Source: Syntrophorhabdus sp.
Lineage (GTDB): Bacteria; Desulfobacterota; BSN033; UBA1163
Direction: 5' to 3'
Assembly (NCBI GenBank): GCA_020724025.1
Contig: DYHU01000003.1
Span: forward strand, 1 to 47,772
Length of the DNA stretch: 47,772 nt
Shown: one piece after another, positions 1 through 47,772 of the stretch
Position numbering within the stretch: the stretch's first letter is position 1
Layout of the letters: each line of letters opens with the position of its first letter
Translations under genes and position numbers: made by a program
The notes under the pieces: generated by a model
Told to the model about the DNA's origin: nothing
The model's database searches: none
What the model saw: the letters and a program-made list of their open reading frames with translations, nothing else

Positions 1-677
1 AAGATAAGAAGGTGGCCATGGGTACTCAGAATATGGCCAAGGGACCTGCCATGAGCCGTGAGGAAGCCATTCGTTCAATCGAGGCTGGCATAGAGCTGGT
101 GGAGGAGGAGTTATCGAAAGGCGTGGATATCCTTGGAACGGGGGATATGGGAATTGGAAATACGACCCCTTCGAGCGCTATCACGGCAGTCTTCACAGGA
201 ATGGATGTGGCCAAAGTCACTGGCAGGGGAACAGGTCTTGATGAGGTGGGATGGAAGCGAAAAGTGGAGGTGATTCAAAAAGCCTTAAAAACCAATCAAC
301 CCGATCCGAAGGATGCGATTGATGTCCTCGCCAAGGTGGGAGGATTTGAGATAGGAGGGATTGCAGGAGTGATTCTTGCCGGAGCCAGATATCGAATCCC
401 TGTTGTCATCGATGGCTTCATCTCGGGTGCAGCAGCATTGATAGCCACATCGCTTTCGCCACAGGTCAAACCCTACCTCATCGCCTCTCATCAATCGGTT
501 GAACAAGGGCATAAGATCATCTTGGATTTTCTCGGCTTAAAACCTTTGCTCAACCTCGATCTCCGTCTGGGCGAGGGCACCGGAGCGGCGTTGGGAATTT
601 TTTTAGTCGAGACCGGTCTTAGGATTCTCAACGAGATGGCAACCTTTGCTGATGCCGGCGTTTCTGAAAAAGTATGA
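1..677 (+). CDS. cobT: CobT, nicotinate-nucleotide:dimethylbenzimidazole phosphoribosyltransferase (5' end outside window)
   Basis: This enzyme makes alpha-ribazole phosphate from nicotinate mononucleotide and dimethylbenzimidazole for the lower loop of cobalamin. The reading frame is already open at base 3, so only about the last 225 residues are present. Visible family motifs are KGPAMSREEA, GDMGIGNTTPSSAI and the C-terminal LGEGTGAAL, whose Glu corresponds to the catalytic base known in Salmonella CobT. The stop overlaps the start of the next gene (ATGA, 674-677), indicating translational coupling in a B12 operon. Identity is seen directly; the missing N-terminus is a window-edge effect. 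Confidence 0.95.
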   Translation, partial: DKKVAMGTQNMAKGPAMSREEAIRSIEAGIELVEEELSKGVDILGTGDMGIGNTTPSSAITAVFTGMDVAKVTGRGTGLDEVGWKRKVEVIQKALKTNQPDPKDAIDVLAKVGGFEIGGIAGVILAGARYRIPVVIDGFISGAAALIATSLSPQVKPYLIASHQSVEQGHKIILDFLGLKPLLNLDLRLGEGTGAALGIFLVETGLRILNEMATFADAGVSEKV

Positions 678-1573
678 TCAGAAAATCACTTCCCTTTATT
701 ATTGCGATAATCCTATTTACTGCTATCACTGCAGAAGGACAAGAGCGTTTTTTGACCGATGAAATAGGGAGAAGAGTGAAAATCCCTGATTCTCCCAGAA
801 GGATTATTTCCCTGGCCCCCAGTATTACAGAAATCTTATTCGCCTTGGGTCTTAATAAGGAGATAGTGGGAGTCACTATCTATTGCGATTATCCAGAAGT
901 TGCGTTGGAAAAACCAAAGATCGGCGGTTTTGTGAATCCCAGTATGGAAAAGATTGTTTCCCTGAAGCCGGATCTGATCATCGGGACCCGCGATGGCAAT
1001 CATTGGGAGACTATTCATCGGTTAAACGATCTGGGCTTTCCTGTCTATTTAATTGATCCAAAAGGTTTTGATGGAGTGATCAAGATGATTAAGAACATTG
1101 GAGAAATGGTTGGAAGACAGAAGGAGTCCGAAAAGATTGTAGTGGGTATGATGGTGGGAAAGGAGGAAATCGTCACACGCACTCAATTCCTTCCTAAGCC
1201 AAAGGTATTCTTTCAGGTTGGGTATACTCCTATCATTACCGTGGGGAAAGAGTCCCTTGCTGATGATCTCATCCGCTTTGCGGGAGGAAGGAACATCTCA
1301 GAAAATGAGAGGGCAAACTATCCTCTCTATAATATCGAGGCCATCCTTGAGAAGGCTCCAGAGATCATTGTCATGAGTTCTATGGATGGCAAAGGGAACC
1401 ATTCGGATTTAATTAAAATGTGGCAGAATTGGAAAAACATCCCTGCTGTAAAAATGAAAGCGATCTATGTCATCGATTCAAATTTAGTAGACCGGCCATC
1501 CCCAAGGATCATAAAAGGTTTAGAAATCATGATGAGGATGATTCACCCAAACATTATGGGAGAGAAACAATGA
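674..1573 (+). CDS. BtuF-like periplasmic cobalamin/metal-chelate binding protein
   Basis: This is a 299-residue class III periplasmic binding protein (Peripla_BP_2). An N-terminal signal peptide of about 20 residues (basic start, then IIAIILFTAITA) lacks a clear lipobox cysteine. The mature part has the typical opening (DEIGRRVKIP, RRIISLAPSITEILFALG) and the P-x-x-IGGFVNPSMEKIVSLKPDLII stretch. Family members bring corrinoids or iron-siderophores to an ABC importer. The overlap with cobT upstream and a DUF71 gene downstream points to a corrinoid ligand, but no permease or ATPase for it is in the window, so substrate is inferred. Confidence 0.88.
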   Translation: MIRKSLPFIIAIILFTAITAEGQERFLTDEIGRRVKIPDSPRRIISLAPSITEILFALGLNKEIVGVTIYCDYPEVALEKPKIGGFVNPSMEKIVSLKPDLIIGTRDGNHWETIHRLNDLGFPVYLIDPKGFDGVIKMIKNIGEMVGRQKESEKIVVGMMVGKEEIVTRTQFLPKPKVFFQVGYTPIITVGKESLADDLIRFAGGRNISENERANYPLYNIEAILEKAPEIIVMSSMDGKGNHSDLIKMWQNWKNIPAVKMKAIYVIDSNLVDRPSPRIIKGLEIMMRMIHPNIMGEKQ

Positions 1574-2241
1574 ATGTGATCTCTTCATGGAGCGGGGGAA
1601 AAGATAGTTGCCTTGCCTGCTACAAGGCTATGAACGAAGGGTATCAAGTCGAATATCTCCTCAATTTTATCTCTAAGGAATATAAACGCTGTTGTTTCCA
1701 TGGCTTAGAGGCAGAGCTTCTAAATTTACAGGCCAACCTTATGGGAATTCCTATTATCCAAAAAGAAGTCAGTGCGGATATGGAAGAATATGAAAGGGAA
1801 TTTAAACAGGCAGTATCCGAAGTCAAGGCAGGGGTCATTACAGGGATGGTCTTTGGGGACGTATATTTGGAAGAACACAAAATCTGGGTGGATCGTGTCT
1901 GCAAGGATTTAGAGATTCAACCCATTGAGCCTTTATGGGGGATGCTTCCAGAAAAAGTGTTGGAGGATTTTATTGACTTTAAATTTAAGGCAGTTGTTGT
2001 CAGTTGTAAGGCTGAACTCTTTGATAAAGAATTTATTGGAAGGGTTGTGGATAAAAATTTTTTAGAAGAACTTAAAAGAAAAAAAATCTGTCCCTGTGGC
2101 GAGAATGGTGAGTTTCACACATTCGTTATCGATGGCCCGATCTTCAAAAAGAGGATTGAAATAACGAAAAGCCAGACTATTCTTAAAGAGGGTTTTTGGA
2201 AGCACTGGTTTTTAGATATACAAGAATATAAAATTATTTAA
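1570..2241 (+). CDS. DUF71/COG2102 PP-loop ATP pyrophosphatase, B12-salvage subgroup
   Basis: A 223-residue N-type ATP pyrophosphatase with the PP-loop SGGKDS at residues 8-13 and the family C-terminal block CPCGENGEFHTFVIDGP. Archaeal and eukaryotic relatives are Dph6 diphthine-ammonia ligases. Bacteria lack diphthamide, and published comparative genomics assigned bacterial members clustered with B12 genes to corrinoid salvage, probably an amidation step. Location directly after cobT and btuF fits that subgroup. The start at 1570 is chosen because it overlaps the upstream stop (ATGA) and places the PP-loop at the expected N-terminal position; a longer in-frame extension to 1420 only reads through btuF. 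Confidence 0.85.
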   Translation: MNVISSWSGGKDSCLACYKAMNEGYQVEYLLNFISKEYKRCCFHGLEAELLNLQANLMGIPIIQKEVSADMEEYEREFKQAVSEVKAGVITGMVFGDVYLEEHKIWVDRVCKDLEIQPIEPLWGMLPEKVLEDFIDFKFKAVVVSCKAELFDKEFIGRVVDKNFLEELKRKKICPCGENGEFHTFVIDGPIFKKRIEITKSQTILKEGFWKHWFLDIQEYKII

Positions 2242-2290
2242 CATTTAGAGAAGAATGGACCCCTTTATTGGTAGAAGCCATTTCAGGTAC

Positions 2291-2319
2291 TTGACACATC
2301 AGAGAGGTTGTAATATAAA
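2291..2319 (+). promoter_or_regulatory. Sigma-70 promoter of tRNA-Phe
   Basis: TTGACA (2291-2296), a 17-bp spacer and TATAAA (2314-2319) lie 17 bp ahead of the mature tRNA 5' end. This is close to consensus. Confidence 0.8.
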
Positions 2320-2335
2320 TGGGTTAACTTTGGAT

Positions 2336-2408
<73 letters not shown>

Positions 2409-2424
2409 CTTTGCTATCACATCA

Positions 2425-2450
2425 GGGCAATTTCGATTGCCCTATTTTTT
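2425..2450 (+). terminator. Rho-independent terminator after tRNA-Phe
   Basis: GGGCAA (2425-2430), loop TTTCGA and TTGCCC (2437-2442) are followed by TATTTTTT. It separates the tRNA from the ExbB gene, whose Shine-Dalgarno starts only a few bases later. Confidence 0.8.
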
Positions 2451-2472
2451 CATTCGGGGAGGTAAGAAGCAT

Positions 2473-3099
2473 ATGTTTATCTCGCTCATCATAAAAGGCG
2501 GACCCATCATGATCCCCATCATCCTCGGGTCGGTCATTGCCCTTGCTATCATCCTCGAAAGATACTGGGCCCTCTGGAGGATTCGGCTTGACATCCCGAA
2601 GTTTGCCCAGGAGATTTTTCTCTGTATGGAAAGAGGGCAGTTTCAGAAGGCCCTGGAGCGATGCGCAAATGTTAGGCATCCCATTGCCGATGTCTTTAAG
2701 CTGGGAATTATCAATAGAGCATTAAAGCGGAAGGATGTCGAGGCGATGATGGAACGGGAGGGCGATGAACAGATTCAATATCTGGAACGATACTTAGGGG
2801 CCCTGCTCATCATTGTAGGTGTCGAACCCATGCTCGGATTTCTTGGAACTATTGTCGGCCTTATTCAAGCTTTTATGACCTGGGAACAGATGGGCACCAA
2901 TATCACGGTCAATGCCTTAGCCGCAGGCATCTACCAGGCGATGATCACCACTGCCGCCGGCCTCTCGGTCGCCATCCCTGGTTTTATCCTCTATCACCTC
3001 ATCATGGGAAAGATCAAGAGCCATGCCCAGGAAATGACCTATTACGGAAACGAGCTCCTCGATCTTCTGTCCCAAAACCAAGAGGGAGGTGTTCGATGA
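2473..3099 (+). CDS. MotA/TolQ/ExbB proton channel family protein
   Basis: A 208-residue inner-membrane subunit of a proton-driven ExbBD/TolQR-type motor. An N-terminal membrane segment (IMIPIILGSVIALAIILERY) is followed by a cytoplasmic helical domain. The two conserved helices near residues 110-180 include GFLGTIVGLIQAF and GIYQAMITTAAGLSVAIP, the family's TM2/TM3 signatures. The start at 2473 is favoured over the ATG at 2437 because GGGGAGGT lies 9-10 bp upstream and the membrane segment then begins normally. It overlaps exbD by 4 bp. No TonB or TolA is nearby, so the energised partner is unknown. Confidence 0.88.
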   Translation: MFISLIIKGGPIMIPIILGSVIALAIILERYWALWRIRLDIPKFAQEIFLCMERGQFQKALERCANVRHPIADVFKLGIINRALKRKDVEAMMEREGDEQIQYLERYLGALLIIVGVEPMLGFLGTIVGLIQAFMTWEQMGTNITVNALAAGIYQAMITTAAGLSVAIPGFILYHLIMGKIKSHAQEMTYYGNELLDLLSQNQEGGVR

Positions 3100-3539
3100 A
3101 AATTAAAGCCCGTCGGGAGTTCAGGGTCACTTTGGAATCCCTTGCTTTCACCGACATCATCCTCAACATCTTCATCTTCTTCTTCACGGCTTTCAGTTTG
3201 ATCTACACCTTCAACCCGATGAGGGAATCCAGAATCATCGTCAAACTTCCCCAGGCCGATATCAAAGCGCCCCCTGACCAGAAGGAACCCGTCATCGTCA
3301 ACATCAATAGCCGAAATGAAGTCTTTTTAAGCAGTAAGCCCACCAACCTCAGGGAACTGAAAAAAGAGCTGGAGACCCTGATGGCCTTCAATAAGACAAG
3401 ACCTGTCATTGTGAGGGCGGACAAGAGCGTTGTCTTTGACCGGGTCGTTCAAGTCCTCGATGTTGCAAACAATTCAGGCGTTGAAAGACTGGGTATTGCC
3501 ATTGAAGAAAAACCACACTCACCCCCTTCCAACCCTTAA
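3096..3539 (+). CDS. ExbD/TolR family biopolymer transport protein
   Basis: A 147-residue partner of the preceding channel subunit. There is a short cytoplasmic N-terminus, one membrane helix (residues about 17-37, with LAFTDIILNIFIFFF carrying the conserved membrane Asp), and a periplasmic domain with VNINSRNEVFLSS and PVIVRADKSVVFDRVVQVLDVA. The start overlaps the exbB stop (ATGA at 3096-3099), so the two are coupled. ExbB-ExbD pairs form the proton-conducting stator complex; the downstream cargo system is not visible. Confidence 0.88.
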   Translation: MKIKARREFRVTLESLAFTDIILNIFIFFFTAFSLIYTFNPMRESRIIVKLPQADIKAPPDQKEPVIVNINSRNEVFLSSKPTNLRELKKELETLMAFNKTRPVIVRADKSVVFDRVVQVLDVANNSGVERLGIAIEEKPHSPPSNP

Positions 3540-3593
3540 GAAAATGGTTTCTCGGTAAACAGCCGCCTAACCCATTTTTTTGCCTTCATACAA

Positions 3594-3726
3594 GATGATT
3601 TCGTAAAAAGTTGTCATTCCCGTGAAAACGGGAATCCAGGGGAATTCTAAATGCTTAAAAAGACTGGATTCCTGCTTGCGCAGGAATGACAGAAAATAAC
3701 CTTTTCAGACTTTTTACGAGACCATC
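3594..3726. repeat. Palindromic MITE-like repeat, family B copy 1
   Basis: The outer inverted ends are GATGATTTCGTAAAAAGT and, at the right, ACTTTTTACGAGACCATC. Inside are nested palindromes of the ATTCCCGTGAAAACGGGAAT and ATTCCTGCTTGCGCAGGAAT kind. Two further copies with the same ends occur at 5994-6150 and 17422-17589. It lies in the intergenic region after exbD, where no gene is seen until 3937. Confidence 0.8.
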
Positions 3727-3848
3727 ATATAAGGAATAATCTATAATTTCTTTGAGATGATCTAAAAACTTATGGTTTTACCTTTCTTTGATTTTGTAAC
3801 ATATTGAAATCATATATGATTATTTTTGTAAAATTATGAATTTTTTTC

Positions 3849-3878
3849 TTGACATTTCTATATTTTGTGTTCTAAAAT
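3849..3878 (+). promoter_or_regulatory. Sigma-70 promoter of the small cysteine-rich gene
   Basis: TTGACA (3849-3854), an 18-bp spacer and TAAAAT (3873-3878) sit in an AT-rich stretch 58 bp ahead of the small gene at 3937. Confidence 0.65.
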
Positions 3879-3936
3879 ACCATCTATTCAATATGTAGAA
3901 TTCAACCTACTTTAACCGGAAGGGGGATTTTAAGGT

Positions 3937-4074
3937 ATGAGTTATCTGATCTGTGACAAGAGAAAAGGTAGTCCTAAAATTCACATTGAAGTATGCCGGA
4001 GGAAGTGTAAACTCTTAGTCGAATGTAAAGCATATAAGGAATTTGTCGATAATTCAGAGAAAAAAGCTGCCTAA
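3937..4074 (+). CDS. Small four-cysteine protein (45 aa), function unknown
   Basis: A 45-residue ORF with start ATG at 3937 preceded by GGAAGGGGGA, a dedicated promoter (3849-3878) and a strong terminator (4146-4179), so it looks like a real monocistronic gene. It has four cysteines at residues 6, 20, 24 and 30 (C-x13-C-x3-C-x5-C) in a lysine-rich background, which suggests a metal- or cluster-binding knuckle. I do not recognise the family. It could bind zinc or nucleic acid; that is inference from composition only. Confidence 0.7.
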   Translation: MSYLICDKRKGSPKIHIEVCRRKCKLLVECKAYKEFVDNSEKKAA

Positions 4075-4145
4075 CACCTCCCTGCCTGCCCCTGCCTGTT
4101 GTGGGCAAAGGGTGGACAGGCCCTTCATACCCCTCCTTTCTGAAA

Positions 4146-4179
4146 GGGGCATTTCCTTTGTAGGAAATGCCCCTTTTTT
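4146..4179 (+). terminator. Rho-independent terminator of the small cysteine-rich gene
   Basis: A perfect 11-bp stem GGGGCATTTCC / GGAAATGCCCC (4146-4156, 4163-4173) with a 6-base loop is followed by six T. The rsmE stop codon on the opposite strand touches the T-run. Confidence 0.9.
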
Positions 4180-4915
4180 ATCCAATATCCCCCCATTCAT
4201 ATTGAAGAATGCTGAGCAGGCAGAGACTTGCCGTCTCTGCCTTCAATATTCTCTCACCCATACAAACGGGAACAAATCCCATCCCCTCTGATTCCTCAAT
4301 CTCTTGCTGACTCAATCCCCCTTCAGGTCCAACGATGAAGAAGATCCTTTTTTTATCTTTAGATTCTCTTAAAACCTCCTTTAACCTTCTTCCTTCCCTC
4401 TCATAGAGGATGAGGCGTAAAGATTCGCGGGATGCCAGTGAAAGCATTCCGGAGTAATCACGAAGGCGGTCAATCTTTGGAATGAATCCTCTTCCGCATT
4501 GTTTGGAGGCTTCGATCGCGATTCTCTCCCAACGGCCAACCCTTTCCGATCTCTTGGACCTATCCAGAAGGGGGACGGACCGGGAGGAAAAAAAGGGGAT
4601 GATCTCCTTGACCCCCAACTCCGTGGCTTTCTGTATCAGATGGTCCATCTTTTCACCCTTGAGGAGGCTCTGTGCTAAGGTGATCTCGAGACGAGGTTCC
4701 TTCTTCGATGGAAAGCTATTTTGGATCTTAACCAAGATAGAGGTAGGCCCTTCTTCAACAATTGTTCCCTCATACTCCTTTCCTGAGCCATCGAAGACAA
4801 CAATTTCATCCCCTGTTTTAAGGCGAAGCACTTTCCGGATATGCTTCACCTCCGGCCCTTCGATCTTTAGCAATTCGTTTTCAAACCGAGGATTAGGAAC
4901 ATAGAATCTTGGCAT
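4178..4915 (-). CDS. rsmE: RsmE, 16S rRNA (uracil1498-N3)-methyltransferase
   Basis: A 245-residue SPOUT-class methyltransferase that methylates U1498 of 16S rRNA with S-adenosylmethionine. The N-terminal PUA-like part contains EVKHIRKVLRLKTGDEIVVFDGSG. The C-terminal knot shows the family motifs KGEKMDHLIQKATELGV, FIVGPEGGLSQQE and the trefoil-knot ending LGERILKAETA in its local form MGERILKAETA. The start at 4915 follows GGAGG at good spacing; a longer in-frame start at 4945 lacks one. It sits 174 bp downstream of prmA, a common pairing in which both products methylate ribosome components. Confidence 0.93.
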   Translation of the reverse strand: MPRFYVPNPRFENELLKIEGPEVKHIRKVLRLKTGDEIVVFDGSGKEYEGTIVEEGPTSILVKIQNSFPSKKEPRLEITLAQSLLKGEKMDHLIQKATELGVKEIIPFFSSRSVPLLDRSKRSERVGRWERIAIEASKQCGRGFIPKIDRLRDYSGMLSLASRESLRLILYEREGRRLKEVLRESKDKKRIFFIVGPEGGLSQQEIEESEGMGFVPVCMGERILKAETASLCLLSILQYEWGDIG

Positions 4916-5020
4916 CACTTGCCTCCAGCTTTGCCACAGTTGCAATCAAAGACATTATAAAAAATCCGAAATCCGGATATCGGGCGAAGCTTCCCTAAGG
5001 GGTTAACCTAAAACAATTTA

Positions 5021-5071
5021 CCCCCTCACCCTTTCCCTCTCCCCCAAGGGGAGAGGATTAAGGTGAGGGGG
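5021..5071. repeat. Intergenic stem-loop repeat (CCCTCACC/GGTGAGGG type)
   Basis: CCCCCTCACC (5021-5030) pairs with GGTGAGGGGG (5062-5071) around an inner CTCTCC...GGAGAG stem. A related element occurs at 38968-39003. It lies between prmA and rsmE and may act as an attenuator or a transcript-end stabiliser. Confidence 0.65.
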
Positions 5072-5089
5072 ATTTCGTGCCTTAAATTT

Positions 5090-5965
5090 TTATTTCTTTC
5101 TAAAGGTCAGGCAGACCCATTCCCCTTCCTGGATGGCCTCAATCCATTGAAGGTCCCCTGTCTTGATATAGTATTGACGAAGCCTTTCTTCCTCTGTTTC
5201 CAGTACCCCTGAGAGGATGAGAAAACCATGCCTCTTGAGGTGGCGAATCAGAGCCATCTTCGTTCTCTTCAAACTTCTGAAGTCAAGGTTGGCCACCACC
5301 AGATCGAACCTCTTTTGAATATCTCCAATTCTTCCCTTCTTTATTCTAACCTTATCGGAGACCCTATTTCGACTCACATTCTCTTTTGCGATCTCAACCG
5401 CCATTTGGTCGATATCGATGCCCCAGACTTCATCCGCACCCAATCGGCCGGCGGCGATAGAGAGAATACCTGAACCCGTCCCCACATCCAGAACGGAGAG
5501 GCCTCTTTTTTTCAGCCTCTTCTCCAATGACTCCATACAGAGTCGGGTGGTGGCGTGGGTCCCTGTGCCGAAAGCCATCCCGGGAGTGATCTCAATCGGG
5601 ATTTCATCCTTTTTCAATCTGATTCTGGCCCACGGTGGTTTTACTATAAACCTTGACCCTACTCGAATGGGTTTAAAGAACCTCTTCCAGTTCTCACCCC
5701 AATCCTGCTCAGGGATGGAAGCGGTTTCTATTTCAATGTGTGGGAGTTTTGGGTTAATCTCCTGGAGGGATTTTAAATACCGTCGGAGTAATCGTAAAGC
5801 CTTCTGCTCTCCTCCACCCTGAAGGAAATAGGTCTTCAACCTTTCTCGTTCAAAGTCTTCTTCCACCTCTTCGATGCCTGCGGCTCCTTGCTCCATCAGG
5901 AAGTTTGAGATCGGTTCTGCGAACTCTTTGGGAATGAGCAGAGAGAGAGCCAACCAGCGCTTCAT
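5090..5965 (-). CDS. prmA: PrmA, ribosomal protein L11 methyltransferase
   Basis: A 291-residue SAM-dependent methyltransferase that trimethylates ribosomal protein L11. The N-terminal substrate-recognition domain (about residues 1-100) contains IPEQDWGENWKRFFKPIRVG. The Rossmann domain shows ITPGMAFGTGTHATTRLCM, motif I LDVGTGSGILSIAAG, the acidic VWGIDIDQMA and the motif IV-like VVANLDFRSL, where many PrmA proteins have NI(L/V)A. Length is normal. It begins 29 bp after repeat 5994-6150 and is the first gene of a prmA-rsmE unit. Confidence 0.93.
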   Translation of the reverse strand: MKRWLALSLLIPKEFAEPISNFLMEQGAAGIEEVEEDFERERLKTYFLQGGGEQKALRLLRRYLKSLQEINPKLPHIEIETASIPEQDWGENWKRFFKPIRVGSRFIVKPPWARIRLKKDEIPIEITPGMAFGTGTHATTRLCMESLEKRLKKRGLSVLDVGTGSGILSIAAGRLGADEVWGIDIDQMAVEIAKENVSRNRVSDKVRIKKGRIGDIQKRFDLVVANLDFRSLKRTKMALIRHLKRHGFLILSGVLETEEERLRQYYIKTGDLQWIEAIQEGEWVCLTFRKK

Positions 5966-5993
5966 GCTATCCTTTCCTGCTATTATTTTTTAG

Positions 5994-6150
5994 TGATGGT
6001 CTCGTAAAAAGTCTGAAAAGGCTATTTTCTGTCATTCCTGCGCCGTATCAAGTACGGGACAAACTCCAGCAGGAATCCAGTCTTTCTTTATAGTTTGGCA
6101 TTTACTGGATTCCCGTTTTCACGGGAATGACGACTTTTTACGATTTCATC
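5994..6150. repeat. Palindromic MITE-like repeat, family B copy 2
   Basis: The ends are GATGGTCTCGTAAAAAGTC and GACTTTTTACGATTTCATC, with the same internal ATTCCTG and ATTCCCG palindromes as copies 1 and 3. The right part overlaps the 3' end of the hydrolase gene (6088-6924), so the last 15-20 hydrolase residues are element-encoded. Confidence 0.82.
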
Positions 6151-6924
6151 TTTAGTGGAATCGGCAATAAATCCTCTGATTTTTTCATTAAATGCTGCAG
6201 GAGATTCCATCATCACCATGTGGCCGGCATTGGGAATGATTTCCAATTTCGATCCTTTGATCCGGTTCTGGAGGAATTGGGAATACTTTACGGGTGTGAG
6301 TTGGTCCTCATCCCCGCAGAGGATGAAGGTGGGGAGTTCGATCTTCTCTAATTCTTTCATCATATCGAACCGATCACAGGCCAGGAAGTCGCCATAGAGG
6401 ACTCCCGGTCGGCATCGCAGCATTCCGGCAATGCCCTTCTCAATTAAGTCGGCGGGGGTCTTTCGAGAATAGGCATACTGATTGATCTGTGGAACAATCC
6501 CCTTAAAGTTGGCTTTAATCCCGTCCAGAATCATCGGAAGGACCCTTAACCTCGCTCCGGTTCCCACTAAAACAATACCCTTGATCATCTCCGGATACCT
6601 CAACGCCATCGTCTGAACAATGGCTCCTCCCATGGAATGACCAACCAGAAACACCTGGGGAAGATGGAGTGCCTTAAAAAAACCATAGACATGTCCAGCA
6701 TACCTTCCGATCTCCTCTTCCCCTTCGCCTCCTGACTCCCCATGACCGGGGAGTTCGATGATGATGGGATTGAAATGCTTTTTAAAAAATCCCTTCTGGC
6801 AGCTCCATGTATACTGGCCTCCTCCTGCCCCATGGATGAAGAGAACAAACTCCCTTCCCTCTATAAACCCTTTTTTTCCTATCCAGTGACTGATCTGTCT
6901 TCCACCGACGTGGATGATGGGCAT
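6088..6924 (-). CDS. Alpha/beta-fold hydrolase with repeat-derived C-terminus
   Basis: A 278-residue alpha/beta hydrolase. Seen motifs are the oxyanion-hole HGAGGG, the nucleophile elbow GHSMGG near residue 96, the acid in LCGDEDQLTP and the histidine in NAGHMVMMES, which give a full Ser-Asp-His triad. Substrate is unknown. It starts 2 bp after the dusB stop with the Shine-Dalgarno AAAGGAGG inside the dusB end, so it is co-translated with dusB. The C-terminal tail after FIADS (including KSRHSRENGNP) is translated from MITE-like repeat copy 2, meaning the element inserted at or near the original stop. Confidence 0.88.
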   Translation of the reverse strand: MPIIHVGGRQISHWIGKKGFIEGREFVLFIHGAGGGQYTWSCQKGFFKKHFNPIIIELPGHGESGGEGEEEIGRYAGHVYGFFKALHLPQVFLVGHSMGGAIVQTMALRYPEMIKGIVLVGTGARLRVLPMILDGIKANFKGIVPQINQYAYSRKTPADLIEKGIAGMLRCRPGVLYGDFLACDRFDMMKELEKIELPTFILCGDEDQLTPVKYSQFLQNRIKGSKLEIIPNAGHMVMMESPAAFNEKIRGFIADSTKDEIVKSRHSRENGNPVNAKL

Positions 6925-6926
6925 GG

Positions 6927-7883
6927 CTACCTCCTTTGAATCGATTCGAAATAGGTGCTGACCGCCTCGAACAATGCCCCTTTTCCTTTCAAGCCTGACA
7001 ATTTTGAATGGAAGGAGGCGCAGTTAGGAAGTCCCTTTGTGTACCAGTAGAGGTGTTTCCGGATCTGGTGCGTCGAACTTCCTTCCCCATAATGGTTCTG
7101 GATCAGCGAGAAATGATGATGGATCATCCGCTTTCTCTCCTCTGGAGAAATCGCCGCCCCTTTCTTCGGAGGCCCTGAAGGTTCCCTGCTGAAAATCCAT
7201 GGGTTTCCCAAAGCCCCTCTTCCGATCATCACCCCATCACAGGCTGTCTCCTCTAACATCTTCTGTATCAAAGACGGTGTGCTCACGTCTCCATTTCCAA
7301 TCACAGGAATCCCGACCGTTTTCTTCACCTCTGCGATCACGTTCCAGTCTGCCCGACCCCGAAATGCCTGATCTTTTGTTCGAGGGTGAATGGTGATCGC
7401 ATCCACGCCGCAGTCCTCGGCAAGTTTGGAAATGTCAACGGCATTGATCTGTTTCTCATCCCATCCGGAGCGAATCTTAACGGTCAGGGAGCAGGTGACC
7501 TTCTTTCTCATCTCAACGAGTATCCCCTTCACCTTTTCCGGAAAACGCATCAGATCCACCCCCGCTCCGGTCTTGACCACCTGTTTAGCCGGACATCCCA
7601 TATTGAGGTCAATGGCATCGGCTCCCATGTCCTGGGCCATCACTGCGGCCTCGGCCAGCACCGTTGAATTTGATCCGAAGAGCTGAACCGAGATGGGATG
7701 TTCATCTTTCCCGATTTTTAAAAAGGCCTCCCCTTTTCGTAACAATCCATCGGCGCTCATCATTTCGGTAAAAGTGAGACCACAGCCATGCTCCCGGGCC
7801 AATTGCCGAAAAGGGAAATCCGTAATCCCTGCCATCGGCGCCAGAAGGAGGTTGTTATTTAGTTGAAGGTTTCCGAGTCTCAC
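6927..7883 (-). CDS. dusB: tRNA-dihydrouridine synthase (Dus family)
   Basis: A 318-residue FMN-dependent enzyme that reduces uridines in tRNA D-loops. Motifs are LLAPMAGITDFPFRQLA at the N-terminus, the catalytic-cysteine segment NMGCPAKQVVKTGAG, TVKIRSGWDE, TIHPRTKDQAFRG, GNGDV and MIGRGALGNPW. This is the standard bacterial DusB-type order and length. It lies just upstream of the alpha/beta hydrolase. The subfamily (B rather than A or C) is inferred from the GCPAKQVVK pattern and overall length. Confidence 0.92.
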   Translation of the reverse strand: MRLGNLQLNNNLLLAPMAGITDFPFRQLAREHGCGLTFTEMMSADGLLRKGEAFLKIGKDEHPISVQLFGSNSTVLAEAAVMAQDMGADAIDLNMGCPAKQVVKTGAGVDLMRFPEKVKGILVEMRKKVTCSLTVKIRSGWDEKQINAVDISKLAEDCGVDAITIHPRTKDQAFRGRADWNVIAEVKKTVGIPVIGNGDVSTPSLIQKMLEETACDGVMIGRGALGNPWIFSREPSGPPKKGAAISPEERKRMIHHHFSLIQNHYGEGSSTHQIRKHLYWYTKGLPNCASFHSKLSGLKGKGALFEAVSTYFESIQRR

Positions 7884-7889
7884 CTGATC

Positions 7890-8008
7890 CCCTTGGAATA
7901 TTGGAATGGTGGAATAATGGAATATTGGGTAAGTTTTTGAAAATTATCATTCCTTAATGTTTGCTTTTTTAAACCCATTCTTCCACTATTCCAATGTTCC
8001 ATTGTTCC
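7890..8008. repeat. Intergenic GGAAT/ATTCC palindromic element
   Basis: Alternating GGAATATTGGAATGG and CCACTATTCCAATGTTCC stretches form a long imperfect inverted repeat between cbiO and dusB. No coding potential is seen. Confidence 0.6.
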
Positions 8009-8009
8009 G

Positions 8010-8858
8010 TTAATTCTTGTCATCCCAGTGCTTCTTAATCAAACCGATGGCCTCACCGATCTGAAGTGGCTCCCCGAAATCGAGGCCTTCCTTTTTCAAT
8101 CCCTTGAAGAGTCTGGTCAGGGTGGGTTCCTCCAGATTAAAACTTTCTAAATCCTTAAATTTTCCGAAAATCTCATCCGGCCTTCCCCGTTCGCTGAGAT
8201 CCCCATGGCCGTGCATGAGGTAAAGAATATCGGTCATCTCTGGCACCAGATCAACTTCGTGGAGGGTGGTAATGAAGGTCATCCCTTTCTCTTTGTTCAA
8301 TTGATTCAGAATCTGGATAAAATCTCTTCTTGAAACAGGATCCAATCCTGTAAAAGGCTCGTCGAGAATCAGCAGTTCCGGCTCCATGACCAAGGCTCCG
8401 GCTAAAGCCACTTTCTTCTTTTCTCCGCCCGAGAGGTAATTTACGATTTTGTTCTGGATCGATTCAAGATTCAACTTCCCGATTACACCCTTTGCCATGG
8501 CCTCTGCCTTTCTCCTCTCCATGCCATAGTTTAATGGAGCAAAGAGAATATCATCATAGACCGTGGGGCCGAGAATCTGTTCGTCCACATCCTGCATGAC
8601 CACGCCAATCTTTTTCCTGATCTTCGAAAACTCTTTCCCGGGGTCGGCGCCAAAGACCCTCACGCTTCCATCCTTGGGGATAAGAATACCCAGGAGGTGC
8701 TTGAGCAAGGTCGTCTTTCCGCAGCCATTCGATCCAAGAATGGAGACCCTCTCCCCTTGATTTACCACGAAGTCGAGACCGCAAATCTGAACCTTGGTCA
8801 TATCCGGATAGACATGGGTAATGCAATCCACCTGGACAATTCTCTCCCCTTGTTGCAT
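8010..8858 (-). CDS. cbiO: CbiO-type ECF transporter ATPase (cobalt/nickel)
   Basis: A 282-residue ABC ATPase powering cobalt or nickel uptake with CbiQ and CbiM. It has Walker A GSNGCGKTT, Q-loop VVMQDVDEQ, signature LSGGEKKKVALAGAL, Walker B LLILDEPFTGLD and the switch histidine in TTLHEVD. The C-terminal extension of about 50 residues after the core is common in CbiO. It lies 4 bp downstream of cbiQ in a cbiM-cbiQ-cbiO operon on the minus strand. Metal specificity (cobalt) is inferred from the cobT/btuF neighbourhood. Confidence 0.92.
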   Translation of the reverse strand: MQQGERIVQVDCITHVYPDMTKVQICGLDFVVNQGERVSILGSNGCGKTTLLKHLLGILIPKDGSVRVFGADPGKEFSKIRKKIGVVMQDVDEQILGPTVYDDILFAPLNYGMERRKAEAMAKGVIGKLNLESIQNKIVNYLSGGEKKKVALAGALVMEPELLILDEPFTGLDPVSRRDFIQILNQLNKEKGMTFITTLHEVDLVPEMTDILYLMHGHGDLSERGRPDEIFGKFKDLESFNLEEPTLTRLFKGLKKEGLDFGEPLQIGEAIGLIKKHWDDKN

Positions 8859-8862
8859 GGCC

Positions 8863-9489
8863 TTATTCTCCTCTGTAATGAATCTTATTTCTAAACCCCC
8901 TCAGCACCATCGACTCATACATCTTTTCGCTGGCCTCTATCCCTTTAATGATCAGATGGCCAAAAACATTCGAAATATTGGTGATGCTTCTCCATGGATG
9001 TCCCCACTGAAACCCTCCGCGGAGATAAAGGGCATATTGCGTTTCTTCAAGGACTTTGATGAGGATGAAGATCGATCGATAGGTCAAAAAGAGGGCCGTC
9101 ACGAAAAGGGAAGGAAGAAATCGATCCAGGGTCCGAAAGATCAACGGGTATGGGGTGGTGGCTAAAAGCAGGACGACCCCGGTCGATCCGGAGAGAACCT
9201 TCAGAAAGACGAGAAGAATAAAATGGATTTGAAATCCTGAAAGGAAGATGAAGAGGATGGCAAAGATGAGGGGGTAGAGGGTGAGGGAGAAGATCTTCAA
9301 TGGAATCCGTGAGATGAAAAAAAGCGAAAGCAGGATGGCATAAAGCAGGAGAAGTCCGGAGAGGCTTCTCAGGGTGACGATGCCTGATAAGACCACGAGC
9401 ATTCCGATGATCTTCCATCTGGGCGAGAGGCGGTGGAGGAAACTCTTCCCTTCAACAGCCAAATAATCGAGATAGGACAGTTGAATCAT
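8863..9489 (-). CDS. cbiQ: CbiQ-type ECF transporter transmembrane (T) component
   Basis: A 208-residue membrane protein with about five hydrophobic segments (for example IIGMLVVLSGIVTL, LLLLYAILLSLFFI, IFAILFIFLSGFQIHFIL). The C-terminal coupling motif SMVLRGF matches the Ala-Arg-Gly coupling-helix signature of ECF T components, by which they contact the ATPase. It sits between cbiM and cbiO and completes the energy-coupling module. Confidence 0.9.
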   Translation of the reverse strand: MIQLSYLDYLAVEGKSFLHRLSPRWKIIGMLVVLSGIVTLRSLSGLLLLYAILLSLFFISRIPLKIFSLTLYPLIFAILFIFLSGFQIHFILLVFLKVLSGSTGVVLLLATTPYPLIFRTLDRFLPSLFVTALFLTYRSIFILIKVLEETQYALYLRGGFQWGHPWRSITNISNVFGHLIIKGIEASEKMYESMVLRGFRNKIHYRGE

Positions 9490-9508
9490 GAAATCTCCTT
9501 CTTTTAAA

Positions 9509-9579
9509 TGTAACGCAAGGCTTTAGCCTTGCCTGCTTTCAACAGCAGTCCATCTGCAGGCCTAAAGGCCTGCCCTACT
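9509..9579. repeat. Intergenic palindromes between cbiM and cbiQ
   Basis: Two small stem-loops, AAGGCTTTAGCCTT and GCAGGCCTAAAGGCCTGC, fill the 90-bp gap. They may reduce read-through or stabilise the upstream message. Confidence 0.55.
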
Positions 9580-10296
9580 TTATAATCTTAATAGATCGGG
9601 CCTTAACCGATGGATATATCTCATGATCAAGGTAGTGATGATCCCTTCCAATATCCATCCCAGAAAACCCAAGGGAAGGACAATGGCCATAAATCTTTTT
9701 AAATTTACCTCGCCCTTCTCTTTAGCCCTCCCATGTTCATCGTCCTTCTCCCTGAGAAGTTTAAATTCAAAGATTCCCTCTTTCCCTTCCTGATGAATCA
9801 ATTCCTCGTAATGGGATACCCCTAAGCCCACCGCTCCGATCATCGAAAAAGTGGAAAGGCTGAGGGCCAAAACCGTTGCCAAAAAAGTAGTGACAGTTAA
9901 TCTTTTAAATATCCTCCAGAAGAGACGGAAAAAGAGAAACCCAAAAATCCCTTCGACGGAAAGGGCCAGCGTATTCAACCCGATGACGGTGATCCCTCCG
10001 TGGCCGAAAAGGGCAAGGATGACATTGACGACAAAAGTGGCAAGAAAGATGAGAGAAGGGCCCAATAATATTCCGGAGATGACCGTCAGGTTGATATGGT
10101 AAGCAATGGGAACGATCTCAATGGAGGCGCCGAGAACCATGGCGGCCGCCATCATTCCCATCAAAGGAAGTTTTCTCGCCAAATCCTCTTTCTTAATGAA
10201 TCTGGAAAGCAGAAACGCAAGAAAGATGGCGACGGCAAATCCGGAGACCCAGAGCCATAAGGGCAATACCCCATCGGGTAGGTGGATATGGGACAT
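9580..10296 (-). CDS. cbiM: CbiM-type cobalt/nickel substrate-capture protein
   Basis: A 238-residue membrane protein with six or so helices. It opens MSHIHLPDGVLPLWLW, the archaeal/anaerobe variant of the CbiM N-terminus whose histidines bind the metal. Later motifs are MVLGASIEIVPI and HINLTVISGILLGP, and FGHGGITVIGLNTLALSVEG is the family core. A hydrophilic insert (HEELIHQEGKEG-like, residues about 160-195) precedes the last helix. No separate CbiN or CbiL gene is present, so stabilisation must be intrinsic or supplied elsewhere. First gene of cbiMQO. Confidence 0.9.
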   Translation of the reverse strand: MSHIHLPDGVLPLWLWVSGFAVAIFLAFLLSRFIKKEDLARKLPLMGMMAAAMVLGASIEIVPIAYHINLTVISGILLGPSLIFLATFVVNVILALFGHGGITVIGLNTLALSVEGIFGFLFFRLFWRIFKRLTVTTFLATVLALSLSTFSMIGAVGLGVSHYEELIHQEGKEGIFEFKLLREKDDEHGRAKEKGEVNLKRFMAIVLPLGFLGWILEGIITTLIMRYIHRLRPDLLRL

Positions 10297-10322
10297 CTAT
10301 CCCTCCCAAAGTCTCAAAGTCT

Positions 10323-10383
10323 CATAGTCTTGTAGTCACATAGTTGTCTAAAAAACTACAAGACTAATGACTACCAGACTATG
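10323..10383. repeat. CATAGTC/GACTATG palindromic element
   Basis: CATAGTCTTGTAGT near 10323 is mirrored by ACTACAAGACTA and GACTATG (to 10383). It touches the fur stop codon and could terminate transcription in either direction. A similar TAGTC-rich element is at 34607-34723. Confidence 0.6.
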
Positions 10384-10807
10384 TTTGTAAGGTCTTACAG
10401 CTTTTGCAAAAACCATAAAAATTCAATTGGTGATCCGTCACCTGATAGCCTGTCGATTCCATCACCTTTTCAGACCAATCTGAGATATTACAGAAATTGA
10501 TTTCGACTACCTTCCCGCAGGCCTTACAGACGATATGGTGGTGGTGATCCTCCATCTCACAGAATTTATATTTCACACTCGATCCATTGATGATTTTAAA
10601 GGCAATCCCCAGCGATTCGAAGAGATCAAGGGACCGATAGATCGAGGTGAGCCCGATCTTTCTCTGCTTTCTAATCAGACATTGATAGAGTTCCTGAGGG
10701 CTCATTGGACTTTCAGATGTTGAAAGTTCCTGGTAGATGAGTAACCTTGGATGGCTCATCCTGAGTCTTTTCCCCTCAAAAACTGCTTTAAAAACCTCTT
10801 TATTCAT
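10379..10807 (-). CDS. Fur-family metal-responsive repressor
   Basis: A 142-residue Fur/Zur-type regulator. A winged-helix DNA-binding half includes the recognition segment GLTSIYRSLDLFESLGI. The dimerisation half has the metal site EDHHHHIVCKACGKVVEI and a second CxxC (FCKSCKT), giving four structural-zinc cysteines. Subtype (iron, zinc, nickel or cobalt) cannot be read with certainty. Its position next to cbiMQO makes cobalt/nickel homeostasis a plausible role. A perfect 18-bp palindrome 17 bp ahead of its start is a candidate autoregulatory operator. Confidence 0.9.
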   Translation of the reverse strand: MNKEVFKAVFEGKRLRMSHPRLLIYQELSTSESPMSPQELYQCLIRKQRKIGLTSIYRSLDLFESLGIAFKIINGSSVKYKFCEMEDHHHHIVCKACGKVVEINFCNISDWSEKVMESTGYQVTDHQLNFYGFCKSCKTLQT

Positions 10808-10823
10808 GGCAAGTTAAGTGTCG

Positions 10824-10841
10824 AATGAAAATATTTTCATT
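10824..10841. promoter_or_regulatory. Candidate Fur-family operator
   Basis: AATGAAAATATTTTCATT is a perfect 18-bp palindrome 17 bp upstream of the fur-family start codon. The AT-rich TGAAAAT/ATTTTCA halves resemble Fur-box half sites, though the single central base of the usual 7-1-7 layout is missing. Confidence 0.55.
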
Positions 10842-10939
10842 AAGAAACCTAATAACGGTTCCTTCTCCTATTGTCAAGCCCTGAGTGAGAGGAAATCGGT
10901 AAAACTAAACGGTAACCCTTCAGTTAAAGAGATAGAAAA

Positions 10940-11098
10940 GGGTCGGGAGGTTCTTCTGGAAAAACCTTGAAGCGAAACCTCTATCCGTTGAACTGCGTAG
11001 GTTCGCTTCCAAAAATCACTATGCAAAGGGCAGGATGGCTGGTTGGCATGACCTCTATGACCGCTTTACAAGGTTTTGGAGGGAGAACCTTCCGACCC
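10940..11098 (-). ncRNA. Candidate structured RNA, rod-like, unidentified
   Basis: GGGTCGGGAGGTTCT (10940-10954) pairs with AGAACCTTCCGACCC (11084-11098). A second stem AAAACCTT/AAGGTTTT (10961-10968, 11070-11077) continues inward beyond a symmetric 6-nt internal loop. An inner hairpin GAAGCGAAACCT/AGGTTCGCTTC spans 10969-11009. On the minus strand the closing stem is followed by TTTT, which suggests that orientation and an intrinsic end. The shape recalls 6S RNA, but no diagnostic 6S sequence is recognised. The rest of 10842-11278 holds nothing I can identify. Confidence 0.45.
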
Positions 11099-11278
11099 TT
11101 TCGGGTCAAGTAACACCCCATAACAGAGGGGTAAAACTTAACCCCTATTTAAACGATTTCATTACCCGAATATTATCCGACCCGATAGGCAGAGGGAGTG
11201 GATTTCGTGAAATTTATTTATTTCGGTGAGCGGACTAAGTGGGCGTGGATGTCAAGACCGGAGACGACTCCTGTCTCC

Positions 11279-11761
11279 TCATAATTTATATTTAAATTTC
11301 CTTAGCAATTCCTTTCTCCAGGCGATCCCGTCCTCTTTTTCCATTCCTTTTGGGGAGGAACCATCGATGACACCGAGGACCCCTTTGCCCTGTTCTGACT
11401 GGGCAAGGATGACCTCTACTGGATTGGCTGTGGCACAGAAAACCGTGCAGACCTCCTGGCACATCTTCACGGCATTGAGGATGTTGATTGGGAAGGCGTC
11501 CTTTAAAACGATCACAAAGGTATGGCCTGCTCCAATCCTGAAAACATTCTTCATGGCGATTTCTTTCAGGGCTTCATCGTTTCCTTCCCCTCGGACCAGG
11601 CAGTGACCCGAAGCCTCACAGAATCCGATTCCAAATTTTGAATTGGGGACAGACCCCACGATGATCTCGTAGAGGTCTTCCACCGTTTTAATGAAATGGG
11701 TTTGGCCAAAGATGACATTACAACCTTCCGGGATATCGATTCGCTCAGTCTTCAGCTCCAT
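11279..11761 (-). CDS. Adenosine-specific-kinase family protein (Adenosine_kin fold)
   Basis: A 160-residue protein of the small archaeal/bacterial family annotated as adenosine-specific kinase, after a Pyrobaculum structure. Visible family blocks are GCNVIFGQTHFIKTVEDL, KFGIGFCEASG, AMKNVFRIGAGHTFVI and IDGSSPKGMEKE. The biochemical role in bacteria is not well established. The start at 11761 follows AAGGAGG; an upstream in-frame ATG at 11794 lacks one. It is apparently monocistronic. Confidence 0.8.
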   Translation of the reverse strand: MELKTERIDIPEGCNVIFGQTHFIKTVEDLYEIIVGSVPNSKFGIGFCEASGHCLVRGEGNDEALKEIAMKNVFRIGAGHTFVIVLKDAFPINILNAVKMCQEVCTVFCATANPVEVILAQSEQGKGVLGVIDGSSPKGMEKEDGIAWRKELLRKFKYKL

Positions 11762-11819
11762 GTTCAGCCTCCTTGATTGAAAGTTTCGTAACACTTTAGT
11801 GTTTGAAAAAGGTTATCTA

Positions 11820-11892
11820 ATCCCCCTTCATCCCCCCTTGTCAAAAGGGGGACATATTTCTCCTCCCTTTGGAAAAGGGAGGCGGGGAGGGA
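11820..11892. repeat. Intergenic CCCCTT/AAGGGG palindromes
   Basis: CCCCCTTGTCAAAAGGGGG and CTCCCTTTGGAAAAGGGAG stem-loops lie between the YbaK-type gene and the adenosine-kinase-family gene. Similar palindromes recur at 27409-27490. Confidence 0.55.
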
Positions 11893-11935
11893 TTTGGAAG
11901 AGTTATTTCAAAGAGCTAAAGTAATACAAAATTTC

Positions 11936-12415
11936 TTATTTAATTGAAACCACGCAGCCGCCGGTCATTTTAACGAGATCTGAAGGGGTGAGTTTAAAGA
12001 CCGCATTGGGCGTGCCGGCGGCCGCCCAGATCTCTTCGTATTTTAACAGATCTTCATCGATAAAGATTTCGACCTTCTCAAGATGGCCGACCGGGGGAAC
12101 ACCGCCGATGACAAATCCAGTCTTCAGGCGGACATACTCGGCATCGGCTTTTCCAAGCGGCTCAGAGATCAGTTCTCCAATGGTTTTCTCATTGACCCGA
12201 TTTGGCCCGCTGGCAATGACGAGAATGGGCTTATTGGTCTGCCCGCCCCGAAAGACAATGGACTTTGCAATCTGCTCCACCTGGCATCCAACCGCCTGGG
12301 CCGCCTCGGCAGAGGTGCGGGTTGTGGATTGCAATTCCAGCACATCATTTGAAAAACCAAGTGCCCTTAACGCATCCTGAACTTTCTGAACGCTGGGATT
12401 CAATGTGCTGGACAT
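11936..12415 (-). CDS. YbaK/EbsC-type aminoacyl-tRNA editing protein
   Basis: A 159-residue single-domain trans-editing deacylase related to YbaK and ProXp, which hydrolyse mischarged tRNAs. The family core is visible: QIAKSIVFRGG with the conserved lysine, VIASGPNRVNEK, and the GGVPPVGH loop. The exact substrate (Cys-, Ala- or Ser-tRNA) is not readable from sequence. It appears as a lone gene. Confidence 0.88.
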   Translation of the reverse strand: MSSTLNPSVQKVQDALRALGFSNDVLELQSTTRTSAEAAQAVGCQVEQIAKSIVFRGGQTNKPILVIASGPNRVNEKTIGELISEPLGKADAEYVRLKTGFVIGGVPPVGHLEKVEIFIDEDLLKYEEIWAAAGTPNAVFKLTPSDLVKMTGGCVVSIK

Positions 12416-12803
12416 ATAGACACCACCACCGGAAAAGTTTCAGGGTTTATGTAACACCTTATTTCCTTCCCAAGCTGCTGCCATTCTTTCATGAGATTTT
12501 TCTACTAAATCAATTTTCGTTGTTATGAACCCACCCCCCAATTTTTTCTGAAAAATCTCGAAACATACTTTCCTCAGCCGAAGCCCTTTTTGGCTATGGC
12601 ATCGGTCGCTTCCAGAAAGGGCCCGTCTTTCCAAGTTCCGCAAGCGTTGTGACCATTTCCCGGACATACTCTCGACTATGTGAGACCCAATCAAGGTCCA
12701 GGCGTCTGCGAAAATAGTTGCCTGAAAAGAGTTTGACCAAGTCTGAAAGCGAAAGGATACCCTCGGTAGTGGCCGGATCGAACCGGGCCCAATTTCGAAT
12801 ATG

Positions 12804-12821
12804 CTCTTCCGACCGGAAGAG
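12804..12821 (-). promoter_or_regulatory. Candidate bacterial SECIS hairpin for the second UGA
   Basis: On the minus strand CTCTTCC-GGTC-GGAAGAG forms a perfect 7-bp stem with a GGUC loop. The loop begins 20 nt after UGA 12836-12834, almost the spacing and loop seen in E. coli fdhF (GGUC starting at +19). Confidence 0.5.
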
Positions 12822-12934
12822 GTTCATCGTGCTTCAGGCATAGGGAGCGTTTTCGAACCACTTCCAAAATGGCACCGCTACATACGCCATCAGACCCTGG
12901 GGCTCGGTTCGGAGGATTTGTCCGTCACGGATCT

Positions 12935-13360
12935 CTACCCGGATCGGAAGCCCGCAATCGAGACAGGGAGCATCGATCTGGATTGTTTTTCCTTGAAAGA
13001 GCCAGCAGACTGCCAGCGACTCAAAACCTCACTGCCCAAACCATTTCTGCTGTCCCTCGGAGGAATCCCTCTTATGGCACTCGCTGCCACACTGGCCGAA
13101 ACCCCGTTCAAAACAAGAAGTTCCACGCCCTTTTTTAAGAGCGTTTGGAGGTCTCCCCATATCTCATCCTCACCATCATAAAAAATTGCCTCTTCATATT
13201 CTATGGGATGTCTTTTACGAGGATAAAAATAAACAGCAATATCAACGTCAGATAATTTATTGGCATTTCCTTTTGCTTGTGAACCATACAAGAAAGCAAA
13301 AGCAATATCTTTTCTTTGATTGAAATATTTTTTAAGCTCTTCTTTCAAGTTAGTTTTCAT
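12935..13360 (-). CDS. Minimal nucleotidyltransferase (MNT) domain protein, recombined 3' end
   Basis: The first 100 residues are a pol-beta-type minimal nucleotidyltransferase: GSQAKGNANKLSDVDIAVYF carries the G-S and D-x-D catalytic signature (G26, S27, D38, D40), followed by GDLQTLLKKGVELLVLN. MNT proteins usually pair with HEPN partners as toxin-antitoxin modules; none is next to it. From about residue 101 (base 13060) the frame is out of register over the MerB-like remnant, so the natural C-terminus has been replaced by a fortuitous tail. Homology of one gene stops within a few bases of where the other begins. Confidence 0.6.
   Translation of the reverse strand: MKTNLKEELKKYFNQRKDIAFAFLYGSQAKGNANKLSDVDIAVYFYPRKRHPIEYEEAIFYDGEDEIWGDLQTLLKKGVELLVLNGVSASVAASAIRGIPPRDSRNGLGSEVLSRWQSAGSFKEKQSRSMLPVSIAGFRSG
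12999..13022 (-). promoter_or_regulatory. Candidate bacterial SECIS hairpin for the first UGA
   Basis: Minus-strand GAG-UCG-CUGGCA-GUC-UGCUGG-CUC folds with a 6-bp inner stem (two wobbles), a GUC loop and an outer GAG/CUC stem with a 3-nt bulge. The loop begins 19 nt after the UGA. Confidence 0.4.
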
Positions 13361-13491
13361 TTTTGATGGATAGACTTTGGTTCTATATTTTATAAGATTA
13401 TCGATAGATGGCTGTGGTTTTATTTAGAATCTATTGAATTTATATGGAGAAGTCAACGGGAAATTAGAAGTTGTTATCCCCCTTTAGAAAA

Positions 13492-13736
13492 CTGACCGTG
13501 TCCCATAAGTCAGGTGGCTGAGCACAAGGAAGGGGGCATGACCGGTGTAATTGAAGGTTTTGCATTTCGTATTTTGGTGTCATTCCCGTGAAAACGGGAA
13601 TCCAGGACCAATAGAAACATCTGGATTCCTGCTTCCGCAGGAATGACAAACTTAAAAATTAATAATGATATCAACCTGTTAACAACATTAAACTTAACCC
13701 TTGTGTCCAGCGCCCCCACTTATGGGTAAGGATCAG
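13492..13736. mobile_element. MITE family A copy 1 (245 bp, IS4-like ends, 9-bp target duplication)
   Basis: The ends are CTGACCGTGTCCCATAAGT and, read inward from the right, CTGATCCTTACCCATAAGT. They are flanked on both sides by the 9-bp repeat TTTAGAAAA (13483-13491 and 13737-13745). The element contains no transposase and carries the same ATTCCCG/ATTCCTG palindromes as family B. The ends resemble the IS50 outside end CTGACTCTTATACACAAGT, and 9-bp duplication is typical of IS4-family transposition. A second copy is inverted at 23374-23618. Confidence 0.88.
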
Positions 13737-13844
13737 TTTAGAAAAGGGGGAATTACCTGTGAGGTAGGAAAAGTTGTGAGGTAACAAATGAGGAAATTAA
13801 TTTAGGGAACCCGAAATTGATACTCGTGAAAGTTCGCTTAACAA

Positions 13845-13875
13845 AGAAGGCCTGGGCCAGCAGCCCAGGCCTTCT
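13845..13875 (-). terminator. Terminator of the amidase gene
   Basis: A perfect 13-bp stem AGAAGGCCTGGGC/GCCCAGGCCTTCT with a 5-nt loop lies directly after the amidase stop on the minus strand, followed by TTTG. The T-run is weak. Confidence 0.75.
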
Positions 13876-13877
13876 GC

Positions 13878-15458
13878 TTAGAGTTTAGGCGGCTTTCTGA
13901 CTTTTGTAGCTTGTTCGAATGCATAAGCCATACTTAGCAGTTTGTCCTCCTCCCAAGGACGAGCGACTATCTGTAAGCCGATGGGGAGACCTGTCTGGCT
14001 ATAGCCAGCGGGAACAGAAATCGCTGGGTAACCAACTACGCTAACTGGATCACAGTTTCGAATAAACGTCAGGAAGGTATTAACCTTTTTTCCCTGGAGT
14101 TCTGTCTCCATCTCTTCGCCGATTTTGGAAGCCGGAAGCGGGGTCGTCGGAAGGAGCAACGCATCAAGGCCGGTCATCGCCTCTTTAAAACCGGAGATCA
14201 TTTTGTTCCTGTCTTCTCGGACCGATTTTGCATAAACGTAACCGGGGACCGGCTTGGATTCAGGCGTCCCTTTTTGGCTACCCAATGCTCCCTTTACATC
14301 AGGCCCTAATTGATCCAGATATTTATCAACTGTGGCTTGTGAATCAAATGCTTTGAGATAATCCTCCATGTGATAGATGCACTCAGCCAAAACGATATTA
14401 AAGCCGGTGGGGGTAGCTAAATCCATATGTTTAACCTCGACCTCTTTAATCACTCCACCCATTTTTTGTATCTCTCCAATTGCTTCGTCAATTACTTTTT
14501 GGGTGTCAGGATGAATGACCTCAAAAAAGTATTTTTTAGGTACGCCAAACTTTTTCCCCTTTAAGCTACCTTTTAATAAGGCGGTATAGCGGGGTACAGG
14601 TTTTGAGGAGCTTTCCGGATCTCTTGGGTCCTCCCCTACGATGGACTCCAATATCATGGCTGAATCGATAACTGTGCGAGTAATCGGACCGATCACATCA
14701 CGCATAAAGGATAGGTACATCATGCCTCCTCGTCCAACCCTGCCCAAAGTGGGTTTGAGTCCCACTACCCCACAGAGGGCTGCCGGAATCCTCACCGATC
14801 CACCCGTATCGGTGCCTATTGAACCGGCACAGAGAGCCGCTGCTGTCGCTGCACTCGACCCCCCGCTTGATCCTCCGGGGATTCTTGAAAAATCATAGGG
14901 ATTTCGGGTAGGCCCATAATGCGGGTTGTTGGTGGTGATACCGAAGGCAAACTCATGCATGTTTGTTTTTCCAAAAATAATCGCCCCGGCTTGTTTCAAC
15001 TTTTGGACGACATGGGCGTCTGTGGTAGGGATCCAAGAAGCAAGGACCCTTGAACCCCCGGTGGTCTTTATATCTTTGGTATCGAGATTGTCCTTGATGG
15101 CTATAGGTAAGCCGTGCAAGGGGCCTTTAAACTTCTTTTCTTTGACAAGTTTGTCAAGTTCTTCCGCCTGCTTTAATGCTGCATCTCCGGCCACTGTGAT
15201 ATAGGCATTTACACCATTTGGTCCATCAAATTTTTTAATGCGTTCGAGGTACATTTCAACAAGTTGTTTGGAACTGATCTCTCCGTTTTGGATCATTTTG
15301 GATAATTGGGAAAGTGGCAAGTCAGCCAAATCGCCGCCTGATGGAGATTTCCCCCATACCAAATCGTTCATCGAGGCTGTCAAAGCCAACCCTGTACCAA
15401 TGGTCAAAGAGGTCTTCATAAATGTCCTACGATCCATTTCTCTTCCGTTGCCATTCAT
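13878..15458 (-). CDS. Tat-exported amidase-signature enzyme
   Basis: A 526-residue amidase-signature hydrolase. The N-terminus has a twin-arginine signal (DRRTFMKTSLTIGTGLALTA), so it is predicted to be folded in the cytoplasm and exported. The catalytic Ser-cisSer-Lys triad is visible: the lysine in LPIAIKDN, GGSSGGSSAA and TDTGGSVRIPAALCG. The C-terminal part ends VVGYPAISVPAGY and GLQIVARPWEE, as usual. The substrate (an amide or aryl acylamide) is unknown. The start at 15458 is chosen for the GGGAGGAG upstream; in-frame sequence to 15554 adds 32 unlikely residues. A divergent or co-regulated LuxR gene lies upstream. Confidence 0.9.
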   Translation of the reverse strand: MNGNGREMDRRTFMKTSLTIGTGLALTASMNDLVWGKSPSGGDLADLPLSQLSKMIQNGEISSKQLVEMYLERIKKFDGPNGVNAYITVAGDAALKQAEELDKLVKEKKFKGPLHGLPIAIKDNLDTKDIKTTGGSRVLASWIPTTDAHVVQKLKQAGAIIFGKTNMHEFAFGITTNNPHYGPTRNPYDFSRIPGGSSGGSSAATAAALCAGSIGTDTGGSVRIPAALCGVVGLKPTLGRVGRGGMMYLSFMRDVIGPITRTVIDSAMILESIVGEDPRDPESSSKPVPRYTALLKGSLKGKKFGVPKKYFFEVIHPDTQKVIDEAIGEIQKMGGVIKEVEVKHMDLATPTGFNIVLAECIYHMEDYLKAFDSQATVDKYLDQLGPDVKGALGSQKGTPESKPVPGYVYAKSVREDRNKMISGFKEAMTGLDALLLPTTPLPASKIGEEMETELQGKKVNTFLTFIRNCDPVSVVGYPAISVPAGYSQTGLPIGLQIVARPWEEDKLLSMAYAFEQATKVRKPPKL

Positions 15459-15634
15459 TTTTCTCCTCCCTTCCAGGACTTTGTGTAGTCCTCCATCCAA
15501 ATGATTTCTCCCCCCAAAACTCCCTATCTTTTGATATCCACCACCCCCTTCCATGGTCTATTAGGAGAATGAGATCACAAATAAATTGAATTGGGTATCC
15601 CCATATTTGGGGATATGGACAGGGGAAGGCAAAA

Positions 15635-16693
15635 TCAAGAAGAGATGTCCACTATTCCTTCGAACAAGCGGTAAATGAGTTCCGAGCGGGTTGTAGCATC
15701 CAGTTTCATGAAGATATGTTTTAGGTGTGTCCGAACGGTGGAGAAAGCAATGCCCAAGGCTGAGGCAATTTCCTGATCTGTCAGCCCTTTGAATACGAGT
15801 AGACAGATCTCAAACTCACGTGGACTTAATTGATGCCTCCTCGAAAGCAAATCTGCATCAATCTTTTCAGGGATTGAACGGTATGCCATCACTGCTGTAA
15901 GAGGCTTTGAATCCTGTGGAGAAAAAGTATGAATAGCAGATAGAAAAAATGGACCCCATTCTGTCTGGGAAAGGTTTTTTTTCATCAGAGAATAGATATG
16001 CTTATAGAAGGAGGAATATTCTGCATCAGACAGTTCCTCCTCTATCGTCTTGGCCTTATTGTTTCGGTAGAGAAGGTGACCAGCATCGTCAAAAAGGAAT
16101 AGGGCAATTTGAGTATTATCCAGCAGTTCGCGCCAAAGGTTGGCCATTCCCTGTGCTGTGGCTATCACCCTGACATTTCGCAACGCATTGCGAAAATGGG
16201 GCAGGATTGCATCCAGAAGCGCTGCTTCATGTTTCCCAAAGTCAGGTTGGTTCTTCGCTCTCCAGATCCGTAAGTCTCCAATATTTAAATCACCGTCGTA
16301 TGCATAAACGTTTATCCCATGATGAAGGCCATCTTTCATTAAGAAATCATTGAAGAACTCTGTCTTTTCCAATTCCTTCTGAGGCATAACTTCACAAACC
16401 AATGTAGCCCGGCGTCGTTTTTGTAAGGATGGCGTTATTGGATCGTGGAACTGGTAGTAGCTATCGTATCGCGCCAGATTGGCAGGGGTCATATTGAGAG
16501 CAACTACATGCTCGAAGACCTTTTGATCCTGATTCCAAATAAATGAAGCGAGAAAATCTGCGTTAAGGAGGCGTAGTAAGTCCTCGGAAATCTCCTTGCG
16601 GAGGGTATCTTGGTCCTGGGTTCTTGAAAGCTTTTCAAAAATCCTTAAAAGAAGTTTCACTTCGACCGATTTTAGATTCTGAAGTTCATTCCT
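15635..16693 (-). CDS. LuxR-family transcriptional regulator
   Basis: About 352 residues ending in a GerE/LuxR helix-turn-helix: LSPREFEICLLVFKGLTDQEIA, ALGIAFSTVRTHLKHIF and KLDATTRSELIYRL. The N-terminal part resembles a GAF/PAS-like sensory module (DTLRKEISEDLLRLLNADFLASFIW and the segment around IALFLFDDAGHLLYRN). No phosphorylatable receiver is evident. The amidase gene is directly downstream on the same strand, so it may be the target. The start is uncertain: ATG 16693 has no clear Shine-Dalgarno and a TTG at 16756 would add 21 residues. Confidence 0.82.
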   Translation of the reverse strand, partial: RNELQNLKSVEVKLLLRIFEKLSRTQDQDTLRKEISEDLLRLLNADFLASFIWNQDQKVFEHVVALNMTPANLARYDSYYQFHDPITPSLQKRRRATLVCEVMPQKELEKTEFFNDFLMKDGLHHGINVYAYDGDLNIGDLRIWRAKNQPDFGKHEAALLDAILPHFRNALRNVRVIATAQGMANLWRELLDNTQIALFLFDDAGHLLYRNNKAKTIEEELSDAEYSSFYKHIYSLMKKNLSQTEWGPFFLSAIHTFSPQDSKPLTAVMAYRSIPEKIDADLLSRRHQLSPREFEICLLVFKGLTDQEIASALGIAFSTVRTHLKHIFMKLDATTRSELIYRLFEGIVDISS

Positions 16694-16979
16694 CATTTTT
16701 GAAGTGATAAAAACTATAATAGATATTATTGAGTGGAGGTCTCTTGGAGACTGCAAACCTAAGACAAAATTGAATTTGTTTTTTTTAACCCTATATCTTT
16801 TTGAGAAATAGATTTTGCTTTATCTGCGGTTGGTTATAGGATGATGTGAAAGCCTCAATTTTGTTTAAAATGTATTGAATTTATAAGGAAAAGTCAATGA
16901 CAATTAAAATCGTTGACTTTTGGGTGGGATTTAACAAAAATAATATTAATTATATTTTGAAGAGAGGAGATGAAAATTC

Positions 16980-17420
16980 GTGGCTAAAGCAGAGGTGAAG
17001 ATCAGACCCATGGAACCGGAGGATATCAATGGGATTCTGGATGTGGACCGGAAGATCAGCGGCGTGCAGAGGGCCATCACTTATCGGGACCTGGTCAGAG
17101 AAGCGTTGGGTGGCGAGGTCGATGTGAGTTTTGTGGCCGAGATTGACAATCAATTTGTTGGGTTTGTCCTGGCCTACCTCACCTATGTCCGTGAACAGAT
17201 TTCCGAGGCCTGTGTCATCCAGATCTTCGGGGTTGACCCTAAATACCAGAAACAGGGCGTCGCCTCCAAACTCATCCAGGCGCTCATAGAGAAGTGTCGC
17301 ACCAAAAAGATAAAACTTATCCGCGTGATGCTCGATGAGCGGGATGGCGACTTGCAGGGCTTCTTCAAACGCCTTGGGTTTGATCGAGGCCGGTATGTAG
17401 ATTTCTCCAAGACTCTTTAA
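16980..17420 (+). CDS. GNAT family N-acetyltransferase
   Basis: A 146-residue acetyltransferase with the N-terminal IRPMEPEDINGIL and the acetyl-CoA-binding core IFGVDPKYQKQGVASKLIQALIE, followed by GFFKRLGFDRGR. It resembles the RimI-like branch, with an unknown substrate. The start is a GTG at 16980, with GAGGAG about 9 bp upstream; no ATG in frame is near. Repeat family B copy 3 begins 2 bp after the stop. Confidence 0.86.
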   Translation: MAKAEVKIRPMEPEDINGILDVDRKISGVQRAITYRDLVREALGGEVDVSFVAEIDNQFVGFVLAYLTYVREQISEACVIQIFGVDPKYQKQGVASKLIQALIEKCRTKKIKLIRVMLDERDGDLQGFFKRLGFDRGRYVDFSKTL

Positions 17421-17421
17421 A

Positions 17422-17589
17422 GATGGTCTCGTAAAAAGTCTGAGAAGGCTATTTTCTGTCATTCCTGCCCCGTAACATGGTACGGGGTAAACTCCAGCAG
17501 TCCCGCCAAAGGCGGGACAGTTTTTTCATGTAGTTAGAATTTTCTGGATTCCCGTTTTCACGGGAATGACGACTTTTTACGAGTTCATC
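17422..17589. repeat. Palindromic MITE-like repeat, family B copy 3
   Basis: The ends are GATGGTCTCGTAAAAAGTC and GACTTTTTACGAGTTCATC, identical in style to copies 1 and 2. An extra internal palindrome CCCGCCAAAGGCGGG accounts for the greater length. It occupies most of the gap between the GNAT and ComEC genes. Confidence 0.85.
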
Positions 17590-17626
17590 AAGTTTTGGAC
17601 ATAGATTTGTCCTGTGACGTCCGAAT

Positions 17627-20080
17627 TCAATCCTCCCTTTTTAAAAAAGTTTTAATCTCCACGTTTTCTCCATCTGTCATCACTGTAATGGCTCCATGCT
17701 TATCCGTTCTGAGTATCTTTGATCCCAATCGTTCATACCTCCCCATCACCTCCGGGTGAGGAAGCCGTCCGGTATTTCGTTCTCCGACGCTTAAAATCGC
17801 ATAGTCAGGTTTCACCTTTTCGAGAAAGATCGGACTGCTTGACGAGGAACTTCCGTGATGGGGGACTTTCAGGATATGAGCCCTGAGCGGATAACCTTTT
17901 CTCACCATCCGTTCCTCTGCCTCCTTTTCAGCATCTCCGGTTAAAAGCAGTACGATATTCTTAAACCTCAGCCTCATCACCAGGGACTGGTTGTTGAGGA
18001 AGGCGGGATTCCTATGACTCACAGGGCCGGGGCTTCGGGCCGGTGGATTAAGGATGGAGATCTCGACCCCATTAATCATCTGAGAATTTGTATTTTCATT
18101 GAGGGAGAACCGTTCTATTTTTCTCCTCTGAAGCGTCTCTTCTAACTGGAGATAGGATTCCGAATCCCCGCGGAGCCCACTGCTCCAGAACCGACCGATT
18201 GAAAATCGGGAGGCAATGAAATTTAAACCTTTCAGGTGGTCAGGGTCAGGATGGGTCAGGACGAGGGTGTCGATCCTTTGAATCTTCTTCTTCCAGAGAA
18301 AAGGTGCGATCGCATTCTTTCCGATATCGAAACGGTCCTCATGAAGACCTCCGCCGTCGATCAACATCCTCTTCCCCTTAGGAAATTCGACCAGAATGGA
18401 GTCTCCATGGCCCACATCGAGGAAGGTGATGTGGAGGTTTTTGCGAAAGGCATCCTTCAGGCTCCAGTAGGCCAAATCCGCGGCGAGAAGGATGCAAATT
18501 CCGACGAAGAGATATCTGATCTTTTTTCCTTTCCGGAGATGGACGCATAAGAAAAGGAGGAGATAGTAGAGGATGATTTCAAGGGCTGTAGGAGTGGGGA
18601 TATGGATGGATGCAAATGGAATGGAGGCGAAGAAGCCCACGACTTTGAGGAGAAGGGTCGCAAAGAATTGGTTCACCGTGATCAGAAGGCTGGCCAAGGG
18701 ATAGAAGAAAAAGGAGAAGAGGGAAGCGGTCAGGCTGATGGGGACGATGAGAAAGCCCACCCAGGGAATGGCAAAGAGATTGGCCAGAAATCCGATGAGA
18801 GAGACCCGGTTGAAATGGAGCGCAACAAAGGGCGCGGTTCCCAAGGTGGCGACCAGGGTGACGATGAGAGAGAGTCTCACATATTTCCAGACCTTCTGTC
18901 CCCATGAGGTTTCCGTGGGGATCGTCAGGCCTTCTCGTTTGAGATCCCGGAGGAGGCGCGGCGTGAGATAGAGAATCGAAAGGACGGCCAAAAAGGAGAG
19001 CTGGAAGGAGACATCGAAGAGGGAAGGAGGTGAAAAAAGGAGGATAAGAAAGGCCGCCAGGGCAAGGGTGTGGAGGAGATGTCTCTCTCTATCGAAAACG
19101 ATGGAGAGAAAGAAAATGATCACCATGATCGTTGCCCGTATCACGGAGATCCCTCCACCCGCGATGAAGGTGTAGAGGAGGAGGCAGGGAATTGTCAGGC
19201 CGGCCGCCCATTTTTTAACAGAGAGTGAGAGGAGAAGCAGCTCCGAACGCTTCATGACCCAGAGGAGCAAAGAGAAGGAAAGGAGAGCCACAATTCCGAT
19301 ATGGTCGCCTGAGATGGCCAGAAGGTGGGCGATCCCTGTGGCGACAAAATGCTCTCTCACCTCTTCGGGGATATTCCCTTGTTCCCCCAAGACGAGGGCC
19401 TGAAAGAGGGAAGAAGAAGGCGGTTTTCCTTCTTTTCCTAAAAAATCACGGATGTGATCCCTCCATGCTTCGATCCTCAGGAAGATGGGATTTTTAAAAC
19501 CCTCACCCACCTTGACCCACCTCTTCTCATCGGACAAAAATCCGATGACGTGGATCCTTTCAAAAGCAAGATGTCGCTCGTAGGAGAAGACACCCGGATT
19601 ATGAAATCCATGTGGCCGCTGAAGTCTGCAAAGAAAACGGAGGCGGTCCCCTAAATGGAGAGACCGGCTCTCCTCTTTCATAAAAAGGAGGAGATGACCT
19701 TCCACAGGGATGTGACGGTCTCCGGAGATCATCTTGTGGGATTTGATCAAAAGCTGGGTTCCGCTCTGAGTCCGCTGCGGGGAACGATCGATGATCCCCT
19801 CCAGCAGGATTTGTTGAGGACCAATGAAACGGGAGATGTGGGAGGAAGGATGGTTCGGATGGAAATAACTTTGCATCGAGAATATTCCGAGAAAAAAGAA
19901 GAAAGAGAGGGCAGCCCAGGAAGCCCATCGAATTCTTTTCAGAACGATCAGGAGGACCCAGAGTGCCAGAAGGATGAGGAGAAGGAACAGCCCTTGAGAA
20001 AAATAGGGGAGGTTAAAATGGCCCCCATAGAGCCCGATCGTATAGGCGATGAGGATGGGAATGAGAGGCAGGCGAAGCAT
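17627..20080 (-). CDS. comEC: ComEC/Rec2 DNA-uptake channel
   Basis: An 817-residue multi-pass inner-membrane protein. The N-terminal region holds hydrophobic segments and a DUF4131 stretch with the OB-like PVEGHLLLFMK. The central competence domain begins HLLAISGDHIGIVALL and has many helices. The C-terminal metallo-beta-lactamase domain starts ITFLDVGHGDSILVEFP, with LVLTHPDPDHLKGL as the metal motif and KVPHHGSS further on. ComEC passes single-stranded DNA through the membrane during transformation, and its lactamase-like domain is thought to degrade the other strand. No other competence genes are in the window. Confidence 0.93.
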   Translation of the reverse strand: MLRLPLIPILIAYTIGLYGGHFNLPYFSQGLFLLLILLALWVLLIVLKRIRWASWAALSFFFFLGIFSMQSYFHPNHPSSHISRFIGPQQILLEGIIDRSPQRTQSGTQLLIKSHKMISGDRHIPVEGHLLLFMKEESRSLHLGDRLRFLCRLQRPHGFHNPGVFSYERHLAFERIHVIGFLSDEKRWVKVGEGFKNPIFLRIEAWRDHIRDFLGKEGKPPSSSLFQALVLGEQGNIPEEVREHFVATGIAHLLAISGDHIGIVALLSFSLLLWVMKRSELLLLSLSVKKWAAGLTIPCLLLYTFIAGGGISVIRATIMVIIFFLSIVFDRERHLLHTLALAAFLILLFSPPSLFDVSFQLSFLAVLSILYLTPRLLRDLKREGLTIPTETSWGQKVWKYVRLSLIVTLVATLGTAPFVALHFNRVSLIGFLANLFAIPWVGFLIVPISLTASLFSFFFYPLASLLITVNQFFATLLLKVVGFFASIPFASIHIPTPTALEIILYYLLLFLCVHLRKGKKIRYLFVGICILLAADLAYWSLKDAFRKNLHITFLDVGHGDSILVEFPKGKRMLIDGGGLHEDRFDIGKNAIAPFLWKKKIQRIDTLVLTHPDPDHLKGLNFIASRFSIGRFWSSGLRGDSESYLQLEETLQRRKIERFSLNENTNSQMINGVEISILNPPARSPGPVSHRNPAFLNNQSLVMRLRFKNIVLLLTGDAEKEAEERMVRKGYPLRAHILKVPHHGSSSSSSPIFLEKVKPDYAILSVGERNTGRLPHPEVMGRYERLGSKILRTDKHGAITVMTDGENVEIKTFLKRED

Positions 20081-20215
20081 TCCGGTTATCTCCGCCCCAG
20101 TGGGATCAAATTTTCAAAGATGATTCAAAATAATGAATATCAGAGATCTTTGTCAAGGAGAAAATGGGGGTTTCCCCCTCCCCAGGCCCAACACTCTAAG
20201 ACTTCGTTTGTTGTA

Positions 20216-20305
20216 CTATTCCGTTTTGCCTCGCCTTAATGGAAGCGAACGAACTCTTGATTTCTCCTCTGTAGGGGAAAGATTCATGTCGATCAGAATC
20301 TTCAT
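20216..20305 (-). pseudogene. DUF5615 (PIN-like) toxin, truncated after 11 residues
   Basis: ATG at 20305 overlaps the stop of the DUF433 gene (ATGA), as in intact pairs. The first residues MKILIDMNLSP match the beginning of DUF5615 PIN-like toxins with their conserved Asp. The frame then diverges and stops at 20216. The remainder of the toxin is lost, apparently by a deletion between here and the comEC side. Confidence 0.6.
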
Positions 20306-20532
20306 GCGGTAATAACCGGAACGTCTATCTCCTCAACTCGCCATGCAGCGTAGGTGAGGGCCTGATCAATATCTTCCGGCTCAAGGTATGGATATAACTT
20401 CAGTATCTCATCCCTGGTCCGTCCGGCTGCAATCAGACCCACAATCGTCCCTACGGTGACACGGAGTCCGCGAATGCAGGGTTTTCCGTCCATGACTTGT
20501 TGATTAAAAGTGATTCGGTCGAGAGTCTTCAT
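20302..20532 (-). CDS. DUF433 antitoxin (orphaned)
   Basis: A 76-residue DUF433 protein with DRITFNQQVMDGKPCIRGLRVTV and the helix-turn-helix-like EILKLYPYLEPEDIDQALTYA. DUF433 proteins usually act as antitoxins to DUF5615 PIN-like ribonucleases. Here the partner is only a stub, so the antitoxin is orphaned. The start at 20532 follows GGGGAGGT. The second, intact pair at 20977-21584 may make this one redundant. Confidence 0.8.
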   Translation of the reverse strand: MKTLDRITFNQQVMDGKPCIRGLRVTVGTIVGLIAAGRTRDEILKLYPYLEPEDIDQALTYAAWRVEEIDVPVITA

Positions 20533-20559
20533 ACTTACCTCCCCATCTATGAAATAGGA

Positions 20560-20976
20560 TAGCACGAAATGAAACTGAACTCCATATCTTCCTTCCAACC
20601 CGGAATTGGGGATGCTTCCCTTCCAACCTATCCCACGCCTCTAAAACGAGGCGGAGAGTGCGGTATTCGCCGAATTCCCAGTCCTCTTTTATTTAAAGGT
20701 GCGGAAGGTTTCGCCAGGGAAAACCCTTCTTTTCGAATGTTTAAATTCCGAATTCCCTGCCTGCGGCAGGCAGGCGCAATCCGCATAGAAAGATTTGTTT
20801 TAAAATGGTTTCCATTCCGCATTCCGAAATCCGCAATCTCTCCGAGCCAGAGGGCTCTCTGAGCCGGAGGCCGCATTCCGCATTTGAATGGGCCAACTTT
20901 TTTATGGATGCCACACATCCTTCCTATTGTAAATGCATGTTTGCAAGACCTGAGCCCCTGTTTTTTCAGGCTGACC
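20560..20976. repeat. Gene-free repeat-rich tract
   Basis: Degenerate repeated phrases such as ATTCCGAAATCCGCAATC, GAGCCAGAGGGCTCTCTGAG and CCTGCCTGCGGCAGGCAGG occupy this stretch, plus the GGGCCAACTTTTTTATGG motif at 20881-20914. It shares phrases with 23092-23362. I see no credible gene. Confidence 0.6.
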
Positions 20977-21336
20977 TTAAGGTGCGTGGCTAATACGGAT
21001 ACGGCCGGGTTGGACAGTAACAAAGGAGCCAGCTAATTTTTCACCTTGCTGCTTCACCAAATTGAGAACATCTCTTGAAATCTGCTTGCGGGCAAAAGTT
21101 GGGAATCGAAGGAAAATCACACCCAGCGTTTCTTGACCGTGGGAATAGACTAACCGACCAAAATCCTTATCTTCAGTCAATAAAATTCTTTCTTCACGGA
21201 GAGCAAGTCCGATGACCTCCGAGTCCTCGGCTCTTGGAGTACTCTCTGAAATACAAAGGACATCAAATCCGGCTCTCCTAAGGGCACGGACCACAGCGAA
21301 GTCGCAGCTTTCATCGGCGAGGAAGCGCATCGTCAT
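20977..21336 (-). CDS. DUF5615 PIN-like toxin
   Basis: A 119-residue PIN-like protein, usually the toxin (ribonuclease) of DUF433 modules. Acidic positions expected of the PIN active site are visible in FLADESCDFAVV, STPRAEDSEVI and LLTEDKDFGRLV. The start overlaps the antitoxin stop by ATGA (21333-21336). It is complete in length, unlike the stub at 20216. Confidence 0.85.
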   Translation of the reverse strand: MTMRFLADESCDFAVVRALRRAGFDVLCISESTPRAEDSEVIGLALREERILLTEDKDFGRLVYSHGQETLGVIFLRFPTFARKQISRDVLNLVKQQGEKLAGSFVTVQPGRIRISHAP

Positions 21337-21584
21337 TTCCTGGCTGCTCGTCTGGGAAAGCCCAAAATGAGCGTGTCCTCATGAGCCAATGTATCAGCCG
21401 CATATCGGATGGCAGCCTGGATATCTTCTTTGGTGAGCCTGGGATAGGCTTCCAAAAGCTCTCTTTCTTTCGCCCCTTGACTTAGCTTTCTGAGAATAAG
21501 TTCCACCGGAATTCGGGTCCCCCGGATTACAGGTTTGCCCATCATTACCTTCGGATTAATCTCAATTCGGTCAGTAATGGTCAT
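21333..21584 (-). CDS. DUF433 antitoxin
   Basis: An 83-residue DUF433 protein (DRIEINPKVMMGKPVIRGTRIPVELI, then LEAYPRLTKEDIQAAIRYAADTL) translated first in a two-gene operon with the DUF5615 toxin. It probably neutralises the toxin and may autorepress through its HTH-like half. Some 390 bp upstream to the NERD gene hold only degenerate repeats. Confidence 0.85.
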   Translation of the reverse strand: MTITDRIEINPKVMMGKPVIRGTRIPVELILRKLSQGAKERELLEAYPRLTKEDIQAAIRYAADTLAHEDTLILGFPRRAARK

Positions 21585-21973
21585 ATCAAACCTCCACTTT
21601 CTCTTAAAATAACGACAAGAAGGTCTTTCCTATAGAGGTATGATACAAAAGAGAGAGGGAATTGGCAAGCTTTAAGAAGTCGACAGCGCACCTTGCCGGC
21701 CAGTCAGAAGGGTTGGAGCTATTGACTTAAATATTCAGTCAATAGCTACTCACGACCCGGTGACCCCACGGCTCAACGATTTACCGTAATCAGGATTCCC
21801 TGCCTACCGGCCCCGGTCCCGACCGAGGGCGGGGCAGGCAGGAGCATTCCGCATAAGAAGATACTTCTTTTCAAATGCTTCAAATTCCGAAATCCGCAAT
21901 CCGCATTCCGCATTTGAATGGGCCAACTTTTTATGGATGACACCCTGTCCTTGTAACCCCTCCTCATTGAGAA
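21585..21973. repeat. Gene-free tract with degenerate repeats
   Basis: It contains CCGCAATCCGCATTCCGC phrases, a GGGCAGGCAGG palindrome fragment and the GGGCCAACTTTTTATGG motif at 21911-21943. No gene is seen. Confidence 0.55.
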
Positions 21974-22773
21974 CTAATACGGGTTGAAGCCCTGGGCATG
22001 TGCCCTTATGTAACGAGCCAAATGATAGGAAGCCATGTGCAAATCGCTTTCATTGATCCGGGTAGGCTCGTGTTGAATGAATGAGGGTAAGACTTGAGGG
22101 TTCAGAACCCAGACAGAAGATCCCTTTGGGAAGGGCTCCACGAACCATCCGGGGAACAACACAACGGGCCTGACAGGGAACTCCTTCCCGGTGCTGGCGC
22201 GAAGCATTTCGGCAAGCCATTTTGCGTTGCCCAGGGCTTGGGTGACTGGATTACGTTGAGGCTCAAACCCATTGACCAGAAGCGTTTTCCCGTCAAAGGT
22301 GACGGATGACGATCCCTTTGCAGGTTTGCTGTGCGTTTTGGTTTCCACAACGAAGACGCCTCGACTCGATAGAACGACATGGTCGAGGTTGAAGCCATCA
22401 CCTACTAAATCATGGAAGACAATAGCACCTTCATTTTTTACCACATCGAGTTGCTCGGCGACAGCCCTCTCGCCGTCCCGGCCTAACTTCAGCCGCCGTA
22501 CCTCCTTCGCGGTCTGCCTAAACGCAAATATACAGTACACAATCACAACAATTGCCACAGCAAACAATAGCCACGGATTAGGCTGAGAGTGTGTGAAGAC
22601 TTGTATCCAAGCGCCCATAGCGAGGAGAAAGAAACCGAATGCAAACAGGGTGTAATTAAACTGCTTCTCATTTAAAAGGCGATTAATTTGCTCATCTATA
22701 GATTGCCCCGGAAGCCTCAGGAGAGGCTCCTTTAGGGGCGACTTGGAAGTTGATTTTTGCTCGGCACACTCAT
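21974..22773 (-). pseudogene. NERD-domain protein, N-terminal frameshift
   Basis: The C-terminal 214 residues form an open frame with one membrane helix (WLLFAVAIVVIVYCIFAF) and a NERD nuclease-related domain (GERAVAEQL, DGFNLDHVVLSSRG, VFVVETKTHSKP with the D...E-x-K pattern). The natural start appears to be ATG 22773, preceded by AAAGGAG, giving MSVPSKNQLPSRP. One base missing in the C-run at 22735-22738 (plus-strand GGGG) throws that frame off; restoring it joins to LKEPLLRLPGQ and a second N-terminal helix, for 266 residues. Assembly error is possible. NERD proteins are linked to DNA processing and defence contexts. Confidence 0.7.
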
Positions 22774-23091
22774 TGGCGTACTCCTTTGTGTCCTTTGCCC
22801 ACCGCTTTATGCGCTATGTTAATAGAGTAGGGCCAACCTTTTTATGGATGACACCGACGAACAACAATACCGACTTACCAATGCCTCACCTCAGAGCGAT
22901 CTAAGCATCCCCTCTTACCCGCTGCATGGTTGCCCCTACTACACCAGAAATAGATCATGCTGACAATAATAAGCATTTTTTGTGCCAGAATAGTTTGTTT
23001 ATAACTTTTTGATTTAAAAGGTTTCTTACTGGTAGGCAAATTTGAGCTGGCCAAAAATTGGCCAAAAATGTCCTAAACCGGGACGGCTCGA
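22774..23091. other. Gene-free stretch
   Basis: Between the NERD gene and the first direct repeat I see no gene. It holds a third GGGCCAACCTTTTTATGG motif (22830-22855) and a short tandem TGGCCAAAAAT near 23048. Confidence 0.5.
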
Positions 23092-23362
23092 GGGGACTTA
23101 GTTGAATTCTTTCACTTATTTTTCCTTATGGAAATCTTATCCCCCCTCCCCCTTCAATTGTTCTGGAACCTGCCAAATGCTGATTGCCGAATGCGGCCTC
23201 CGGCTCAGGCTCCGCCCCAGCCTCCGGCTCAGAAGAGCCTCTGGTTCGGAGAGAAGGGCTTCTGCCCCGGAGGGAGAGCCTCTGGCTCGGAGAGATTGCG
23301 GATTGTAAAAACATACAAAAATCATTCATCCAACTGAATCCCACCAACATCCCGCACCCTCC
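23092..23362. repeat. Direct repeat DR-271, copy 1
   Basis: Colinear without gaps to 25432-25702 (constant offset 2340). The central part from about 23203 to 23350 is essentially identical. It contains GCTCAGGCTCCGCC and GAGAGCCTCTGGCTCGG phrases that also occur in the tract at 20560-20976. Together the copies bracket MITE-A copy 2 and the Fic gene. Confidence 0.85.
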
Positions 23363-23373
23363 CCCATTTTAAT

Positions 23374-23618
23374 CTGATCCTTACCCATAAATGGGGGCGC
23401 TGGACACAAGGGTTAAGTTTAATGTTGTTAACAGGTTGATATCATTATTAATTTTTAAGTTTGTCATTCCTGCGGAAGCAGGAATCCAGATGTTTCTATT
23501 GGTCCTGGATTCCCGTTTTCACGGGAATGACACCAAAATACGAAATGCAAAACCTTCAATTACACCGGTCATGCCCCCTTCCTTGTGCCCAGCCACCTGA
23601 CTTATGGGACACGGTCAG
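23374..23618. mobile_element. MITE family A copy 2 (245 bp, inverted relative to copy 1)
   Basis: Almost identical to the reverse complement of 13492-13736, again 245 bp. It is flanked on each side by a different 9-bp direct repeat, CATTTTAAT (23365-23373 and 23619-23627), which proves independent insertion. No transposase is inside, so it must be mobilised in trans. Confidence 0.9.
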
Positions 23619-23784
23619 CATTTTAATGGGGAGGGAAAAAGGGTGATAGGATCATAATTCCATTTCGTGATCCTATTAATCGCTCCATGATCGAATTCGT
23701 TCCTACTCTTCTCCTTTTCATCCCAACCCCCCCGCGTTAAGGGGGAGGGCAAAGGTAGTTTAGGAAAGGGAGGGGCTGAGTAGT

Positions 23785-24870
23785 TTAGTTATTACCACGT
23801 TTATTACCACGTTTAATGATCTTATTACCACGTTTCTCCCAAAGAGCCTTCCGGCCAGTTCCTTTGCAGAGAAGTCTCCCATTGTCACGGAGTCGATTTA
23901 AAACCACGCGTATCATATCCCTGCTGACGGAAAGACATGCCTGCTCCAATTCTGATATGGAAAAAGTTGACGGGAGTCTTTCGATTGCATGTTCAATCAG
24001 GGCCGTTTTAGCTCCCCGAGCCTTTGTTATGGTTCCTACCCGTTCTTCAAATTCACGGCAGGCTTTAATTAGCGTACCCAAGAAATACTCCCACCATGGC
24101 TTCAACCGGTGTTGTCCTTGGCGCCAACCCGTAGAGGACATTTGGAGTGCTTCGTAATATGTTTCCTTGGATTGCTCGATGATACGCTCCAAACTAATGT
24201 AACGACCCACCTCAAAATCACATTGATGCAGAAGGAGAAGGGTCAGGAGCCTTGAAACTCTTCCATTTCCATCGGCGAAAGGATGGATGCACAGGAAATC
24301 CAGAATGAATGCAGGGATCAATAAGAGGGGGCTAACCTTTCGTTCATCCCATGATCGGTTAAATCGAACACATAACTCCTTCATGTAAAAAGGAGTCTCA
24401 CTTGCCGCAACCGGAATGAAACGTGTAACCCATCGACCATCGGGCAGCCTCTCTTCAATGGTATTGTCCCTCCTTTTCCAAAGGCCAGCGGGAACATCAG
24501 TTTGAGCGTAAATTTCCCGATGGAATAAAAGAATAGTCTCTTCGCTAATTTCAAATTTCTGTGGGGTTGTATGGATTTGTGATAGAACATTTCTATACCC
24601 AAGGACCTCTGCCTCTGACCGGTCTTTAGGGTTCTCCGGATGAAGCATCAATTCCCTGAACCGTTCTGGTGCAACTGTCACTCCTTCAATTCTATTTGAG
24701 GATTCAGTACTTTCAATGATAGCCACTCGCCGAAGAGATTCCAACACTTGCGGCGTTTGATGACGAAACAGATCTTGTCGTCCTTTAAACTCACCCAGGA
24801 TCTGAATCATTCCTCCCATCTCAATAGGGATCGCCTGCTGTTCAAGAAATTCACGGTCTAATGATTTCAT
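23785..24870 (-). CDS. Fic-domain AMP transferase, self-inhibited class II
   Basis: A 361-residue Fic protein that would transfer AMP (or another nucleotide group) to a target hydroxyl. The Fic motif HPFADGNGRVSR starts at His196. An inhibitory helix SSNRIEG (residues 57-63) precedes it, as in class II Fic enzymes that block their own ATP site. A C-terminal winged-helix-like segment follows. The last residues repeat KRGNK, encoded by a 12-bp repeat ATTACCACGTTT three times at 23791-23835. The start 24870 is coupled by ATGA to a small upstream ORF; an extension to 24969 is possible. Confidence 0.85.
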   Translation of the reverse strand: MKSLDREFLEQQAIPIEMGGMIQILGEFKGRQDLFRHQTPQVLESLRRVAIIESTESSNRIEGVTVAPERFRELMLHPENPKDRSEAEVLGYRNVLSQIHTTPQKFEISEETILLFHREIYAQTDVPAGLWKRRDNTIEERLPDGRWVTRFIPVAASETPFYMKELCVRFNRSWDERKVSPLLLIPAFILDFLCIHPFADGNGRVSRLLTLLLLHQCDFEVGRYISLERIIEQSKETYYEALQMSSTGWRQGQHRLKPWWEYFLGTLIKACREFEERVGTITKARGAKTALIEHAIERLPSTFSISELEQACLSVSRDMIRVVLNRLRDNGRLLCKGTGRKALWEKRGNKIIKRGNKRGNN

Positions 24871-25043
24871 TCCTTTTGGTCTCCGTAAGGGATTGTCTCT
24901 TCTCTCACCTGCATGGGTTGGGTTACTGCATCTATTGAGAGATAATAATGATCGACTTTTTTGACCCATTCGACAGTTTTCAAACGCCGCTCAGGGTAAA
25001 CTTCGTGCCATTCGAGGCGGGCTGGGTCTTTAATTGATTTCAA
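24867..25043 (-). CDS. Small ORF coupled to Fic, possible gene remnant
   Basis: A 58-codon frame starting at a TTG (25043) and ending in an ATGA overlap with the Fic start. The product reads like real protein (DPARLEWHEVYPERRLKTVEW, KKVDHYYLSIDAVTQP), but I do not recognise it and no Shine-Dalgarno is evident. It may be the 3' end of a truncated gene upstream of fic. Confidence 0.35.
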   Translation of the reverse strand: MKSIKDPARLEWHEVYPERRLKTVEWVKKVDHYYLSIDAVTQPMQVREETIPYGDQKE

Positions 25044-25431
25044 AAAAGGGTCATTACAACATTACCCTCTCTTTTACCCTCTTTTTGGCGTAACACTTCC
25101 TTTCGTGCGATGAAGAGCTAATTAAAACGCTTATATTTTTATGAGCGCGCTTATATTTATGAGCGGAGTTCATACCAAGCCCCTTTCCTACAACCGCCCT
25201 CAATAAATGAGGGCGCTACAGGTTTGAAATCAAAAATCTTTTCAAATCCCCCCTCGCCCCCCTTTCCTAAAGTGGGGGATAAAACCTTTTTCACCCCCAC
25301 CCCGACCCTCCCCTGCCTACCGGCAGGCAGGCTCTCCCGCCAGGGGAGACGGGTAGATTGGCCTGATGGCGTCTTTATGGCGTCTTTGTGACGTGTTAAA
25401 ATATACTCCGTTCCCTTACCAGTCAAACCCG
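25044..25431. other. Gene-free stretch with palindromes
   Basis: It contains a CCTGCCTACCGGCAGGCAGG palindrome and a CTCCCC/GGGGAG stem near 25309-25348. I see no gene. Confidence 0.5.
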
Positions 25432-25702
25432 GGGGACGTAGTTGAATTCTTTCACTTATTTTGCCTTCCAGAAATCTCATCCACCCTCACTTTTCAATTG
25501 TTCAGGAACCTGCCAAATGCAGATTGCCGAATGCGGCCTCCGGCTCAGGCTCCGCCCCAGCCTCCGGCTCAGAAGAGCCTCTGGTTCGGAGAGAAGGGCT
25601 TCTGCCCCGGAGGGAGAGCCTCTGGCTCGGAGAGATTGCGGATTGTAAAAACATACAAAAATCATTCATCCAACTGAATCCCACCAACATCCCGCATCCT
25701 CC
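25432..25702. repeat. Direct repeat DR-271, copy 2
   Basis: Same orientation as 23092-23362 with no indels. Identity drops only in the first 100 bases and the last few. The next 220 bp to the DUF4143 ATPase carry no gene I can support. Confidence 0.85.
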
Positions 25703-25929
25703 TATGTCCCTCCTTGCGGGACTACGGAGGACAGGTAGCGCATAGCGACATACTTAACCGCAAACTGTAAGGCGTGAGATTCCTGCCCCGTCCTCGGTCA
25801 GGACCAATGTCTGCGGCAAGGGACTTCGGCAGGCAAGTATGGCGTAAATCCTTAAAAAAGCACTTCGTTCGAGAAACGTCACAATTCATGCAAAAAGGAT
25901 GATTATACGATTGGTCATCCCCCCACCAG

Positions 25930-27249
25930 CTAAAGGAATGATTTCTCTTCATCTCTTGAAAGAAGAAGCCATTTCCAAACAGGTATTAACGGCACATCCT
26001 TGCCATTGATCGTCCGCCCTTCCTCCTGATCATAAGTCAGTATTCCCCCCTTGGGGATTTTGTGCCGGCGCATGGCTTCATACAACCCCTTTAGCTCACG
26101 CTGTTCATTGCGAGGCGTAACTTCCCAGCAAACCTGCCAGGCCTCGGAAGGGTATCTGCCCTCCTGTAAAATGAAATCGCACTCTTGTATCTCTTTGAAA
26201 TAGAACATCCGGCGCTGGCGGCGAAGCAGTTCCAGGGCAACGACATTTTCCAGAAGGTACCCCCGGTTTTCTGTAAACGCCTCTCCCAGAAGGGCAAACC
26301 CCGTGTCTATCAAGTACACCTTCTTTGGATTCATCATTCGCTTTCTTTGAGAATAGGCAAATTTCTCGCTGGTGATCAGAAAAAATGCCTCCTCCAAAAA
26401 GTGAAGATAATTTGATATAGTGCGTTTGCTTCCCGTTAACCCTGCCGTTTTTAGTTGCCTTTCAAACATGGAAATCGAAAAAGTCGTGGAATAGCTCTCC
26501 AGAAGGCTGTCCATCATCCGGTCCAGGACCGGCCGGGCTTTAATGTTATATCGTTCAAGGATGTCTTTATAGAAAACCGTCCGGTAGTAGGTTTGAAGAA
26601 GTTTGCGTTTTTCTGGAGTCCCCTCCCGCGACAGCGTCTCGGGAAAACCTCCGAATTGAAGATAGTTATCAAAGGCCTGGATCAGTTGGCCGCGCTGAGA
26701 CGTATGAAGCATGGCCGTATCGAATGTGATATGATGGAATTGCAGGAACTCACGAAAGGAGAACGGCAACATCAGAACATCTTCGTACCGTCCCCGGAGT
26801 TCGGTGGCGATCTCCTGGCTCAGGAGAGAGGAGTTGCTTCCTGAAACAACAATGCTGTAACGGCGACGGTTGTGAAGCGTACGCAGGATGCGGTTCCATT
26901 CCGAAACGTGCTGGATCTCGTCAAAGAATAAGAACCTTGGATGCCGTCCTGCAAGCTGCTGAAACACCGTAAACAAGTTATCGACATCAGGGGGACCAAA
27001 CCCTGTTAATCGGTAATCTTCGAAGTCTACAAAGAGAATATCCTCTTTCAAAACCCCCTTCGATTCCATAAGGTTCTTAATGAGTTGATAAAGGCAGTAT
27101 GTTTTTCCTGCTCTTCGTGGTCCAGCCACAGCCAAGATGGCCCGTTGCTTCTCCAGATCGAGAGAAGGCATTTCCCTAAGTGTTAATGGAGGGAAAACCA
27201 TTTCACGAAGCCATTCAGCGATGACTTGAAGGAGCTGGTCTCTTTTCAT
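25930..27249 (-). CDS. AAA ATPase with DUF4143 domain
   Basis: A 439-residue AAA_14/DUF4143 protein. Walker A is GPRRAGKTYCLYQL (residues 43-56), Walker B RFLFFDEIQHV, and SGSNSSLLS is the sensor region. The C-terminal half matches DUF4143, which has a PD-(D/E)XK-like fold (KKVYLIDTGFALL, NVVALELLRR, ECDFIL). Such ATPases are frequent, highly mobile accessory genes of uncertain function, sometimes suggested to be toxin- or defence-related. It is monocistronic. The upstream region carries TTGTTT/AAACAA repeats. Confidence 0.85.
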   Translation of the reverse strand: MKRDQLLQVIAEWLREMVFPPLTLREMPSLDLEKQRAILAVAGPRRAGKTYCLYQLIKNLMESKGVLKEDILFVDFEDYRLTGFGPPDVDNLFTVFQQLAGRHPRFLFFDEIQHVSEWNRILRTLHNRRRYSIVVSGSNSSLLSQEIATELRGRYEDVLMLPFSFREFLQFHHITFDTAMLHTSQRGQLIQAFDNYLQFGGFPETLSREGTPEKRKLLQTYYRTVFYKDILERYNIKARPVLDRMMDSLLESYSTTFSISMFERQLKTAGLTGSKRTISNYLHFLEEAFFLITSEKFAYSQRKRMMNPKKVYLIDTGFALLGEAFTENRGYLLENVVALELLRRQRRMFYFKEIQECDFILQEGRYPSEAWQVCWEVTPRNEQRELKGLYEAMRRHKIPKGGILTYDQEEGRTINGKDVPLIPVWKWLLLSRDEEKSFL

Positions 27250-27252
27250 AAA

Positions 27253-27310
27253 TTGTTTACTTAGGGAAACAAATATATATAAAATTGTTTACTTTGTCAA
27301 TTTGTTTAGG
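27253..27310 (-). promoter_or_regulatory. TTGTTT repeat cluster upstream of DUF4143 ATPase
   Basis: TTGTTTAC-TTAGGG-AAACAA is an inverted repeat (27253-27272), followed by two more direct TTGTTT boxes at about 27286 and 27302. It lies immediately upstream of the ATPase start and is a plausible autoregulatory operator. No evidence beyond the repeats is seen. Confidence 0.4.
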
Positions 27311-27694
27311 CTTGTAAATCAAGGGGACATTCTTAAATTTTTTTCACTTTCCAGGGGATGTTGCTGAATCTTTCACTTATCAAGGCCTTTAAACCCCAAT
27401 GGAGTTAAAATTTTTGATAAAATCCCCTCTCACTCCCCTTTGCCAAAGGGGAGAACTCATTGTAATCTCCCTTTTATTAAGGGGGATAATAACAGAGGGT
27501 TCAGCATGCTCTATAGTGGCCTCATTATCAGAAAAAATTTAAATCAGGGATTTCTTTTCGCTCAATTGGGCTTTAAACCCATTTTAAAAGTTTGCCCTAC
27601 CTTATCAAAGACAGTATGAAAAATCAACCCATTCGGAGTCTTTTATCGGTCACCTCGAATTCAGTTCGGGGGTTCATAAAAATTGACAAAAAAT
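27311..27694. other. Gene-free stretch before rpsU
   Basis: It contains CCCCTTTGCCAAAGGGG and CTCCCTTTTATTAAGGGGG palindromes (27435-27486) and AT-rich sequence. I see no gene. Confidence 0.55.
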
Positions 27695-27722
27695 TTGACA
27701 TTATTGAAAAAAATCATATAAT
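27695..27722 (+). promoter_or_regulatory. Strong sigma-70 promoter of rpsU operon
   Basis: TTGACA (27695-27700), 16-bp spacer and TATAAT (27717-27722) are both perfect consensus hexamers 42 bp ahead of the rpsU start. They head the rpsU-yqeY-mutS2-dnaG-rpoD block. Confidence 0.85.
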
Positions 27723-27763
27723 TATTTGGTTAAAAATAGGTCATGAAAGGAGGGGGAAGATGG

Positions 27764-27967
27764 ATGCCTGGCATTCGAATAAAAGAGAACGAATCCTTTG
27801 AAAACGCACTCCGGCGATTTAAGAAACAGGTTGAAAAGACCGGGATATTGTCCGAGGTTCGGAAAAGGGAACATTTTGAAAAACCCAGCATTAAGAGAAA
27901 GAAAAAAGCCCTGGCCGCCCAGAAGAGAGCAATGAAAAGGATGCGGAAATTCGTGGATAGAGGATAA
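27764..27967 (+). CDS. rpsU: 30S ribosomal protein S21
   Basis: A 67-residue S21 with the typical [19 protein letters not shown] opening, [12 protein letters not shown] and a basic C-terminal tail ([19 protein letters not shown]). S21 aids translation initiation on the 30S subunit. The start at 27764 follows AAAGGAGGGGG; the upstream in-frame ATG at 27743 would add seven atypical residues. As in many bacteria it leads the dnaG-rpoD macromolecular-synthesis operon. Confidence 0.96.
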
Positions 27968-27969
27968 GA

Positions 27970-28416
27970 ATGAACCTGGAAGAAAAACTACTGGAAGAGA
28001 TGAAGCAGGCGATGAAGACGAATGATAAAATCCGGCTCTCCACCATCCGGATGATTCGTTCGTCTTCAAAGAATAAAGAGTTTGAACTGAGAAGAAAGCT
28101 GGAGGATGAGGATGTCATCAAGGTCATCCAGGGGATGGTGAGAAAAGGCGAGGAATCCATTGAACAGTTTCAGGCTGGAGGACGAAACGATTTGGTGGAG
28201 AAGGAGAAGATGGAGATAGAGATTCTGAAATCCTTTTTACCTCAACCCATCAGTCAGGAAGAAATGATCAAGATGATCGATGAAACGATTCAGGAGACCC
28301 AGGCCTCGTCCTTAAAAGATTTAGGGAAGGTGATGAAGGCAGTCATGCCCAAATTAGGGGGGAAAGCCGATGGCAAAGTGATCAATCAGCTGGTCAAGGA
28401 AAGGCTTTCCCCTTAA
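27970..28416 (+). CDS. yqeY: GatB/YqeY domain protein
   Basis: A 148-residue YqeY-type protein related to the tRNA-binding tail domain of GatB. Family blocks are LLEEMKQAMKTNDKIRLSTIRMI, QFQAGGRNDLVEKEKMEIEIL, FLPQPISQEE and KLGGKADGKVINQLVKERL. Free-standing YqeY commonly lies between rpsU and dnaG. Its biochemical role is not settled. It begins 2 bp after the rpsU stop. Confidence 0.93.
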   Translation: MNLEEKLLEEMKQAMKTNDKIRLSTIRMIRSSSKNKEFELRRKLEDEDVIKVIQGMVRKGEESIEQFQAGGRNDLVEKEKMEIEILKSFLPQPISQEEMIKMIDETIQETQASSLKDLGKVMKAVMPKLGGKADGKVINQLVKERLSP

Positions 28417-28458
28417 GTTCCTCCTTGTCAATAGAGCTGTTTTCCTTTTTCTTGCTTT

Positions 28459-30801
28459 ATGGATAATCGTTCCCTTAAGGCATTAGAGTTCCACTCCCTT
28501 TTAAACATCTTAAAAGATTTTTCGATCTCACCTCTGGGTCAGAAGAGGTGTCTGGCCCTCACGCCCATTCGGGATCGGTTCCTCATCGAATCGAGATTAA
28601 CCGAAGTCATCGAACTGAAAGAGATTCTGGAAACCCTGGTGGACATTCCCCTCAGGGGGCTCAAGGACATTGAGGGCCTCTTGAAGAGATTGGAGGTGGA
28701 AGGATCGGTCCTCCAGGTCCAGGAGATCCTGGATATTCACCGGCAGATGGTGTTGGGCAAGGGACTCAAGCGGTTCTTCCTTAAATCGGAGGTGAAGGCC
28801 CCTTCCCTTCAGCAGAAGATTTCGAACCTTTCCTCTCTCAAGGCTCTGGAAAAAGAGATCCTTCAGGCCATCCATACGAAGGGTGAGATCCTCGACCGTG
28901 CCAGCCCGGGCCTTTCGGATGTCCGCCATCGATTGAGAGCGGTTAGAGAGAAGGCAAAGGGGGCGCTCGAGCGCCTCCTTCACAGGGAAGATCTCCAGCC
29001 GATCTTTCAGGAGGATTTTATCACCTTAAGAAACGGGAGGTATGTCCTCCTTCTCAAATCCGATTTCAAACACCGCCTCGAAGGGATCATCCATGACCAG
29101 TCCCATAGCCATAGGAGCCTCTTCTTTGAACCCCTTCAGGCCGTCCCCTTCAACAATGAGATCAACATACTCACGGCAGAAGAGAAGGAGGAGGAATACC
29201 GGGTTCTCGAAGATCTCTCCGGGAAGATAAGGGGAGAGCTTCCGTCTCTCTGGAGCGATTTTGAAATCCTGGGAGAGCTGGATCTCCTTTATGCCATGGC
29301 AAGACTCACCCTTCTTTTAAAAGGAATCAGACCCGAATTGAATAGGGATCGAAAGATCGCGATGAAGGAAGCGAGAAGTCCTCTCCTCAGCCTCCAGAAA
29401 GGAGTTCAGGTCGTCCCGGTTGACCTCCGGATGGGAGAGTCCATCCGGACCCTTATCATCAGCGGAGCCAATGCAGGTGGAAAGACGGTCGCCCTGAAGA
29501 CCCTCGGGCTTTTGACGCTGATGGTCCAATCCGGCCTTCCCATCCCTGTTGCAGAGGGAAGCGAAGCGGCCATCTTTGATGAAGTCTTTTCCGTGATCGG
29601 CGATGAGCAGAGCATCGAGGAGAACCTGAGCACCTTCTCCGCTCACCTCCTCCATGTGAACGAGATTCTGGAAAAGGCAGGGCCTGGCTCTCTCGTCCTT
29701 CTCGATGAGCTGGGGGTGGGAACAAATGTCTCTGAGGGATCTGCCCTTGCCATGGGATTTTTGGACCTGTTCAGGGAGAAAGGGGCCTGGACCGTGGTCA
29801 CCACCCACTTCGATAGCCTCAAGGCCTATGGATATCTTCATCCGAATGTGGAGAATGTGTCGGTCAGGTTTGATGAGAAGACCCTGCAACCCCTCTATAT
29901 TCTTTCCTATGGATCCTCGGGAATGAGCAATGCCTTCTTCGTGGCTGAGAAATTAGGCGTCTCGGAAAGAGTGATGGAGAAGGCTCGCCGGCATCGTAAT
30001 GGAAGTGGCCAGGAAATGGCTCGAACCCTGGAGGGACTGGAGAGGTTGAAGGCGGATGCGGAGAGGCAGAGGCAGGAGTGGATCCGCAGGAGGGAGGAGG
30101 CGGATCAGGAACATCAGAGGTTGAAAGAGATTCTTGACCGGATCAAGAGAGGAAGGGAGGAGGTTTTCTCCCGTGCCGAGGAAAAGGCGAGAAAGGCGGC
30201 TCAGAAGGTGGAGGAGGAATTGAAGGCATGGCTGAGACTGCAAAAGGAGAAACCCCCTTCTCAGGTCCGCCGAAAAGAGATTCAGGAGATCAGAGAGATC
30301 TTTTTTCCCTCCATCCGGAGGAGAGGCCCTCATGCGACGCCGGGTGGCTTAAAGATCGGCGATCGTGTTAGAATTGAAAGTCTGAAGAGAGGAGGAATTC
30401 TCCTGAAGATGGAGGAATCACTCAACCGTGCCGAGGTGATGATGGAGAAGGCAAGAGTGATTGTTCCCCTCAATGACATCATCCAACCGACAGATAAAGA
30501 AGGGGATGAGGAGGCGGGAAGGAAAAATTCAACCGTACCCCGGAGAGATGTTGAGGAAGCTCAGACAGAATTAAATGTGATCGGCCTGACCGTGGAGGAG
30601 GCGCTTCCAATTGTGGATAAATTCATCGATCAGGCCCTCCTGCACGGCCTGGAGAAGATTCGGATCATCCACGGCATCGGATCCGGAAGATTGCGGACTG
30701 CAATCGGAAAATATTTAAACACACACAGAGGGGTCAAACAGGTTGCTCCGGCCGATGTTCATAGAGGCGGCGCCGGAATCACTATCGTTGAGTTGAGGTA
30801 A
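28459..30801 (+). CDS. mutS2: MutS2 family ATPase/endonuclease
   Basis: A 780-residue MutS2. The N-terminal lever and core region is followed by the ATPase: Walker A GANAGGKTVALK (about 335-346), the STFSAHL signature and Walker B SLVLLDELGVGT. A coiled-coil clamp insert (about residues 515-620, rich in Arg/Glu) and a KOW-like strand follow. The C-terminal Smr nuclease domain (about 705-780) has HGIGSGRL; the usual LDLRG motif reads LNVIG, which may weaken nuclease activity. MutS2 limits recombination and acts in ribosome rescue in some bacteria. No good Shine-Dalgarno precedes the start. Confidence 0.94.
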   Translation: MDNRSLKALEFHSLLNILKDFSISPLGQKRCLALTPIRDRFLIESRLTEVIELKEILETLVDIPLRGLKDIEGLLKRLEVEGSVLQVQEILDIHRQMVLGKGLKRFFLKSEVKAPSLQQKISNLSSLKALEKEILQAIHTKGEILDRASPGLSDVRHRLRAVREKAKGALERLLHREDLQPIFQEDFITLRNGRYVLLLKSDFKHRLEGIIHDQSHSHRSLFFEPLQAVPFNNEINILTAEEKEEEYRVLEDLSGKIRGELPSLWSDFEILGELDLLYAMARLTLLLKGIRPELNRDRKIAMKEARSPLLSLQKGVQVVPVDLRMGESIRTLIISGANAGGKTVALKTLGLLTLMVQSGLPIPVAEGSEAAIFDEVFSVIGDEQSIEENLSTFSAHLLHVNEILEKAGPGSLVLLDELGVGTNVSEGSALAMGFLDLFREKGAWTVVTTHFDSLKAYGYLHPNVENVSVRFDEKTLQPLYILSYGSSGMSNAFFVAEKLGVSERVMEKARRHRNGSGQEMARTLEGLERLKADAERQRQEWIRRREEADQEHQRLKEILDRIKRGREEVFSRAEEKARKAAQKVEEELKAWLRLQKEKPPSQVRRKEIQEIREIFFPSIRRRGPHATPGGLKIGDRVRIESLKRGGILLKMEESLNRAEVMMEKARVIVPLNDIIQPTDKEGDEEAGRKNSTVPRRDVEEAQTELNVIGLTVEEALPIVDKFIDQALLHGLEKIRIIHGIGSGRLRTAIGKYLNTHRGVKQVAPADVHRGGAGITIVELR

Positions 30802-30808
30802 GCATCTT

Positions 30809-32653
30809 TTGACAGACGCCTTTTTTTCAGAGGAGAAGATTTCAGAGATCCGGGACCGGGCCAGCATCCTGGAGGTCGTCTCAGACTATGTCAGTTTGAA
30901 GAAGACCGGAAGGAATCATAAGGGATTATGCCCATTCCATTCGGAAAAAACCCCCTCGTTTATGGTAAACGAGGAGAAGCAGATCTTCCACTGCTTCGGG
31001 TGCGGAGAGGGAGGTGATGTCTTTGCCTTTTTGATGAAGGCGGGTCATTTTTCATTCCCGGAGGCTGCCGAAGAGCTGGCGAAACGATACGGGATCGAAC
31101 TTCTGCGAAGAGAACCCTCACCCATTCAGAAGAAGGAGATGGCCAAGAGGGAAGTCCTCTTCCGGATCAATGAGTTGGCATCGGAGTATTTCCACGACCT
31201 CCTGACCCAGAAGAGAGAAGGCGAGGTGGGGAGGAAATATCTCTCCCAGAGGAGCGTGAGCGAGCAGATCGTCAAGGAACACCGATTGGGCTATGCGGTC
31301 GAGCGCTGGGATGGACTGGTCCAGCACCTGAGAGAGAAAAAGGTCCCCCTGGAGCTGGCATGGGAACTGGGGTTGATCCTTCCGAAGAAGAAGGTCGGAG
31401 ACTCGACTCTACGAGAGGGTCGGAGACTCGACTCTACGAGCTGGTATGACGCTTTTCGAAAGAGGATCATCTTTCCGATCTTCGACCTCCATCAGCGGGT
31501 CGTCGGGTTCGGAGGGAGATTGATCGGAGAGGGACAACCCAAATATATCAACTCTTCGGAGTCGAGCGTCTATCATAAAGGAGAGGTTCTCTATGGCCTC
31601 CAGACGGCGAAGCGTTACGCCTCGGAGAAGGATGGGGTGATCATCGTCGAAGGTTATTTCGATCTCCTCACCCTCCACCAGTATGGATTGAAGCACAGCG
31701 TCGCCACGCTTGGGACCGCCATGACGGCCCAGCATATCAGAACCCTGAAGCGATATACGAAAAATTTGATCACCGTCTTCGACCCTGATCCGGCAGGGAT
31801 TCAAGCCACCCTTCGCACCCTCCCCCTCTTTTTAGAAGAGGAGGTCACAGGCAAGGCCATCCTTCTTCCAAAAGGGGAAGACCCCGACACCTTTCTGAAG
31901 AAGGGAAATCTGGAAGATTTTGAGAAGAGATTGGCCGGGGCCATTCCGCTCATCGACTTCTTTTTCGAATGGTTGATGAAGACCCATGATGTGAAATCGA
32001 TCGATGGAAAAGTGAACATTGCAAAGGAAGCAATGGCCATGATCCGGAGAATCCCGGAAAAAATCCGGAAGGATTTCTATGTGAGAGCCCTGGCCGAAAG
32101 GCTGGATATTAAGGAATCGATCTTATACGAGATGATCCGATCTTCTTCGAGAGAGCGGCCCCCATCCGCAGAAACCATTAAAAAGAGACCGCCCGAAGAA
32201 AGTTTCCCGAAATCTGAGGAGATGGTCATTCGCCTCATGGTCCACCACCCCGAACTGATTCCGGCCATTTCAGAGGAGGGGATTCTGGATGAGTTTGAGA
32301 GCCCTCTCCTGAAGAAATTGGGTCAGGGATTGGAAGGCCTCTTTCAGAAGAAGGGAAAACTGGACCTCACAGAGGCGCTGGGAGGTTTTGATGAGGGTCT
32401 GAAGGAAAGGCTTTGCGGATACGCCCTTCAGGAGAGCGGCGTGGAGGAACATCAACGGGAACGGATTTTGAAAGACTGTATCGAGAAGATCCGCAGAAGG
32501 AAACTGAAGAAGGATGAGAGCGATTTGCTCAGGAGAATTAAGGAGGTTGAGAAACAAAGGGAGGGGAGAGGACTCGAAGCCCTCTTGATGGAGCATCAGG
32601 AACTGGCAAAAAGAGAGAAGGGACTCTTAAAGGGCAATCTCCGAAAGAGTTAA
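30809..32653 (+). CDS. dnaG: DNA primase
   Basis: A 614-residue primase that lays RNA primers at replication forks. The CHC2 zinc domain (CPFHSEKTPSFMVNEE with HCFGCGEGGD) is followed by the catalytic core and Toprim domain (GVIIVEGYFDLLTLHQYG). The usual DGDxAG Toprim motif reads DPDPAG. The C-terminal helicase-binding part is divergent. A TTG start at 30809 is set by GAGGTAA 8 bp upstream; no ATG occurs before residue 52. A 25-bp tandem duplication at 31393-31440 lies in the linker just before FRKRIIFPIFD. Confidence 0.94.
   Translation: MTDAFFSEEKISEIRDRASILEVVSDYVSLKKTGRNHKGLCPFHSEKTPSFMVNEEKQIFHCFGCGEGGDVFAFLMKAGHFSFPEAAEELAKRYGIELLRREPSPIQKKEMAKREVLFRINELASEYFHDLLTQKREGEVGRKYLSQRSVSEQIVKEHRLGYAVERWDGLVQHLREKKVPLELAWELGLILPKKKVGDSTLREGRRLDSTSWYDAFRKRIIFPIFDLHQRVVGFGGRLIGEGQPKYINSSESSVYHKGEVLYGLQTAKRYASEKDGVIIVEGYFDLLTLHQYGLKHSVATLGTAMTAQHIRTLKRYTKNLITVFDPDPAGIQATLRTLPLFLEEEVTGKAILLPKGEDPDTFLKKGNLEDFEKRLAGAIPLIDFFFEWLMKTHDVKSIDGKVNIAKEAMAMIRRIPEKIRKDFYVRALAERLDIKESILYEMIRSSSRERPPSAETIKKRPPEESFPKSEEMVIRLMVHHPELIPAISEEGILDEFESPLLKKLGQGLEGLFQKKGKLDLTEALGGFDEGLKERLCGYALQESGVEEHQRERILKDCIEKIRRRKLKKDESDLLRRIKEVEKQREGRGLEALLMEHQELAKREKGLLKGNLRKS
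31393..31440. repeat. 25-bp imperfect tandem duplication inside dnaG
   Basis: The unit beginning GGTCGGAGACTCGACTCT occurs at 31393-31417 and again at 31418-31440. Because 25 is not a multiple of 3, the two copies are read in different frames, giving VGDSTLRE then GRRLDSTS. Confidence 0.9.
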
Positions 32654-32803
32654 CCTTAATGTTGAATTGAAAAGGGAGGCGAGTGTGCTTCCAATCCTTT
32701 ACAATTGCGGATTTTTATATGTTTTATAGGCAACCGACGATGTCACCAGAGGTGATCTTTGTGATATGCTTGGAAACTGATTAGCAAAACGTTTAGAGGT
32801 GCC

Positions 32804-32822
32804 GCTGTAAATGATTTACAGC
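32804..32822. promoter_or_regulatory. 19-bp palindrome upstream of rpoD
   Basis: GCTGTAAATGATTTACAGC is a perfect inverted repeat 57 bp before rpoD, in the 225-bp dnaG-rpoD gap. CTGT-N9-ACAG is one base longer than the E. coli LexA box, so a LexA role is only a guess. Confidence 0.45.
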
Positions 32823-32878
32823 ACACCCACCTCCCTTTTCATATAATTTTTATCAACTGTGAGGTTGAGGAGAAACGG

Positions 32879-34603
<1,725 letters not shown>

Positions 34604-34606
34604 ATA

Positions 34607-34723
34607 GTTCGGAGGCAGCAGTCTCGTAGTTTCATAGTCAGATAGTCCCATAGTCTTTGACTACCCGACTAACAGACTAATAGACTATGCGACTAATAAC
34701 TCAAGACTCCGAACTCCGAACTA
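34607..34723. repeat. TAGTC-rich palindromic element after rpoD
   Basis: GTTCGGAG at the left is mirrored by CTCCGAAC at the right, with CATAGTC/GACTATG motifs between. It resembles the element at 10323-10383 and probably ends rpoD transcription. Confidence 0.6.
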
Positions 34724-34731
34724 ATACAGGG

Positions 34732-34759
34732 TTGACACCCTGAGAGGATAGCATATAAT
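34732..34759 (+). promoter_or_regulatory. Sigma-70 promoter of the CAT-anticodon tRNA
   Basis: TTGACA (34732-34737), 16-bp spacer and TATAAT (34754-34759), ending 7 bp before the mature tRNA. Confidence 0.85.
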
Positions 34760-34766
34760 GAATAGA

Positions 34767-34839
34767 GGGCCCATAGCTCAGTTGGTAGAGCCACCGGCTC
34801 ATAACCGGAAGGCCCCTGGTTCGAACCCAGGTGGGCCCA
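34767..34839 (+). tRNA. tRNA-Met or tRNA-Ile2 (CAT)
   Basis: Acceptor GGGCCCA (34767-34773) pairs with TGGGCCC (34832-34838). The D arm GCTC/GAGC and T arm CCTGG/CCAGG are intact. The anticodon loop CTCATAA gives CAT. The elongator-type loop rules out initiator Met; Met and lysidine-modified Ile2 cannot be separated here. CCA is not encoded. The 27-43 anticodon pair is an A-A mismatch. Confidence 0.92.
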
Positions 34840-34904
34840 TTGGGAAGAAGGAGGGTGATCCATATCAGCTTCCTGGGGATCAAAAAATTCGGCATGCAGG
34901 ACTG

Positions 34905-34936
34905 AGAAAGAGTGCACCCTCCGGTGCACTCTTTCT
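34905..34936 (+). terminator. Strong stem-loop, probable terminator
   Basis: A perfect 14-bp stem AGAAAGAGTGCACC/GGTGCACTCTTTCT with a 4-nt loop is followed by GTTT. It lies 65 bp after the tRNA and just before the zinc-ribbon gene. Confidence 0.7.
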
Positions 34937-34972
34937 GTTTGCGGAAAAAAATAACAAGAGGGGAGGTCGCCA

Positions 34973-35692
34973 TTGAGGGAACATCTGGAGCTTCTTTGGG
35001 AACTTCAAAAGCTCGATCTCGACCTGAAGAATATTGAGGAAGAGCGAGACCGTTATCCCAAAGAGATAAAAAAGTTGGATGAAAAGCAGAACCTCGAGAA
35101 AGAGAGGATTCATAAGGAGAGGGAGAAACTCGAATCGCTGGAGAAGGAGCGGAGGCAGAAAGAGAAAAATCTCATTGGAGAGCAGGACAAGATCAAACGG
35201 TCAGAGGGAAAGATGCCCGAGGTGAAGACCAATAAGGAATACCAGGCCCTCCTCAGCGAGATCGAGACCTTCAAAGAAGTGGCGGGCCGGGTGGAAGAAG
35301 AGATCCTGCTCGTTATGGACGAGAGCGACGAGCTCAAGAAACAGCTCTCCAAACGGGAAAAGGAGATCGCCATCACCCTGGAGAAGGTTGAGGCGGAGAA
35401 GAGGAAGATCCAGGAGAAGATGGAACAGGATGAGGCGGTCTGGAAGGAGAAGTCAGAACGGAAGGAGACCCTGTCGAAACAGGTCGAATCGAAACTCTTC
35501 AAACTTTATAATATGCTGAGAGAGAAGAGACAGGGGATAGGGATGGTGAACGTCAGGAATGAGACCTGCCAGGGCTGTTTTGTGAATGTCCCTCCCCAGA
35601 TGTTTATCGAAGTTCAGAAGAACAATTCCCTCATCCGGTGTCCCAATTGTAATCGGATCCTCTACTGGGACGGAAATGGAGAGAAGAAGTGA
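34973..35692 (+). CDS. Coiled-coil protein with C-terminal C4 zinc ribbon
   Basis: A 239-residue protein. Residues about 1-180 form a long charged coiled coil (for example EEERDRYPKEIKKLDEKQ). The C-terminus is a zinc ribbon with CQGC and CPNC pairs (ETCQGCFVNVPPQ, IRCPNCNRILYW). This matches the CT398/HP0958-like family, whose Helicobacter member binds an mRNA and flagellar factors; the role here is unknown. The TTG start at 34973 is preceded by GGGGAGGT. Its stop overlaps the RNase HI start. The neighbourhood zinc-ribbon gene, rnhA, rnpB is common. Confidence 0.88.
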   Translation: MREHLELLWELQKLDLDLKNIEEERDRYPKEIKKLDEKQNLEKERIHKEREKLESLEKERRQKEKNLIGEQDKIKRSEGKMPEVKTNKEYQALLSEIETFKEVAGRVEEEILLVMDESDELKKQLSKREKEIAITLEKVEAEKRKIQEKMEQDEAVWKEKSERKETLSKQVESKLFKLYNMLREKRQGIGMVNVRNETCQGCFVNVPPQMFIEVQKNNSLIRCPNCNRILYWDGNGEKK

Positions 35693-36276
35693 AGGAGAGG
35701 GAAAGGGAGTGTTTCATCCGGAAAGGTCCCGACCTTCTCATCTTTGTCGATGGCGCCTCGAGGGGAAATCCGGGAATGGCAGGCGCCGGGGTTTATATTA
35801 CCGATCGAGAAGGAAAGAGGATTGCTGGAACAGGACGATATCTCGGCCATAAGACCAATAACGAAGCGGAATATGGAGCCCTTCTGTTAGGGTTGCAGGA
35901 GGCCAAGAGGCTTGGGGGAGAGTCCATTCGCATCTATACGGATTCGGAGTTGATCGAAAGGCAGGTCAAAGGAGTCTATCGGGTGAAGGAGCTTCATCTG
36001 AGAGCCCTTCATGGGAAGGTGATGGAGAATATAAAGGAGTTTTCTTCCTTTGAGATCGAATCCATCCCGAGGGAAGAGAATCAGGAGGCTGACCTTTTAG
36101 CCAATCAGGCGATTGAGAGGAAGATAACCAGAGAGAAAGGAGGGATTCGAGGGGGAAGAGATGGCCGCTCCTCATCGCCACCCGTAAGGGGGGCGATCGG
36201 GGGGAGGAAAGTCCGAGCTCCACAGGGCAGGGTGGTCCGTAACGCGGACGGTCCTGTCTCCAAAGAGACAGGATAA
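35689..36276 (+). CDS. rnhA: RNase HI family protein, 3' end overlapping rnpB
   Basis: RNase HI cuts the RNA strand of RNA-DNA hybrids. Seen motifs are the first catalytic Asp in IFVDGASRGNPGMAGAG, Glu in TNNEAEYGALLLGL, Asp in IYTDSELI, and the fourth acidic residue in ENQEADLLANQAI. A GTG start overlaps the previous stop. The conserved domain ends near residue 150 (base about 36140), but the frame continues another 45 residues through the 5' end of RNase P RNA, giving an Arg/Gly-rich tail (GIRGGRDGRSSSPP). This overlap is unusual. Confidence 0.9.
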   Translation: MKERERECFIRKGPDLLIFVDGASRGNPGMAGAGVYITDREGKRIAGTGRYLGHKTNNEAEYGALLLGLQEAKRLGGESIRIYTDSELIERQVKGVYRVKELHLRALHGKVMENIKEFSSFEIESIPREENQEADLLANQAIERKITREKGGIRGGRDGRSSSPPVRGAIGGRKVRAPQGRVVRNADGPVSKETG

Positions 36277-36621
36277 GGAAAGTGCCACAGAAAAAATACC
36301 GTCCCGTGAAATATGATTTTACGGGATAAGGGTGAAAAGGCGAGGTAAGAGCTCACCAGTGCGCTGAGCGATCGGAGCAGCTTGGTAAACCCCACCCGGA
36401 GCAAGACCAAATAGGTCCCGCTTCCTTCCCGTGAATACGGGAAGATGAGAAAAGCCCATTCAAATTTATTCCCGATGCTGATGCATCGGGAGTAAAGGCG
36501 GGACGGGTAAGGTCGCTTGAGGTCCTGAGCAATCAGGATCCCAGATAAATGGCCATCATCCCGACTCCCCCCCCACGGAGGAGCCAGGGTACAGAACTCG
36601 GCTTACGGTCCCCTTCGAATT
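36145..36621 (+). ncRNA. rnpB: RNase P RNA (type A)
   Basis: The catalytic RNA that trims tRNA 5' leaders. Hallmarks are GGAGGAAAGTCCGAGCTCC and CACAGGGCAGGGTGGTCCG (P4 5' side), GTAAACCCCACCCGGAGCAAG, CCAAATAGG, and the 3' P4 strand ACAGAACTCGGCTTACGG. P1 pairs ATTCGAGGGGGA near 36145 with TCCCCTTCGAAT ending at about 36621. Ends are estimated from P1. The 5' 130 bases also encode the tail of RNase HI. Confidence 0.93.
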
Positions 36622-36746
36622 CCCCTTCTTTTATAAGGAGATTGTGTTGTAAGTCCGTTCATGGTCCGAACGGACCTGTTCTGAGTGAACCGTTCGTCCT
36701 GAGTCCCGCCCAGGCGGGATCGAAGGGCGAATGATGAATTTCGATT

Positions 36747-38918
36747 ATGAAAAAGGAACTTACCCCAGACCAGAGAAGACGGCGGAACGAACTGATCATC
36801 ATCGGCGTCATCTCCGTCCTCATCATCATCCTCACCACCCTTGAGATGAAGATTCCCCAGGTGGGGGACCAGATTCCGATCGCCAATAATATCATCGTCT
36901 TCAGCCTCATCAACATTAATATCATCCTGATTCTCCTTCTGATTTTTCTGGTGATTCGAAACCTTGTCAAACTGATCTTTGAACGAAAGCGTGAAGTTCT
37001 CGGAGCGAAACTGAGAACCAAACTGGTGGTGGCCTTTATCAGTCTCTCCCTTGTGCCCACTTTTCTTCTCTTCTTTGTCGCTGTCGGATTTATCACCAAT
37101 AGTGTGGAGCACTGGTTTAAGGCTCAGGTGGAGCAGTCCCTCCAGGGGTCTCTGGAGGTGGCACAGACCTACTACCGCGATTTCGCCAACCAGTCGGTAT
37201 CCTCTGCCAAACAGATCGGGCGCCACCTCACAAAGCAGGGCATCTTAAAAAGAGAGACAGGGCTGACTCCTCTGAGAGAAGCTCTTGAGTTGAAACGGCA
37301 GGAGTACCATCTGAGCACCCTTGGATTATTCTTCAAGGAGGGAGAAAGCTTCATCAGGGTGGAAGACCCTGCGCTTAAGGCCGTCTCCCTCTCGCCTCCG
37401 AAAGACTTATTGGAGGTGGGGTTTTCAGGGAAGGAGGTATCGAGGACCCTGCCGGTTGGAGAGGGAGAGATGATTACAGGCATCGCCCCCATCTTCCATC
37501 CTTCGGACAGGGGAGAAGTCATCGGCGTGGTGGCGGCCTCTTACTTTATTCCGAAGAGTCTTGCGGGAAAAATGCGCGAGATCTCCGAGGCCTTTGTCGA
37601 TTACAAGCAGTTGAAGGTCCTGAAAAAACCGATCAAGTTCAGTTATATGATGGCCCTTCTGATGGTCACCCTTCTCATCGTCTTCTCAGCGATCTGGTTC
37701 GGCATCCGTCTGGCCAGAGATATCACCGTTCCGATTAAGGAGCTGGCGGAGGCCACCCACCGGATTGCCGAGGGAGATCTTAACTTTCGGATCGAGATGA
37801 AGGCCGGCGATGAGATCGGGAGGCTCGTCCAGTCCTTCAATCAGATGACCGGAGACCTACAGGTGAGCCGTTCCGAGTTGGAACAGCGGAAGAAATATAT
37901 GGAGATTGTCCTGAAGAATGTGGCCGCAGGGGTCGTCTCCATTGATGATCGTGGGATGATCACCACGATCAATACTTCTGCGGAGCAGATGCTGAAGGTG
38001 AAGGGAGAGACCGTTCTGGAGAGAAGGTTCTCAGAGGTGCTTGAAAAAGAGTATGTGGAGAGAATTGAAGAGTTGTTAAGCGAACTCAGATCTTCCCAGA
38101 GGGATTCGATTGCAAAACAGCTTACGGTTCCGATCGGGGGTAAATCGCTCTCCTTTCTGATCAATCTGGCGACCTTGAAGGACGAAGAGGGAAGGCCGCT
38201 CGGTTTTGTGGCGGTCTTCGATGACCTCACCCAACTGATGAAAGCCCAGAGGGTGGCGGCCTGGAGGGAAGTGGCCCGGAGAATCGCCCATGAGATAAAA
38301 AATCCATTAACCCCGATTCAACTTTCTGCCCAACGGTTGCGGAAACGATATCTGGAGAAACTTGATCAGGATGGCGCGGTCTTCGATGAGTGCACACGGA
38401 CCATTGTGAAACAGGTTGAAGAATTAAAAGGGATGGTCAACGAATTCTCCAACTTTGCCAGGATGCCCGCCTCGAATCCCACCCCCAATCGTCTCAACGA
38501 AATCATTCAGGAGACGCTTGTCCTCTTTAAGGAGGCCCACAAGGATGTCCGGTTCCATTTCGTCCCACACGACCTTCCCGCCTTTAATCTTGACCGGGAT
38601 CAGATGAAGCGGGTGATGATCAATCTCGTCAAGAATAGCCTTGCCGCCATTGACCAGGGAGGAGAGATCAATATCCAGACAAGTTATGACCCCAAACTCC
38701 AGATGGTTTGCCTCGAGGTGAGCGATAATGGGTGCGGGATTTCCGAAGAAGACAAGGGAAAGCTCTTCGAGCCCTACTATTCCACCAAAAAGACCGGAAC
38801 GGGACTGGGATTGACTATCGTCAATGCCATCATTGCCGACCACAATGGGTACATCCGGGTCCGCGACAACAAACCCAGCGGCACCACCTTCCTCATCGAA
38901 TTGCCCGTCCGGGTCTAA
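36747..38918 (+). CDS. NtrY-like sensor histidine kinase
   Basis: A 723-residue membrane kinase. Several N-terminal helices (IIIGVISVLIIILTTL, IIVFSLININIILILLLIFL and FISLSLVPTFLLFFV) surround a periplasmic sensor region. Then come HAMP (about 315-370, ARDITVPIKELAEATHRI), a PAS domain (VLKNVAAGVVSID) and HisKA with the phosphorylated histidine in RRIAHEIKNPLTP. The ATPase has DNGCGISEEDKG and TGTGLGLTIV. NtrY works with the response regulator NtrX; no regulator is adjacent, as smpB follows. Input signal unknown. Confidence 0.92.
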   Translation: MKKELTPDQRRRRNELIIIGVISVLIIILTTLEMKIPQVGDQIPIANNIIVFSLININIILILLLIFLVIRNLVKLIFERKREVLGAKLRTKLVVAFISLSLVPTFLLFFVAVGFITNSVEHWFKAQVEQSLQGSLEVAQTYYRDFANQSVSSAKQIGRHLTKQGILKRETGLTPLREALELKRQEYHLSTLGLFFKEGESFIRVEDPALKAVSLSPPKDLLEVGFSGKEVSRTLPVGEGEMITGIAPIFHPSDRGEVIGVVAASYFIPKSLAGKMREISEAFVDYKQLKVLKKPIKFSYMMALLMVTLLIVFSAIWFGIRLARDITVPIKELAEATHRIAEGDLNFRIEMKAGDEIGRLVQSFNQMTGDLQVSRSELEQRKKYMEIVLKNVAAGVVSIDDRGMITTINTSAEQMLKVKGETVLERRFSEVLEKEYVERIEELLSELRSSQRDSIAKQLTVPIGGKSLSFLINLATLKDEEGRPLGFVAVFDDLTQLMKAQRVAAWREVARRIAHEIKNPLTPIQLSAQRLRKRYLEKLDQDGAVFDECTRTIVKQVEELKGMVNEFSNFARMPASNPTPNRLNEIIQETLVLFKEAHKDVRFHFVPHDLPAFNLDRDQMKRVMINLVKNSLAAIDQGGEINIQTSYDPKLQMVCLEVSDNGCGISEEDKGKLFEPYYSTKKTGTGLGLTIVNAIIADHNGYIRVRDNKPSGTTFLIELPVRV

Positions 38919-38967
38919 TTGGATTTCGGAATTCGGATTGCGGAATGCGGAATTCCAACTATTTCTC

Positions 38968-39003
38968 CCTCTCCCTTGGCGGGAGAGGGTCAGGGTGAGG
39001 GGG
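38968..39003. repeat. Intergenic stem-loop repeat
   Basis: CCCTCTCCCTTGGCGGGAGAGGG forms a stem; the following TCAGGGTGAGGGGG matches the arm of the element at 5021-5071. Confidence 0.55.
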
Positions 39004-39011
39004 ACCAATAA

Positions 39012-39040
39012 TTGATTTATATTTTTCTTTTAGGTAAAAT
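39012..39040 (+). promoter_or_regulatory. Promoter very close to smpB start
   Basis: TTGATT (39012-39017), 17-bp spacer, TAAAAT (39035-39040). The smpB ATG is only 7 bp beyond, so the transcript would be leaderless or nearly so, unless smpB is also read from upstream. Confidence 0.5.
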
Positions 39041-39046
39041 ATTTAT

Positions 39047-39508
39047 ATGGGCCAAAAGCTGATCTGTCAGAACAAGAAGGCGAGGTTTCATTATTCGATT
39101 GAAGACTCCCTGGAAGCGGGAATCTGTCTTCTGGGGACCGAGGTGAAATCCCTCCGGGAAGGTAAGGTAAACCTTGGGGACAGTTACGGGACGATCAAAA
39201 ACGGAGAGCTCTTTCTCGTGGATGTCCATATCAGCCCGTATTCCCATGGAAACCGGAACAATCCCGATCCTTTGAGGACGAGGAAGCTTCTCCTTCATAA
39301 ACAGGAGATTCGTCGTCTCATCGGGAAAGTTCAGGAAAAAGGGTTTACCCTCATCCCACTCCGCCTCTACTTTTCGAATGGAAAGGCCAAGGTGGAACTG
39401 GGGCTGGCCAAAGGGAAGAAGCTCTTTGATAAACGGGAGACACTCAAACAAAAGGCAATGCAAAGAGAGATGGAAAGGGGGCGAAAAGGGTTCGACGGGG
39501 ATCGTTGA
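39047..39508 (+). CDS. smpB: SmpB, tmRNA-binding protein
   Basis: A 153-residue small protein B, which delivers tmRNA to stalled ribosomes. Motifs are [48 protein letters not shown] and [32 protein letters not shown] is the basic tail. Its last 10 codons are also the first 32 bases of the tmRNA gene, so the tail RKGFDGDR is encoded by tmRNA sequence. A promoter lies unusually close to the start and no Shine-Dalgarno is obvious. Confidence 0.95.
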
Positions 39509-39831
39509 CGTCAGGGTGGCATACCGAGGTCCCATTGGCTCGTTAAACAAATGGGATTAAACATAATCGCAAACAACTACGATTATGCCCTGGCTGCCTA
39601 AGGGCAGTCAGCGTCCCTCCCATCCCTTCCTGTGGGGTGGAAAGGGATGTCAGAAAGACAGGATAGTTCCTCTCCGACGCTTATAGGATGAGGGGCGAAT
39701 CTCCATAAGCTAATCCTTCCGGAATCCTGCCTGCGGGAGATGGGAAGGGTGAATTTAAAACACAGGCTATGTATGTAGAAGCTCTGCCGGAAGGTTCTCG
39801 GACGCGGGTTCGATTCCCGCCGCCTCCACCA
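39477..39831 (+). ncRNA. ssrA: tmRNA, tag ANNYDYALAA
   Basis: Start GGGGGCG (39477-39483) pairs with CGCCTCC near the 3' end, and the TTCGACGGGG element follows at the spacing found in other tmRNAs. The 3' tRNA-like part (GGACGCGGGTTCGATTCCCGC) ends with encoded ACCA at 39831. The tag frame starts GCA at 39569 and reads A-N-N-Y-D-Y-A-L-A-A, stop 39599-39601. The 5' 32 bases overlap smpB. Confidence 0.95.
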
Positions 39832-40078
39832 GACTTCGCTCTGAACATAGAGAGGAGCGAAGTCTGCCGCGCCGAAGCTATTAAGCGAAGGCGGGCAATC
39901 AATTTTCACCAGTTTTTTCGAAGCTACGTCTCGGCACGCCATGAATCTTCGAAACTTTGATCGAAGCGAAGTATGTCGCGCCGAAGCCTTTTAGGCGAAG
40001 GCGGACAATTGTATCAGGCATTTCGAAGCTACGTCTCGGCACGCCAGATAGTTTCCAAATTTGCTTAGAAGCGAAGGC
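39832..40078. repeat. Two ~107-bp tandem-like repeats between ssrA and GIY-YIG gene
   Basis: It starts with an inverted repeat AGACTTCGCTC/GAGCGAAGTCT (39831-39867). Then a unit with CGCGCCGAAGC, GCGAAGGCGG and CGAAGCTACGTCTCGGCACGCC occurs twice (about 39855 and 39962). It runs directly into the GIY-YIG start codon. The location at the tmRNA 3' end suggests an inserted element. Confidence 0.7.
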
Positions 40079-40080
40079 GG

Positions 40081-40326
40081 ATGAAATTTTATTATGTTTA
40101 TATCCTGCAATCCGAGATCGATCAGAAAAGATTCTACACTGGTTTTACAGAAGACCTTGATTCTCGTCTGAAATCACATAACTCTGGGGGATGCGATCAC
40201 ACCTCAAAATATAGACCCTGGAGTATAAAAACTGCAATGGCTTTCAATAACCGGCAGAAAGCCCTCGATTTTGAAAAATACCTAAAAAGCCCCTCCGGCC
40301 GTGCCTTTGCCAAAAAACGACTCTGA
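40081..40326 (+). CDS. Small GIY-YIG nuclease-domain protein
   Basis: An 81-residue single GIY-YIG domain: YYVYILQS (GIY strand), RFYTGFTEDLDSRLKSHN (YIG strand with the Arg helix) and the Glu-containing FEKYLKSPSGRAF. UvrC/Slx1-like small proteins of this sort are common near repeats in metagenomic genomes. Its role is unknown, but a DNA nick or cut by the domain is expected. The repeat unit immediately upstream may be the element it travels with. Confidence 0.85.
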   Translation: MKFYYVYILQSEIDQKRFYTGFTEDLDSRLKSHNSGGCDHTSKYRPWSIKTAMAFNNRQKALDFEKYLKSPSGRAFAKKRL

Positions 40327-40510
40327 GATATAATGCCAATATATTTAAACTATTTTTCCATTATGATGGTTTAAAAATATGCCATTTCTTCAGTCCCCAA
40401 TGTCTTTTCCTAAAGGACACGGAAGGCTTCGCCAGGGAGATATGGGCCATAAACATCCTTCGGGTCGAGAATATAGCGGAGCTCATCACTTCATCACTGA
40501 TCAGGCCACA

Positions 40511-41128
40511 TCAATACCGAATTACCGATGCCTGGCACCGAGATTTTGATTCGGCCCGATTGCCCTTCCTTAGTTTGTATTCCAACTTCAGAATGTTTTG
40601 GTTAAGAAGTGCCCACTGGACGGTGTCAAAAACTCCTTTAGTAAGTTCTATTTTCTTGGATGCCTTGGCCAGCGGGGTAAACATCTCATCGATCTTCTCC
40701 AACCTTGCTATTTGCTTTGCAGGGAGAGATGATTCGATCTTCTTAAAAGCTGATTCAAGCTCTGCATGGAATGAAGATCCTACTGGAGATACAAGTAACT
40801 TTTTGCTGAAGTAAAGAGCCATTAACTCATTAAGAGTAAATGTTACAGGCGAGACACTCTTAAAAGATGGTTCAAGTTTCCAGTAGGTTGTTCCTTCTAC
40901 AACTTCGGTGAGAAGAGGGTAGCCTGCCTCCTCCAATACCTTAATATCCCGATAAAGAGTTCTCTTCGTGACAGCAAATTCTTCGGCTAATTCGCCTATG
41001 GTGATTCCTTGTCTGGCTCCGAGGGTTCTCAAGATCCCCTGGACTCTGGCAGCTTGGCTGTATTTTTTCTTGGTTGCCATAATTATGGTGAACGGACCAA
41101 TCCTTCCGTATGCGTCCCTCCTGGTCAT
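40511..41128 (-). CDS. HTH/WYL-type regulator, C-terminally truncated at the island direct repeat
   Basis: A 205-residue fragment of a WYL-domain regulator (typically about 320 residues). The N-terminal HTH is clear: ARVQGILRTLGARQGITIGELAEEF and VTKRTLYRDIKVLEEAGYPL. The WYL region begins (VQWALLNQNILKLEY) and then breaks into an unrelated tail exactly over direct repeat 40520-40546. It is therefore probably non-functional or dominant-negative. The start overlaps the upstream gene by ATGA; ATG 41080 (MATKKKYSQ) is an alternative. Confidence 0.75.
   Translation of the reverse strand: MTRRDAYGRIGPFTIIMATKKKYSQAARVQGILRTLGARQGITIGELAEEFAVTKRTLYRDIKVLEEAGYPLLTEVVEGTTYWKLEPSFKSVSPVTFTLNELMALYFSKKLLVSPVGSSFHAELESAFKKIESSLPAKQIARLEKIDEMFTPLAKASKKIELTKGVFDTVQWALLNQNILKLEYKLRKGNRAESKSRCQASVIRY
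40520..40546. repeat. 27-bp direct repeat, left boundary of the Ub-like island
   Basis: A perfect 27-bp match to 46353-46379, beginning AATTACCGATGCCTGG and ending CACCGAGATTT. It lies at the point where the WYL protein loses homology. The bracketed DNA is 5.8 kb. Confidence 0.88.
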
Positions 41129-41574
41129 CCATTATCTTTGTAAAACTTAGCCTTACCAGGCCATCTCCCTTCACACTTAACGATCAAGCCGGAGCGAGAG
41201 ATTCTCGACTTCATGCTTTGGATATTGCCCCACGGTTGTTCCCCCATAATTAGAAGGCTTTCTATGTCTGCAAGGAGTTTTTCAGTAAGTCGTCCCTTAT
41301 ACGTGAGAGTCACATTTCCGAGAAGAGCTAAGTGTTCAAATATTTTCCTTTTCTTTTCGAGGTCGGTCCAGAAATTCTCCTTTCCTGCCTGGTTCCAACG
41401 TGCTTGAACTGTAACCCCCCAAGCCTTTCCGATGTAAAGTATTTCTTTTTTATCAGGTGACAGATAGGCATATAAGCACTGTATTGATTTCCAGCCTTCA
41501 TCATCTGGATTCAAAAAACGCCAGCGGACAAGTACATCTGGAAGAAAATTATTCATCCGTTCGATGTTGTTCAT
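41125..41574 (-). CDS. GIY-YIG-like protein
   Basis: A 149-residue protein with AYLSPDKKEILYIGKAWG and VTVQARW, which resemble the GIY and YIG strands plus the catalytic Arg. A later Glu (ADIESLLI) could be the metal ligand. It may be a DNA nuclease or a non-catalytic relative. It ends in an ATGA overlap with the WYL fragment. Between it and ImmA at 41635 are 60 bp. Confidence 0.6.
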   Translation of the reverse strand: MNNIERMNNFLPDVLVRWRFLNPDDEGWKSIQCLYAYLSPDKKEILYIGKAWGVTVQARWNQAGKENFWTDLEKKRKIFEHLALLGNVTLTYKGRLTEKLLADIESLLIMGEQPWGNIQSMKSRISRSGLIVKCEGRWPGKAKFYKDNG

Positions 41575-41634
41575 TACTATGACACCTATAATCAGCGGTG
41601 GCGTTACATTTTGAGCGTCTGCTGCGGTATCTTG

Positions 41635-42564
41635 TCAGGGGGCATCCCTTTTATCCACGATTATTAGTTTTGTCCTCGACGGAGGGTGAGCCATTGGATA
41701 TATTAAAACGAAATAGTTAAACATGTTGCAAAAAGTGTCGATTTTACATCTCTTGTCAAATCCTTTTAAGTCGCTTAGGGCAATTTCCCCTTCGTGGACT
41801 ATTTTCAGAGAACCTGACAAAACGGTGTCATAGATGGGATGCCCGGGGTAATAAAATTTCTCCCAATCTATCATCCCGAATTCATCTGTGAATGCTCCCG
41901 ATTGCAAAGGGTACCATAACCGGAGGATGGGCTGGCTATCAATGGTTTGGCCAGTCAACGTTTCAAGTACCAATAAGGCACATGATCTTGTACTGTCCTC
42001 AATGTATTTTCGAAAAGTTGAGTGAAGCGACGTCTCAAATCTTTCTGCCAAATGCATTGCGCTGGGTAAGCCGAGAGGAAGATCCTTTAATTCCTTCGCA
42101 AACCTGTCAATCTGGAATTGGATTAAAGAAGCACCGAGATTAGCCTCGGCTTCAAGTCCTGTGGCAATCCACGGATCGATCGAATAATCGGTATCTAAAT
42201 GAGGATCGAAAAGACCTTCATGCCATGGTAGGACTCTATGAGTCACTTCATGATAGGTTACAAAAATTATTTGAGAGTGGTGGATGTCGGGGTTTACATA
42301 TATTAATTTTTCCCTAAGATCTAAGAGCCCTTTGAATTTTGATAGGGCTCCCTTTAAAATGCTAATTCCTTTGGTCAACCATCGATCTTCATATTTAGAT
42401 AGGTCTATAGCTCCGATCTCTACCAGTTTCGCGGTGGCAACGATGTCCTCCTTGGGGGTGGGCAGCCTATCTTTAACCCCAGCCGCAGATAAGAGACGCT
42501 TGGTCTGCTTCTTGATTTCTTCCGAACTTTCTTGAAGGAGCGGATGCTTGCGCGAAACCTTCAT
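41635..42564 (-). CDS. ImmA/IrrE-type zinc metallopeptidase (CapP-like)
   Basis: A 309-residue gluzincin-like peptidase. The HExxH motif is YHEVTH (His105, Glu106, His109), and EAEANLGAS near 138-144 supplies the third ligand. In phage and CBASS regulation, ImmA and CapP cleave a partner XRE repressor; CapP responds to single-stranded DNA. Here it overlaps the XRE gene by ATGA, so the two are cotranslated, and both are divergent from the Ub-like operon. The C-terminal 150 residues are not recognised and could be a sensor. Confidence 0.85.
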   Translation of the reverse strand: MKVSRKHPLLQESSEEIKKQTKRLLSAAGVKDRLPTPKEDIVATAKLVEIGAIDLSKYEDRWLTKGISILKGALSKFKGLLDLREKLIYVNPDIHHSQIIFVTYHEVTHRVLPWHEGLFDPHLDTDYSIDPWIATGLEAEANLGASLIQFQIDRFAKELKDLPLGLPSAMHLAERFETSLHSTFRKYIEDSTRSCALLVLETLTGQTIDSQPILRLWYPLQSGAFTDEFGMIDWEKFYYPGHPIYDTVLSGSLKIVHEGEIALSDLKGFDKRCKIDTFCNMFNYFVLIYPMAHPPSRTKLIIVDKRDAP

Positions 42565-42908
42565 TTTCTGGCTTTCTTCTTCTGTCGTATAAACTCAAGA
42601 TATTTTAGTAACTCTTCTTCTTCCTCCTCGGTTAGATCTTTGAGCAGACTGAATGCCACCCCCGCTGTTTTTTTTGCTTTAGCTCCCTCTTTAGGCATAA
42701 GATAACCAGCTAACTTAAGTAAATTGGTGTAGGATACCCCATAAAAATTGGCTAATTTGTGCAAAAAATGAGGGGAAGGTTCTTTAATATTTCCCTGCTC
42801 CAGTTGATTCAGATACGCATTGGATACCTTTGTTTCTCTTTCTACGTCCCTTAACGTCAGCCCTTTCAGGTTTCGATACTGTCTCAGTTTATCTCCGAGC
42901 TCTTTGGA
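42561..42908 (-). CDS. XRE-family repressor (CapH-like)
   Basis: A 115-residue protein with an N-terminal HTH (LRQYRNLKGLTLRDVERETK, VSNAYLNQLEQGNI) and a charged C-terminal tail ending in EEEEELLKYLEFIRQKKK. The GTG start at 42908 is favoured by GGGGGTGA upstream; the ATG at 42947 would lie inside the promoter. It is probably the repressor cleaved by the coupled ImmA/IrrE peptidase, controlling both divergent promoters. Confidence 0.85.
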   Translation of the reverse strand, partial: SKELGDKLRQYRNLKGLTLRDVERETKVSNAYLNQLEQGNIKEPSPHFLHKLANFYGVSYTNLLKLAGYLMPKEGAKAKKTAGVAFSLLKDLTEEEEEELLKYLEFIRQKKKARK

Positions 42909-42937
42909 CACATTGGTCACCCCCTTTCCTATCTTAA

Positions 42938-42964
42938 AGTATATCATATTGCATTTTATGTCAA
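42938..42964 (-). promoter_or_regulatory. Promoter of the XRE-ImmA operon
   Basis: Minus-strand TTGACA (42964-42959), 15-bp spacer, TATACT (42943-42938), about 30 bp before the GTG start of the XRE gene. Confidence 0.6.
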
Positions 42965-42970
42965 GCGGTA

Positions 42971-43027
42971 TATTTGCTTCTAATCAAAAATAATGCTTGA
43001 CAAAGAAAGCAAATAATATTATATTTG
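42971..43027. promoter_or_regulatory. Candidate XRE operator overlapping the Ub-operon promoter
   Basis: TATTTGCTT (42971-42979) is inverted as AAGCAAATA (43007-43015), and CAAATA/TATTTG forms a second inverted pair (43010-43015, 43022-43027) across the -10 region. Binding would block the divergent promoter at 42997-43025. Confidence 0.5.
42997..43025 (+). promoter_or_regulatory. Sigma-70 promoter of the Ub-like operon
   Basis: TTGACA (42997-43002), exact 17-bp spacer, TATATT (43020-43025). The 5' leader to the Ubl start is about 135 nt and holds a tiny ORF. Confidence 0.75.
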
Positions 43028-43057
43028 GTGCATATCTTGTTTAGGAGGTAGAGAGAG

Positions 43058-43078
43058 ATGTTAAAGCCATTCCATTAA
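43058..43078 (+). CDS. Six-codon leader ORF (MLKPFH)
   Basis: ATG-TTA-AAG-CCA-TTC-CAT-TAA with AGGAGGT 8 bp upstream. It precedes the Ubl gene by 90 bp. It may be a leader peptide or the stub of a lost gene. Confidence 0.4.
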   Translation: MLKPFH

Positions 43079-43167
43079 TCCTGAGTAGAGGGGCAATATC
43101 GCATCGACTTACAGAGACCCCTTTGATGTCAAAGTGGGTAACGAGATATCATGAAAGGAGTGCAAAG

Positions 43168-43407
43168 ATGAAAGAAGAACAGCAACATGGACCAAAATTT
43201 TTCCTCGACATCGAAGGGGTATTGAAACCGTGGGACAAAGACACGATTACAACCGAGGAAGTGATCACGCTTGGAGGCTGGGACCCTTCGTTGGGAGCCA
43301 TCTTGATCGACAAGGATAACAACGAGCGCAACCTTCAACCGGGTGAAGTAGTAGAACTGAAGCCAGGAATGGGATTCTCCAAAAAGGTGCGATTCAGGCG
43401 GGGGTAA
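43168..43407 (+). CDS. Ubiquitin-like protein (multiubiquitin-domain family, single domain)
   Basis: A 79-residue beta-grasp protein. The start at 43168 follows AAAGGAG at 7 bp. The core (FFLDIEGVLKPWDKDTITTEE, LIDKDNNERNLQPGEVVELK) resembles the Multiubiquitin domain (PF14452-like) of predicted bacterial ubiquitin-like modifiers, here as one domain. It ends VRFRRG, leaving a single terminal Gly with no extra residues, so no processing would be needed for activation. Adjacent E1-, E2- and JAMM-like genes argue that it is the modifier. Confidence 0.78.
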   Translation: MKEEQQHGPKFFLDIEGVLKPWDKDTITTEEVITLGGWDPSLGAILIDKDNNERNLQPGEVVELKPGMGFSKKVRFRRG

Positions 43408-43411
43408 GATT

Positions 43412-43807
43412 ATGGAAGAGCGGATCGAAAAGGAATTGGCGCTTCTCCGGCAAAGATATGGTGTTTTGGAATGCAAGGAGGAGGGCCGATGGGTTCGTAT
43501 TCCGTCCTATCCCCTGCCGGAGGGATGGAACCGGTCTTCAACAGAGGTGGTTTTTCAGATACCGGTTGGCTTTCCAGGTACGCCGCCTTATGGGATTTAT
43601 ACACCCGCCGGGCTCTTATTTAACAAGGAACGGCCAAATAATTATACGGAACCCGCTTCTACCCAGCCGCCTTTCCCGGGTACTTGGGGCATCTTCTCCT
43701 GGATGCCCCAGGATGGACAATGGCGACCAACCGCCGATGCAGTAAGCGGGTCCAACCTCTTAAACTGGGTAATGGGGTTTGCAGACCGGTTTCGGGAGGG
43801 AAGATGA
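43412..43807 (+). CDS. E2/UBC-like protein (Prok-E2 family E type), no catalytic cysteine seen
   Basis: A 131-residue E2-fold protein. The characteristic stretch is VVFQIPVGFPGTPPYGIYTP, then GTWGIFSWMPQDGQWRPTADA. It resembles prokaryotic E2 family E, which sits next to multiubiquitin genes. The only cysteine is Cys21 near the N-terminus; none occurs where a canonical E2 thioester Cys would be. So it may be a UEV-like scaffold, or another residue acts. It begins 4 bp after the Ubl stop. Confidence 0.78.
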   Translation: MEERIEKELALLRQRYGVLECKEEGRWVRIPSYPLPEGWNRSSTEVVFQIPVGFPGTPPYGIYTPAGLLFNKERPNNYTEPASTQPPFPGTWGIFSWMPQDGQWRPTADAVSGSNLLNWVMGFADRFREGR

Positions 43808-44331
43808 TAAGTCAAATCTTGCTAAAAATTCCTAAGACCATACAGACGAATATTTGGGCACATCTCTTGCCAAAACGTTTCGCTGTTGAAGAAGCTGCTT
43901 TTTTATTTGTACGCCGAGAATCCGAGGATAAGGCCGAATTCTTCTCATATGTCGACTGGATCCCTGTACCGCCGAAGGGATTCCTTTCTCGTTCTGCTTT
44001 CCATTTCGAGCTGACTGATGAGATAAGGGCAGTGGTGATAAAACGCGCTCATGACCTTGGGACATCACTGGTTGAATTCCATTCCCATAAAGGGCGTCGA
44101 CCAGCGGAGTTTTCCGCAAGTGACCTCTTAGGGTTTCGAGAGTTCGTGCCTCATGTTTGGTGGCGGCTTAAGGGACGCCCTTACGCTGCAGTGGTCTTGT
44201 CACGTTCTGGTTTTGATGGTCTTGTTTGGAGTACGGGCCCTGATACTCCCCGACGTCTTAATGGTGTTGTTGTTGGGAAATCAGTGCTTACACCGACGAG
44301 GCTTACTTCACTACACGGATGGCTACTATGA
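43804..44331 (+). CDS. JAB/JAMM metallopeptidase (deubiquitinase-like)
   Basis: A 175-residue JAMM domain. Zinc-site residues are visible: a catalytic Glu at 29/30 (VEEAAFLF), His93 and His95 (VEFHSH) and Ser104/Asp107 (FSASD), in the H-x-H-x8-S-x2-D order. It would remove the Ubl from targets or trim precursors. The start overlaps the E2 stop (ATGA) and the end overlaps E1, so translation is coupled throughout. An in-frame longer reading to 43684 only runs through the E2 gene. Confidence 0.87.
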   Translation: MISQILLKIPKTIQTNIWAHLLPKRFAVEEAAFLFVRRESEDKAEFFSYVDWIPVPPKGFLSRSAFHFELTDEIRAVVIKRAHDLGTSLVEFHSHKGRRPAEFSASDLLGFREFVPHVWWRLKGRPYAAVVLSRSGFDGLVWSTGPDTPRRLNGVVVGKSVLTPTRLTSLHGWLL

Positions 44332-45194
44332 CAAACGAACGATTTGATCGTAATATTCGATTTTTCGGCAAAGAAGGGCAAGACCGACTCGCGACTTTAC
44401 ATGTCGCTGTGGTCGGGATTGGAGGCTTAGGGACCCACGTGGTTCAGCAATTGGCATTGCTTGGGATGGAACATTTAACGCTCATAGATAAGCAGGAACT
44501 CGATGCCACTAATTTAAATCGATATGTAGGGGCTCGTCATGATGATCCTATCCCCGGAACGCCGAAAGTAAACATCGGTGAACGTATCGTGAAGGCTATC
44601 AATCCGCACATCCTTGTGGATCGAATTCCACTTTCTTTGATAAGCAAAGAGGCATTTGAAGCAATTATTAAGGCTGATTACGTCTTTGGCTGCCTTGATC
44701 AAGAGGGCCTACGATTGATTTTGAACGAACTCTGTTCCGCTTATTCCAGGCCTTATTTCGATCTGGCCTCTGAAATTCTGCCAGGTAATCCTCCAGGTTA
44801 TGGTGGCCGGGTATGCGTAGCATGGAATGGCCAAGGCTGCATCGTCTGTTACGACGAGATCGATGTTTCGGAAGCCCAGGTTGAACTACTGAGTCCAGAA
44901 GCCAGACGGGACCAGAGGGCTATTTACGGCATTAGAAGGGAGGACTTGGATCGAGTGGGCCCTTCCGTCGTTTCAATTAACGGCGTGGTGGCATCCTTGG
45001 CGGTCACGGAGTTCATGCTTGGCATTACGGGAATTCGACCACCCAAAAAACTTTTGACCTACCGCGGCCAGATGGGGGTTGTTACGGTCAAAAGTGAAGA
45101 ACCTGCTCCAGATTGTTACTACTGTAAGGGAATTCGGGGAAAAGGTGACGCCGCAGACGTCTGGAGGTATATTAGAGAGGGGATGATTTTGTAA
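44328..45194 (+). CDS. E1-like ThiF/MoeB-family adenylyltransferase
   Basis: A 288-residue Rossmann-fold E1. The nucleotide loop is VAVVGIGGLGTHV with the following acidic LIDKQELDATNLNRY, including the Arg finger. Two CxxC pairs (CIVC near 175 and CYYC near 270) probably bind structural zinc. It should adenylate the Ubl C-terminus, and no E1-to-E2 transfer cysteine can be assigned confidently. The start is taken at the ATGA overlap (44328); ATG 44319 adds three residues. Confidence 0.87.
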   Translation: MTNERFDRNIRFFGKEGQDRLATLHVAVVGIGGLGTHVVQQLALLGMEHLTLIDKQELDATNLNRYVGARHDDPIPGTPKVNIGERIVKAINPHILVDRIPLSLISKEAFEAIIKADYVFGCLDQEGLRLILNELCSAYSRPYFDLASEILPGNPPGYGGRVCVAWNGQGCIVCYDEIDVSEAQVELLSPEARRDQRAIYGIRREDLDRVGPSVVSINGVVASLAVTEFMLGITGIRPPKKLLTYRGQMGVVTVKSEEPAPDCYYCKGIRGKGDAADVWRYIREGMIL

Positions 45195-45233
45195 AATCAA
45201 GAAAGTCAAATAATTCAAAGGAGGGGTTAAACC

Positions 45234-45527
45234 ATGGCAAAACGAAATGAAAAAAATCAAACAAAACACGATCACAAGGTTCACGAGCGAGCCAAAAGCC
45301 TTCGAGAGCAGGGCTTTAACGTTCGGGCGGATATTCCAGGGTTTAAGAAGCCACATTCAATTCAGGGATACCGTCCTGACGTAGAAGCGAGAAAATATGG
45401 AAAAGTTAGGATCATTGAGGAGATCGAGACAAAAGACAGCTTAGAAAAAGATCACTCACAACAAAAAGCCTTTGAGCAGTATGCAGACAGGAAAAATGTC
45501 AAATTTGTCATTCGCCTGACTAAATGA
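45234..45527 (+). CDS. Small PD-(D/E)XK nuclease-like protein, last gene of the Ub-like operon
   Basis: A 97-residue protein 39 bp after E1 with AAAGGAGGGG upstream, so it appears operonic. The pattern is GYRPDVEARKYG, then RIIEEIETKDS: Pro48-Asp49, then Glu65-x-Lys67, a compact PD-(D/E)XK nuclease core without other domains. It might be the effector of the module or a helper nuclease. I do not know a named Ub-like system with exactly this partner. Confidence 0.6.
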   Translation: MAKRNEKNQTKHDHKVHERAKSLREQGFNVRADIPGFKKPHSIQGYRPDVEARKYGKVRIIEEIETKDSLEKDHSQQKAFEQYADRKNVKFVIRLTK

Positions 45528-45770
45528 GACTAAAGGATGATAACTGACCCCAAAGACGGACGAAGTGCAAAAGGTTAGGAAACTCCGTCCTTCTCAATGC
45601 CGCATTTGATACGAACGAACAGAGCAGGCCCTGAAAAACGTTTGGCTGATGGTAGAAGCGATAATCTAAGGGTTGCTATCGACAAATTGCTCTGAACTCG
45701 CTACGATTTTTGGAGAAGAAACAAAAAGGTGCAATTTAAGCACTCTCCTGCAAAACCTGAATTGGTTGAC
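45528..45770. other. Gene-free stretch
   Basis: No gene, RNA or repeat recognised between the nuclease gene and the pseudogene. Confidence 0.5.
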
Positions 45771-46339
45771 TTACCAGAAGCTCATCTGTTTTCTCTCCGT
45801 TCGGATGCGGTCTGCCTCCCTGATCTTGTAATCCAGGTAGAGAATCAGGTCCTGGACGAATCTCTTTTCTGCCTCGGTTCTGAAGGTTGCCCTCGTGGTC
45901 TCCAAAATCCTTCTGAGCTGCTTCCATGTTAGCCAGCCGATTCCCTTTGAGAGCAACCTGCCGGTGTCCACAGGGGGCTTAAATAGGCCTGGGCCAGTTA
46001 GCCCTTCATGAGGTTCTGATCATGTCGATAACGGGTCAGAATCCAGGGTAGTTTCTCGGTGTCTATGATTAGGACAAAATAGAACTCTTTGACACTGTCT
46101 GGGTGGTTAAGATAGTGGTATGCAGCCAGATCGAGGTATCGGATGATTTGATCTCTTCGTGGGTCGCTTGTCGTGCTCAAGTTCACTGGGGCAAGATATT
46201 TGGCCTCAATGAATATGATCCCGTCTTTATAAGAGATGGTGACGTCTACCTCGGAGATGCCCTCTCTGTACTTTCTGTTGGCCGGGGGGCGATATCGCTT
46301 CCAGAACTCGAGGGAGAGGTTCTCAAAGGGGGTATCCCT
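45771..46339 (-). pseudogene. PD-(D/E)XK nuclease remnant, 5'-truncated and frameshifted
   Basis: The frame opens just after a TGA at 46340-46342, inside the right island boundary. It encodes SEVDVTISYKDGIIFIEAKY with the D...E-x-K nuclease pattern, then YLDLAAYHYLNHPDSV. The frame stops at 45998. One missing base in the GGG run at 46002-46004 (plus CCC) would join it to LTGPGLFKPPVDTGR and on through RFVQDLILYLDYKI to the stop at 45771. The N-terminus is absent. It was probably broken by the arrival of the island. Confidence 0.65.
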
Positions 46340-46352
46340 TCAGGCTACTGAC

Positions 46353-46379
46353 AATTACCGATGCCTGGCACCGAGATTT
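46353..46379. repeat. 27-bp direct repeat, right boundary of the Ub-like island
   Basis: Identical to 40520-40546. It lies immediately upstream (minus-strand sense) of the truncated nuclease remnant. The 46380-46507 stretch beyond it holds no gene I can support. Confidence 0.88.
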
Positions 46380-46507
46380 GGTATTCGATTTTTTGGTGTG
46401 TTTGTCTTTCTATTGAGAAGGATTTGGGGCAAGTACGGCACATTAAGATCCGGAAGAAGTTGACCGAAGATCACCGGGGAGACTATCAAGGGGATCAAAT
46501 AATATGT

Positions 46508-46735
46508 TCAATTGGGATGTCTTTCGGCAACTTTCTGTTTATGGACCTTGGTCTTTCCAACCGGAACCGATGTTGGCTCAACCAAGCGTTTCCTCAGACT
46601 TTGCCAAAACGGATCCTTTTCAAGAAGCTTCCGGGTTTTTTCATGTTTCTCTTCCCAGGAAAGTCCCTGGTCCTCCTTGTCAATTTCTTCCCTCCGCTTT
46701 CGCATCCAAGCTACCGCATCAAACGTCTTTTTCAC
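46508..46735 (-). CDS. Small antitoxin-like protein
   Basis: A 75-residue, highly charged protein (VKKTFDAVAWMRKRREEIDK, KLLEKDPFWQSLRKR). The GTG start at 46735 has AAGGAGGT upstream. It overlaps the 3' end of the PIN gene by 17 bp. This short type commonly neighbours PIN toxins, so it is a plausible antitoxin, though the toxin comes first in the operon. Family function inferred. Confidence 0.6.
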   Translation of the reverse strand: MKKTFDAVAWMRKRREEIDKEDQGLSWEEKHEKTRKLLEKDPFWQSLRKRLVEPTSVPVGKTKVHKQKVAERHPN

Positions 46736-47199
46736 CGGATAACACCTCCTTCGGAGTACGAATCTCAATCAAACCATAGCCCTGTTCTAAATTTACAGCA
46801 TTGAACATTCGAATTCTACCAAGGTTGACAATATGCCTGAAATTCCAACTTACGAGAACATCAACACGGCCAATTGTTGCCAAGGCCACATGAAGAGCAT
46901 CTGATCGACTGCCCGGACCTACAATACCGTGGGATAGATACGCCTCTGCAAGCACCCCCGCTTCAGGCGTATCCGAAAGGATGATCTGATGGGCCTCAGG
47001 TATTTCAAGGATACGATTCCGGACACTTTGAGGAGCTCCTTGAAGCTCCCGCAATGTATGCTCCGAGAGAACCATAGAGAACCATTATGTAGACTCCCTG
47101 GATGAACAGTTGCCACAAAGCAAGGGTCGCTTCGGCAAATTCGCTATCTTCGCAACCTCCAATTACGGAAGCATCAATATAAACATAAAATCTCTTCAT
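46719..47199 (-). pseudogene. PIN-domain toxin, inactivated by a 10-bp tandem duplication
   Basis: The N-terminal part MKRFYVYIDASVIGGCEDSE (catalytic Asp) through FIQGVYIMVL is in one frame and LSEHTLRELQGAPQSV through SDALHVALA and DVLVSWNFRHIVN in another. A direct repeat of AGAGAACCAT twice (47066-47085, plus strand) causes the shift. Removing one unit restores a 156-residue PIN ribonuclease. This reads as a VapC-type toxin switched off while its likely antitoxin remains intact. Confidence 0.75.
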
Positions 47200-47691
47200 C
47201 CGGATTTCTCCTTGCTACCCCATCACCGTCCCCAGATGAGGCCAACCAATTTTTAAACTTAGTCATTTCAGTTTAGGTTACTTCCCCTTCGCAAAAAAGC
47301 TGGCTTGTGTGAGGTTCGTTTTTGACTCCGATCTAAAATTCTTTCATCCCTGTTTCATTCACCCCGGAGGTTGCCCTATTTATACCAAAAATTTAATTTT
47401 ATGGCAATCTTTCATGACGGCTTCGTCACCCTTGACCGATGAAAATTACCAAGTATTATCCTCCCCTCGAAAGACTGTGTCGCAATTCACCGTTCGCCCT
47501 TCGATCCCGCGAAGTGCGGGACTCGGGACGAACGGCTAACTCATTGATTTTTAATGCATCGAGGTCTGTTCGTGGTGAGTCCCGCAGTTTGTGCGGGATC
47601 GAACCATGAACGGAGTTGGGACACGGTCTCCTAAGGGAGAGGGAGATAATTGGGGGATTTTCTAACTAAACCTCGTTAGAAATCCTAACGG
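47200..47691. other. Gene-free right end
   Basis: It contains palindromes around GCGAAGTGCGGGACTCG and GAGTCCCGCAGTTTGTGCGG (47490-47610), similar in phrase to 36680-36735. No gene is seen. Confidence 0.5.
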
Positions 47692-47743
47692 GAGTACTTG
47701 GGGTCAGACCTGATTATGAGTACTTGGGGTCAGACCTGATTAT
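47692..47743. repeat. 26-bp tandem duplication
   Basis: A unit beginning GAGTACTTGGGGTCAG and ending ACCTGATTAT occurs twice in a row (47692-47717, 47718-47743). Similar phrases are familiar to me next to REP-associated tyrosine transposases, but none is within the window. Confidence 0.75.
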
Positions 47744-47772
47744 TGACATTTCTTTTCTTCCTCTCCCACGTT

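What the first reader, a model, noticed from the sequence alone, without database searches (positions are those of the whole stretch)
43168..45527. Five-gene ubiquitin-like cassette ending in a small PD-(D/E)XK nuclease
Ubl, E2-like, JAMM peptidase, E1-like and a 97-residue PD-(D/E)XK protein follow in one direction, most with ATGA overlaps. Ubl-E2-E1-JAB operons (Bil and related groups) are known antiphage or predicted modification systems. The appended single-domain nuclease is the unusual part. It might be an effector released or tethered by Ubl conjugation. That mechanism is inference; the gene order and catalytic motifs are seen.
Basis: partly seen in the sequence, partly recalled or inferred. 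Interest (0 to 1): 0.95.

Follow-up and report, generated by a model that had tools for sequence, protein, structure and literature searches.

The report
Bacterial ubiquitin-like operon plus small nuclease
This is a bacterial relative of the ubiquitin tagging machinery, probably switched on by DNA damage, followed by a small predicted DNA-cutting enzyme that the related operons examined lack; the tagging part is a known kind and the added enzyme is a testable hint of what it may act on.

The parts
39477..39831 (+). tmRNA (ssrA) gene upstream; such genes are frequent island insertion sites (recalled)
   Evidence: ARAGORN
40520..40546 (+). left copy of a perfect 27-nt direct repeat bracketing the 5.8-kb block with the operon
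   Evidence: 2 copies in window; 0 expected
41635..42564 (-). CapP-like peptidase (309 aa, HEVTH motif)
   Evidence: PADLOC capP 3.8e-12; motif read in sequence; no Pfam M78 match; no PDB match at E 0.1
42561..42947 (-). CapH-like XRE HTH repressor (128 aa)
   Evidence: PADLOC capH 2.1e-12; Pfam HTH_3 4.4e-13
42949..43012 (.). dyad (31-nt arms, 24 of 31 complementary) overlapping the -35 box: putative CapH operator
   Evidence: 0 of 300 dinucleotide shuffles of 42948-43167 reach 24 (mean 16.4, max 20). The arm length of 31 was taken, so the test is partly post hoc
42997..43025 (+). putative Bub promoter TTGACA-17-TATATT (11 of 12)
   Evidence: 6 promoter-like sites in 42900-45900, 3.2 expected
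43168..43407 (+). BubA-like Ubl, 79 aa, ends ...KVRFRRG
   Evidence: PF14452 7.1e-5; RG end also in L002, L025, L026; L027 has two more residues
43412..43807 (+). BubB-like E2, 131 aa, no conserved Cys, invariant Ser96
43804..44331 (+). JAB/JAMM peptidase, 175 aa (Glu, HSH, SxxD residues kept)
   Evidence: PF14464 3.3e-4; alignment of window and 8 loci
44328..45194 (+). E1 (ThiF type), 288 aa, four invariant Zn-type Cys
   Evidence: ThiF 5.4e-38; BubCD 2.6e-15 but MoeB 1e-15; Cys conservation
45195..45233 (+). 39-nt gap with ribosome-binding site GGAGGGG at 45220-45226
   Evidence: homologous junction inferred in P0002
45234..45527 (+). small PD-(D/E)XK-like nuclease, 97 aa; D13, D49, E63, E65 invariant
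46353..46379 (+). right copy of the 27-nt direct repeat

Best explanation
A CapH/CapP-type, DNA-damage-controlled Bub conjugation operon with an accessory nuclease gene added at its 3' end. Inferred working: the CapH-like repressor holds the operon off at the dyad; DNA damage or phage replication intermediates activate the CapP-like peptidase, which cleaves CapH; the E1 adenylates the Ubl C-terminal Gly; the E2 passes Ubl to targets through a non-cysteine route in which Ser96 is the candidate nucleophile; the JAMM peptidase removes Ubl. The nuclease is translated from the same message with its own ribosome-binding site and cuts DNA (Holliday-resolvase-like fold), most likely as an independent DNA-damage or defence activity induced together with Bub. 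Shown here: genes, families, model fold, conserved residues, dyad, co-orientation. Inferred: co-transcription, every biochemical step and the antiphage role.
Against: The same paper says Bub operons have not been shown to protect against phage. Window CapP matches PADLOC only weakly (3.8e-12), with no Pfam M78 match and no PDB match. The nuclease was found in 0 of 27 other Bub-type loci. The E1 matches MoeB (1e-15) as well as BubCD (2.6e-15), so the E1 alone does not decide; PADLOC places it only in the E1 part of its E1-E2 models (best 2.1e-13) and names nothing for Ubl, E2, JAB or nuclease. The Lys of PD-(D/E)XK is replaced by Glu, so activity is not assured.
Confidence: 0.6

Rival explanations
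1. The nuclease is a passenger: an unrelated small gene that landed behind the Bub operon in an island next to tmRNA and has no functional link to it.
For: Found in 0 of 27 other Bub-type loci; 39-nt gap and own ribosome-binding site; a 43% identical relative in L051 is not beside Bub genes, nor are the weaker ones in L052 and L053, within the 5-12.5 kb fetched; block bracketed by 27-nt repeats and near tmRNA. No nuclease hit shared a contig length with a listed E1 or E2 hit.
Against: The junction probably persists in P0002, whose nuclease is 81% identical, so the pair has been kept together for some time; same strand, and the simple scan saw no terminator between them.
Confidence: 0.4
2. The nuclease is the effector of this Bub variant: conjugation of Ubl to it, or removal by the JAMM peptidase, turns it on or off.
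For: Only position and co-orientation and the inferred shared junction. Ubl-like conjugation of a CBASS enzyme is a precedent (recalled; PMC10097602 and PMC11153139 seen only in search listings).
Against: No direct evidence; the core occurs without the nuclease in 27 of 27 other loci examined.
Confidence: 0.12
3. The whole unit is a stress-response modifier, not an antiphage system.
For: [quoted passage not shown]
Against: Location near tmRNA beside a probably truncated WYL regulator; Bub relatives on plasmids.
Confidence: 0.35

Closest known systems
Bub (bacterial ubiquitination-like) operons, e.g. Citrobacter BubB and BubCD
   Same: Ubl, BubB-type E2 without conserved Cys, JAB and ThiF-type E1 in the same order; CapW or CapH+CapP lies beside 219 of 544 Bub operons
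   Different: JAB and E1 are separate genes instead of a fused BubCD (the E1 part is at 183-402 of that chain); one Ubl domain; extra small nuclease after E1; no DUF6527-like gene seen
Bil antiphage operons
   Same: Ubl, E2, DUB and E1 functions in one operon (recalled)
   Different: The E2 matches BubB and no Bil-named chain appeared among the PDB matches listed; not tested directly against Bil profiles
CapH+CapP controllers of CBASS and other immune operons
   Same: Divergent HTH repressor and HExxH peptidase, operator-like dyad in the shared promoter region
   Different: Peptidase is diverged (PADLOC 3.8e-12; no M78 Pfam match)
AHJR-like / Hjc / VRR-NUC small PD-(D/E)XK nucleases
   Different: ExE replaces ExK; the window protein is below the PF18743 cut-off (15.9 against 26.1 bits)

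Membership tests
Bub | Multi_ubiq-type Ubl ending in Gly | tested here: met
   PF14452 7.1e-5, 1.1 bits under its cut-off, no PDB match; ends RRG
Bub | BubB-type E2 | tested here: met
Bub | E2 lacks the canonical Cys; conserved Ser near that place (this as a Bub trait is recalled) | tested here: met
   Invariant Ser96 in 19 of 19, aligned with a Ser of BubB; chemistry not tested
Bub | JAMM peptidase with intact residues | tested here: met
   Glu, HSH and SxxD positions kept in 9 of 9 JABs, window included; L004 and L007 are near-identical
Bub | BubD-type E1 | tested here: inconclusive
   BubCD 2.6e-15 but MoeB 1e-15
Bub | Conjugates Ubl to protein targets | not testable with these tools
   needs biochemistry
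Bil | Bil-type E2 and E1 | tested here: inconclusive
   No Bil-named row seen in the PADLOC or PDB answers; whether those libraries hold Bil was not checked, and one search showed 25 of 30 E1 rows
CapH/CapP | HTH repressor and HExxH peptidase next to an immune-type operon | tested here: met
   PADLOC capH 2.1e-12 and capP 3.8e-12; HEVTH seen
CapH/CapP | ssDNA-activated cleavage of the repressor | not testable with these tools
   needs biochemistry
PD-(D/E)XK superfamily | Helix-strand-strand-strand-helix-strand core | tested here: met
PD-(D/E)XK superfamily | Asp, then Glu-x-Lys | tested here: not met
   D49, E63 and E65 invariant in 10 of 10; the Lys position is E65; K67 is not conserved. BamHI-like ExE is a recalled precedent
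AHJR-like PF18743 | Score above the Pfam cut-off | tested here: not met
   15.9 against 26.1 bits

The most novel reading that the evidence does not exclude
In this lineage the Bub pathway has acquired its own dedicated DNA nuclease whose activity or location is set by Ubl conjugation and reversed by the JAMM peptidase, a ubiquitin-like switch on a DNA-cutting immune effector under DNA-damage control.
Probability: 0.1. Interest if true: 0.85.

Novelty: new variant of a known kind. Interest (0 to 1): 0.42.

Why it matters
As far as the passages read say, Bub pathways have not been shown to protect against phage (PMC13373217), and I know of no established physiological target (recalled). A Bub operon with a linked predicted nuclease and a DNA-damage-type regulator gives one concrete candidate substrate or partner to test. 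If the nuclease is only a passenger, the locus is still a compact four-gene Bub with a readable operator.

Tried and rejected
Bil membership: not supported; the E2 profile and model go to BubB. Nuclease as a core Bub gene: rejected, found in 0 of 27 loci: 19 genome loci (L001-L007, L024-L035; no hit at E<=1) and 8 plasmid loci (L040-L047; best E 0.2; 8 of the 46 plasmid records with an E1 match). These 27 are not all independent: L004 and L007 are near-identical, L029 and L030 are close relatives, L007 lacks the Ubl and part of the E2 at a contig edge, L043 showed only the E1, and L028-L035 and most plasmid loci are remote (E1 26-35% identical, L040 41%). Duplicate loci L008, L011, L017 and L020 and the 1.5-kb versions of loci later refetched were not counted.

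Viral contigs: nothing confirmed for nuclease or E2, but each scan used two short peptide patterns. The genome-contig scan for the E2, also on two patterns, gave 7 loci. Nuclease in plasmids and phages: no match. Nuclease profile in sampled genomes: 1 of 251, 1 of 249, 2 of 169, 1 of 169, and 0 of 7 Bub genomes; these relatives are remote apart from G102. L051-L053 hold no convincing Bub gene by tblastn; L038 and L039 were only listed as ORFs. E2 profile in sampled genomes: 3 of 247, 5 of 251, 4 of 246, 4 of 398, seed genomes included. Matching contig lengths between nuclease and E1 or E2 hits to prove linkage: no length shared in what was listed (the best 120 of 398 E2 and of 1525 E1 hits). 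E1 catalytic cysteine: C122, C136 and C163 are well conserved (120, 114 and 117 of 120), but I could not assign a role. PADLOC and NCBIfam gave no family for Ubl, E2 or JAB. Papers on Bub mechanism and Bub Ubls (PMC12885553, PMC12145246, PMC11476048) are not held; I know them only from reference lists and recall. The serine/oxyester chemistry of Bub is recalled, from no call. A search for Bub-operon terms found 2 papers, both seen as passages; I saw no mention of a nuclease linked to Bub in those passages or in the titles and abstract beginnings, which is far from a full check.

Full report
What is there. On the + strand, 43168-45194 encodes a 79-aa Ubl, a 131-aa E2-like protein, a 175-aa JAB protein and a 288-aa ThiF-type E1, followed by a 97-aa protein at 45234-45527. 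Overlaps of the ATGA type occur at E2/JAB and JAB/E1 only; the last gene starts 39 nt after E1 with its own GGAGGGG site. Pfam supports the four core families, three of them below the curated cut-offs, and the fifth protein only weakly.

Regulation. Divergently upstream lie a CapH-like HTH protein and a CapP-like peptidase with HEVTH. The shared promoter region holds a dyad with 31-nt arms (24 of 31 complementary) over a good -35/-10 pair; none of 300 dinucleotide shuffles reached that score, the arm length having been taken from the observed dyad. CapP-like peptidases also lie upstream in L005, L026 and L027 (PADLOC 2.3e-46 to 4.4e-43), divergent in L005 and L027 but on the operon's strand in L026. 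PMC13373217 (passages only) reports CapW or CapH+CapP beside 219 of 544 Bub operons and that both respond to DNA damage. The window therefore fits an established regulatory pattern.

Is it linked to Bub? For: the 32-residue N-terminal extension of P0002 matches window DNA at the end of the E1 gene and the gap before the nuclease, read in another frame, with a score of 100. The next best places are the same junction in the neighbouring frame (47) and an unrelated spot at 22113-22160 on the minus strand (46); 20 shuffles of the extension gave best scores of 32-52. The same extension, converted to the E1 frame, allows the E1 C-terminus of P0132 and P0133 at 19 of 19 positions, stop included, against 17 of 19 for the window, P0134 and P0137 and 15-16 for further relatives, so this second test discriminates only modestly. 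A second lineage therefore probably has the same E1-nuclease junction; its DNA was not seen. Against: the nuclease was found in 0 of 27 other Bub-type loci (19 genome loci; 8 plasmid loci). In the wider Bub group other genes follow E1: DUF6527 is annotated there in 3 of 8 plasmid loci (L041, L042, L047), in L041 behind a phosphotransferase. The 3' end of Bub operons may thus be a variable accessory slot (inference).

Setting. The window is a bacterial chromosome by its genes (MutS-like, DnaG, sigma-70, tRNAs, tmRNA). The operon lies 3.3 kb beyond tmRNA, inside a 5.8-kb block bracketed by a perfect 27-nt repeat; whether this is an insertion is unproven, as no empty site was seen and the tmRNA end is not repeated in the window.

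Verdict. The finding is real but mostly a member of a recently described kind. What remains unusual is the nuclease, seen in one locus and inferred in another. I rate the nuclease-as-effector reading at about one in ten.

Noticed in passing
L005 3593-5499 and L026 6775-8625; by eye L029, L030: In some Bub loci the upstream CapP-like peptidase stands with a sigma-70 region 2-like protein (Pfam 1.6e-9 in L005; L026, L029 and L030 by eye only) rather than an HTH repressor, perhaps a different regulatory pairing.
   Followed up: partly
L006 7741-11017: A Bub locus is followed by a 99-aa protein without Pfam match, TnsA (Pfam 5.6e-16) and a 717-aa gene in TnsB position (recalled order): possibly Tn7-like cargo.
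   Followed up: partly
window 40511-41128 (-): WYL/HTH regulator (PADLOC 6.1e-22) matched only over profile positions 2-151 of 229, ending beside the left 27-nt repeat: probably truncated.
   Followed up: partly
window about 46000-46350 (-): Broken reading frames with an EAKY motif resembling a restriction-endonuclease-like protein (by eye), ending at the right 27-nt repeat.
   Followed up: no
window 46508-47199 (-): PIN-domain-like toxin (by eye) split over two frames next to a possible antitoxin gene; the larger piece has no Pfam match.
   Followed up: no
window 40081-40326 (+): GIY-YIG protein (Pfam 9.2e-14) between tmRNA and the operon.
   Followed up: no
window 47692-47743: Tandem 26-nt repeat GAGTACTTGGGGTCAGACCTGATTAT, resembling mobile-element or REP ends (recalled).
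   Followed up: no
L051 5993-6280 (-): A 95-aa nuclease relative (43% identical) directly after a 947-aa gene that looks like a class II ribonucleotide reductase (recalled, not searched).
   Followed up: partly
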